From a bacterium (GTDB lineage Bacteria > Krumholzibacteriota > Krumholzibacteriia > LZORAL124-64-63): DNA of 35,455 bases. Of the stretch, positions 1-35,455 are shown piece after piece. The notes below the pieces were generated by a model. The model was not told the origin of the DNA. It did not search any database and worked only from the letters and a program-made list of their open reading frames with translations. Every line of letters starts with the position of its first letter. Position 1 is the first letter of the stretch. The stretch spans positions 1-35,455 of the forward strand of contig WJIQ01000064.1 in assembly GCA_014730255.1 (NCBI GenBank). The letters are read 5' to 3'. The translations under genes and the position numbers were made by a program.

Positions 1-1
1 G

Positions 2-1072
2 GAGATCATCGCCGACTCGCGCAACTTCGACGAGGGCGACCTGAACTACCGCGCCGACGTCTTCTACAGCAATCCCCACCTGTTCGGGCGCGAGTATCCG
101 CTGGACGTCAACCTGTTCGGCAAGCGCGAGACCCGCGGCGAATCCGCCCTGATCCAGAACACGCTCGGCTTCCTGATCGGCACCGAGGTGCGCGACGACC
201 TGCGCTGGACCAACCGGGTCGATTTCCGGCTGCGGGTGGTCGAACCGGAGGTGCATCCGCTCGCGCCGGACAGCTTGCAGGTCGAGTTCGAGGCCGCGGG
301 CGTCACCCGCAGCGAGACCCGCTCGCTCATCCACAGCCTCTTCTCCGAGGGGCGCGACGACGTCTTCAATCCCACTCGCGGACACTACTTCACCAGCCAG
401 TTCGAGCTGGCCGGCGGCCTCTTCGGCGGCGACAACAGCTTCCTGAAGTGGAGCGGTTCGATGCACATGTACCGGCCGTTCCTGGGCGGCGTCCTGGCCG
501 GCCGGGTGCGCGTGGGCGCGGTGCGACCCTACGGCGACTCGCGCGAGCTGGGCAGTGACGGCGTCCCGTACGACGACCGGTTCTTCGCCGGAGGGGCCTA
601 CTCGGTGCGTGGCTACCGCGACAATGGGCTCGGCCCGCAGATCACCAACCAGGGCGAGGTGGACGAGATCGGCTGGGGCTCGGACGCGCCGTTGCCCGAC
701 GACCCCGCCCGCGGCGGCAACTACCAGCTCATCACGAACCTGGAATGGCGGTTCCCGTTGCCATTGCTCGGCCGCTGGAACTTCAGCAGTGTCCTCTTCC
801 TTGACGGTGGCAACGTGTGGGAGGAGATCGACGACATCCGCCTCAGGGCGTTCCGTCTGGATTCCCGACCCGGGGAGGGTGACGATCCGGGCAGCACGAA
901 GATCTGGGACTATCGTTACAGCGTCGGCACCGGCCTGCGCTTCGACACGCCGTTCGGCCCGTTCCGGCTGGACGTCGGCTTCCCGCTGAAGCGGGCCCGG
1001 TACCAGAGCCTCGACCGGACGGTCGAGGACGAACGCTGGCGCGCACACTTCTCGCTGGGGCACGTGTTCTGA
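2..1072 (+). CDS. TamA/BamA-family (Omp85) outer membrane protein, C-terminal part (5' truncated)
   Basis: The reading frame is open from the window edge, so only the last 356 residues are visible. They form the end of an Omp85 beta-barrel: alternating amphipathic strands, a loop with FFAGGAYSVRGYRDNGLGPQ matching the conserved xRGY signature of the L6 loop, a strand with FSSVLFLDGGNVW, then FDTPFGPFRLDVGFPL, and a C-terminal Phe (GHVF) typical of Bam-recognised barrels. Proteins of this family insert or translocate other proteins at the outer membrane, usually with N-terminal POTRA domains, which here would lie outside the window. The stop overlaps the start of the TamB-like gene by one base, so TamA is a more likely assignment than BamA. 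This is inferred from context, because the barrel alone does not separate the two. Confidence 0.88.
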   Translation, partial: EIIADSRNFDEGDLNYRADVFYSNPHLFGREYPLDVNLFGKRETRGESALIQNTLGFLIGTEVRDDLRWTNRVDFRLRVVEPEVHPLAPDSLQVEFEAAGVTRSETRSLIHSLFSEGRDDVFNPTRGHYFTSQFELAGGLFGGDNSFLKWSGSMHMYRPFLGGVLAGRVRVGAVRPYGDSRELGSDGVPYDDRFFAGGAYSVRGYRDNGLGPQITNQGEVDEIGWGSDAPLPDDPARGGNYQLITNLEWRFPLPLLGRWNFSSVLFLDGGNVWEEIDDIRLRAFRLDSRPGEGDDPGSTKIWDYRYSVGTGLRFDTPFGPFRLDVGFPLKRARYQSLDRTVEDERWRAHFSLGHVF

Positions 1073-4000
1073 TGGCCGTGCGACGACGCATCCGTTGGCC
1101 GGCCATGGTGGCCATCCTGGTGTTCGCGAGCATCATCGCCGTGGTGCTGGCCAACCCGTCGCTCTTGACGCCCGCGGTCACCCACCTGGTCAACCGCCAG
1201 CTGGAGGCGAGCCTGGGCGGCAGCCTGCGGGTCGGCAAATACGACGTACGTCCGTTCGGCGGCATCGACGCCTATGACGTGACCTTCACGCTGCCGGGAG
1301 ACCGCGGGGGCCTGACGCTGGTGGCGGTCGACACGCTGGAGCTGGACTTCCGGCTGCGCGAGGTCATCGGCCTCGATGTGCGCCTGCGCCGTCTCGCGGC
1401 GACCGGCCTGGAGGTCTACCACAACCAGGACCCCCCGAGCGAGTCGCCAGGGGACGGGTTCTCGGTACCACGATTCCAGGTCGACGTGCTCTCGCTGCGC
1501 GATGGTCGCGCCGAGGTGTCCAATCACCACGGTCAGCTGCTGGAGAGGATCTCGAGCTTCGACTGGCACGGCAGCGTCGTCGCCGACGGCGAGCAACTTC
1601 GGATCGAGACACGCAGCGGATCGCTGGACTGGCCGACGCGCAGCAGCACGTTCGACCGCGTCTACGGCACCACGACCGTCCAGGAGGGCATGGTGACCGT
1701 CGACGGGCTGGCCGCCGCATGGAATGACGGGGAGGTCGAGGTGTCGGGCTACGCAACGGCCGACAGCGTGGACGTGACGGCTTCCGGACGGTCGGTCGAC
1801 GCGCAGAGATTCGTCGAGCTCACGGGCATCGAGCTGGAGTTCGACGCCGCCGGCGATGTCGACATCCGCGTCGAGGTCACGCCCGATGCCACGTTCATCG
1901 ACACCGACTTCACTGGCCGCTTCGAGGGCTGGCAGCTGGACGCTGTCCACGGCGAGGCCGTGATCGCCGATGGTCGCGCGGTGTTCCGACCGCTGCGCGG
2001 TGGCGTCGGTGGCGCCTGGTTCGACGGTGAGCTCACGGTCACCGAGGAGGGCGTGGTCACGGTCGCGGGCGAGGCGCGGGACGTCGACCTGCGCCAGGGG
2101 CTCATCCCGGAGACCTCCCCGGCGGATCTCCCGCGCACGGCCGGACACGGCCGGCTGGAGATCGTGCACACGACCGAGGACGAGGTGACCCGCGTCCGCG
2201 GCGTGCTGGCGGACGGCGAGATCGAGATCATGCCGTTCGACTCCTGCTGGGTGGACGTCTGGGCCCGCGACGACTCGCTGCACTTCCATGCCATCGACCT
2301 GCGTCAGGGCAGCATCCAGGCGCGATTGACCGGCTCGAGCGACCCGCGAGACATCTTCGCGGGCGATCTCGCCGTGGCGATCGACGACCTGCGCGACCTT
2401 CCGGACGGCTGGGAATGGCCGCCGGTCACCGGTCGGGCCGCCGGTCGTGTCACGGTGGGCGGCCCGCTCGACGACCTGCGCGTCGAGGGCCTCGTCACCT
2501 ACGGCGACCTGACGCTCGGTCCGATGCTCGCGCGCCGCGGGGAGGCCAGGATCACCGGAGAGCGCGTGCTGTCGGAGAACTGGCGCCTCGACGCCGACAC
2601 GGCCGGACCGGGGTTCGTGCTCGGGGGCGTCCCCCTCGGCGATTACGTGCTGCGCATCGCGGCCGATCCGACGACCGTCGAGGTCGACTCCTTCCGCGCC
2701 GAGCGCGGCGACACCGTGGTCACCGTCCATGGCCGGGCCGATTTCGTGCCGGATCGCGCGGATCTGACCATCGACCGTGGGGCGATCACACTGGCCGGCA
2801 ACCACTGGCAGCTCGATGGGCTGGTGGGAGCGGCCGTCGGGCCCGGCCTGCTGCACGTGCCGGCGCTGCATCTGCGATCGGACCAGGGCGAGCTGGTCGG
2901 CCGGGTGCGCTACCAGGAGGCCGACAGCCTGCTGAGCGGCCAGCTGGACGTCCGCAACTTCGACCTCAATCTGCTCGACCCGTTCCTGGATCGGCGGTTC
3001 CGCCCCGGCGGCCGGGCCACGGCCCAGGTCGTGGTCCAGGGCACCCCGGACAGCCCGCACGTGATGGTACACGGTGCGGTCACGGGCGCGGCCTTCGATC
3101 TCGCGCGCGTCGACAGTCTGGCCTTGACCGCACGCTACAACGACGAGGTCGTGACCGTCGACACGCTCAGCATGGCCACCGACCACGGTCGTGTCGGCCT
3201 GCGCGGCACCCTCTCGGCGCCCTGGAACGACTTCTGGCCCAATGCCGCCCTCGACGTCGACCTGGACGTGCACCAGGGCGACCTGCGTTTCCTGGACCCG
3301 TTCGAGCTCGAGGCGCTCGATCGGTTGACCGGCCGCCTCGACGGCCAGTTCCACGTCGGCGGCACCACGCGCGATCCGCTCATCCGCGGCGACTTCTCGA
3401 CCGCCCCCTTCACCTACCAGTGGCTACGGCTCGACCGTCTCGAGGGCGCCATCCGTGTCGATCCGAACCAGCTGGCGCTCGGGGATCTCGTCGGCAATCA
3501 GGACGAGCTGCGCCTGTCGGGCCGCGTGGAGGTGCCGCTGGTCTTCGATCTCCTCTCCGAGCCGGTCTCTCCGCCGGAAGGGCCGTTCCTCGCGCACCTC
3601 GTCGTCGAGGCCGGCAGCGACCTCGGCCCGCTGCTCGACGCGACCTCGGCCTTCACCCGCGTCGAGGGCCGCGGTGGCGGCGAACTCATCGTGTCCGGCC
3701 CGCTCAGCCACCCGGGCTACCAGGGCTCGATGGAGATCTCGGACGTGGGCTTCGTCCTGCGCGGGAACGAGGAGATCTTCCGTGACTGCTCCGCGCGCGG
3801 CGAGTTCCAGGGCGATCGTCTCGAGCTGCGGTCCATCACCGGCCGCGAGGGCCTGCGGGGGACCTTCACCGGCCAGGGCTACGTGCTCTTCGACGGCCTC
3901 GAGCTCAAGACGTGGGACATCGATTTCGAGGCCGACCGTTTCCTGGTGGCGTCGATCCCCGACCTGCGGGCGGTCGTGCGCACCCGCAACGGTGGCTTCG

Positions 4001-4911
4001 AGGGTGTTCCGGTGGGGCCGGATTCGACGCTCGTCCCGCTCTTCACCGGCGACTACGAGGTCATCAAGGGGCGCTACACCGGCAATTTCTCCGATCAGGG
4101 GGCCGGGACCATCGACCCCACGCTGGGCACGGTGGCACCCGACTGGCTGGCGGACGTCCGCATCACCGGTCCGCCTCGCTCGGCGCGCATCATCAACAAC
4201 ACGATGGAGCTCGACCTCTCGGGCGATGTGACCCTGGTGCGCGATGCCGACGGCATGGTGCTCAACGGCGGCATGACCATCGACAACGGTCGTCTGCCGG
4301 TGTTCCACAACACGTTCCGCGTGGTGCGCGGCCGCCTGGATTTCAGTCGCGACGTCGGCGTGGTCCCGGTCGTGGATATCGACGCGGAGACGCGAGTGCG
4401 GGTACGCAGCCAGGTCGCCGGCCAGAGTCGCGTCGAGCGTATCACCGTGACGGCGAGCGGACCGGCCAACGCGATGTCCATCAGCTACAGCAGCGAGAGC
4501 GGCTATCCGCGCGAGGCGATCGAGCGCATGCTGCTCGGGCTGTCGCCGTATCCCGACGCGGGAGGCGACCAGAGCGCCATCACCAACGCATCGATCGGTG
4601 CGGGATTCAACATCCTCGAACGCGAGATCGCCCGCGAGATCGACCTCTTCGACACCGTCGAGATCGATCAGATCCAGCGCGAGCAGACCGCGGGCGTGGG
4701 GCTGGAACCGCTGATCGGTGTCGGCAAGTACCTGGGCACGGACCTCTACATCAAGTACGCGCAGGGCATCAATCAGAACGACCGCGACCTGTTGATCGAG
4801 TACCAGATCAACGATCTGCTGCTCTTGCAGACGGAAATTCGTCGCCGTATCGATGAGTACCAGGGAGACGCGACCTACAACGTGGATCTGAAGTATCGCC
4901 ATGAGTACTAG
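1072..4911 (+). CDS. tamB: TamB-like translocation and assembly module protein (DUF490/AsmA-like)
   Basis: This is a 1279-residue protein with one N-terminal membrane anchor (about residues 8-30, hydrophobic after RRRIRWP). A long run of repetitive beta-rich sequence follows, with phrases such as LDVRNFDLNLLDPFL, VQGTPDSPHV and LTGRLDGQFHVGGTTRDPLI recurring every 60-100 residues. That pattern is typical of the lipid-carrying beta-groove of TamB/AsmA proteins. The last roughly 330 residues fit the DUF490 (TamB C-terminal) domain, including a stretch near residue 1080 with VFHNTFRVVRGRLDF and an ending in YNVDLKYRHEY. The length matches TamB (about 1250-1300). Family knowledge: TamB spans the periplasm and works with TamA in outer-membrane protein insertion and phospholipid transport. 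The start ATG overlaps the upstream stop (TGATG), and the 3' end overlaps the next gene by 11 bp, so translation is probably coupled. Confidence 0.9.
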   Translation: MAVRRRIRWPAMVAILVFASIIAVVLANPSLLTPAVTHLVNRQLEASLGGSLRVGKYDVRPFGGIDAYDVTFTLPGDRGGLTLVAVDTLELDFRLREVIGLDVRLRRLAATGLEVYHNQDPPSESPGDGFSVPRFQVDVLSLRDGRAEVSNHHGQLLERISSFDWHGSVVADGEQLRIETRSGSLDWPTRSSTFDRVYGTTTVQEGMVTVDGLAAAWNDGEVEVSGYATADSVDVTASGRSVDAQRFVELTGIELEFDAAGDVDIRVEVTPDATFIDTDFTGRFEGWQLDAVHGEAVIADGRAVFRPLRGGVGGAWFDGELTVTEEGVVTVAGEARDVDLRQGLIPETSPADLPRTAGHGRLEIVHTTEDEVTRVRGVLADGEIEIMPFDSCWVDVWARDDSLHFHAIDLRQGSIQARLTGSSDPRDIFAGDLAVAIDDLRDLPDGWEWPPVTGRAAGRVTVGGPLDDLRVEGLVTYGDLTLGPMLARRGEARITGERVLSENWRLDADTAGPGFVLGGVPLGDYVLRIAADPTTVEVDSFRAERGDTVVTVHGRADFVPDRADLTIDRGAITLAGNHWQLDGLVGAAVGPGLLHVPALHLRSDQGELVGRVRYQEADSLLSGQLDVRNFDLNLLDPFLDRRFRPGGRATAQVVVQGTPDSPHVMVHGAVTGAAFDLARVDSLALTARYNDEVVTVDTLSMATDHGRVGLRGTLSAPWNDFWPNAALDVDLDVHQGDLRFLDPFELEALDRLTGRLDGQFHVGGTTRDPLIRGDFSTAPFTYQWLRLDRLEGAIRVDPNQLALGDLVGNQDELRLSGRVEVPLVFDLLSEPVSPPEGPFLAHLVVEAGSDLGPLLDATSAFTRVEGRGGGELIVSGPLSHPGYQGSMEISDVGFVLRGNEEIFRDCSARGEFQGDRLELRSITGREGLRGTFTGQGYVLFDGLELKTWDIDFEADRFLVASIPDLRAVVRTRNGGFEGVPVGPDSTLVPLFTGDYEVIKGRYTGNFSDQGAGTIDPTLGTVAPDWLADVRITGPPRSARIINNTMELDLSGDVTLVRDADGMVLNGGMTIDNGRLPVFHNTFRVVRGRLDFSRDVGVVPVVDIDAETRVRVRSQVAGQSRVERITVTASGPANAMSISYSSESGYPREAIERMLLGLSPYPDAGGDQSAITNASIGAGFNILEREIAREIDLFDTVEIDQIQREQTAGVGLEPLIGVGKYLGTDLYIKYAQGINQNDRDLLIEYQINDLLLLQTEIRRRIDEYQGDATYNVDLKYRHEY

Positions 4912-7900
4912 GCACCTGGTGATCCTGCTCTGCTGCCTGATCGCGGCCCTCCCGGCCCTCGGCCAGCGGTATGGCAAGAACAAGGTCCAGACCGGCGACC
5001 TCGAGTGGCGGGTCCTGACGACCCCGCACTTCGACCTCCACTATCATGGGGGTGCCGACGAGCTCGCCGTGCGCGCGGCCATCATCGCCGAGCGGGCATA
5101 CAAGGAGTACGCCGACCGGCTCGACCGCGACCTGCCGTTCCGCGTGCCGTTCATCCTCTACTCGAGTCACGCCGATTTCGCCCAGACGAACATCGCACCC
5201 TACCTCATCGGCGAGGGCACGGGAGGGTTCTCCGAGCCGTTCCGCAACCGCATGGTGCTGCCGTTCAATGGCTCTCACGAGGATTTCGTCCACGTGATCC
5301 GGCACGAGCTCGTGCACGTGTTCATGTTCGACATGGCCTTCGGACGGCGATCGTCGAATCTCGGCCGAAACACGTTCTTCCGTATCCCGCTGTGGTTCGC
5401 CGAGGGGGTCGCGGAGTGGCTGTCGTCCGGCTGGGATCCGGGCGCGGACATGGTGATCCGCGACGCGACGATCAACGACTACCTGCAACCGCTGGAGTAC
5501 GTCGGCGGCTACATGGTCTACAAGCAGGGCCAGGCGGCTATGCGGCTGCTCTCCGAGCGTTACGGTCCGGACAGGCTGAACGAATTCTGGCGCCAGGTCG
5601 GCCGGTTGCGCAGTGTCGAGGCCGCCCTCGCGCGGGTCTACGGCCTGACGATGGACGAGTTCAACCGCATGTACCTGCGCGAACTTCGCGCTCGCTACTG
5701 GCCGGCGTACAATGATCTCGAGCAGCTCGAGGACATCGCCCGTCCGCTGACCGGTCTGGAACGCGACATGGCCAGCTTCCACGGCCGGCCTGCCCTGAAT
5801 CCCGACGGTGACCTGCTCGTGTGCTTCACTGACCGTGACGGCATGCTCGACCTGTACCTGCTGTCGGCGCTCGACGGCCGGGAGATCCGCCGTCTCGCCC
5901 GCAGCATGCGTGACAGTCGTTTCGAGAGCTTCCACAGTTTCCGCAGCGGACTCGATTGGTCGCCCGATGGCCGGGAGATCGTGCTCGTGGCGAAGACCGA
6001 CAATCGCGAGACGCTGCACACGCTCGATGTGATGACCGGCGAGGAGACCCGGACCTGGGATCTCGGCCTGGACGTGGCCGCCGATCCCGCCTGGTCTCCA
6101 GATGGGTCGTTGATGGCGGTGGTCGGCACCAACCACGGGCGCACTGACCTCTACCTGGTCGAGATCGATCCGGGCGCGGTCGATCGGCTCGGCGTCACGG
6201 GTGTCGCCCCGCCGCGCACGCTGCCCGACGGCGCACGGATGGTGCGTCTGACCGACGATGCCGGCGACGAGGGGGCCCCGGCCTGGTCGCCGGACGGCCG
6301 CGCGATCGCCTTCTCGTTCAATCCGCTGGCCGGGGTCGAGTTCACTTTCGAGGTCCTCGACGACGGCCGCCGTCGGCTGGTCGATGCCGCGGCCGCCATC
6401 GACACCAGCCGTGCGGCGCCGCCCCCGGCGCTGGATCTCATGGATCTCGGCACGGGCAACCGGCATCGGCTCTACGGGTCCGACGCACGTCGCCGGGATC
6501 CGGTCTGGATCGACGATCACACGCTCGCCGTGGTCGACGGCCATGACGGCATCGACAACCTCGCGCTCGCCAATCTCGACACCGCCAGGACCCGCGTCCT
6601 CACCGATCGGCGGCTGACGAACATCCTGGGCGGGGTCCAGCACCTCACCTATAGCGCGGCGAGTGACCGCCTCGTCCTGAGCGCCTTCAACAACGCCGGC
6701 TATGATCTCTTCGCGGCCGATCGCTTCCGGACCGAGTGGGCTCAACGTGACCCGGGCGGTACGCGACCACGCCCGGTGGTCGCCGAGCCACCGCTCCTGA
6801 TCACACGCGAGGGGGCAGCCGACACCGTACGTATCGATCCCGATCGCATCGGCATGGTGGAGCCTTACGAACCGACGTTCCGGATCGACGCTTCACGTGC
6901 GGGTGCCGGTGGCGCAGTCTACTGGACGCAGGCCGGTGGCCTGGGATTCGCCAACCTGTTGACCCTGACCGACAATCTGGGCGACCACCGCATCGATCTG
7001 TTGCTCAACTTCTACGGCGCGATCGACAACAGCGACCTCGCCGTCACTTACACCCATCTCAAGCGCCGTATCGATCTGTCCTTCGGCGCGTTCCTGTTCA
7101 ATAACTACTACAACTCCGTGATCACGAGCGTGGGAGAGCTACTGACCGACGACACGCTCTTCCGGGAGAAGAACTACGGATTCTTCACTCGCGCCTCGTA
7201 CCCCCTATCGACATTCGAACGGTTCGACCTCGATCTGCAGCTCTTCAACAGTGACCGAACGGAGTTCGAATTCGATGCGGACGGTTTCCTCAAGCCGGTC
7301 GCCAAGCGAAGGAACCGGCTGATCCAGCCCACGCTGGGTTTCGTGCACGACAACGCGCTATTCGGCCTCCATGGCCCGGTCACTGGCAGTCGCTGGTCGG
7401 TGTCGGTCGCGCGCGGTCTGCCGCTCTCCGAATCGAGTCTCGATCGCTGGAACGTGATCGGCGACCTGCGCAAGTACTGGCTGCTGGGCCGCCGCTCGAG
7501 CCTCGCGTTGCATCTGACGTACGCGCATTCAGGTGGCGACGATCCGCGGGCGTTCGTCATCGGAGGGCCGTGGACCTTGCGAGGATATCGATATTACGAC
7601 TACCAGTCGGTCTCCCGCCTGGCCGGCACGCGGATGATGCTCGGCCAGCTCGAGTATCGCCTGCCATTCATCGACTATCTCATCTTCGGCTGGCCGGGGC
7701 GCTGGGGCCTCGGTGGTATCGGCGGCGCGGTCTTCATCGATACGGGCGCTGCGTGGACAGGCGACGACATCCAGCTACCCCGCGACCTGCGCAGCGATTT
7801 CGGTCTCGGCTTGCGAGCCAACGCCTTCGGCCTGCCGCTGAAGTTCGACTGGGCCTGGCGCACCGATTTCCGTCGCGTCCAGGGCAGCATGTTCCACTTC

Positions 7901-7921
7901 TCGATCGGCCCGAACTTCTAG
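4901..7921 (+). CDS. Zinc peptidase (MA-like) / TolB-type propeller / Omp85 barrel fusion protein
   Basis: The protein has 1006 residues and four parts. (a) A signal peptide, about residues 1-21. (b) A gluzincin-type peptidase domain, about 25-270, with HELVH at 135-139 and FAEGVAEW supplying a likely third zinc ligand at E168. (c) A propeller-like region, about 280-640, with WSPDG repeats (GLDWSPDGREI, PAWSPDGSLMA, PAWSPDGRAIAF) like TolB/PD40. (d) An Omp85-like barrel, about 665-1006, with GGPWTLRGYRYYDY, a strand containing FIDTGAAW and a terminal Phe. No POTRA domains are evident; the peptidase and propeller occupy their place. The predicted location is the outer membrane, with the soluble parts on one side. 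It sits third in the TamA-TamB operon, overlapping tamB by 11 bp, so a role in envelope assembly or quality control is a reasonable inference. I know of no experimentally defined function for this architecture. Confidence 0.8.
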   Translation: MSTRHLVILLCCLIAALPALGQRYGKNKVQTGDLEWRVLTTPHFDLHYHGGADELAVRAAIIAERAYKEYADRLDRDLPFRVPFILYSSHADFAQTNIAPYLIGEGTGGFSEPFRNRMVLPFNGSHEDFVHVIRHELVHVFMFDMAFGRRSSNLGRNTFFRIPLWFAEGVAEWLSSGWDPGADMVIRDATINDYLQPLEYVGGYMVYKQGQAAMRLLSERYGPDRLNEFWRQVGRLRSVEAALARVYGLTMDEFNRMYLRELRARYWPAYNDLEQLEDIARPLTGLERDMASFHGRPALNPDGDLLVCFTDRDGMLDLYLLSALDGREIRRLARSMRDSRFESFHSFRSGLDWSPDGREIVLVAKTDNRETLHTLDVMTGEETRTWDLGLDVAADPAWSPDGSLMAVVGTNHGRTDLYLVEIDPGAVDRLGVTGVAPPRTLPDGARMVRLTDDAGDEGAPAWSPDGRAIAFSFNPLAGVEFTFEVLDDGRRRLVDAAAAIDTSRAAPPPALDLMDLGTGNRHRLYGSDARRRDPVWIDDHTLAVVDGHDGIDNLALANLDTARTRVLTDRRLTNILGGVQHLTYSAASDRLVLSAFNNAGYDLFAADRFRTEWAQRDPGGTRPRPVVAEPPLLITREGAADTVRIDPDRIGMVEPYEPTFRIDASRAGAGGAVYWTQAGGLGFANLLTLTDNLGDHRIDLLLNFYGAIDNSDLAVTYTHLKRRIDLSFGAFLFNNYYNSVITSVGELLTDDTLFREKNYGFFTRASYPLSTFERFDLDLQLFNSDRTEFEFDADGFLKPVAKRRNRLIQPTLGFVHDNALFGLHGPVTGSRWSVSVARGLPLSESSLDRWNVIGDLRKYWLLGRRSSLALHLTYAHSGGDDPRAFVIGGPWTLRGYRYYDYQSVSRLAGTRMMLGQLEYRLPFIDYLIFGWPGRWGLGGIGGAVFIDTGAAWTGDDIQLPRDLRSDFGLGLRANAFGLPLKFDWAWRTDFRRVQGSMFHFSIGPNF

Positions 7922-8871
7922 GGCGCAGCATGGGCGTGCCGGTGGCAGCGTGTGCATAGCGTCGTGAGGTTCTCCAGCCGGTTGGATCCTCCTCGGTGCC
8001 GTGGCACGATGTGATGGATCTCGAGAAAGTGCGAATTGCTGCAGCCGGGGGTGGTGCACCGGTACCCGTCGCGGTCGAGGACGCGACCTCGTGTCGAGGG
8101 CGGAATCACGCTGCGATTACGGCCATCCGCACGCCGCCGGACGTGGTCGCACTCCAGCGCATCCGCTGCGGTCGGATCAAGGCGTTTTCCGCGAGCGAAG
8201 ACGACCTCGCAGTCGGGGCATCGGCGGGCAATCACCGTGGCGGCCGGCGCATGCCGGCACTCGACATCCGGGTTTTCTGTAAGCGCCGCGAGGCCCGCGA
8301 GCACGACCTCGGCGCGAGAGGCCGTCGGCGCAACGATACCGGCCTTCTTGACCGCCGTGATCGCGGCATCGAACCGGGCGAGCTGCAGGCCATCGAGCTT
8401 CAGCGCGATCGTCGTCGGGGGGTCCGTGTCGACGGTGGCGCCGCTTCGCCGCCGTTGTCGGGCGGCCATCCGGGCCGCGGCCATCGCCCGCCTCAGTTCC
8501 TCGCGCGGAAGGGCGATCGCTTTCTCGACCCACTCGCGTTCGTTGGCAGGCGTCACCACTCGGGCCACTTCTTGCGCTTTTGTCCAGCCCAGGCGACCCT
8601 CGGTGATCGCGGCCCTGAGGTGAGGCATCCGGCGGAGGTTCCGCGAGAGCGCCAGGAACTGCCGCGTCCGTCCGGTCGAGAAGCCGAGTTCCTCGCGGGC
8701 ATAGATCTCCATGCTGGCATGACCGAACTCGCGGTAGATTCCGCGCTCGAGGGCCTCGGTGAACCACATGGCGGCATTCTGCCGCGCGCGGTCATAGGCG
8801 TCCACGGACGCGCGCAGCGCCTGATCGACCTCGACCGTCGACAGGCCGGGACGAAACTCGGTCGACATCAT
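7918..8871 (-). CDS. HNH endonuclease domain protein
   Basis: A leftward gene of 317 residues. The first ~150 residues are helical and Arg/Ala-rich, resembling the uncharacterised N-terminal part of HNH proteins of the DUF222 type. A CPDC pair (in ARRCPDCEVVF) precedes the C-terminal nuclease core. That core contains CTTPGC, then LEIHHIVPRHRGG, then NLTTLCTRCHRHAH, a full HNH motif with zinc-binding CxxxxC...CxxC cysteines. Two adjacent ATGs (8871 and 8868) are possible starts; a GGAAA lies about 9 nt before the first. The open frame continues further upstream but would run through the divergent uvrD promoter and start, so the longer version is unlikely. Its stop codon and the stop of the preceding gene share the palindrome CTAG, so the two genes converge and overlap by 3 bp. 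Whether it cleaves DNA in a selfish, defensive or repair role cannot be told from the sequence. Confidence 0.85.
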   Translation of the reverse strand: MMSTEFRPGLSTVEVDQALRASVDAYDRARQNAAMWFTEALERGIYREFGHASMEIYAREELGFSTGRTRQFLALSRNLRRMPHLRAAITEGRLGWTKAQEVARVVTPANEREWVEKAIALPREELRRAMAAARMAARQRRRSGATVDTDPPTTIALKLDGLQLARFDAAITAVKKAGIVAPTASRAEVVLAGLAALTENPDVECRHAPAATVIARRCPDCEVVFARGKRLDPTAADALECDHVRRRADGRNRSVIPPSTRGRVLDRDGYRCTTPGCSNSHFLEIHHIVPRHRGGSNRLENLTTLCTRCHRHAHAAP

Positions 8872-8896
8872 GAATCTCGATTTCCGGGAGGGCGTG

Positions 8897-8906
8897 ACCG
8901 ATCGGT
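8897..8906. repeat. 10-bp perfect palindrome in the HNH/uvrD divergent intergenic region
   Basis: ACCGATCGGT is self-complementary and lies 26 nt upstream of the HNH start, between the two divergent genes. A second small inverted repeat (GCAAC-TTG-GTTGC) follows at 8918-8930. Either could be an operator half, but such short palindromes also arise by chance in GC-rich DNA. Confidence 0.3.
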
Positions 8907-8935
8907 ACCCTCGACGAGCAACTTGGTTGCCAGAT

Positions 8936-8963
8936 TTGACACCCGCGCTCACCACTCTATTCT
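8936..8963 (+). promoter_or_regulatory. Likely sigma-70-type promoter of uvrD
   Basis: A perfect TTGACA at 8936-8941, a 16-nt spacer, and TATTCT (4 of 6 consensus bases) at 8958-8963. It lies 32 nt upstream of the uvrD ATG in the only relatively AT-rich patch of this intergenic region. Assigned by eye. Confidence 0.55.
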
Positions 8964-8995
8964 TCCCCGATACCCGAACCCGGAGAAGGACCTCC

Positions 8996-11194
8996 ATGCT
9001 CAGCGCCCTGAACTCCGCCCAGCGCGAGGCCGTCACCGCCCCGGACGGTCCGATCCTCGTCGTGGCCGGTGCCGGCAGCGGCAAGACCCGTGTCCTGACC
9101 ACCCGGATCGCCTGGTTGCTCGAGCAGGGGGTCCACCCCGGCGAGATCCTCGCCTACACGTTTACCAACAAGGCTGCTCGGGAGATGAAGGAACGCGTCG
9201 CCCGTCAGGTGGGTGCGCAGCGAGCGCCGTTCTGGATCGGGACCTTCCACGCCACGGGCGTGCGCATCCTGCGCAGCCACGCCGACCGCCTCGACCTCCC
9301 TCGCGACTTCGCCATCTACGACGCCGATGACCAGAAGCGCCTCCTGAAGGGCGTGCTCCAGGACCTGAAGCTCGATTCCAAGCAATGGGGTATCCCGGCC
9401 AGCCGCGTGGCGATCAGCGCCTGGAAGAACCAGGACGTCGGACCGGAGCAGGCCCTGCGCGAGGCCTCCATGTACGTCGACGAGGTCCACGCCAAGATCT
9501 ACACCGCCTACCAGCAGGCCCTGCGCAAGTGCCAGGCGGTCGATTTCGACGACCTCATCCTCGAGACCGTCCATCTTCTGGAGCAGCACGACGAGGTCCG
9601 CCAGCAGTACGCTGGCAAGTTCCGCCATGTACTGGTCGACGAGTTCCAGGACACGAACGAGTTGCAGTTGCTTCTGATCAAGCTGCTGAGCTGCATCCAT
9701 GGCAACGTCTTCACCGTGGGCGACGACGATCAGTCGATCTACGGCTGGCGCGGCGCGCGGGTGGAGAACATGCTCGAGTTCGACGAATACTTCCCCGGTG
9801 CCCGTACCTTCCGCCTCGAGCAGAACTATCGCTCGAAGGGGCATATCCTGGATGCGGCCAACCACGTCATCGCCCACAACCGCCACCGCAAGGGCAAGAA
9901 CCTCTGGACCGACCAGGGCCTGGGCGAACAGGTGACAGTCGAGCAGCACCTCGACGCCGAGGATGAGGCCGCGCGCGTCGTGGAGATCGTCCAGCAGCAT
10001 CGTCGCGGCGACGTCACCGTGCTCTATCGCACCAACGCTCAGTCTCGACTGCTCGAGGACGCCCTGCGCCGCGCCCGGATCCCGCACCAGGTCGTCGGCA
10101 GCGTCCAGTTCTACGAGCGGCGAGAGATCCGCGACCTGCTGGCCTATCTCAAGCTGGTGGCCAATCCCGCCGACGAGGTCTCCCTGCAGCGCATCATCAA
10201 CCAGCCCAAGCGCAAGATCGGCCAGACCACCGTCGGCCGGCTTATCCAGTGCTCGCGGACGCACGACCTGCCGGTGGGCGACCTCGTCGCCCGTCCCGAT
10301 CTGCTGGCGACGGCCCTCGGCAACGCCGCGGCCAGGCGAGTCGTGGGTTTCCTCAACCGTCTGGCCGACTGGCGCCGTGATGCGGCCGACCGCAAGCCGG
10401 TGCACGAACTCCTGCAGCGCATCGTCGCCGACATCGACTACGAAACCTTCCTGCACCAGGACGAGCCCGACACGGCCGCCGGCCGCATGGAGAACGTCGC
10501 CGAGCTCGTGAGCAGCGCACAGGCGTTCCACGAGGGATCCGACGGCGGCACGCTCGGCCAGTTCCTCGAGCAGACCGCGCTCGTCGCAGATCAGGACACG
10601 ATCCAGGACGGCGACGGCGCCGTCCGGCTGATGACCGTTCACACGGCCAAGGGCCTGGAGTTCCCGGTGACCATCGTGACCGGCTGCGAGGACGAGCTCC
10701 TGCCGCACGTGACCAGCAGCGACACCGAGGCTGGCGTGGAGGAGGAGCGGCGGCTGTTCTACGTGGCCGTCACCCGTGCCAGGGAACGACTCTACCTCCT
10801 GCACGCCTCGCGGCGCCGTCGCTTCGGTAGCTACGAGGACACGCTGCCGTCACGCTTCCTCGGCGAGCTCCCCGAGGATGCGATCGAGCGACGCGAGCTC
10901 GATCACGGGTGGCAGGAACCCGTCGCTCGCTCCCTGTTCGGTGGTCCGCGGAAGGCTCGCGCCCCTCGAGATCTCTACAGCGCCAGCAGTCAGGCGAAGC
11001 GCCACCGCAAGGACGACTGGAACGCGGACGTCGCCCAGTCGGCGCAGCACTACGAGGGGCAACTCGTCAGCCACGCCAGCTTCGGCGCCGGCACCGTAGT
11101 GCGTGTCGAGGGCGACGAGGTGACCGTCGATTTCGGCGAGCACGGCCGCAAGCACATCCTGACCCGATATGCCCATCTGACCCCGCTGGACTGA
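8996..11194 (+). CDS. uvrD: UvrD/PcrA-type superfamily 1 DNA helicase
   Basis: A 732-residue ATP-dependent 3'-5' DNA helicase of the UvrD/Rep/PcrA family. Visible motifs in order: Q-motif LNSAQREAV (residues 5-13), Walker A AGAGSGKTR (24-32), Walker B VDEFQDTN (D215-E216 core), motif III GDDDQSIYGWRGA, motif IV LEQNYRS, motif V TVHTAKGLEFP, and motif VI FYVAVTRARERL. The C-terminus has a Tudor-like tail (VSHASFGAGTVVRVEG...VDFGEHGRKHIL) as in PcrA/UvrD, where it contacts RNA polymerase. The length is normal for the family. The start was chosen because GGAGAAGGA lies just upstream and the Q-motif begins at residue 5; an upstream in-frame ATG at 8870 would include the promoter. The expected role is nucleotide excision or mismatch repair and removal of protein from DNA. 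Confidence 0.95.
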   Translation: MLSALNSAQREAVTAPDGPILVVAGAGSGKTRVLTTRIAWLLEQGVHPGEILAYTFTNKAAREMKERVARQVGAQRAPFWIGTFHATGVRILRSHADRLDLPRDFAIYDADDQKRLLKGVLQDLKLDSKQWGIPASRVAISAWKNQDVGPEQALREASMYVDEVHAKIYTAYQQALRKCQAVDFDDLILETVHLLEQHDEVRQQYAGKFRHVLVDEFQDTNELQLLLIKLLSCIHGNVFTVGDDDQSIYGWRGARVENMLEFDEYFPGARTFRLEQNYRSKGHILDAANHVIAHNRHRKGKNLWTDQGLGEQVTVEQHLDAEDEAARVVEIVQQHRRGDVTVLYRTNAQSRLLEDALRRARIPHQVVGSVQFYERREIRDLLAYLKLVANPADEVSLQRIINQPKRKIGQTTVGRLIQCSRTHDLPVGDLVARPDLLATALGNAAARRVVGFLNRLADWRRDAADRKPVHELLQRIVADIDYETFLHQDEPDTAAGRMENVAELVSSAQAFHEGSDGGTLGQFLEQTALVADQDTIQDGDGAVRLMTVHTAKGLEFPVTIVTGCEDELLPHVTSSDTEAGVEEERRLFYVAVTRARERLYLLHASRRRRFGSYEDTLPSRFLGELPEDAIERRELDHGWQEPVARSLFGGPRKARAPRDLYSASSQAKRHRKDDWNADVAQSAQHYEGQLVSHASFGAGTVVRVEGDEVTVDFGEHGRKHILTRYAHLTPLD

Positions 11195-11204
11195 TTCCTG
11201 CAGC

Positions 11205-11245
11205 GGCTCCCGGTAGACCACCGATGTCATGCAATACCGGGAGCC
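11205..11245 (+). promoter_or_regulatory. Perfect 11-bp hairpin sequestering the Shine-Dalgarno of the M6 protease gene
   Basis: GGCTCCCGGTA (11205-11215) and TACCGGGAGCC (11235-11245) are exact reverse complements separated by a 19-nt loop. The right arm contains GGGAG at 11239-11243, which is spaced 8 nt from the GTG start at 11252 and is the only good ribosome-binding site for that gene. In RNA the whole site would be paired. No T-run follows, so this does not look like an ordinary intrinsic terminator for uvrD. Confidence 0.55.
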
Positions 11246-11251
11246 ACCCAC

Positions 11252-13534
11252 GTGACCCGTGGAATCCTGCGTGCATTTTGCACGCTCGCCCTCGTCTCGA
11301 CCTACCTGATCACCGACGCCGGCGCGGTCAGTCCGCCACGGCCCGGCACCCGGGCCGAACCGCCGGCGGTGCTCGTGACCTGGCCGAGCATCTCGCTGGA
11401 TCGCGCTGCCAAGTCCGGACGGACCGATATCCACGCGCTCGTCCTGCCCGCCGGTTTCGACGATCTGGCCGGCGTGACCTCGATCGCGGCCCTCGAGCCG
11501 GTGTTCACCGGTCCAGGTTCGGTCGCCGATTACTGGGACGAGGTGAGCGACGGGCGGCTGAGCATCACGACCGACATCGCTCCCTGGCAGCGCGTCGAAG
11601 GGTCACGAGACTTCTACGCCGGCGACGACAACGGTCTGGACATGTGGGAAGCCCCGCACAACGCCGGCCGTTTCGTGCTCGACGCCGTGGCCGCTGCCGA
11701 CGACCGCGGACTCGACTGGGGCCGATACGACAACGACGGTCCCGATGGCGTCCCCAACAGCGGTGACGACGACGGTACGGTCGACATGCTGGTCGTCATG
11801 CATGCGGGCCCGGGCGGCGAGTGCGGCACGAGCGACCTCTGGAGTCACCAGTACTTCCTCGCCGGCTGGGGATATGGCCGGTACACGACCAGGACCGCGC
11901 GGCCGGGAGGCGGCTTCGTCGAGGTGGACGACTACGTGCTCGTCCCCGAGCGTTCCTGCGAGACCGGCGTGATCGAGATCGGCGTCATCTGTCATGAGAT
12001 GGGCCACCTGTTCGGTCTGCCCGACCTCTACGATACGCGGCAGGACCGCGCCGGGATCGGCGGGTGGGGCCTCATGGGCACCGGTGCCTGGGGCGGGGAC
12101 GGCCAGCAACCCGCGTCCCCGTCCTGGCCGTGTGCCTGGAGCCGCGCCCAGCTCGGCTGGGCGACCGTGCAGGAGGTGCGTGTCGATGGACCGGTCACCA
12201 TCACCGACGAGGTCCTCTCCGTGCGCGACCCCGACCAGCCGGCCGGCGAGCGATGGTTGATCGAGAACCGCCGGCGCACGGGTTACGACAGCTCGCTACC
12301 GGCGGCCGGATTGCTGATCTGGCACATCGACGACACCGTGATCGACGAGACGCGCCATCTCAACGAGGTCAACGCCGGCGAGATCCTCGGCGTCGCGCTC
12401 GAGGAGGCCGACGGCCGCACGGACCTGGTCTCGATCGGCGGCAACCGCGGCGATGCGAGCGATCCCTGGCCAGGACTGAGCGGCGCCACTCGCTTCTCCG
12501 GCCTGACCGCGCCGTCCAGCGACGCCAATGACGGTGCGGCGACCCGCGTCGCCCTGAGCGATATCCCCCTCGCCGCCGGGAGCATGACGTTCCAGGCTGC
12601 CGTCGGCGTCGACCATCTGGACACGACCCCGCCCGAGATCAGCCTGCTCGCGCCTCTCGGCGGCGAGGAGTGGACCCTCGGCGACGTCCATACCCTCCGC
12701 TGGTCGGCGACCGACGACGAGGCCATGGGCACCGTCGACTTGCATCTCAGCCGCGATGGTGGCCAGACCTGGCCTCGTCGACTCGCCAGCGAACTCGCGG
12801 GCGTCTCGTCGTGGTCCGGAACGCTCACCAGCGAGCCCGGCGATGCGCTGCGGATTCGCATCACTGCCCGCGACGCCGCCGGCAACGCGGCCGCGATCGT
12901 AAGCGAGCCGTTCGCCCTGGTCGACCGTTATGCACCGGCCGTCGAGCTGACCTGGACGCTCGAGCCCGGGGAGAGGCTCTTGCCTGGAGACCGCGTGACC
13001 GTCTCCTGGGCGGCGGCCGACAACGTCGGCATCGCCTCGGTAGACCTCGAGATCAGCTGCGACGATGGGGTGACCTGGGAGGAGACCGGCATCGTCGGGC
13101 AGCCGGCCATCTCGACGATCGCCTGGACGGTGCCCGATCGCTCCTGCCCGATCGCCCACCTGCAGGCCGTGGCGCGGGACGCGGCCGGCAACGTCGCCAC
13201 TGCCCAGAGCGGCGCCTTCGCCATCATGGGCACGACCACCGACGTGCCCGATCCCACGGCCTGGCGCATCGGGCCGTGCGTCCCCAACCCATTCAACCCG
13301 CGCGCGACCATCCACTTCTCCATGCCCGAGGCGGGCCGGGTCCGGCTCACCGTGCACGATCTGCGCGGCCGCCGGGTCGCCAAGCTGGTCGATGGCCACC
13401 GGGGCGCCGGCCCGCACACGGTGCGCTGGGACGGCCGTGACGAACGCGGCCGGACCCTCGCCAGCGGCATCTACTACGTGCGTGCGACCGGCCCGGCGGG
13501 GCGGGCCCTGCTCAAGATCACGCTCGTCCGTTAG
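11252..13534 (+). CDS. Secreted M6-family metalloprotease with Ig-like repeats and FlgD-type sorting domain
   Basis: A 760-residue protein beginning at GTG. A signal peptide covers about residues 1-25. The M6 (immune inhibitor A-like) catalytic domain spans about 40-440 and carries HEMGHLFGLPD at 248-258, matching HExxHxxGxxD zinc ligands, followed by a Met-turn in GGWGLMGTGAWGG. Two Ig-like repeats follow (about 455-555 and 560-665), each with a TPPEI- or APAVEL-type opening, a VxWxAxD strand and a DAAGN phrase. The last ~90 residues (from VPNPFNP to ALLKITLVR) are a FlgD-like/type IX-style C-terminal domain with YDLRGR-like VHDLRGRRV and WDGRDERGRTLASGIYYVR. The role is probably extracellular or surface proteolysis. 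Translation may be controlled by the hairpin just upstream. It converges on the M1 aminopeptidase gene, 7 bp away. Confidence 0.92.
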   Translation: MTRGILRAFCTLALVSTYLITDAGAVSPPRPGTRAEPPAVLVTWPSISLDRAAKSGRTDIHALVLPAGFDDLAGVTSIAALEPVFTGPGSVADYWDEVSDGRLSITTDIAPWQRVEGSRDFYAGDDNGLDMWEAPHNAGRFVLDAVAAADDRGLDWGRYDNDGPDGVPNSGDDDGTVDMLVVMHAGPGGECGTSDLWSHQYFLAGWGYGRYTTRTARPGGGFVEVDDYVLVPERSCETGVIEIGVICHEMGHLFGLPDLYDTRQDRAGIGGWGLMGTGAWGGDGQQPASPSWPCAWSRAQLGWATVQEVRVDGPVTITDEVLSVRDPDQPAGERWLIENRRRTGYDSSLPAAGLLIWHIDDTVIDETRHLNEVNAGEILGVALEEADGRTDLVSIGGNRGDASDPWPGLSGATRFSGLTAPSSDANDGAATRVALSDIPLAAGSMTFQAAVGVDHLDTTPPEISLLAPLGGEEWTLGDVHTLRWSATDDEAMGTVDLHLSRDGGQTWPRRLASELAGVSSWSGTLTSEPGDALRIRITARDAAGNAAAIVSEPFALVDRYAPAVELTWTLEPGERLLPGDRVTVSWAAADNVGIASVDLEISCDDGVTWEETGIVGQPAISTIAWTVPDRSCPIAHLQAVARDAAGNVATAQSGAFAIMGTTTDVPDPTAWRIGPCVPNPFNPRATIHFSMPEAGRVRLTVHDLRGRRVAKLVDGHRGAGPHTVRWDGRDERGRTLASGIYYVRATGPAGRALLKITLVR

Positions 13535-13649
13535 TCCGGAATCACCGCAGGAGAGTCACCTTGCGGACCGTGCGGTCGGTGGGCGTGCGCAGCTCCAGCC
13601 AGTAGACGCCCGAGGCCACGCGGCGCCCCGCCTCGTCACGTCCGTCCCA
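13427..13649. repeat. Inverted near-repeat inside the two tail-to-tail sorting domains
   Basis: Bases 13427-13443 and the reverse complement of 13633-13649 match at 16 of 17 positions. Both encode the WDGRDE core of the FlgD-like C-terminal domain, one in the M6 protease and one in the M1 aminopeptidase on the other strand. This is an inverted repeat of homologous domain sequence, not a mobile element. Confidence 0.5.
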
Positions 13650-15482
13650 GACCCAGATGGCGGGCTCATCGCCCGTGGCGGGCTGCAGGCCGAGGTCGAC
13701 CGACCGCACCCGGCGCCCGCGCGCGTCGTGGATCACTGCCTCGACGACGTCCGGCGCCGCGAGACGATAGGCCAGGTTCACCATGCCGCGGGCGGGATTG
13801 GGCCGGGCTCCGAGCGCGATCAGGCGTGGCGGCGGCGTGGTGGCCGTCCGCCGCAACAGCAGGCCCTCGGGATCGATCACCAGGCTGTCGATGGGCGCTA
13901 CGGTGGCGATCTCGCGGCGGCCGAGTCGGTCCTCGAGCAAGAGATCGAGCCGTTCGACGAGCCCACCGGCGTGCACCTCGACCGGCACCCGTAGCCGGAA
14001 CGAGGGCCCGTCGGCCGTCTGCAGCACCTCCACGAGTCGACGATCGCCGCCGAGGTCGCGCCAGCGGGCGCTCAGCTCGGGGACGGCCTCGGTGTCGAGC
14101 CAGGGTGCGAGGAACGCGGCGACGTCGCGGCCGGTCGCCTGCGACCAGATGGCCTCGAACGCTGCACGGTCGATGTGGCCCTGCTGGAGTTCGGGATGCC
14201 CGGCGTACTCGGCGAGCGCGGCGAAGAACACGTCGTCGCCCAGGTACTCGCGCAGCATGTGCAGCACCCAGGCCCCCTTGTCGTACACCAGCAGGCTGAG
14301 CACCGGGTCGGGATCGCCCAGCAGCCCGTCGCCGACGAACAGGTCGTCCCGACGCAGGAGATCGAGATATTCGAGATACTGATCCCGCCCCTCGGCGCGT
14401 TCGAGCCACAGGCACTCGACGTAGCGCGCGAAGCCCTCGTTGAGCCAGATATCCGCCCAGCGGCGCGGCGTGACGTTGTTGCCGAACCAGTGGTGGGCCA
14501 GCTCGTGCACCACGACGAGCTCGGCCCCGTCGTTGAGCATGGCCGTCGTGCCCATGGTGCTGACGGTCTGGTTCTCCATGGCCCCGAGCCAGACGAACTC
14601 GGCCTGCGCGTACTTCTCGCCCGGGAACGGGTACGGCCCGACCAGATCCTCGAGCCAGCGCAGCATCGCGCAGGTTGGCGCGAAGTCCCCGGCCAGATCT
14701 TCCTGGTGCTCGGCGAAGACGTGGTATTCCAGCGGCGTACCGTCGCAGTCCTCGAACCAGCTCACGAAGTTGCTCACCACCAGGCCGATCAGGTACGGCG
14801 CGACCTGGTGGTCGGTCCGCCAGTGCCAGGTCTGCTCGCCCGGCCCGGCCGGCGTGACCTCGAGCAGGCGGCCGGTGGCCACCACGGTCAGGGTGTCCGG
14901 CGCGGTGACGCGCATGGCGAGGGTCGACTTGTCGGCCGGGTGGTCCTTGCACGGCAGCCAGCTGTGCGTGGAGTAGGGCTGGCTGACGTTGCCGATGGTC
15001 GGTTCGTCGTTGTCCGGGCCATGGCGGCGCATGAGCAGGCCGGCCTGGAAGGGACCGTGCCGCGGTGGCCGTCCCGCGTAGTCGATCGTGATCTCGTGCA
15101 CGGCCCCGACCATGGGCGCCTCCAGCGGCACCATGAGGCTGTCGCCCTGGTGGACGAACGGAACGGGGTCCCCGTCGCGCCAGACCTGGTCGATCGTCAG
15201 CTCGTCGACCAGATCGAGCCGCAGCGCGTCCGGCGGTGGCGTCAGCAGGGAGAGCCGCAACCGCGCGCGCGCGGCGATCCGTCCCGTGTTCGGTGGCAGG
15301 CTGGTCAGCGCGAGGTCGAGGTCGTAGTGCTCGACGTCGAACCCGCGGTCGTCCGGGCTGGGGATGCGTCCGGGCCAGGTGGCGGCCGGCGTCGACTTGT
15401 CGACCGGCGGCCACGTCGCGCGCGAGGCGCCGACGAGGCCGCCGATCAGGAAGACGGCGAGGAGCAGACGGGACGGCTTCAT
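13542..15482 (-). CDS. Secreted M1-family aminopeptidase with FlgD-type sorting domain
   Basis: A 646-residue protein with a signal peptide (MKPSRLLLAVFLIGG..., about 1-22). An M1 beta-saddle domain is followed by the exopeptidase motif GAMEN at 300-304 and the zinc site HELAH at 326-330, with the third ligand in NEGFARY (E349), 19 residues after the second His. The C-terminal ~85 residues (RPNPARG ... GVYWLELRTPTDRTVRKVTLLR) form a FlgD-like/type IX-style sorting domain like that of the neighbouring M6 protease. Family knowledge: M1 enzymes remove N-terminal residues from peptides. The signal peptide and sorting domain place this one outside the cytoplasm. It starts 16 nt after cheW on the same strand. 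A TATACT box sits 7 nt before the ATG, which would allow a leaderless transcript; the ribosome-binding site is weak (GGA). Confidence 0.92.
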   Translation of the reverse strand: MKPSRLLLAVFLIGGLVGASRATWPPVDKSTPAATWPGRIPSPDDRGFDVEHYDLDLALTSLPPNTGRIAARARLRLSLLTPPPDALRLDLVDELTIDQVWRDGDPVPFVHQGDSLMVPLEAPMVGAVHEITIDYAGRPPRHGPFQAGLLMRRHGPDNDEPTIGNVSQPYSTHSWLPCKDHPADKSTLAMRVTAPDTLTVVATGRLLEVTPAGPGEQTWHWRTDHQVAPYLIGLVVSNFVSWFEDCDGTPLEYHVFAEHQEDLAGDFAPTCAMLRWLEDLVGPYPFPGEKYAQAEFVWLGAMENQTVSTMGTTAMLNDGAELVVVHELAHHWFGNNVTPRRWADIWLNEGFARYVECLWLERAEGRDQYLEYLDLLRRDDLFVGDGLLGDPDPVLSLLVYDKGAWVLHMLREYLGDDVFFAALAEYAGHPELQQGHIDRAAFEAIWSQATGRDVAAFLAPWLDTEAVPELSARWRDLGGDRRLVEVLQTADGPSFRLRVPVEVHAGGLVERLDLLLEDRLGRREIATVAPIDSLVIDPEGLLLRRTATTPPPRLIALGARPNPARGMVNLAYRLAAPDVVEAVIHDARGRRVRSVDLGLQPATGDEPAIWVWDGRDEAGRRVASGVYWLELRTPTDRTVRKVTLLR

Positions 15483-15498
15483 GCCGTCCAGTATAGCG

Positions 15499-15984
15499 CT
15501 AGTCCTGGCCGATCGCGCCGACCAGGGTCTTCTCCTGGTCGTTGAGGATGCGGTCCATGTCCAGCAGCAAAACCACCCGCTCCTGGAACTTGCCCACGCC
15601 GAGGAGGAACTCCGTGGCCCCGGCGTCGCCGAGGTGCGGCGGCGGCTCGACGCTGTCCGCGTCGATGTCCATCACCTCGGAGACCTCGTCCACCGTCACG
15701 CCCATGGTCACCAGCTCGTCGTTCATCATCACCTGGACGACCATGATGCAGGTCAGCTCGGTGGCCTCCCTGGCCCCCATTCCGAACTTCAGGCGCAGAT
15801 CGATCACGGGGATCACCTTGCCGCGGAGGTTGATCACGCCGCTGACGAAGTCGGGCGTGCGCGGGACCGAGGTGATGTCCATCAGGCCGATGATCTCCTG
15901 GACCTTCAGGATCTGCAGGCCGTAGTGCTCGTCACCGAGCTTGAATCCCATGTACTTGCCGGCGGTGGCAATGGCGGTGCTCAT
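15499..15984 (-). CDS. cheW: CheW-like chemotaxis coupling protein
   Basis: A 161-residue single-domain CheW. Typical phrases are YGLQILKVQEIIG, PDFVSGVINLRGKVIPVIDLRLKFGM and a C-terminal VVLLLDMDRILNDQE. CheW normally links methyl-accepting receptors to the kinase CheA in the cytoplasm. No cheA, cheY or receptor gene is present in this window, so its partners must be elsewhere. The ATG at 15984 is supported by GGGGAG about 7 nt upstream. The frame stays open to 16272, but that extension runs into the terminator and solute-binding-protein region and has no CheW similarity. It may be cotranscribed with the M1 aminopeptidase 16 nt downstream. Confidence 0.93.
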   Translation of the reverse strand: MSTAIATAGKYMGFKLGDEHYGLQILKVQEIIGLMDITSVPRTPDFVSGVINLRGKVIPVIDLRLKFGMGAREATELTCIMVVQVMMNDELVTMGVTVDEVSEVMDIDADSVEPPPHLGDAGATEFLLGVGKFQERVVLLLDMDRILNDQEKTLVGAIGQD

Positions 15985-16057
15985 GATGCTCCCCTTCGGA
16001 TCGGATGTCTGCGCCGTCGACACCGGTGGGATCGGCCGTTCCGGAGGGGGCTTGAGG

Positions 16058-16091
16058 AAAAAAATTCCGGGTGGGTCAATCTTGCCGCCCG
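16058..16091 (-). terminator. Candidate intrinsic terminator after the solute-binding protein gene
   Basis: Read on the minus strand, CGGGCGG (16091-16085) can pair with CCACCCG (16074-16068) with one mismatch across a 10-nt loop, followed by GGAA and a run of seven T (16064-16058). The stem overlaps the stop codon of the solute-binding protein. If real, cheW needs its own promoter in the following 70 nt, where I see no clear match. Confidence 0.45.
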
Positions 16092-17689
16092 AGGCGTTCC
16101 AGGCGCAGCGAACCGTCGAGATTCCAGTCCCAGCCCTCGATGGACGGGCGCGCGGCGACGAACGCCCGGGTCCGCACCAGCGGCTGCACGACGCGCTCGC
16201 GCTCCAGGCGGCGCATCGCCGCGAGCGCCGATCCGGGCGCGGCGGCATCGGTGAACTGCGCCGGTCGGGCACCCGGGGGCACGGCCTCCGTGGCGGCGTC
16301 GCCGTCCAGGGCGATCGCCTGCAGCCAGGCGGCCAGGCTCAGGAGTCGCGCCAGCTCGTCGCAGGGCCGCGCGAATCGCCGGGGCCAGGGGACGACCGCT
16401 GCCCCGATGGGGTCCTGCTGCACGTGGGCACCGAGTGCGGAGGGGTCGACCGCCAGCGCGGTCGGACGATCGCCCGGACTGGGCTCCGGCGGCCGCGCCA
16501 GGGGGCCGCGACCGGGAATGTCGTCGTCCCGGATGGGGCGGGCGGCGACCGTGGCCAGGCGCTCGGCCAGCGCGCCGGCCTCGGGGTCGTCGGCGGGCCA
16601 GAGGATCAGGTTCTCGTCGCTCGCCGGACGATCCTCGGTCTCCGGCAGGGGTGGCGGGACGAGGCTGGGGGTGGCCGCGCGCAGGGTCGTGCAGAGGCCG
16701 GGCGGCGGCTCGTACGCCGAGAAGTCGGCGGGCGCGGCCAGCGCGTCGCCGATCTCGCGGGCGAGGACGCGCTGCTCCCAGCCGGTGGTCCAGCGGCGGT
16801 CGGCCTCCGGGGCGATCAGGTAGTACCAGCGATCCCAGGGCAGCTCGAGCACGTCGACCAGACGTCGCCCCGCGTAGTAGTCGTGTACGCGTCGCGAGCG
16901 ATCGACCACGGCGTGCAGACCTGTGTCCAGCAGGTCGCGAGCGTCGGTCCCCTCCCCGATCAGGAGGATCTCCAGGCGCGGCCACGATGGCCCCCGGGGA
17001 TGCTCGGCCGCCGGGAGCAGCGTGAGCTCGCCGCCGCGGGGCGAACCCTCCGGCCGGCACGGACCGGACCCGGCGAGCCACCCGCGGCCGTCCGAATCGC
17101 CGACCACTGCCAGCGCGGGATGGGCGAGGTCCAGAGGGAGGTTGTCGCTCGGCGTCCGGAGCCGGATCAGCAACTCGTCGCGGTCGAGGATCGCGACCGC
17201 ATCGCCACGGGGATCGAAGCGCAGGAACGGGTCCGGTTCGCCGCGCAGCCGGCAGAGGGCCACCGAGCGGCGCCAGGAGGCGATCACCGCGGTCGCGTCG
17301 GCCGGCGTACCGTCCCAGAACCGGGCGGCCGGGCGGAGCTCGAATCGCCAGACCCGGCCGCCGTCATACGCGGTCCACCGGCGCGCGAGACCCGGTCGGG
17401 CCGCGCCGTCGCAGTCCAGACGCACGAGGGTCTCGTAGAGGCCGGCGAACACGTGGCGCTCGGCCTCGCTGGCCGGCAGTGGCGCCCGGCTGGGAAGCAC
17501 GTCGCCCGTCATCGCCACCGAGATGGGCGCCCGCCCATCGCCGTCGCCCGCCGGCGGGCAGGTCACGGCCGCCTCCGCCGGCAGAAGCGCTTCCGGAAGC
17601 TCGTGCGGGCGTTCCCGCCAGCCGCCCCCGCCGCTGCTGCAGGAGCCGAGCAGGCCGGCCAGGGCCACGATGAGGAATGAACGGAGCAT
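16076..17689 (-). CDS. Family-5 (peptide/nickel-type) ABC solute-binding lipoprotein, orphan
   Basis: A 537-residue protein. The N-terminus is a lipoprotein signal with lipobox LLGSC, cysteine at residue 17, followed by SSGGGG. The next ~170 residues follow the SBP_bac_5 pattern: GLYETLVRLDCDG, RPGLARRWTAYDGGRVWRFELRPAARFWDGTPADATAVIASWRRS. A PWDRWYYLI phrase occurs near residue 270, and the remainder is more divergent. Such proteins bind oligopeptides or other small solutes and deliver them to an ABC importer, but no permease or ATPase of that type lies nearby. The ATG at 17689 gives a clean lipoprotein signal; a TTG at 17725 could extend it by 12 residues. Neither start has a strong ribosome-binding site. 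The divergent middle section leaves open that it has lost transport function. Confidence 0.78.
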   Translation of the reverse strand: MLRSFLIVALAGLLGSCSSGGGGWRERPHELPEALLPAEAAVTCPPAGDGDGRAPISVAMTGDVLPSRAPLPASEAERHVFAGLYETLVRLDCDGAARPGLARRWTAYDGGRVWRFELRPAARFWDGTPADATAVIASWRRSVALCRLRGEPDPFLRFDPRGDAVAILDRDELLIRLRTPSDNLPLDLAHPALAVVGDSDGRGWLAGSGPCRPEGSPRGGELTLLPAAEHPRGPSWPRLEILLIGEGTDARDLLDTGLHAVVDRSRRVHDYYAGRRLVDVLELPWDRWYYLIAPEADRRWTTGWEQRVLAREIGDALAAPADFSAYEPPPGLCTTLRAATPSLVPPPLPETEDRPASDENLILWPADDPEAGALAERLATVAARPIRDDDIPGRGPLARPPEPSPGDRPTALAVDPSALGAHVQQDPIGAAVVPWPRRFARPCDELARLLSLAAWLQAIALDGDAATEAVPPGARPAQFTDAAAPGSALAAMRRLERERVVQPLVRTRAFVAARPSIEGWDWNLDGSLRLERLGRQD

Positions 17690-17718
17690 GCGCACATGGA
17701 TGCAGGCGAAGACGACGC

Positions 17719-17748
17719 TTGACAAGTAAGGAAATACTTAGTCATACT
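17719..17748 (+). promoter_or_regulatory. Promoter of the sensor kinase/HD-GYP pair, with an inverted repeat in its spacer
   Basis: A perfect TTGACA at 17719-17724 and CATACT (4 of 6) at 17743-17748 are separated by 18 nt. Inside the spacer, AAGTA and TACTT form an inverted repeat (arms about 17724-17728 and 17735-17739, 6-nt loop). The patch is strikingly AT-rich for this genome. A protein bound there would sit directly between the two promoter elements. The kinase ATG is 82 nt downstream; I see nothing else identifiable in the remaining leader. Confidence 0.5.
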
Positions 17749-17829
17749 GCGGATTCCCGGCAGAGGGTGGAAGGGAATCCACCACATTCCGCACGGAGGC
17801 GCCAGTTTCGATCGCCTGGAGCTGCGAAG

Positions 17830-20040
17830 ATGACTCCCGCCAGTGTGCCCGTCTCCCTGCCTCCGCTGTTGCTGGCGATCCTCGGCGTGGGCATGGCCAC
17901 GCTCGCCGCCGCCCTCGTGGTCCAGCTCCGTCGGCAGGTCCGGGCCGCCTGGGCGGAGACCGGGCGCGTGCACGCCACGAGCACGGCCCGCTTCGTGGCG
18001 GTCGGCGACCTCATCGACGACGTGCTGTTCGAGACCGACGATCACCAGATCCTCACCTACACCAATCGAGCGTTCCACGAGCTGACGGGCTTCCGGCGGC
18101 GCGATCTGCGCAGTGGACTCTCCCTCGCGGACGTCCTCGACCTCGCCGGCGACGACGTCCGGCGAGAGTTCGAGCGTCCCGACCAGGATCAGGGGGTGCG
18201 CGTCCTGCGCTCGCACGTGTGTTGCCGCGACGGTGCCCGCGTGCCCGTCTCGATACGCATGACCCCGATCGCCGAACGCGAGCGCAGCGCCGGCTGGCGC
18301 TGCCTGGTCGAGCCCGTCGCGGAGGAGACCGAGACGACGCCGCACGCGGTCGAGGCCCTGCTGGGCGACATCCTCAGGGACTTCAACGAGACCCCGCGCG
18401 ACCAGCACACGGCCGCCATCGGCCGTGCGCTGGCGGGGATCGGGCGCCAGGTCGGCGCCGACCGCTGCTACCACTACGCCGTGAGCGCAGACGACCGGCA
18501 CCTCGAGAGCTTCAGCCAGTGGTACGCGCCGGGGGTCTCGCCGATGTCCGGCGACCGCCTGCTGCCGGGCCTGGATCACTACGCGTGGACGCTAGAACGT
18601 CTGCGCGAGGACGGGGTCCTGGCCGTGCCGGACGTCGCCGAGTTGCCGGCCGACGCGGTGCCGGAGGGCGAGCGGTGGCGAAGCCAGGGCATCACCTCGC
18701 TACTGGTCGCGCCGCTGCGTCACGGATCGAGGATCGTCGGCATCGTCGGCTGCGAGACCCTCGGACGGGTCCGCACCTGGGGCATCGGCGACCGCCAGCT
18801 GCTCGAGGCGATCGCGCAGATCTGCCAGCGCGTCCAGAACCACGACCGCACCGCGACACGGCTGGACGAGGCCAACGAACGGGCCAGCGACCTCGTCGAC
18901 CTCCTGCCCGAACCGGTGGCCATCGTCGACGCCGACGGTCGGGTGGTGGCCTGGAACGCGGCGCTGGCCCGTCTGGTCGACCGGGACCTGGACACGGTGC
19001 GCGGGGCCGACGCGTCGGCGACGCTCGACGAGGTCCTGCCCGGGGCGGGCGCGTGGTTCGCCGGGAAGGCCGAGGGCGAGTGCGTGGCCAGCGATTTCTT
19101 CGTCGATGGCGACCGCTGGCTGCAGCTGTCGGTGCGGCCGCTGAAGAACCGCGAGTGCATCGTCCACTTCTGCGACATCACCCGCGTCAAGCAGGAGGAG
19201 TGCCGGATCCGCGACCGCGCCGAGCGGCTCGAGCGGACGGTCGCCGACCGCGATCAGCAGCTGCAGCTCGCCCGCGATCGCCTGGTGGCGACCCAGCGGG
19301 AGACCGCCGTCGCGAGCATGGTGAGCGGGCTCGCCCAGGAGCTGGACGCGTCGGTGGGCGACGGCCTGACCGCGGCCGGCGAGCTGCTCGAGCGCACCAG
19401 CGAGCTGGACCGGGCCTACGGCGACGGCCTCATGACGCGATCGCAGTTCGAGGATTTCCTCGACGTGTCGAGGTCGTCGTCGGCGCTGATCGTCGGCAAC
19501 CTCCAGCGCGCGGCCGATCTGATCAGCGGCATGCGGCAGGCCGCCGTCGATCAGCAGGTCGCCGATCGTCGCCGACCCATCGCGCTGAGGAGCTACCTGG
19601 GCGACATGCTGGCGAGCCTGGCGCCCCGGCTGCGCGAGCGTCACATCGACATCACCTTCGACTGCCCGGACGACCTCGAGATCGAGGCCGACCCCGGCAG
19701 CCTGTACAGGGTCGTCAGCAACCTGGTGATGAATGCGTTGCAGCACGGCTTCGAGGGCATGCTGGTCGGCGAGATCAGGATCAACGCCGGCCGCGACGGC
19801 GACCGGCTGGTCATCGACTTCGAGGACAACGGTCGCGGCATGACGAGCGAGCAGCTCGAGCGCATGTACGACCCGGCGCGACGTTCCGGCGGAGCCGGCC
19901 TCGGCCTGCACATCGTCTACAGCCTGGTGACCAGGACGCTCGGCGGCACGATCACCTGCCGCAGCCGATCGGGGTCGGGGACCTCGTTTCGGATCGAGCT
20001 CCCACTGACCAGCGAGGTCCGACGCCATGCCCATGGTTGA
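17830..20040 (+). CDS. PAS-GAF-PAS sensor histidine-kinase-like protein lacking the phosphoacceptor His
   Basis: A 736-residue protein. Parts in order: one N-terminal membrane segment (about 11-32); PAS domain (about 55-150, with VLFETDDHQILTYTNRAFHELTGF); GAF domain (about 180-335); second PAS (about 355-455); a coiled coil (about 455-495); a dimerisation/H-box region (about 496-570); and a HATPase_c domain (about 595-735). The ATPase has an N-box (NLVMNALQHGF), G1 (DNGRGM) and G2 (GGAGLGLHIVY). The H-box reads MVSGLAQELDASVG, where related kinases have GxAHE; the position of the phosphorylated His is Q503 (codon CAG at 19336-19338). The F-box is also reduced (MYDPA). It may therefore bind ATP without autophosphorylating in the usual way. 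The start is chosen by GGAG 9 nt upstream. The gene overlaps the HD-GYP gene by 14 bp. Confidence 0.88.
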   Translation: MTPASVPVSLPPLLLAILGVGMATLAAALVVQLRRQVRAAWAETGRVHATSTARFVAVGDLIDDVLFETDDHQILTYTNRAFHELTGFRRRDLRSGLSLADVLDLAGDDVRREFERPDQDQGVRVLRSHVCCRDGARVPVSIRMTPIAERERSAGWRCLVEPVAEETETTPHAVEALLGDILRDFNETPRDQHTAAIGRALAGIGRQVGADRCYHYAVSADDRHLESFSQWYAPGVSPMSGDRLLPGLDHYAWTLERLREDGVLAVPDVAELPADAVPEGERWRSQGITSLLVAPLRHGSRIVGIVGCETLGRVRTWGIGDRQLLEAIAQICQRVQNHDRTATRLDEANERASDLVDLLPEPVAIVDADGRVVAWNAALARLVDRDLDTVRGADASATLDEVLPGAGAWFAGKAEGECVASDFFVDGDRWLQLSVRPLKNRECIVHFCDITRVKQEECRIRDRAERLERTVADRDQQLQLARDRLVATQRETAVASMVSGLAQELDASVGDGLTAAGELLERTSELDRAYGDGLMTRSQFEDFLDVSRSSSALIVGNLQRAADLISGMRQAAVDQQVADRRRPIALRSYLGDMLASLAPRLRERHIDITFDCPDDLEIEADPGSLYRVVSNLVMNALQHGFEGMLVGEIRINAGRDGDRLVIDFEDNGRGMTSEQLERMYDPARRSGGAGLGLHIVYSLVTRTLGGTITCRSRSGSGTSFRIELPLTSEVRRHAHG

Positions 20041-21466
20041 GATCCCGGTCGAGGACGTCGTCCTCTTCGCCAGCGAGGACGTGCACGAGCCGGACGAGCG
20101 GCGGCTGGTGGTCATCGTCGACGAGGACGAGGCGGTCCATCGCCGGGCGCGCGAGATGCTGGCCGGCCGTCCGGTGACGTTCCTGAGCGCGTACTCCACG
20201 GCCGGCGCGCGCGACATGCTGCGCGACCATCCCGAGGTGGCCGTCGTCCTGCTCGACGACGGGCTCGAGCGCGACGGGGCCGGCCTGCGGCTGATGCAGT
20301 TCCTGCGTCACGAGCTGGGGAACCACCGCGCCCGCGTGGTCCTGCGTCCCAGCCAGCAGCTGCGGACCCGGCTGCTCGTGGCCCTGCGCGAGTACCACGA
20401 GATCCAGCTCATGACGCGCGCCCGCGAGGGCATGCGCAGCGTCCTGGATGCGGGCCGGGCCCTCTTCGCGCACCGGGACGTCGACGGTCTGGTCGCCCAG
20501 GTCCTGCACGACCTGGTCGAGCTCGTCGCCTCCGATCCGCACAGCCTGCGTGTCCGGGGCGCGGTGGCGTCGCCGGACCTGGTCGTCTGCCGGACGTGCC
20601 GGATGGATCCCGACCTCGTCGGACGGCCGCTCGGCGACCTGCTGCCGCCAAAGACCCGACACGTGCTCCCGATGGTCCTGGACCGAGGGACGGGCGTCTT
20701 CCGTTCCGACGGCTACCTCGGCGTGCTCGGCGACGAGGATCAGAGTCGGCACGTGTTGCACCTGGCCTGGGACCACCTCGGAGTCGACGCCGACCGCGAT
20801 CTGGTCCGTCTGTTCATGGCCAACGCGTCGATGGCGTACCGGAACCTCGCGCTGAGCAAGGAGATCCAGGTCACGCAGCGGGAGATCATCCACACGCTGA
20901 GCCAGGTCGTCGAGACACGCTCGAACGAGACCGCCAATCACGTCCTGCGGGTCGGCCTGCTGGCAGCGCGTCTCGGCGAGCTCGCCGGGCTGTCCCCGAC
21001 CGAGATCGACGTGCTGCGCATGGTCGCGCCCATGCATGACGTCGGCAAGGTGGGCATCCCCGACGCCGTGCTGCTGAAGCCCGGCGCGCTGACCGACGAG
21101 GAGCGGCGCCTGATCAACGGCCACACGATCATCGGCCACACCATCCTCTCGCGCTCGGAACGCCGCATGCTGCGGGCGGCGGCCGTGGTCGCTCTCCAGC
21201 ACCACGAACGCTGGGATGGCGGAGGGTATCCCGAAGGCCTCGCCGGTGAGGCGATCCACCTGCACGCGCGCATCACCGCCATCGTCGACGTCTACGACGC
21301 GCTCACGCAGGATCGCGTCTACCGGCCGGCCATGAGCCACGAACGCGCCATCGAGCTGATCGCAAGCGACGCGGGGCAGGCGTTCGATCCCCAGCTGGCC
21401 GGGATCCTCGTGACGCACGAGGCGGAGTTCCGGGCCATCCGCGACGCTCACCCCGACGAGGCGTAG
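20027..21466 (+). CDS. Receiver-DUF3369-HD-GYP protein, probable cyclic-di-GMP phosphodiesterase
   Basis: A 479-residue protein. An N-terminal receiver-like domain (about 25-145) keeps an acidic pocket (D32, E33) and the phosphorylatable Asp D77 in VVLLDDG. The usual Thr after the fourth strand appears as P108 and the usual Lys as about R131. The middle region (about 150-290) fits DUF3369. The C-terminal HD-GYP domain (about 290-475) has NHVLRVG, the HD pair in MHDVGKVGIPD, GHTIIGH, and HHERWDGGGYPEGL, so all hallmark residues for c-di-GMP hydrolysis are present. DUF3369 proteins typically accompany a multi-domain histidine kinase, as here. Coupled translation with the overlapping kinase gene suggests the two act together. 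The 3' end overlaps the convergent oxidoreductase gene by 19 bp. Confidence 0.9.
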   Translation: MPMVEIPVEDVVLFASEDVHEPDERRLVVIVDEDEAVHRRAREMLAGRPVTFLSAYSTAGARDMLRDHPEVAVVLLDDGLERDGAGLRLMQFLRHELGNHRARVVLRPSQQLRTRLLVALREYHEIQLMTRAREGMRSVLDAGRALFAHRDVDGLVAQVLHDLVELVASDPHSLRVRGAVASPDLVVCRTCRMDPDLVGRPLGDLLPPKTRHVLPMVLDRGTGVFRSDGYLGVLGDEDQSRHVLHLAWDHLGVDADRDLVRLFMANASMAYRNLALSKEIQVTQREIIHTLSQVVETRSNETANHVLRVGLLAARLGELAGLSPTEIDVLRMVAPMHDVGKVGIPDAVLLKPGALTDEERRLINGHTIIGHTILSRSERRMLRAAAVVALQHHERWDGGGYPEGLAGEAIHLHARITAIVDVYDALTQDRVYRPAMSHERAIELIASDAGQAFDPQLAGILVTHEAEFRAIRDAHPDEA

Positions 21467-22377
21467 CAGGCGTCCACGATCTCCATCGTCCGCAGACCGT
21501 CGATCGCCGTGACCGGCGCCGGCCGGCCGGCGGCCACCGCATCGCGCCATTCCTCGAGCATCGGCGGAAGCGTCGGCACCCGCGCGTCGACCATCTCCCG
21601 GTGCTCGTCGCGGTCGCGACGGAGGAGGAGGCCGCCGTCGAGGTAGTCGACCGCGAGCTGCCCCTCCTCGCCCACCGCTTCGAGCCAGCAGGCCCGGCTG
21701 CGGGTGTACTTGCTCACCTCGAAGCTCACCCACGCGCCGTCGTCCAGCTCGGCGCGGGCGAGGAAGAAGTCCTCGACCACGGGATTGAGCACGCGTCGCT
21801 GGCGCGACTCCACGTGGACGACCTCGCGACCGGTGAGCCAGCGCGCGAGATCGAAGATGTGCACGCCGGTCAGCAGGACCGACCCGCCGACCGTCTCGTC
21901 GAGTTCGCGCTGCCAGGCCAGCGCGGTCGGCGCCAGCCGCTGGGCGAGCCGCACGTGGTGCACGCGGCCCAGCTCGGACCACAGTTCCCGCGCGCGCCGC
22001 AGGACCGGGTTCCAGCGCAGGGTCTGGGCGACCATCAGCTGGCCGTCCAGGTCGACCAGCTCACGGGCCTCGGCCAGCGTGCCGGTCATCGGCTTCTCCA
22101 GGAGCACCGGCTTGCCGGCGGCCAGCGCCAGGCTTGCGAACCGGGCGTGGGTCGAGGGAGGCGTGGCGACGATCACCGCGTCGACGTCCTCGCGGGCGAT
22201 CAGGGTGGCGCCGTCGGTCTCGAGCGCCACGCCGGACCGGTCGGCGAGCGCCTGGCCCGCGGCGCGGTCGCGCCGGCAGATGGCCACGGGCGCGACGCCC
22301 GCGACGTCGTGTCGCAAGTGCTTCAGGTACCGGCTGCCGTGTGTCCCGGCGCCGACGATTCCCACGCGCCATGTCAT
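21448..22377 (-). CDS. Gfo/Idh/MocA-family NAD(P)-dependent oxidoreductase
   Basis: A 309-residue protein. The N-terminal Rossmann fold starts with VGIVGAGTHGSRYLKHL. The family signature VIVATPPSTHARFASLALAAGKPVLLEKP gives the conserved EKP (Lys important in catalysis). The C-terminal alpha/beta domain contains GGSVLLTGVHIFDLARWLTG, where the His occupies the usual active-site position. It is shorter than many relatives (about 330-380 residues) but nothing essential appears missing. Members oxidise or reduce sugars, inositols or bile pigments; the substrate cannot be read from the sequence. No sugar-nucleotide genes lie beside it. It is convergent with the HD-GYP gene and divergent from the lamin-tail gene. 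Confidence 0.87.
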   Translation of the reverse strand: MTWRVGIVGAGTHGSRYLKHLRHDVAGVAPVAICRRDRAAGQALADRSGVALETDGATLIAREDVDAVIVATPPSTHARFASLALAAGKPVLLEKPMTGTLAEARELVDLDGQLMVAQTLRWNPVLRRARELWSELGRVHHVRLAQRLAPTALAWQRELDETVGGSVLLTGVHIFDLARWLTGREVVHVESRQRRVLNPVVEDFFLARAELDDGAWVSFEVSKYTRSRACWLEAVGEEGQLAVDYLDGGLLLRRDRDEHREMVDARVPTLPPMLEEWRDAVAAGRPAPVTAIDGLRTMEIVDACYASSG

Positions 22378-22409
22378 CGCTGGTTGACACTCCGGAAGGG
22401 CCGTCCGGC

Positions 22410-22421
22410 GCCACCGGTGGC
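22410..22421. repeat. 12-bp perfect palindrome between divergent genes
   Basis: GCCACCGGTGGC is self-complementary and lies in the 165-bp space between the divergent oxidoreductase and lamin-tail genes. It could be an operator shared by both. The rest of that space is GC-rich, with a lone TTGACA at 22384-22389 and no convincing -10 partner. Confidence 0.3.
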
Positions 22422-22542
22422 CTGCGCGGCCGCCATCGCGCCCGGAACGGCCGGGTCCGCATCCTGCAACCCGTCCGGCCTCGGCGGCGGGCGACGGGCG
22501 CTCGCCGGCATCCTACCGTGACCTCCCGCCAGGAGCAACCGC

Positions 22543-23169
22543 ATGCGCCTTGTTCTCATCCTCGTGGGCCTCGTCGCCCTCGTCCCCGGCCTGGCCGCGG
22601 CCGAGCTCGTGATCAACGAGCTGCTCGCCGACCCCGCCTACGACTGGAACGGCGACGGCGAGATCGATCCGACCCTCGACGAGTGGGTCGAGGTCTACAA
22701 CCCGGGGCCCGACGCGGTCACCCTGACCGGCTACTGGCTCCGCGACGGCCTCGGCGAGACGCCGCACCTGAACCTCTTCGGCACCCTCGCCGCGGGCGAG
22801 ATCGCCGTCTTCTACGGACACCACGCCGTGGCCTGGCAGGGCGAGAATGGCGGCGGGTCGTCGGGCCTGTCGCTCAACAACGGCGGCGACACGGTCGAGC
22901 TGCTGCGCACCAACGGCGACGACCCCGACCAGCTCGACGTGATCGACACCCACACCTACGAGGACCACACCGCCGACGACGATCGGGCCAGCGGCCGCCT
23001 GCCCGATGGCGGCCAGTGGGGACTGTTCGACGGCCTCAACCCCTACGAGGGCGACCTCGAGCCCCAGGGCACCGGCTGCGAGCCGACGCCCGGCGCGACC
23101 AACGACTGCCCCGGCGGGACGCCGACCGCGGCCGCGAGCTGGAGCACCGTGAAGGCCCCGTTCGACTGA
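22543..23169 (+). CDS. Secreted lamin-tail-domain (LTD) protein
   Basis: A 208-residue protein with a signal peptide (MRLVLILVGLVALVPGLAAA). A single lamin-tail domain (about 21-150) is recognisable from LVINELLADP, an inserted DWNGDGEIDPTLDEWVEVYNPGP, VTLTGYWLRDG and LSLNNGGDTVELLR. The DWNGDGEID stretch resembles a calcium-binding dockerin-like loop. The end (GTGCEPTPGATNDCPGG) has two cysteines that may form a disulfide and is low-complexity after that. Bacterial LTDs are Ig-like folds common on secreted or surface proteins, often with nucleases or adhesins, but here the domain stands alone without a C-terminal sorting domain. Function unknown. The start is supported by AGGAG about 8 nt upstream. 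Confidence 0.85.
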   Translation: MRLVLILVGLVALVPGLAAAELVINELLADPAYDWNGDGEIDPTLDEWVEVYNPGPDAVTLTGYWLRDGLGETPHLNLFGTLAAGEIAVFYGHHAVAWQGENGGGSSGLSLNNGGDTVELLRTNGDDPDQLDVIDTHTYEDHTADDDRASGRLPDGGQWGLFDGLNPYEGDLEPQGTGCEPTPGATNDCPGGTPTAAASWSTVKAPFD

Positions 23170-23211
23170 TCTCGAACCCGTGCAGGACGGTCCGAAAGCT
23201 GGTATCGTGGG

Positions 23212-23234
23212 ACGGCCCGGCATCGCCGGGCCGT
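23212..23234 (+). terminator. Strong GC hairpin between the LTD and thiolase genes
   Basis: ACGGCCCGGC and GCCGGGCCGT form a perfect 10-bp stem with a 3-nt loop, 42 nt after the LTD stop and 34 nt before the thiolase start. The following TTCGTCC is not a T-run, so it would be a non-canonical terminator or a leader structure of the thiolase operon. Confidence 0.4.
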
Positions 23235-23268
23235 TCGTCCGTCGAACCAAATCAGCGAGGAGAAGACC

Positions 23269-24456
23269 GTGGCCAAGCGAGTGGTGATCTGCGGTGCCGT
23301 GCGCACCCCCATCGGCAAGTTCCAGGGCGGCCTGGCGGCGCTGCCCGCACCGAAGCTGGGCGCGGAGGCCGTGCGCGCGCTGCTCGAGCGCACCGGCCTC
23401 GACGCGGCCAGCCTCGACGAGGTGATCCTGGGCAACGTCGTCCAGGCGGGCCAGCACCAGAATCCGGCCCGTCAGGCCGCCATCTTCGGCGGCGTGCCGG
23501 CGGCCATCAGCGCGATGACCGTCAACAAGGTCTGCGGCTCGGGCCTGAAGTCCGTGGCCCTGGCCGCCCAGGCGATCCGCGCCGGCGACGCGCGCTGCGT
23601 CCTGGCCGGCGGCTTCGAGTCCATGAGCAACATCCCGTACGCCCTGCCCAAGGCGCGCAATGGTCTGCGCCTCGGCCACGGCGAGATCGTCGACCTGCTC
23701 GTCCACGACGGCCTGTGGGACGTCTACAACGACTACCACATGGGCATGACCGCCGAGTGGGTGGTCGACACGTACGAGGTCAGCCGCGAGGATCAGGACG
23801 CGTTCGCGGCCGAGAGCCACCGCCGCGCCGCGGCCGCCATCGAGAAGGGCGAGTTCGCGCGCGAGATCGCGCCGGTCCAGGTCCCGCAGCGCAAGAAGGA
23901 CCCCATCACGGTCGACACCGACGAGGGTCCGCGGTCGGACACCACGGCCGACGGCCTGGCGAAGCTGCGCCCGGTGTTCAAGCGGGACGGCGGCTCGGTC
24001 ACCGCCGGCAACGCCTCGAGCATCAACGATGGCGCGGCCGCCCTGCTGGTCTGCGACGAGGACTTCGCGACCGCTCACGGCCTGGAGATCCGCGCCGAGA
24101 TCACCGCCTACGGCACCGGCGCCGTCGAGCCCAACGAGGTGATGATGGCCCCGGTGACCGCCGTCGGCCGCCTCTTCGAGCGCACCGGCACCGCGATCGG
24201 CGACTACGACCTCGTCGAGGTCAACGAGGCCTTCGCCGCGCAGGCGGTCGCGGTCACGCGCGAGCTGGCTCTCGATCCGGAGAAGACCAACGTCCGCGGT
24301 GGCGGCATCAGCCTCGGCCACCCCATCGGCGCCAGCGGCGCCCGCATCCTCGTCACCCTGCTGCACGCCCTCGAGGACACCGGCGGCGAGCAGGGCCTGG
24401 CCACCCTCTGCCTCGGCGGCGGCGACGCCGTGGCGCTGACCATCCGCCGTGTCTAG
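23269..24456 (+). CDS. Thiolase (acetyl-CoA C-acetyltransferase)
   Basis: A 395-residue thiolase, full length for the family. The nucleophilic Cys is C89 in [18 protein letters not shown] follows, then the catalytic His H351 in [11 protein letters not shown] and the acid/base Cys C381 in LCLGGG. These cytoplasmic enzymes condense two acetyl-CoA to acetoacetyl-CoA, or run the reverse step in beta-oxidation; direction cannot be decided here. It starts at GTG with GAGGAG 6 nt upstream. It heads a three-gene run with 3-hydroxyacyl-CoA dehydrogenase (21 nt downstream) and acyl-CoA dehydrogenase, so a C4 or short-chain acyl-CoA pathway is the natural reading. Confidence 0.94.
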
Positions 24457-24477
24457 GCGAAGAAGGGAGCACGCGAC

Positions 24478-25320
24478 ATGAAGGTTTCCGTGATCGGCGG
24501 CGGCACCATGGGCAACGGCATCGCCCACGTGTTCGCCCAGCATGGCCACGACACGACGATCATCGACTCGTCGACCGACGCGCTGGACCGCGCCCGGGCG
24601 ACCATCGAGAAGAATCTCGGCCGCATGGTCAAGAAGGAGAAGATCTCCGAGGACGACGCCCGCGCCACGCTCGACCGGATCACCACGACGACGGATCCCG
24701 GTGCGGCGGCCGAGGGCCGACTGGTGGTCGAGGCGGTGTTCGAGAGCTTCGAGGTCAAGCGCGACATCTTCCAGAAGCTCGACGGCATCTGCCCCGACGA
24801 GACCGTCCTGGCCAGCAACACCAGCAGCATCAGCCTGACGAAGATCGGCGGCGTGACCGGACGCGCCGACCGCACGATCGGCATGCACTTCATGAACCCG
24901 GTACCGATGATGAAGCTGGTCGAGGTGATCCGGGGGCAGGCCACCAGCGACGCGACCCTGCAGTTCGTGACCGAGACCGCCCAGCAGCTCGGCAAGGTGC
25001 CGGTCACCGTGCAGGATTACCCCGGCTTCATCTCCAACCGCGTGCTCATGCCCATGATCAACGAGGCCGTCTACTGCCTCATGGAGGGCGTGGCCACGCG
25101 CGAGGCCATCGACGAGGTCATGAAGCTGGGCATGGCCCATCCCATGGGCCCGTTGACCCTGGCCGACTTCATCGGCCTGGACATCTGTCTGGACATCATG
25201 GAGGTGCTGTACGAGGGGTTCGGCGACAGCAAGTACCGTCCGTGTCCGCTACTGCGTCGCATGGTCGACGCCGGGTTCCTGGGCCGGAAGTCCGGCCGCG
25301 GATTCTACGAGTACGAGTAG
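24478..25320 (+). CDS. hbd: 3-hydroxybutyryl-CoA dehydrogenase
   Basis: A 280-residue single-function enzyme of the 3-hydroxyacyl-CoA dehydrogenase family (typical length about 282). The NAD-binding Rossmann motif is VIGGGTMGNGIAHVFA at residues 5-20. Catalytic His137 is in IGMHFMNPVP and Glu149 in LVEVIRG, the known His-Glu pair. The C-terminal dimerisation domain ends with LGRKSGRGFYEYE. It interconverts acetoacetyl-CoA and 3-hydroxybutyryl-CoA. The ribosome-binding site is AAGGGAG. It lies between thiolase and acyl-CoA dehydrogenase (9-nt gap to the latter) and is almost certainly cotranscribed with both. Confidence 0.94.
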   Translation: MKVSVIGGGTMGNGIAHVFAQHGHDTTIIDSSTDALDRARATIEKNLGRMVKKEKISEDDARATLDRITTTTDPGAAAEGRLVVEAVFESFEVKRDIFQKLDGICPDETVLASNTSSISLTKIGGVTGRADRTIGMHFMNPVPMMKLVEVIRGQATSDATLQFVTETAQQLGKVPVTVQDYPGFISNRVLMPMINEAVYCLMEGVATREAIDEVMKLGMAHPMGPLTLADFIGLDICLDIMEVLYEGFGDSKYRPCPLLRRMVDAGFLGRKSGRGFYEYE

Positions 25321-25329
25321 GAGGCGCGC

Positions 25330-26472
25330 GTGGACTTCGAGCTCACCGAGAATCAACGCATGATGCGCGACATGACGCGCGACTTCGCCGCGCGCGAGCT
25401 GGCGCCCATCGCCCAGGAGATGGACGAGGAGGGCCACCTGCCCGACGACGTGCTGACGAAGATGGCCGGGGCGGGGTTCTTCGCCCTCAGCTACCCGGAG
25501 AAGCACGGCGGCCTCGGCCTCGACACCACGTCCTACGGGCTGGTGATCGAGGAGCTGTCGCGGCAGGCGGCCGGCGTGGCCATCATGGCCATGGTGCACA
25601 ACAGCGTCGGCTGCTACCCGGTGGCGAGCTTCGCGAGCGAGGAGGTGCAGGCGAAGGTCCTGCCACGGATGGCCGCCGGCGAGCTGGCCGGGTTCTGCAT
25701 CTCCGAGGCGGGCGCCGGCAGCGACGCCGCGGCGTTGCGCTGCAACGCCCGTCGCGACGGTGATCACTACGTCCTCGACGGCGAGAAGATGTGGGTGACC
25801 AACGGGGCGCGCGCCGCGTTCTACGTCGTCCTCGCACGCACGCCGGGCACCACGGGCCACCGCGACATCCACGCCTTCCTGGTCGAGGCCGGTCAGGACG
25901 GGGTCACGGTCGCCAAGAAGGAGGACAAGCTCGGCCTGCGCGCCAGCGACACCGTCGTGATCAGCCTCGAGGGTGTCCGCGTGCCCGAGGCCCATCGTCT
26001 CGGTGACGAGGGCGAGGGGTTCAAGATCGCCATGCAGGCCCTCGACGGCGGTCGCATCGGCGTGGCCTTCCAGGCCCTGGGTATCGCGCGCGGCTGCCTC
26101 GACGAGGCGATCGGCTTCGCGCGGCAGCGCGAGGCGTTCGGGGCGACCCTGGCCGATCAGCCCGTGATCCAGCACAAGCTGGCCGACATGGCCACCGAGC
26201 TGGACGCGGGCCGGCTGCTGGCCCTGCGGGCCGCGTGGCTCAAAGACTCGGGCCGGCCGTTCACCCGGGAGGCGGCCATGGCCAAGCTGTTCGCCACCGA
26301 GGCCGCCGGCCGCATCGCCGACGAGGCGCTGCAGATCCACGGCGGGTACGGCTACGTCAAGGAGTACCCCGTCGAGCGCTACTACCGCGACGTGCGCATC
26401 ACGCGCATCTACGAGGGGGCGAGCGAGATCCAGAGGCTGGTGATCGCCCGTAGCCTCCTACGCGAGCAATAG
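25330..26472 (+). CDS. Short-chain acyl-CoA dehydrogenase
   Basis: A 380-residue FAD-dependent acyl-CoA dehydrogenase. Conserved segments: [15 protein letters not shown] (FAD/substrate contact), [11 protein letters not shown], the [20 protein letters not shown] region, and the C-terminal signature [32 protein letters not shown]. The catalytic Glu is at the short-chain/butyryl-CoA position, E362 in IYEG. It would oxidise butyryl- or similar acyl-CoA to the enoyl-CoA, passing electrons to an electron-transfer flavoprotein not found in this window. Starts with GTG after GGAGGCGC. The 3' end overlaps the convergent DUF2752 gene by 15 bp. Confidence 0.93.
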
Positions 26473-26841
26473 CCAGAGCCAGTTGGCGACGATCAGTCCG
26501 AGGACCAGGCCGGCCGCCGCGCGGCGGCCGGCCGGCGTCCAGACCACGCGCCGACGCCACCGTGGCCGCAGCGTCTGCGCCACGGCGACCACCGCCCAGA
26601 GCGCCACGATCACGACCGCCGCCACGGCCAGCGGATTGGCCAGGAGCGCGCCGGTCACGTCGCCGGACGCGAGCGCTCCCAGGGCGCGCGTGGTGCCGCA
26701 CGTGGGGCACCGCAGGCCGGTCATCTGCCGCCATGCGCAGGGGCCGGCGAGGTCGGCCACCCGCGGCGCCAGGGGCAGCGCGATCGCCGCCGCCACGCCC
26801 AGCCATCGCGCCAGGGGCGCGTCGCCGGGTTCGAGCCTCAT
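26458..26841 (-). CDS. DUF2752-family membrane protein
   Basis: A 127-residue protein with about three hydrophobic segments and the family's hallmark GLRCPTCGTTRALGAL, a CPxCGxTRA motif between the first two segments. The function of DUF2752 is unknown. The Cys pair suggests metal or redox binding near the membrane, which is inference. Its ATG overlaps the TGA of the upstream Yip1-like gene (ATGA), so the two are translationally coupled. A much longer frame on this strand is open through both genes, but the ATGA junction and family length support the short form. Confidence 0.85.
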   Translation of the reverse strand: MRLEPGDAPLARWLGVAAAIALPLAPRVADLAGPCAWRQMTGLRCPTCGTTRALGALASGDVTGALLANPLAVAAVVIVALWAVVAVAQTLRPRWRRRVVWTPAGRRAAAGLVLGLIVANWLWLLLA

Positions 26842-27446
26842 GCCAGGATCGAAAGGCCGAGGATCGCCGCGAGCCCGGAGGCCAGCAGCAGCAGGGCGAC
26901 GACCGCCGGGGCGAGGACGGCGACCGCGGCCTTCCACGGCTCGCATCCGTGCACCCGGCTGAGCCCGATGACGTCGACGACCAGCTCCCAGAGCAGGCCG
27001 ATCGGCCCGCCGCAGAACGGCAGGACGGCCAGCAGGCGCGTCGCTCGGCCGTAGGCGACCACGCGCGCGGTGGCCTCGAAGCCGAGGCGCCGGCCATCGA
27101 GGAGGATCAGCATCAGGTGGAAGACGCCCGCCCGCACGAAGACCATGGCCACGGCGATCACCGGACCGAAGACGAGCGCGCCGACGCCCAGCAGCGGGCT
27201 CGAGATCTCGGGCGCCACCAGCCCGGAGAGCCCGCCGGTGGCCAGGCCCCACATCCAGTCCAGCACCGCGCCGACCAGCGCGAGCACCATCGCGAAGAGG
27301 ACCGGCTGGGTGAGCCCGAGCCCGACGGGCATGCGGCCGAAGAACCGCGACGGTTCCAGCAGGACCAGACGGATGGTCAAGACGAGCGCGTTGATGGCTC
27401 CGTAGCGGTCGCGCTCTTCCCAGGGCGGCGGCTGCAATCCGGTCAT
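26838..27446 (-). CDS. Yip1-domain-like polytopic membrane protein
   Basis: A 202-residue protein with about five hydrophobic helices. After a short N-terminus (PPPWEERDRYG) comes LVLLEPSRFFGRMP, the typical opening of bacterial Yip1/YIP1-family proteins. Helices then follow with GAVLDWMWGL, VFVRAGVFHLMLILLDG and FCGGPIGLLWELVVDVIGLSRVHG; the last phrase (W...VIGLSxxH) is characteristic. The molecular role of bacterial members is unknown. It is divergent from pepA, with 100 bp between, and forms a two-gene unit with the DUF2752 gene. The ATG is supported by GGGACG about 5 nt upstream. Confidence 0.83.
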   Translation of the reverse strand: MTGLQPPPWEERDRYGAINALVLTIRLVLLEPSRFFGRMPVGLGLTQPVLFAMVLALVGAVLDWMWGLATGGLSGLVAPEISSPLLGVGALVFGPVIAVAMVFVRAGVFHLMLILLDGRRLGFEATARVVAYGRATRLLAVLPFCGGPIGLLWELVVDVIGLSRVHGCEPWKAAVAVLAPAVVALLLLASGLAAILGLSILA

Positions 27447-27460
27447 CGGGCGTCCCTTCG

Positions 27461-27489
27461 TTGCCCGCATTACGCAGCGGACGCATAAT
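27461..27489 (+). promoter_or_regulatory. Likely promoter of the pepA-xse-ABC gene run, with possible overlapping divergent promoter
   Basis: TTGCCC (27461-27466), a 17-nt spacer and CATAAT (27484-27489; 5 of 6) face pepA, 57 nt before its ATG. GCATTA (27467-27472) and TAATGC (27486-27491) are inverted around it, so an operator is possible. On the opposite strand, TTGCAA with an 18-nt spacer to CGTAAT faces the Yip1-like gene. Confidence 0.5.
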
Positions 27490-27546
27490 GCGTTGCAATC
27501 GAGGCGTCGAGCCCTCATGGTAGCGCGAACCATCGAAGGAGGACAC

Positions 27547-29043
27547 ATGCGCTGGAGCGTGAGCAAGGGAAACCTCGGAACGACGGCGGCCGATCTCGTG
27601 GTGATGCCCGTGGCCGCGGGCGAGAAGGCAGCCGACATGGCCGCCATCCAGCAGCTGGCCGGCGACCATGGGGATCTGGGCAAGCTCGTCGCCGCTGCCG
27701 GGTTCACCGGCGAGGCCGGCACGACGTTGCCGGTGCACTGCTCGGGGATGGCGACCGGCTGGATCCTGCTGGTGGGCATGGGGCCGGCGACGGAGGTCTC
27801 GCTCGAGGGGTTGCGCAAGGCGGCCGGCCATGCCGCCCAGGCGGCGCGGCGCATGAAGGCGGCGCGCGTGCTGGCCATGCCGACCCTGGTCGGCGGCGGG
27901 TTCGACGCGACGACGGTGGCCCGCTGCTGGGTCGAGGGCTCGACCATGGCGCTGGCGCCAGCCGGCCCGGCCGATGCCGAGAAGCTCGCGAAGGAGAAGG
28001 CGCCGACCTGGAAGCTGCTGCCGGCCGCGGGCGACGACCTGGCGGCCGTTCGCCAGGGCGTGCGCGAGGGCGAGGCCGCGGCCGCCGGGTGTCTGGAGGC
28101 ACGCCGCCTGGTCAACCTGCCGCCGAACCAGCTGACGCCCGTCCTGCTGGCCGCGGCCGCCCGCGATCTGGCCGAGGCCCACGATTACAAGTGCACCGTC
28201 ATGGGACCGGCCCAGCTCCGGCGGCTGAAGATGGGCGGCATCCTGGGCGTGGGCCAGGGCAGCGAGAACGAGCCGCGCCTGGTGATCCTCGAGACGCGCC
28301 AGGCGCCGCGCGGCGCGCCGACCGTCGCGCTCGTGGGCAAGGGCATCACCTTCGACACCGGCGGCATCAGCCTCAAGCCGGGCGCCAAGATGGACACCAT
28401 GAAGTGCGACATGGGCGGTGCGGCCGGCGTCCTAGGTGCGGCGGCGATCATCGCGGCGCGCAAGCTGCCCGTCCGGCTGGTCGTGGCCGTGCCGACGGCC
28501 GAGAACATGCCCGACGGCCGGGCGATCAAGCCGTCGGACGTCCTGGAGATGGCCAGCGGGTCGACCGTCGAGGTCCTCAACACCGACGCGGAGGGCCGCC
28601 TGATCCTCGCCGACGCCCTGCACCACGTGGGTGCGAAGAAGCCCGACTACGTCATCGACATGGCGACCCTCACCGGCGCCTGCGTCGTGGCCCTCGGCAG
28701 CGATTTCGCCGGAGTCATGGGGACCGACGGCGATCTGATCGACGTGCTCGAGCAGGCCGGCGGCGAGACCGGCGAACGGGTCTGGCCCCTGCCCCTGATC
28801 GACGCCCACCACGAGGCGCTGCGCTCGAAGGTGGCCACGCTCAAGAACATCGGCGGCCGCGAGGCCGGCGCCCTGACCGCCGCGGCGTTCCTGGCCCACT
28901 TCGTGCCCGAGGACATCGCCTGGGCGCACGTGGACATCGCCGGCCCGGCCTGGACGGACAAGGGCGGCCCGCTCGGCCCGCGCGGCGGCACGGGCTTCGG
29001 CGCCCGCCTGCTCGCCCGCGCCGTGGAGCTCCTCGTCACGTGA
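27547..29043 (+). CDS. pepA: Leucyl aminopeptidase (M17)
   Basis: A 498-residue cytosolic aminopeptidase. The N-terminal macrodomain-like part is divergent. The C-terminal catalytic domain has VGKGITFDTGGISLKPGAKMDTMKCDMGGAAG, with the Lys and metal-ligand Asp residues, then the family signature NTDAEGRLILADAL and AGPAWTDKGGP. It removes N-terminal residues from peptides using two metal ions; some relatives also bind DNA. The start was chosen at 27547 because GGAGGA lies 4-9 nt upstream; an in-frame start at 27493 is less likely. Its TGA overlaps the GTG of xseA (GTGA). It heads a tightly packed run of seven genes. Confidence 0.94.
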   Translation: MRWSVSKGNLGTTAADLVVMPVAAGEKAADMAAIQQLAGDHGDLGKLVAAAGFTGEAGTTLPVHCSGMATGWILLVGMGPATEVSLEGLRKAAGHAAQAARRMKAARVLAMPTLVGGGFDATTVARCWVEGSTMALAPAGPADAEKLAKEKAPTWKLLPAAGDDLAAVRQGVREGEAAAAGCLEARRLVNLPPNQLTPVLLAAAARDLAEAHDYKCTVMGPAQLRRLKMGGILGVGQGSENEPRLVILETRQAPRGAPTVALVGKGITFDTGGISLKPGAKMDTMKCDMGGAAGVLGAAAIIAARKLPVRLVVAVPTAENMPDGRAIKPSDVLEMASGSTVEVLNTDAEGRLILADALHHVGAKKPDYVIDMATLTGACVVALGSDFAGVMGTDGDLIDVLEQAGGETGERVWPLPLIDAHHEALRSKVATLKNIGGREAGALTAAAFLAHFVPEDIAWAHVDIAGPAWTDKGGPLGPRGGTGFGARLLARAVELLVT

Positions 29044-30488
29044 CCGATCGGCGCGCGCTCACGGTCCGGCAGCTGAACGAGGCGATCCAGGCGGCGCTGA
29101 AGGGCGCCTTCCCCGAGCCCGTCTGGGTCAAGGGGGAGGTGCAGCGCCTGCCGCGCGACGCCGCCCGGCGCAACCACGTCTACTTCGAGCTGCACGAGGC
29201 CGGCGACAACGGGGCCGCCGGCTTCCAGATCCCCACGGCCATCCTGCAGTGGGACCGCAACCGCTTCGGCCTCGGCCGGTTCCTCGACGGCACCGACCCG
29301 GCGTTCCAGCTGCAGAACGAGCTCGAGGTCTGCCTGCTCTGCCGGGTCGATTTCTACCCGCCGTTCGGCAAGACCAGCCTGAAGGTCGTCGGCATCGATC
29401 CGGAGTTCTCCCTCGGCCAGCTCGAGGCCCAGCGTCGCCGCGTGCTCGCCTGGCTCGAGCAGGAGGGCCTGCTGCGCCTGAACGCCACGCGCCCGCTGCC
29501 CGATCTGCCGCTGCGCGTGGGCCTGATCACCAGCCGGGGCAGCGCGGCCGAGCAGGACTTCCGCACCGGCCTGCAGGCCAGTGGCTACGACTTCGGCGTC
29601 ATGCTCGTCGACTGCCGCGTGCAGGGCGAGCAGACCGCGCCCCAGATCATCGCCGCCCTCGAGCATCTGGCCGGCCAGGATCTCGACGTCGTCGTGATCA
29701 CCCGCGGGGGCGGTTCGCGGGCCGACCTGAGCTGGTTCGACCAGGCGCCCCTCTGCGAGGCGGTGGCGCGCTGTCCGCTGCCGGTGGTCACGGCCATCGG
29801 CCACGAGATCGACACCAGCCTGGTCGACCTCTGCGCCCACACCCGCTGCAAGACCCCGACCGCGGCGGCCGAGCTGCTGACCGAGCGCGTGCGCGAGCAG
29901 GATCGGCGCCTGGAGGAGGCGGCCCGGCGTCTGCAGGACCTCGCCGCGCGCCGCCTGCGCGAGGCGGAGCAGCGCCTGGAGGTCATCCGGCGGCTCGCCC
30001 CGGCCATCGAGGCCTGGCGCGACCGGAGCCGCCACCGCCTGCACGCGATGTCGACCGGTCTGGCGCTGCACATCGGACCGCTGGTCGACCGTCACGAGCG
30101 GCGGCTGCAGGACGCGGCCAGCCGCATCGCCGCCCGCGCCGAGCGCCGCGTGGGGGCGGCCCGGGACAAGGCCGGTTATCTTGCCGGACGGGTCGCGCGG
30201 GAGGCCGTGCGGGCCGCGGCGGCGCCGCGCCCGCGGCTGGACCTGCTGGCCGAGAAGGTCCGCCTCCTCGACCCGGCGCGATTGCTCGAACGAGGATTCA
30301 CCCTGACCCTCGATGCCCGGGGGCGCGTCCTGCGTCGCGTCGCCGACGTCACCCCCGGCCAGACGCTGCGGACGCGCTTCGCCGACGGCGAGGTCACCAG
30401 CGTCGAGACGCGCCCGCGCCGGAGCAGGAAACGCAAAGGAGATGCCGGTGGCGGAGAAGAAGACCCCGGTCAGCAAGCTCTCTTTTAA
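29040..30488 (+). CDS. xseA: Exodeoxyribonuclease VII large subunit
   Basis: A 482-residue protein. It has an N-terminal OB-fold (about 5-115, VWVKGEVQRL), then the catalytic domain (about 135-300) with GLITSRGSAAEQDF, VVVITRGGGSRADLSWFDQ and VVTAIGHEIDTSLVDLCAHTRCKTPTAAAE, all family hallmarks. A long coiled-coil region rich in Arg/Glu/Ala (about 290-400) follows, then the C-terminal segment with LERGFTLTLD. With XseB it digests single-stranded DNA from either end. The start is the GTG overlapping the pepA stop; the frame is open upstream but that is shadow of pepA. The tail overlaps xseB by 41 nt. Confidence 0.93.
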   Translation: MTDRRALTVRQLNEAIQAALKGAFPEPVWVKGEVQRLPRDAARRNHVYFELHEAGDNGAAGFQIPTAILQWDRNRFGLGRFLDGTDPAFQLQNELEVCLLCRVDFYPPFGKTSLKVVGIDPEFSLGQLEAQRRRVLAWLEQEGLLRLNATRPLPDLPLRVGLITSRGSAAEQDFRTGLQASGYDFGVMLVDCRVQGEQTAPQIIAALEHLAGQDLDVVVITRGGGSRADLSWFDQAPLCEAVARCPLPVVTAIGHEIDTSLVDLCAHTRCKTPTAAAELLTERVREQDRRLEEAARRLQDLAARRLREAEQRLEVIRRLAPAIEAWRDRSRHRLHAMSTGLALHIGPLVDRHERRLQDAASRIAARAERRVGAARDKAGYLAGRVAREAVRAAAAPRPRLDLLAEKVRLLDPARLLERGFTLTLDARGRVLRRVADVTPGQTLRTRFADGEVTSVETRPRRSRKRKGDAGGGEEDPGQQALF

Positions 30489-30720
30489 CGACGCCGTGGC
30501 CGAGGTGGAGGCCATCGTCGACCGTCTGGAGAACGACCAGACCGACGTCGACGAGCTCGCCGGCGAGGTCCAGCGCGCCGTCGAGCTGATCACCAGCTGC
30601 CGCGAGCGGCTCGAGCGGACCGACAGCGAGGTCCGGGAGCTGGTGACCCGGCTGCAGAAGATCGCCCCGACCGAGGACGACGCGCCGCCGGCGAGCGACG
30701 CCGCCGACGTGCCGTTCTAG
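30448..30720 (+). CDS. xseB: Exodeoxyribonuclease VII small subunit
   Basis: A 90-residue protein with the XseB pattern LSFNDAVAEVEAIVDRLEND, a helical middle and LERTDSEVRELV, then a low-complexity acidic/proline tail. It binds XseA to form the active nuclease. Start choice: AAAGGAG at 30435-30441 touches the ATG at 30442 with no spacer but is 6 nt from the GTG at 30448, so GTG is preferred; using ATG would add two residues. Confidence 0.92.
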   Translation: MAEKKTPVSKLSFNDAVAEVEAIVDRLENDQTDVDELAGEVQRAVELITSCRERLERTDSEVRELVTRLQKIAPTEDDAPPASDAADVPF

Positions 30721-30727
30721 CGACGCC

Positions 30728-31771
30728 ATGGCCCCGCTGATCACCGTCCAGCGCCTGACCAAGGACTACCACCTCACCGACCGCCGCGAGGGCGTGCTCG
30801 GCGGGATGGTCGACCTCGTGCGGCCCCAGAAGCGCATGCTGCGCGCGGTCGACGACGTCTCGTTCACCATCGATCCCGGCGAGATGGTGGGCTACATCGG
30901 CGCCAACGGTGCCGGCAAGAGCACGACCATCAAGATGCTCACCGGGATCCTGACCCCCACCAGCGGCGAGGTCCGCGTCGGCGGGCTGGTGCCCTACCGG
31001 CAGCGGCAGAGCTACACCCGGCACATCGGGGTGGTCTTCGGCCAGCGCACGCAGCTGTGGTGGGACCTGGCGGTGGTCGAGAGCTTCCGCCTCCTGCAGC
31101 GCATCTACGAGGTGCCGGAGGCTCGTTACCGCGAGCAGATGACATTCTTCAACGAGCTGCTCGGCATCGACGAGTTCCTGCACCAGCCGGTGCGCAAGCT
31201 GAGCCTCGGCCAGCGCATGCGCTGCGACCTGGCGGCCGCCCTGCTGCACGAACCGCGCGTCCTGTTCCTGGACGAACCGACCATCGGCCTGGACGTGGTG
31301 GCCAAGGAGAACGTGCGCGGGTTCCTGCGCCAGGCGCGCGAGCAGCTGGGCGTGACCGTCATCCTGACCACCCACGACCTGACGGACATCGAGCAGCTCT
31401 GCCGGCGCATCATCATCATCGACCACGGCAAGGTCATGTACAACGGGCTGCTCGAGGACCTGCGCCGCGGGCCGGGCCACAAGCTGCGGCTGTGCCTGGA
31501 CCTGGCCGAGCCGGTGGCCCCGGCCGAGCTGCAGGCCGCGTGCGCGCACCTGCCCGTGGAGTGGGCCGAGACCGAGGGGGCCGACCGGACGCCGGTCCTG
31601 CGTCATTGCGCCCTGTTCTCGCGGTCGGAGACCAACGCGGCGACCATCCTCGCCGCCGTCCTCGCCGCGCACCGTCTGCGGGACATGGCGCTCACCGAGC
31701 CGGCCATCGAGGACGTCGTCCGCCGCATCTACCGCGAGGGGCTCGTCCCCGCCCCGGAGGCGCTGGGATGA
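30728..31771 (+). CDS. ABC-2-type exporter ATP-binding protein
   Basis: A 347-residue ATPase. Walker A is GANGAGKST and the Q-loop lies in VVFGQRTQLWWDL. The signature motif is LSLGQRMR (LSGGQ variant), Walker B is VLFLDEPTIGLD, and the switch His is in TTHDLTD. The C-terminal ~90 residues are an accessory domain. The FGQRTQLWWDLP-like phrase is typical of ATPases paired with two ABC-2 permeases of the bacterial 'ABC-2 family, six-helix' group. It energises the two permeases encoded directly downstream. The substrate is unknown; relatives have been linked to drug or polymer export. It lies 7 nt after xseB and overlaps the next gene by an ATGA. Confidence 0.92.
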   Translation: MAPLITVQRLTKDYHLTDRREGVLGGMVDLVRPQKRMLRAVDDVSFTIDPGEMVGYIGANGAGKSTTIKMLTGILTPTSGEVRVGGLVPYRQRQSYTRHIGVVFGQRTQLWWDLAVVESFRLLQRIYEVPEARYREQMTFFNELLGIDEFLHQPVRKLSLGQRMRCDLAAALLHEPRVLFLDEPTIGLDVVAKENVRGFLRQAREQLGVTVILTTHDLTDIEQLCRRIIIIDHGKVMYNGLLEDLRRGPGHKLRLCLDLAEPVAPAELQAACAHLPVEWAETEGADRTPVLRHCALFSRSETNAATILAAVLAAHRLRDMALTEPAIEDVVRRIYREGLVPAPEALG

Positions 31772-32622
31772 CCGAGCTCGTGCTCACGCCCTGGCGTCGT
31801 GACCGGGCGGCCACGCTGCGCCTCTACGTCGGCTTCGTGCGCCTGGCCTTCCTGAAGTTCCTCGCCTACCGGTTGCGTTACTACACCGGCGTGGTCAGCT
31901 ACACGGTCTTCGTCGCGGGCAACGCCTACCTCTACCGCGCGCTCTATGCCAGCCGCCCCGAGGCCGCCGGTGCGGAGATCGGCGGGCTGACCCTCGCCGA
32001 GATGATCACCTACATCGCCGTGGCCTGGATCGGCCGCAGCTTCACGTTCAACAACATCGACCGCATGCTCGCGATGCAGGTCCAGCAGGGCGAGATCGCG
32101 ATGCAGCTGATCAAGCCCCTGCATCCGCAGACGGTCATGCTGTTCGAGGCGGTGGGCGAGGCGGCGTTCCGGCTGCTGCTCTTCACGCTGCCGATCATGG
32201 TGGTCGTCGTGCCGCTGTTCGACATCCACGGACCGCCCGACCCGGCACTCTACGGGTGGACGCTGCTCAGCTTCGCGATGGCACTGGTGCTGGGCAGCCA
32301 GCTCAACTTCGTGGTGGGCTGCCTGGCCTTCGACCTGAAGAACATCAACGGCGTGATCCGCGCCAAGCACATCAGCCTGGACTTCCTCTCGGGCGTGCTG
32401 ATCCCGTTCACGTTCTTCCCGGGGTGGTTCCAGACCCTCGTGGCCTGGCTGCCCTTCCAGGGGCTGAGCTACGTGCCGGTCACCATCTACCTGGGCAAGC
32501 GGACCGGCGGCGATCTGTGGCTCGCGCTGGCGCTGCAGGCGCTGTGGGCGGTGGCGCTCTTCCTGTTCGGCCGGCTGATGTGGAACCGCGCCATGCGGCG
32601 CGTCACGCTGCAGGGAGGATGA
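31768..32622 (+). CDS. ABC-2-type exporter permease subunit 1
   Basis: A 284-residue membrane protein with about six helices. After the cytoplasmic N-terminus (residues 1-25) comes FLKFLAYRLRYYTGVVSYTVFVAG, and further helices lie at TYIAVAWIGRSF, LLLFTLPIMVVVVPLF, TLLSFAMALVLGSQLNFVVG, DFLSGVLIPFTFFPGWF and ALQALWAVALFLFGRLMW. The pattern matches the ABC-2 family permeases that occur as unequal pairs with one ATPase. Its ATG overlaps the TGA of the ATPase gene, and the second permease begins 3 nt after its stop. It probably forms a heterodimeric pore with the second permease. Confidence 0.9.
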   Translation: MTELVLTPWRRDRAATLRLYVGFVRLAFLKFLAYRLRYYTGVVSYTVFVAGNAYLYRALYASRPEAAGAEIGGLTLAEMITYIAVAWIGRSFTFNNIDRMLAMQVQQGEIAMQLIKPLHPQTVMLFEAVGEAAFRLLLFTLPIMVVVVPLFDIHGPPDPALYGWTLLSFAMALVLGSQLNFVVGCLAFDLKNINGVIRAKHISLDFLSGVLIPFTFFPGWFQTLVAWLPFQGLSYVPVTIYLGKRTGGDLWLALALQALWAVALFLFGRLMWNRAMRRVTLQGG

Positions 32623-32625
32623 CCG

Positions 32626-33456
32626 GTGCAACTGGCCGAGTACCGCACCTCCCGCTGGCAGGACCTGCGCAGGCAGACCGGGATCGTCCTGGCCTACTTC
32701 GCGCAGTTCCTGAAGATGCGCCTGGCCTACCGCGTCGATTTCCTGGTCGACCTCGGCGCCAACCTCTTCGCCATCGGCGTGCAGCTGGCCACCCTGGGCG
32801 TGCTGTTCAGCAAGGTCCCGGCGCTCAAGGGCTGGAGCTTCGAGTCGGTGCTCTTCATTTACGGCTTCAGCCTGCTGCCCCTGGGGCTCTTCAACCTCAT
32901 CAGCATCAACCTCTACCGGTTCGCCGAACGCTACATCGCCGAGGGCAACCTCGACCGGGTCCTGCTCCGGCCGGTCAATCCGCTGGCCCAGGTGCTGTGC
33001 GAGTCGTTCAACATGTCGGGTCTGAACGAACTGCTCCTCGGCACCGGGGTGATGATCTACGCGGCGAACCAGCTCGAGCTCGCGGTGGGGCCGCTCGACA
33101 TCCTGGTCCTGCTCGTGCTCGTGCCGTCGGCCGCGGTCATCTATGCCTCGGTCTTCCTGATGGTCACCGCCGTGTCGTTCTGGCACGAGGACCGCATGGG
33201 GCTCGCGCCGCCGATCTACAACGTGATCCGCTTCGCGCGCTACCCCTTGACCATCTACGGCAAGGGCGTGCAGATTTTCCTGATGTTCGTGCTCCCGTTC
33301 GCCTGGGTGGCCTACATGCCCGCCACCTGGTTCGTGGGCGACGCGGAGCAGACGCGCTGGGCGCTGCTGACGCCCCTGGTGGCGGTGCTGTTCGGCGGGC
33401 TCGCGATGATGGTGTGGCGCGCGGGGCTGCGTCGTTACGAGAGCACCGGCAACTGA
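32626..33456 (+). CDS. ABC-2-type exporter permease subunit 2
   Basis: A 276-residue membrane protein of the same class as the preceding one, with about six helices. It has an N-terminal YFAQFLKMRLAYRVDFLVDLGANLF, then IYGFSLLPLGLFNLISINLYRFAERYIAEGNLDRVLLRPVNPL, the characteristic cytoplasmic loop phrase of these subunits. Hydrophobic segments through LVLLVLVPSAAVIYASVFLMVTAVSFW and LMFVLPFAWVAYMPATWF follow. It starts at GTG with GGAGGA upstream, inside the end of the first permease gene. Together with the ATPase and subunit 1 it makes a complete exporter. An exported protein of unknown function is encoded 11 nt downstream. Confidence 0.9.
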   Translation: MQLAEYRTSRWQDLRRQTGIVLAYFAQFLKMRLAYRVDFLVDLGANLFAIGVQLATLGVLFSKVPALKGWSFESVLFIYGFSLLPLGLFNLISINLYRFAERYIAEGNLDRVLLRPVNPLAQVLCESFNMSGLNELLLGTGVMIYAANQLELAVGPLDILVLLVLVPSAAVIYASVFLMVTAVSFWHEDRMGLAPPIYNVIRFARYPLTIYGKGVQIFLMFVLPFAWVAYMPATWFVGDAEQTRWALLTPLVAVLFGGLAMMVWRAGLRRYESTGN

Positions 33457-33467
33457 GGAGACGACCG

Positions 33468-34130
33468 ATGCGAGCGTTCCTGATCCTGGCGGTCGGCCTG
33501 GTGGCGGCCGGAGCGGCCGCGGCCTCGGACTTCTGCGGCGGCAACGGCATCGTCGCGCTGTCCTTCACCGAGGGGCCGGAAGCGACCGCGATCACGACCG
33601 TCGAACCGGGCGAGGCCGGCCTGACCACCGTCGCGGTCCACGCCATCCTCGACGACGTCACGCCGGTCGACGGCCCCGGGGGCGTGGTGCTGGCCATCGG
33701 CGGCTTCGAGATGGCCCTGCGGGTGACCGGCGCCGAGCCGCTGTCGATCGCCAAGCGGATCCTCGTCCCGCACCGCGACTTCGGCCCGACGCCCCGCCAG
33801 ATCTGGGCGGGCGTGGCCTCGGATGGCGAGCGCATCGACCAGGGGCCGCTGCCGCTGGTCGCGTGGACCGTGACGTTCACCGGGAAGGTCGAGGACGTGC
33901 GCTTCGACCTCGATCCGGCCGGCCTGCTCAGCTGCGAGGACCTGCCCGGGTGCGCGGATTCGGGCGCCAGCGCGCTCTATAGCGGGGCGGTGGACGTCGC
34001 GCAGGAGGGGTTCCTGTTCGGCGCTGGCTGCATGCCGGCCGTCCTCAATCCCACCGGCGAGCCGGATCTCCAGCCCGTGCCGTGCACGGTCGCCGTGACC
34101 GACGTCGGGATCTTCCAGCCGCGCCCGTAG
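33468..34130 (+). CDS. Exported protein of unknown function
   Basis: A 220-residue protein. MRAFLILAVGLVAAGAAAAS is a signal peptide. The mature part is beta-rich, without a recognisable domain, and has five cysteines (FCGG, LSCEDLPGCAD, AGCMP, VPCTV). The sequence has alternating hydrophobic strands (TTVAVHAILDDVTPVDG, GGVVLAIGGFEMALRVTG, LVAWTVTFTGKVEDVRFDL). It looks like a compact Ig- or jelly-roll-like fold, but this is only an impression. It lies 11 nt after the ABC-2 permease with its own GAGGAG ribosome-binding site, so it is probably cotranscribed with the exporter. The 3' end is only 4 bp from the end of the convergent epimerase gene. No sorting domain is present. Confidence 0.8.
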   Translation: MRAFLILAVGLVAAGAAAASDFCGGNGIVALSFTEGPEATAITTVEPGEAGLTTVAVHAILDDVTPVDGPGGVVLAIGGFEMALRVTGAEPLSIAKRILVPHRDFGPTPRQIWAGVASDGERIDQGPLPLVAWTVTFTGKVEDVRFDLDPAGLLSCEDLPGCADSGASALYSGAVDVAQEGFLFGAGCMPAVLNPTGEPDLQPVPCTVAVTDVGIFQPRP

Positions 34131-34134
34131 CCGG

Positions 34135-34575
34135 TCAGTGCCCTGGATCCATGCAGATCTCCATGAGCACGCCCGCGGTGCTCTTGGGGTGCAGGAAGGC
34201 GATCTGCTTGCCGCCGGCGCCGGTGCGCGGGGTCTCGTCGAGCAGGCGCAGACCGGCGTCCCGGCAGCGCTGCATGACGGCCTCGGCGTCCTCGGCGGCG
34301 AAGGCGATGTGGTGCAGGCCCGGCCCCTTCCTGGCGATGAACTTCGCGATGTTGCAGTCGTCGCTCATCGGAGCGAGCAGCTCGACGTGACCGACGGCGC
34401 CGGTGCGATCGAGCTTGAGCATGGCCACCTTGACCTGCTCGCTGGGCACCTCCTCGATCCGCTCGAGCTCCAGTCCCATCAGGTCGCGGTAGAGCGCGAG
34501 GGCCTCGTCGAGGTCCTCGACGGCGATGCCGATGTGGTCGACGAATCCGGCGGTTCCGGCGGGCAGCTCGCTCAT
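34135..34575 (-). CDS. mce: Methylmalonyl-CoA epimerase (VOC family)
   Basis: A 146-residue vicinal-oxygen-chelate protein of standard epimerase length. Two beta-alpha-beta-beta-beta modules carry the metal ligands: H14 in VDHIGIAVEDLDEAL, Glu in HVELLAPMSDD, His in GLHHIAFAAED and Glu in MEICMDP. The phrases ETPRTGAGGKQIAFLHPKSTAGVLMEI and GPGLHHIAF are typical of this enzyme. It interconverts (R)- and (S)-methylmalonyl-CoA in propionate/branched amino acid breakdown. GGAGGA lies 6 nt upstream. No methylmalonyl-CoA mutase is in view, but the neighbouring acyl-CoA genes fit the same metabolism. Confidence 0.93.
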   Translation of the reverse strand: MSELPAGTAGFVDHIGIAVEDLDEALALYRDLMGLELERIEEVPSEQVKVAMLKLDRTGAVGHVELLAPMSDDCNIAKFIARKGPGLHHIAFAAEDAEAVMQRCRDAGLRLLDETPRTGAGGKQIAFLHPKSTAGVLMEICMDPGH

Positions 34576-34622
34576 GGGGCGTCCTCCAGGCGGGGGTGGT
34601 CGTTTGCCGGTAAGTAAGCCCC

Positions 34623-34639
34623 TGCACCGGCGCGGTGCA
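34623..34639. repeat. 7-bp perfect inverted repeat between divergent mce and M29 genes
   Basis: TGCACCG-GCG-CGGTGCA. It sits just upstream of the candidate M29 promoter and 47 nt upstream of the mce start, where a divergent operator could lie. No T-run on either side supports a terminator. Confidence 0.35.
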
Positions 34640-34642
34640 AGG

Positions 34643-34672
34643 TTGCCTGGCCGGTCGTGGTCGGGGTATGCT
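34643..34672 (+). promoter_or_regulatory. Candidate promoter of the M29 aminopeptidase gene
   Basis: TTGCCT (34643-34648), an 18-nt spacer and TATGCT (34667-34672), 4 of 6 consensus bases each, end 29 nt before the ATG. Confidence 0.35.
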
Positions 34673-34701
34673 CCCGCCTCCCCGAACCGCGAGGAGGAGC
34701 C

Positions 34702-35455
34702 ATGGATCCGCGCAACCACACGCTCGCCAAACAGCTGATCGAGTACAGCGTCAAGCTGCAGCCGGGCGAGAAGATCTACCTGGAGATCAAGGGCCTGCAC
34801 GCCCTGGACCTGGGCAAGGCGCTCGTCAAGGCCGCCACCGAGGCCGGCGGCGTGCCCTTCTGGTACTACAACGACGAGGAGCTGAGCCGGCAGTTCATCA
34901 AGCACGCCGGCCAGGAGCAGTTCCAGAGCTGGGGCCGGTTCCACCGGCCGATCATGGAGGCGGTCGACGCGTACATCGGCGTCCGCGGATCCACCAACCC
35001 GTTCGACCTCGCCGACGTCGACGCCGAGCGCAACAAGTGGTACGAGAAGGCCTACTGGGACGAGGTCCACATCCCCGTGCGGCTGAAGAAGAAGTGGTGC
35101 GTGATGCGCTATCCGAACCCGGCCATGGCCCAGCTCGCCGAGCGGGCGACCGAGGAGTTCGCCGACTTCTACTTCGACGTCTGCTGCCTCGACTATGCGA
35201 AGATGAGCCGCGCGATGGACCCGCTGGCCGAGCTGCTCGAGGCCACCGACCGCGTGCAGTTGAAGGGGCCGGGCACCGATCTCGCGTTCTCGATCAAGGG
35301 GCTCGGCGCGGTCAAGTGCGACGGCGCCCGCAACATCCCCGACGGCGAGGTCTACACCGCGCCGGTCCGCGACAGCATGAACGGCGTGATCCAGTACAAC
35401 ACGGCCACCATGCGGGCGGGCGTGAAGTTCGAGAACATCCGGTTCACGGTCGAGA
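34702..35455 (+). CDS. M29-family aminopeptidase (AmpS/thermophilic metalloprotease type), 3' truncated
   Basis: 251 complete codons are visible and the frame is open to the window end. The N-terminus (DPRNHTLAKQLIEYSVKLQPGEKIYLEIKG) and the later phrase NIPDGEVYTAPVRDSMNGV are diagnostic of M29 metallopeptidases; the Glu in PDGEV is a metal ligand. The His/Asp ligands further on would be outside the window. These cytoplasmic enzymes use two metal ions to release N-terminal residues. The full protein should be about 370-410 residues. GAGGAGGAG lies just upstream of the ATG. It is divergent from mce, with 126 bp between. Confidence 0.92.
   Translation, partial: MDPRNHTLAKQLIEYSVKLQPGEKIYLEIKGLHALDLGKALVKAATEAGGVPFWYYNDEELSRQFIKHAGQEQFQSWGRFHRPIMEAVDAYIGVRGSTNPFDLADVDAERNKWYEKAYWDEVHIPVRLKKKWCVMRYPNPAMAQLAERATEEFADFYFDVCCLDYAKMSRAMDPLAELLEATDRVQLKGPGTDLAFSIKGLGAVKCDGARNIPDGEVYTAPVRDSMNGVIQYNTATMRAGVKFENIRFTVE

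Follow-up and report, generated by a model that had tools for sequence, protein, structure and literature searches.

A hairpin between uvrD and an M6 protease gene that overlaps the protease Shine-Dalgarno sequence: a candidate gene-end element and passive lock on read-through mRNA

Why does the Shine-Dalgarno (SD) sequence of an M6 protease gene lie within a perfect hairpin that begins just past the stop codon of the gene upstream, uvrD? A first-pass annotation of the window (the whole stretch of DNA analysed, 35,455 nt of contig WJIQ01000064.1) took the hairpin for a plausible switch of M6 translation, opened by temperature, a ligand, a small RNA or a protein. We followed up this reading computationally; the features concerned are listed in Table 1.

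The uvrD-M6 junction

The uvrD product matched Pfam PF00580 (1.1e-88) and PF13361 (6.8e-73). Its match to NCBIfam pcrA reached 3.7e-230, yet it was under the curated cut-off of that model. The M6 translation carries what we take to be a signal-peptide-like N-terminus and an HEMGH zinc motif. We know of no functional link between the two genes, which are separated by an intergenic gap of 57 nt.

Table 1. Coordinates of features at the uvrD-M6 junction (positions in the window)
Feature	Position	Strand	Basis or remark
uvrD/pcrA-type DNA helicase gene	8870-11194	+	Longest ORF; true start possibly further downstream
uvrD stop codon TGA	11192-11194	+	
Spacer from uvrD stop to hairpin, 10 nt	11195-11204	+	Direct reading
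Left arm, GGCTCCCGGTA	11205-11215	+	Direct reading and fold; no counterpart in 3 genus relatives
Loop, 19 nt	11216-11234	+	Direct reading
Right arm, TACCGGGAGCC, SD inside	11235-11245	+	Direct reading and fold
SD GGGAG in the 3′ arm, 8 nt 5′ of GTG	11239-11243	+	Opening energy 13.5 kcal/mol, rank 1/240
Small second hairpin, CCACG/CGTGG (11248-11252 with 11258-11262), pairs the start-codon G	11248-11262	+	Fold
Third hairpin, GCGTGCA-TTT-TGCACGC (11269-11275 with 11279-11285), within the 5′ end of the M6 reading frame	11269-11285	+	Fold
M6 family metalloprotease gene, GTG start (11252-11254), C-terminal FlgD_ig domain	11252-13534	+	PF05547 4.8e-24, PF13860 4.3e-10; TIGR03296 6.3e-48, over cut-off

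The two 11-nt arms are exact complements, and 6 nt separate the 3′ arm from the M6 GTG. The arms, the 19-nt loop, the GGGAG in the 3′ arm and its distance of 8 nt from the GTG were thus confirmed on the sequence as first annotated. Comparison of the folding energy with that of shuffled sequences, a check proposed at that stage, also came out in favor of the structure: the RNA from 11195 to 11290 folded at -40.9 kcal/mol (z -3.68), and an equally low energy was found in 1 of 200 shuffles. Two smaller hairpins that the first-pass annotation does not mention come next in this fold, the nearer one pairing the G of the start codon (Table 1). No T run follows the hairpin. The sequence there is ACCCACGT, and the poly-T tail reported as missing is indeed missing, there being one T in the 8 nt 3′ of the stem. 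The 41-nt hairpin element is single-copy in its own genome, and no second copy was found with up to three mismatches in four genomes of the genus. A dispersed repeat or operator was ruled out on these grounds.

The position of the SD relative to the gene depends on the M6 start codon. The GTG at 11252 is the earliest ATG, GTG or TTG in the M6 frame past the stop. Two ATG codons within the loop, at 11224 and 11229, resemble the ATG start of the relatives and were considered as alternatives. Both are out of frame, and their spacing to a shared R-A-F/I codon (46 or 41 nt, counted by eye) differs from the 51 nt of the relatives; the GTG was therefore retained. The resulting M6 N-terminus (11252-11290) is 11 codons shorter than in three genus relatives (loci L002, L003 and L004), two of which share the residues QKVEW close to the M6 start, with near-identical DNA. 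At its other end, the M6 gene is convergent with a gene for an M1-family peptidase, 7 nt away (13534-13542), and both products have FlgD_ig at the C-terminus.

Burial of the SD and its state in relatives

SD accessibility was compared across 641 kb of the same genome, comprising the window and 60 further stretches. The 420 genes of this sample, like those behind the gene-end counts below, were called by a simple GC-frame script, which is not a validated annotator; starts were set automatically, except the M6 start, which was set by hand. A recognisable SD was present in 240 of the 420 genes, and many genes may thus start translation without one. Among these 240, the cost of opening the SD had a median of 4.4 and a 95th percentile of 8.0 kcal/mol, and the 13.5 kcal/mol of M6 was the highest value. 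The buried SD of the first-pass annotation is therefore supported in silico, being deeper than that of any other sampled SD-bearing gene. When the local sequence was shuffled with SD and start codon fixed, 13 of 4000 shuffles reached 13.5 kcal/mol, so that ~0.8 such genes would be expected by chance among 240. M6 is extreme in SD burial, yet one such gene per 240 is close to chance. The coverage of the SD by the stem is accordingly less secure than the non-randomness of the stem itself, which is considered below.

The predicted burial depends on the left arm. For transcripts starting at 11195 or 11205, opening of the SD was predicted to cost 13.4-17.6 kcal/mol; for those starting at 11210, 11216, 11225 or 11235, the predicted cost was 3.0-4.2 kcal/mol.

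The junction was then compared in four genomes of the genus, the own genome and three relatives (G001, G002 and G003). The order uvrD then M6 is kept in all four, and GGGAGC is kept 5′ of the M6 start in all three relatives. No counterpart of the left arm was found in G001, G002 or G003, and a search allowing up to three mismatches did not find the dyad in any of them. Opening of the M6 SD was predicted to cost 4.0 kcal/mol in G003, 3.1 in G001 and 4.5 in G002. The first-pass annotation had named lack of conservation of the arms as an outcome that would refute the switch, and this is what the relatives present: GGGAG is kept without the arms in 3/3, in each case with an accessible SD (3.1-4.5 kcal/mol). 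The relatives are distant, however, with an identity of 0.58 at fourfold sites, and the missing arms therefore leave room for a recent role or switch specific to this species. A scan of genome contigs for a closer relative found none, and yielded two distant loci only.

Just 3′ of uvrD, G003 carries a hairpin distinct from that of the window (over 50 nt, z -3.47, with 0 of 300 shuffles as low). A marginal hairpin is present there in G001 (z -1.97 over 60 nt), and the fold test found none in G002. In the wider family, folds with z < -2 followed uvrD at 4 of 22 loci, two of them from this genus (own genome included); these 22 remained of 30 loci, the script having failed to locate a usable end of uvrD at the other 8. 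Conservation of a post-uvrD hairpin across the family was thus not found.

Hairpins at gene ends in the genus

Perfect stems of at least 11 bp with a loop of 3-40 nt are rare in coding sequence (9 in 493.5 kb) and dense at gene ends, with 6 in the 9.9 kb that follow co-directional genes and 7 in the 3.2 kb separating convergent ones; the 9.1 kb between divergent genes had none. Their density at gene ends is ~50-fold that of coding sequence, indicating that the uvrD-M6 stem is above chance for coding-like sequence. Fold energies gave a similar distribution. In the own genome, 60-nt folds with z < -2 were found at 31 of 154 3′ ends (the uvrD-M6 hairpin among them); divergent 5′ regions had 2 in 78, and coding controls 12 in 346. 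The corresponding numbers in G001 were 16/103, 4/48 and 8/214. Convergent junctions were taken on both strands, and the 3′-end counts are to that extent not fully independent.

A perfect stem of at least 9 bp starting no more than 60 nt past the stop codon was present at 63 of 307 3′ ends (own genome and G001). Just one of these 63 hairpins has a T-rich tail (at least 5 T among the 8 nt that follow the stem). Base composition still gives the tails a direction: T accounts for 23% and A for 10% of the tail, vs 10% and 19% of the 5′ flank. The tails often read TCGTC or TCGTT, T being commonest at positions 1, 4 and 5 (loci L052-L071 and L098-L157; G000 and G001). The uvrD-M6 hairpin, itself one of the 63, falls within the set in its stem (11 bp) and its start (+11; 8 of the 63 start there or nearer to the stop). 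Its 19-nt loop is exceeded by 5 of the 63, and 57 have a shorter one; its tail, with one T in 8, is less T-rich than the 23% of the set. The hairpin thus fits the gene-end class in stem and position, and less well in loop and tail.

Stable hairpins without a U tail that lie no more than 50 bp past a stop codon, termed I-shaped, are described in mycobacteria (PMC12288462, excerpt) and more widely (PMC8355165, excerpt), and are proposed there to be intrinsic terminators. The uvrD-M6 hairpin resembles them in being stable and GC-rich, in lying within 50 nt of a stop codon and in having no U tail; it differs in that its 3′ arm doubles as the SD of the next gene, its loop is unusually long, and termination is putative here. 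The first-pass annotation had argued from the missing poly-T tail that the hairpin is no ordinary terminator. This argument fails: with T-rich tails in 1/63, absence of poly-T does not separate the uvrD-M6 hairpin from the gene-end hairpins of this genus, and U-less terminators are described in the excerpts of both papers. Termination by U-less hairpins is disputed. The mycobacterial polymerase reportedly requires a U tract (Czyz et al. 2014, title).

Readings of the uvrD-M6 hairpin

The most economical account of these findings, which we put forward tentatively, is that the structure belongs to the end of uvrD, as a gene-end hairpin without a U tail, that in this species its 3′ arm happens to overlap the M6 SD, and that it acts as a passive lock on read-through mRNA. 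It would belong to a set, spread across the genome, of stable and GC-rich hairpins that lack a U tail and lie just past stop codons. Members of this class would presumably terminate transcription or fix mRNA 3′ ends. Across the short 57-nt gap, the 3′ arm would coincide in this species with the ancestral M6 SD. A polymerase reading from uvrD into M6, an event that we infer to occur, would yield mRNA that keeps the M6 ribosome site shut; M6 would therefore be translated poorly from that mRNA, and the lock would lower M6 output. The hairpin would be a lock or insulator between neighbours, not a sensor. Consistent with this account, the stem starts at +11, has 11 perfect pairs, has no U tail and lies within 50 nt of the stop codon. 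The enrichment of hairpins at gene ends, the separate hairpin past uvrD in G003 and the top-ranked cost of opening the SD also speak for it. Against it, the loop and tail are atypical of the 63-hairpin set, and uvrD in the wider family is mostly without such a hairpin (z < -2 at the 4/22 loci noted above). The distance from the stop is a further difficulty. Ribosomes in E. coli repress a terminator almost completely when it lies a few bp from the stop codon, and termination is maximal beyond ~27-30 nt (PMC4824070, excerpt); at 10 nt, the uvrD-M6 hairpin falls in the range of ribosome-repressed terminators. Hairpins that hide an SD are known, as are hairpins at gene ends, and the overlap of the two is at most a small variation. 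A more ambitious version, in which one dual element marks the uvrD mRNA end and also silences read-through M6, so that production of the protease is confined to a shorter transcript or to times of uvrD translation (e.g. when DNA repair is active), appears improbable.

After the gene-end lock, we rank chance next. A functionless mutational accident at a GC-rich junction, either tolerated or merely lowering M6 expression, would agree with the number of shuffles that equal the M6 burial (13/4000, or ~0.8 per 240 genes) and with the non-conservation of the hairpin; the ~50-fold density of stems of at least 11 bp at gene ends places at least the stem in a non-random set, and we consider this explanation rather unlikely. 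At the other end of the ranking is the dedicated M6 switch. A secreted protease is costly, and its SD is the deepest buried of the 240 sampled; however, the arms are missing from three relatives and the element is unique in the genome. The SD was predicted to stay closed from 10 to 85 °C, with a mean unpaired probability of 0.008 at 85 °C, which excludes an RNA thermometer so far as prediction goes and leaves the suggested temperature switch without support. A ligand switch was likewise not borne out: the loop is merely 19 nt, and no Rfam match exceeded its gathering score (one chance-level match, to psbNH, lies outside the hairpin), so that a known RNA family or riboswitch was also rejected. 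The switch reading is weak as a whole, and a dedicated sensor is in our view very improbable.

Two further explanations assume that the SD is opened under particular circumstances, by upstream ribosomes or by a different 5′ end. Under translational coupling, ribosomes ending uvrD would block pairing of the left arm, and M6 would be translated only alongside uvrD. The geometry permits this: the gap is +57 nt, the left arm begins 10 nt past the uvrD stop, and the predicted cost of opening falls from 13.4-17.6 to at most 4.2 kcal/mol when the bases before 11210 are unavailable. The gene order common to 4/4 genus genomes also agrees with it. RBS-covering structures opened by upstream ribosomes are described, and E. 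coli rpmI-rplT is translationally coupled at +52 nt with an inhibitory structure at the downstream RBS (PMC12548453, excerpt). The uvrD-M6 pair is like rpmI-rplT in its gap and in the structure on the downstream RBS; it differs in that coupling rests here on geometry and the arms are not conserved, the relatives having no inhibitory structure. Moreover, the left arm lies wholly outside uvrD, and a ribosome stopped at the uvrD end would probably touch its edge at most. In f1 gene VII/IX, coupling was lost when the stop was shifted far 5′ of the hairpin (PMC12548453, excerpt). The ribosome-repressed terminators of E. coli and the coupling of rpmI-rplT at +52 together suggest that a ribosome ending uvrD could delay the hairpin, and coupling therefore stays a rival, though an unlikely one that ranks below chance. 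Less probable again is a lock with bypass, in which the long uvrD mRNA is closed and translation occurs on a shorter transcript that begins somewhere from 11210 to 11235 and lacks the left arm. T4 gene e operates in this manner: long transcripts leave it silenced, and it is translated well from late ones, in which the 5′ part of the structure is missing (PMC3014915, excerpt). RBS-hiding hairpins are also described in I-TevI and mobE (PMC2988022, excerpt), and the uvrD-M6 hairpin is like all three in being a helix that holds the SD of a gene downstream of transcribed DNA. As in T4 gene e, the SD was predicted here to be paired in the long transcript and unpaired in a short one, for the starts compared above. 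Unlike in T4 gene e, a promoter between the arms was not found, the hairpin is on a host chromosome, and the arms are absent in the relatives examined. A search for sigma-70-like promoters near M6 found none; the promoters of this organism may be of another kind. A hidden promoter in the end of uvrD found no support, since synonymous conservation was not raised there (0.63 over 17 sites vs 0.58 over 272 sites, in three genomes, G002 having been dropped because the script missed its uvrD). Word enrichment in divergent upstream regions gave nothing that could be placed upstream of M6.

If the gene-end lock is real, it would insulate adjacent genes of a GC-rich genome in a compact way. Of more use, as a by-product, is the set of gene-end hairpins lacking a U tail that emerges for this lineage, relevant to the dispute over bacterial termination at hairpins that have no U tract. 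A further gene-end hairpin of this kind was observed in the window at 23212-23234, with a 10-bp stem, a 3-nt loop and the tail TCGTCCGTCG, 43 nt past a stop codon at 23169.

Follow-up and report, generated by a model that had tools for sequence, protein, structure and literature searches.

Histidine kinases and receivers without their phosphoacceptor residue have been described: the His is absent from about 0.9% of HisKA domains and the Asp from 2% of receivers (PMC12632262). In DivL of Caulobacter the His site is occupied by Tyr and the histidine kinase fold is kept (PMC4211667). How pseudo-receivers are controlled has been called a mystery in a review, and those analysed there are recognised as PF00072 domains over their whole length, with substitutions in the active site (PMC12632262). 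A kinase together with a REC/HD-GYP c-di-GMP phosphodiesterase is found in HnoK-HnoB of Shewanella, where HnoB is switched by phosphorylation of its receiver (PMC8846402).

Like DivL, the sensor kinase encoded in the window (the whole stretch of 35,455 nt that was analysed) contains PAS domains, has its phosphoacceptor His replaced, keeps most of the other boxes and is not expected to have autokinase activity (PMC4211667). The Tyr of DivL is conserved in orthologues, whereas the Gln of the window kinase occurs in one genome only. The orthologue in the congener G006 has His, and the conservation of the substituted residue that marks a DivL-type kinase was thus not found. The F-box is intact in DivL and shortened in the window kinase. 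The receiver sensed by DivL, DivK~P, is functional and phosphorylated, whereas the one adjacent to the window kinase is itself defective. Like the pseudo-receivers of PMC12632262, this receiver lacks key catalytic residues (T and K) and has an intact output domain. Unlike them, it has lost alpha4-beta5 by one in-frame deletion, keeps its Asp and is encoded by a gene that overlaps the pseudokinase gene.

The window pair resembles HnoK-HnoB in its architecture, but the route by which HnoB is switched appears closed in it. The model for NosR-family REC/HD-GYP regulators (NCBIfam NF053512) matches the HD-GYP part of the window regulator below the cut-off. Canonical pairs at the same locus (L080 in G026, L082 in G018 and L043 in G009) share gene order, DHp/CA subfamily, DUF3369 and HD-GYP with the window pair. 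Unlike it, they keep the His, the Pro, an FFTT or FYTT F-box and a full receiver that includes the Thr of beta4 and the beta5 block. A pseudokinase and a pseudo-receiver in one overlapping cognate pair were not found in a search limited to the open-access literature. Taken separately, both kinds of protein have been described before.

The sensor kinase gene

The sensor gene begins with an ATG at 17830, ends with a stop codon at 20038-20040 and has GGAG 8 nt 5' of the ATG. The following features were located:

17830..20040, + strand: sensor pseudo-histidine kinase, 736 aa (ORF, Pfam, alignment with orthologue L009)
18025..18822, + strand: PAS1 (residues 66-153) and GAF (residues 199-331) (Pfam PF13426, PF01590; three-way alignment)
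18898..19191, + strand: PAS2 (PAS_4, residues 357-454) (Pfam PF08448; alignment)
19261..19554, + strand: degenerate DHp (residues 478-575) (family alignment, His scan, Pfam)
19336..19338, + strand: Gln503 codon CAG at the phosphoacceptor position, where the family has His (sequence, orthologue alignment)
19690..20010, + strand: HATPase_c (residues 621-727) (Pfam PF02518, 86 bits; alignment)
19867..19887, + strand: F-box/ATP lid with a 4-residue in-frame deletion (family alignment)

From the N terminus, the order is one TM helix (read from the sequence by eye), PAS, GAF, PAS, degenerate DHp and HATPase_c (from Pfam). By three-way alignment the PAS1-GAF part is retained in three of three congeners, the truncated gene of G007 included. 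Single-sequence AlphaFold2 gave the kinase core a mean pLDDT of 54.8, too poor for fold comparison. Beside the sensor gene, and divergent from it in all three congeners, lie genes for a CheW-like protein and an SBP_bac_5 solute-binding protein (15499-17725 of the window, - strand).

Phosphoacceptor site and ATP-binding domain

The H-box GLAQELD occupies 19327-19347 and, counted from the ATG at 17830, its CAG codon encodes Gln503 at the position of the phosphoacceptor His, as the original prediction had it. The window kinase therefore does not have the DHp His of a canonical histidine kinase. It is a pseudo-histidine kinase, a homologue without the phosphoacceptor His, by virtue of Gln503 and its grouping with the His-bearing G006 kinase. 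To judge from sequence constraint, it may also still be part of a signalling pathway, as such proteins are. There is no His anywhere in DHp residues 478-575, the nearest being residues 446 and 605; therefore the DHp offers no alternative phosphoacceptor, and this candidate was rejected. HisKA was not matched in the window kinase by Pfam, and canonical relatives match it weakly.

It had been proposed that only the phosphoacceptor was lost, which proved too narrow: Thr507 and Pro508 next to the H-box, Phe/Thr/Thr of the F-box and many DHp positions are changed too. Compared with 26 canonical family members, 14 of 29 near-invariant positions are altered in the DHp and 6 of 37 in the CA domain. 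The N-box (NLVMNALQHG), G1 (EDNGRGM) and G2 (GGAGLGLH) are all present. The F-box reads YDP----ARRSGGAG in the window kinase versus YEPFFTTKRGRGGTG in the family (in short, YDP----ARRS versus YEPFFTTKR), which is an in-frame deletion of four residues. This confirms the earlier description of intact N, G1 and G2 boxes with a shortened F-box.

Because the window kinase has neither the phosphoacceptor His nor an alternative His in the DHp, and because its F-box is shortened, it should not autophosphorylate; its ATP-binding motifs remain. The claim that it does not autophosphorylate normally fits these features. The ATP-binding domain is probably still maintained.

Related kinases and the ancestral state

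The sample comprised 38 genomes of the taxonomic family, including the window's own, with 28 related kinases whose H-box was readable. All 28 carry the phosphoacceptor His, mostly within GLSHEINTP or GVAHEINTP. The nearest orthologue is that of G006 (L009, L039), from the same genus, which is 51-53% identical over nearly full length (11-731 for L009). Its H-box is GLAHEIDMP and its F-box, IFEPFFTT, is complete; in the kinase tree the window kinase is its sister with 100% support.

An alignment of orthologues had been proposed as a check on whether the Gln is conserved. It returned His in the nearest orthologue and in the 27 other family kinases, which rules out a conserved Gln. As His is family-wide, the ancestral state is His and the Gln, found in one genome, is derived. 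His in the orthologues, which the original prediction had listed, jointly with sequencing evidence for CAC or CAT, as evidence against itself, was thus observed; an alternative DHp His, listed likewise, was absent.

From the 26 canonical members, 66 near-invariant columns were defined (29 in the DHp, 37 in the CA domain). The window kinase has changed 20 of these, the G006 kinase 16 and the canonical members 0-5 (range by leave-one-out). The window and G006 kinases share eight derived states at conserved columns of the DHp, which places the weakening of constraint on this region before their split. Relaxation of the DHp would then be partly older than the split, the window lineage having afterwards lost the His, Pro508 and part of the F-box.

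A scan of GTDB species contigs for other members gave only one unrelated Rhodanobacter kinase. Two or three subfamily kinases, all with His, lie close together per contig in G005 (L020/L032), G035 (L021/L033/L035) and G034 (L022/L034/L036), which looks like local duplication.

The partner regulator

The gene of the downstream regulator begins at 20027, before the kinase gene has ended, in agreement with the apparently operonic arrangement reported earlier. Its features are:

20027..21466, + strand: partner response regulator, 479 aa, truncated REC-DUF3369-HD-GYP (ORF, Pfam, canonical partners at the locus)
20108..20392, + strand: pseudo-receiver (alignment; Pfam Response_reg)
20345..20350, + strand: junction of a 27-residue in-frame deletion, between VVLR and PSQQL (alignment)
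20375..20866, + strand: DUF3369 domain (Pfam PF11849)
20894..21397, + strand: HD-GYP phosphodiesterase domain (Pfam; family alignment; alignment to 4mcw)

From the family homologues a full REC-DUF3369-HD-GYP is expected. The 27 deleted residues extend from after beta4 to before alpha5, and alpha4-beta5 is gone. In relatives this block reads TGQPGQAPE...YDINDYKAKTELT and contains the conserved Thr and Lys. Asp77 at the phosphoacceptor position (20255-20257) and the acidic pair D-E are retained. The window receiver scored 17.8 bits with Response_reg, below the cut-off and over model positions 1-67 of 111 only; a canonical relative scored 39.3 bits. With 37 of 58 invariant receiver columns lost or changed, and with T and K missing from the conserved DD, D, T and K of a recognisable receiver, it belongs to the pseudo-receivers. 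The mean pLDDT of the regulator in single-sequence AlphaFold2 was 38.5, too poor for fold comparison.

Since the phosphotransfer residues of both partners are missing, phosphotransfer has been lost on the kinase side and on the regulator side. Without its Thr, Lys and alpha4-beta5, the regulator is presumably closed to cross-talk from other kinases as well, and presumably there is no other donor.

The HD-GYP domain has kept 65 of 70 family-invariant residues; the five violations compare with 0-8 in canonical members. The difference in violated columns between REC (37/58) and HD-GYP (5/70) is large (Fisher p = 4e-12) and persists when the deleted block is left out (p = 4e-4). Aligned to 4mcw, the window domain has identical residues at all eight metal-ligand positions and at Lys225 of PmGH (residues from PMC4159591), and the GYP motif is present. 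Asp183 of PmGH is Ser in the window, likewise in the canonical family members shown. As the metal ligands and Lys225 are all matched, the window HD-GYP c-di-GMP phosphodiesterase is predicted to be catalytically competent. That c-di-GMP is made in this organism is suggested by the GGDEF matches of its genome, four of full length and two shorter. The genome also has eight other HD-GYP (HD_5) matches, and these copies could render the window HD-GYP dispensable.

At its 3' end the regulator gene overlaps a convergent GFO/IDH/MocA oxidoreductase gene by 19 nt (21448-21466).

The locus in the family and in the genus

The arrangement of an M1 peptidase gene, the kinase-regulator pair and then the oxidoreductase, LTD and acyl-CoA dehydrogenase genes was found in several other genera (G018 and G025; partly in G009 and G026). 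Such conserved flanks across genera mark the pair as old and vertically placed.

At the locus of G006 the oxidoreductase gene comes straight after the kinase gene, and the regulator is absent. This kinase (L039:8147-10405, + strand; genome 86% complete) is catalytically intact. All that is left in the 4-contig genome of G007 is a 425-aa frame for PAS-GAF, with PAS2 mostly deleted; this truncated orthologue (L040:8481-9755, - strand) is the sensor part alone, without the kinase half, and its end runs into the antisense of the neighbouring oxidoreductase gene. The regulator has been cleanly deleted in both genomes. No copy of the sensor was found in G008 (75% complete), where the oxidoreductase lies in another context. 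G006, G007 and G008 have no DUF3369 protein, and that of the window's genome is the only one in the genus sample.

In the tree of neighbouring genes, G006 and G007 group at 99% with the window outside. As the regulator is gone in these two sisters, the genus has given up phosphotransfer on at least two independent occasions. In the window lineage, residues were lost and the receiver was cut by a deletion; in the other lineage, the regulator disappeared. The family ancestor would have been an ordinary two-component pair, dismantled by different routes in the window's genus.

Maintenance or decay

Judged from the sequences, the pair must either work without phosphate transfer or be in the course of being dismantled. 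On balance we favour a maintained, phosphate-independent phosphodiesterase, whose constitutive activity is more likely than control by contact with the sensor. The ancestor would have been a membrane PAS-GAF-PAS histidine kinase, with a c-di-GMP phosphodiesterase of REC-DUF3369-HD-GYP architecture as its phosphorylation target. On the way to the window pair, the kinase has lost the His, the Pro of the H-box and part of the F-box, and the regulator has lost receiver alpha4-beta5 with the Thr and Lys for accepting and stabilising the phosphoryl group. The HD-GYP enzyme, if expressed, would work unphosphorylated, most likely constitutively, or else by directly contacting the sensor pseudokinase, whose PAS-GAF input and ATP occupancy could set its conformation.

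A staged decay is a real, if lesser, possibility. It supposes that the pair is unselected in the genus, that phosphotransfer residues went first and that the frames are open since the loss is recent; G006 and G007 would then represent later stages or alternative ones. The three congeners that keep the locus are each affected differently, and no copy was found in the fourth, G008. G006 and G007 have lost the regulator and G007 also the kinase half, which marks the pair as dispensable and the window as possibly an earlier stage. The repeated loss of phosphotransfer, the DHp constraint already weakened before the split and the G007 gene running into the antisense of its neighbour point the same way. 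Against this, conservation of the HD-GYP domain equals that in intact relatives, and no part other than the receiver has been gutted. Nor does the window kinase core show faster evolution than the core of its sister in G006, which is catalytically intact (branch lengths 0.45 versus 0.57).

Neither frame is interrupted, and GC3 lies at 0.88-0.95 whichever domain is taken. Third codon positions change most in every domain between the window and G006, which are too diverged for a useful dN/dS. With 5% simulated neutral substitutions, the kinase frame was open in 17% and the regulator frame in 44% of simulations; with 10%, these values fell to 3% and 18%. The low kinase value beyond about 10% argues against a long decay, but a neutral period of 2-5% substitutions often leaves both frames open and is compatible with a recent loss of function. 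Changes at conserved columns on the window versus the G006 branch were 10:3 in the DHp and 7:9 in the ATPase domain. As a sign of a maintained ATPase domain this contrast is suggestive, the DHp versus CA difference within the kinase being not significant (Fisher p = 0.13).

The original prediction held that a selected change, not decay, had occurred. The constraint on HD-GYP and the shorter core branch support it in part; the broken receiver and the losses in congeners indicate relaxed constraint on phosphotransfer and speak against it.

Less likely still is that the two-component operon has turned phosphate-free in such a way that the ATP-binding pseudokinase controls the HD-GYP by contacting the receiver remnant without alpha4-beta5.

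It is very improbable that the window kinase is a heterodimer half or an allosteric partner of another histidine kinase, as DivL regulates CckA. The DivL precedent (PMC4211667) and the retained ATP-binding motifs agree with such a role, which was also part of the earlier proposal. Yet no second kinase of the DHp subfamily was found in the window's genome (94% complete), where the next best match to the kinase region scored 64 bits; true members of the subfamily in other genomes reach about 165-250 bits. The adjacent regulator is dead as a phosphoacceptor, and DivL has a conserved Tyr and a functional target, DivK, neither of which is true of the window pair. A sequencing or assembly error hiding CAC or CAT, conceivable in a draft genome of 407 contigs with CAG one base from a His codon, is the least credible explanation, as Pro508, Thr507, the F-box and the receiver bear independent in-frame changes pointing the same way and base-call errors do not account for three in-frame deletions (12, 15 and 81 nt).

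Meaning of the pair

Under the favoured reading of a maintained phosphate-independent phosphodiesterase, as under decay, both ends of phosphotransfer have been lost in one lineage, with intact homologous pairs family-wide and three states of the locus within a genus. Together they form a natural series, which lets one ask whether phosphate-free signalling evolves by way of such pairs or whether such pairs are waypoints to gene loss.
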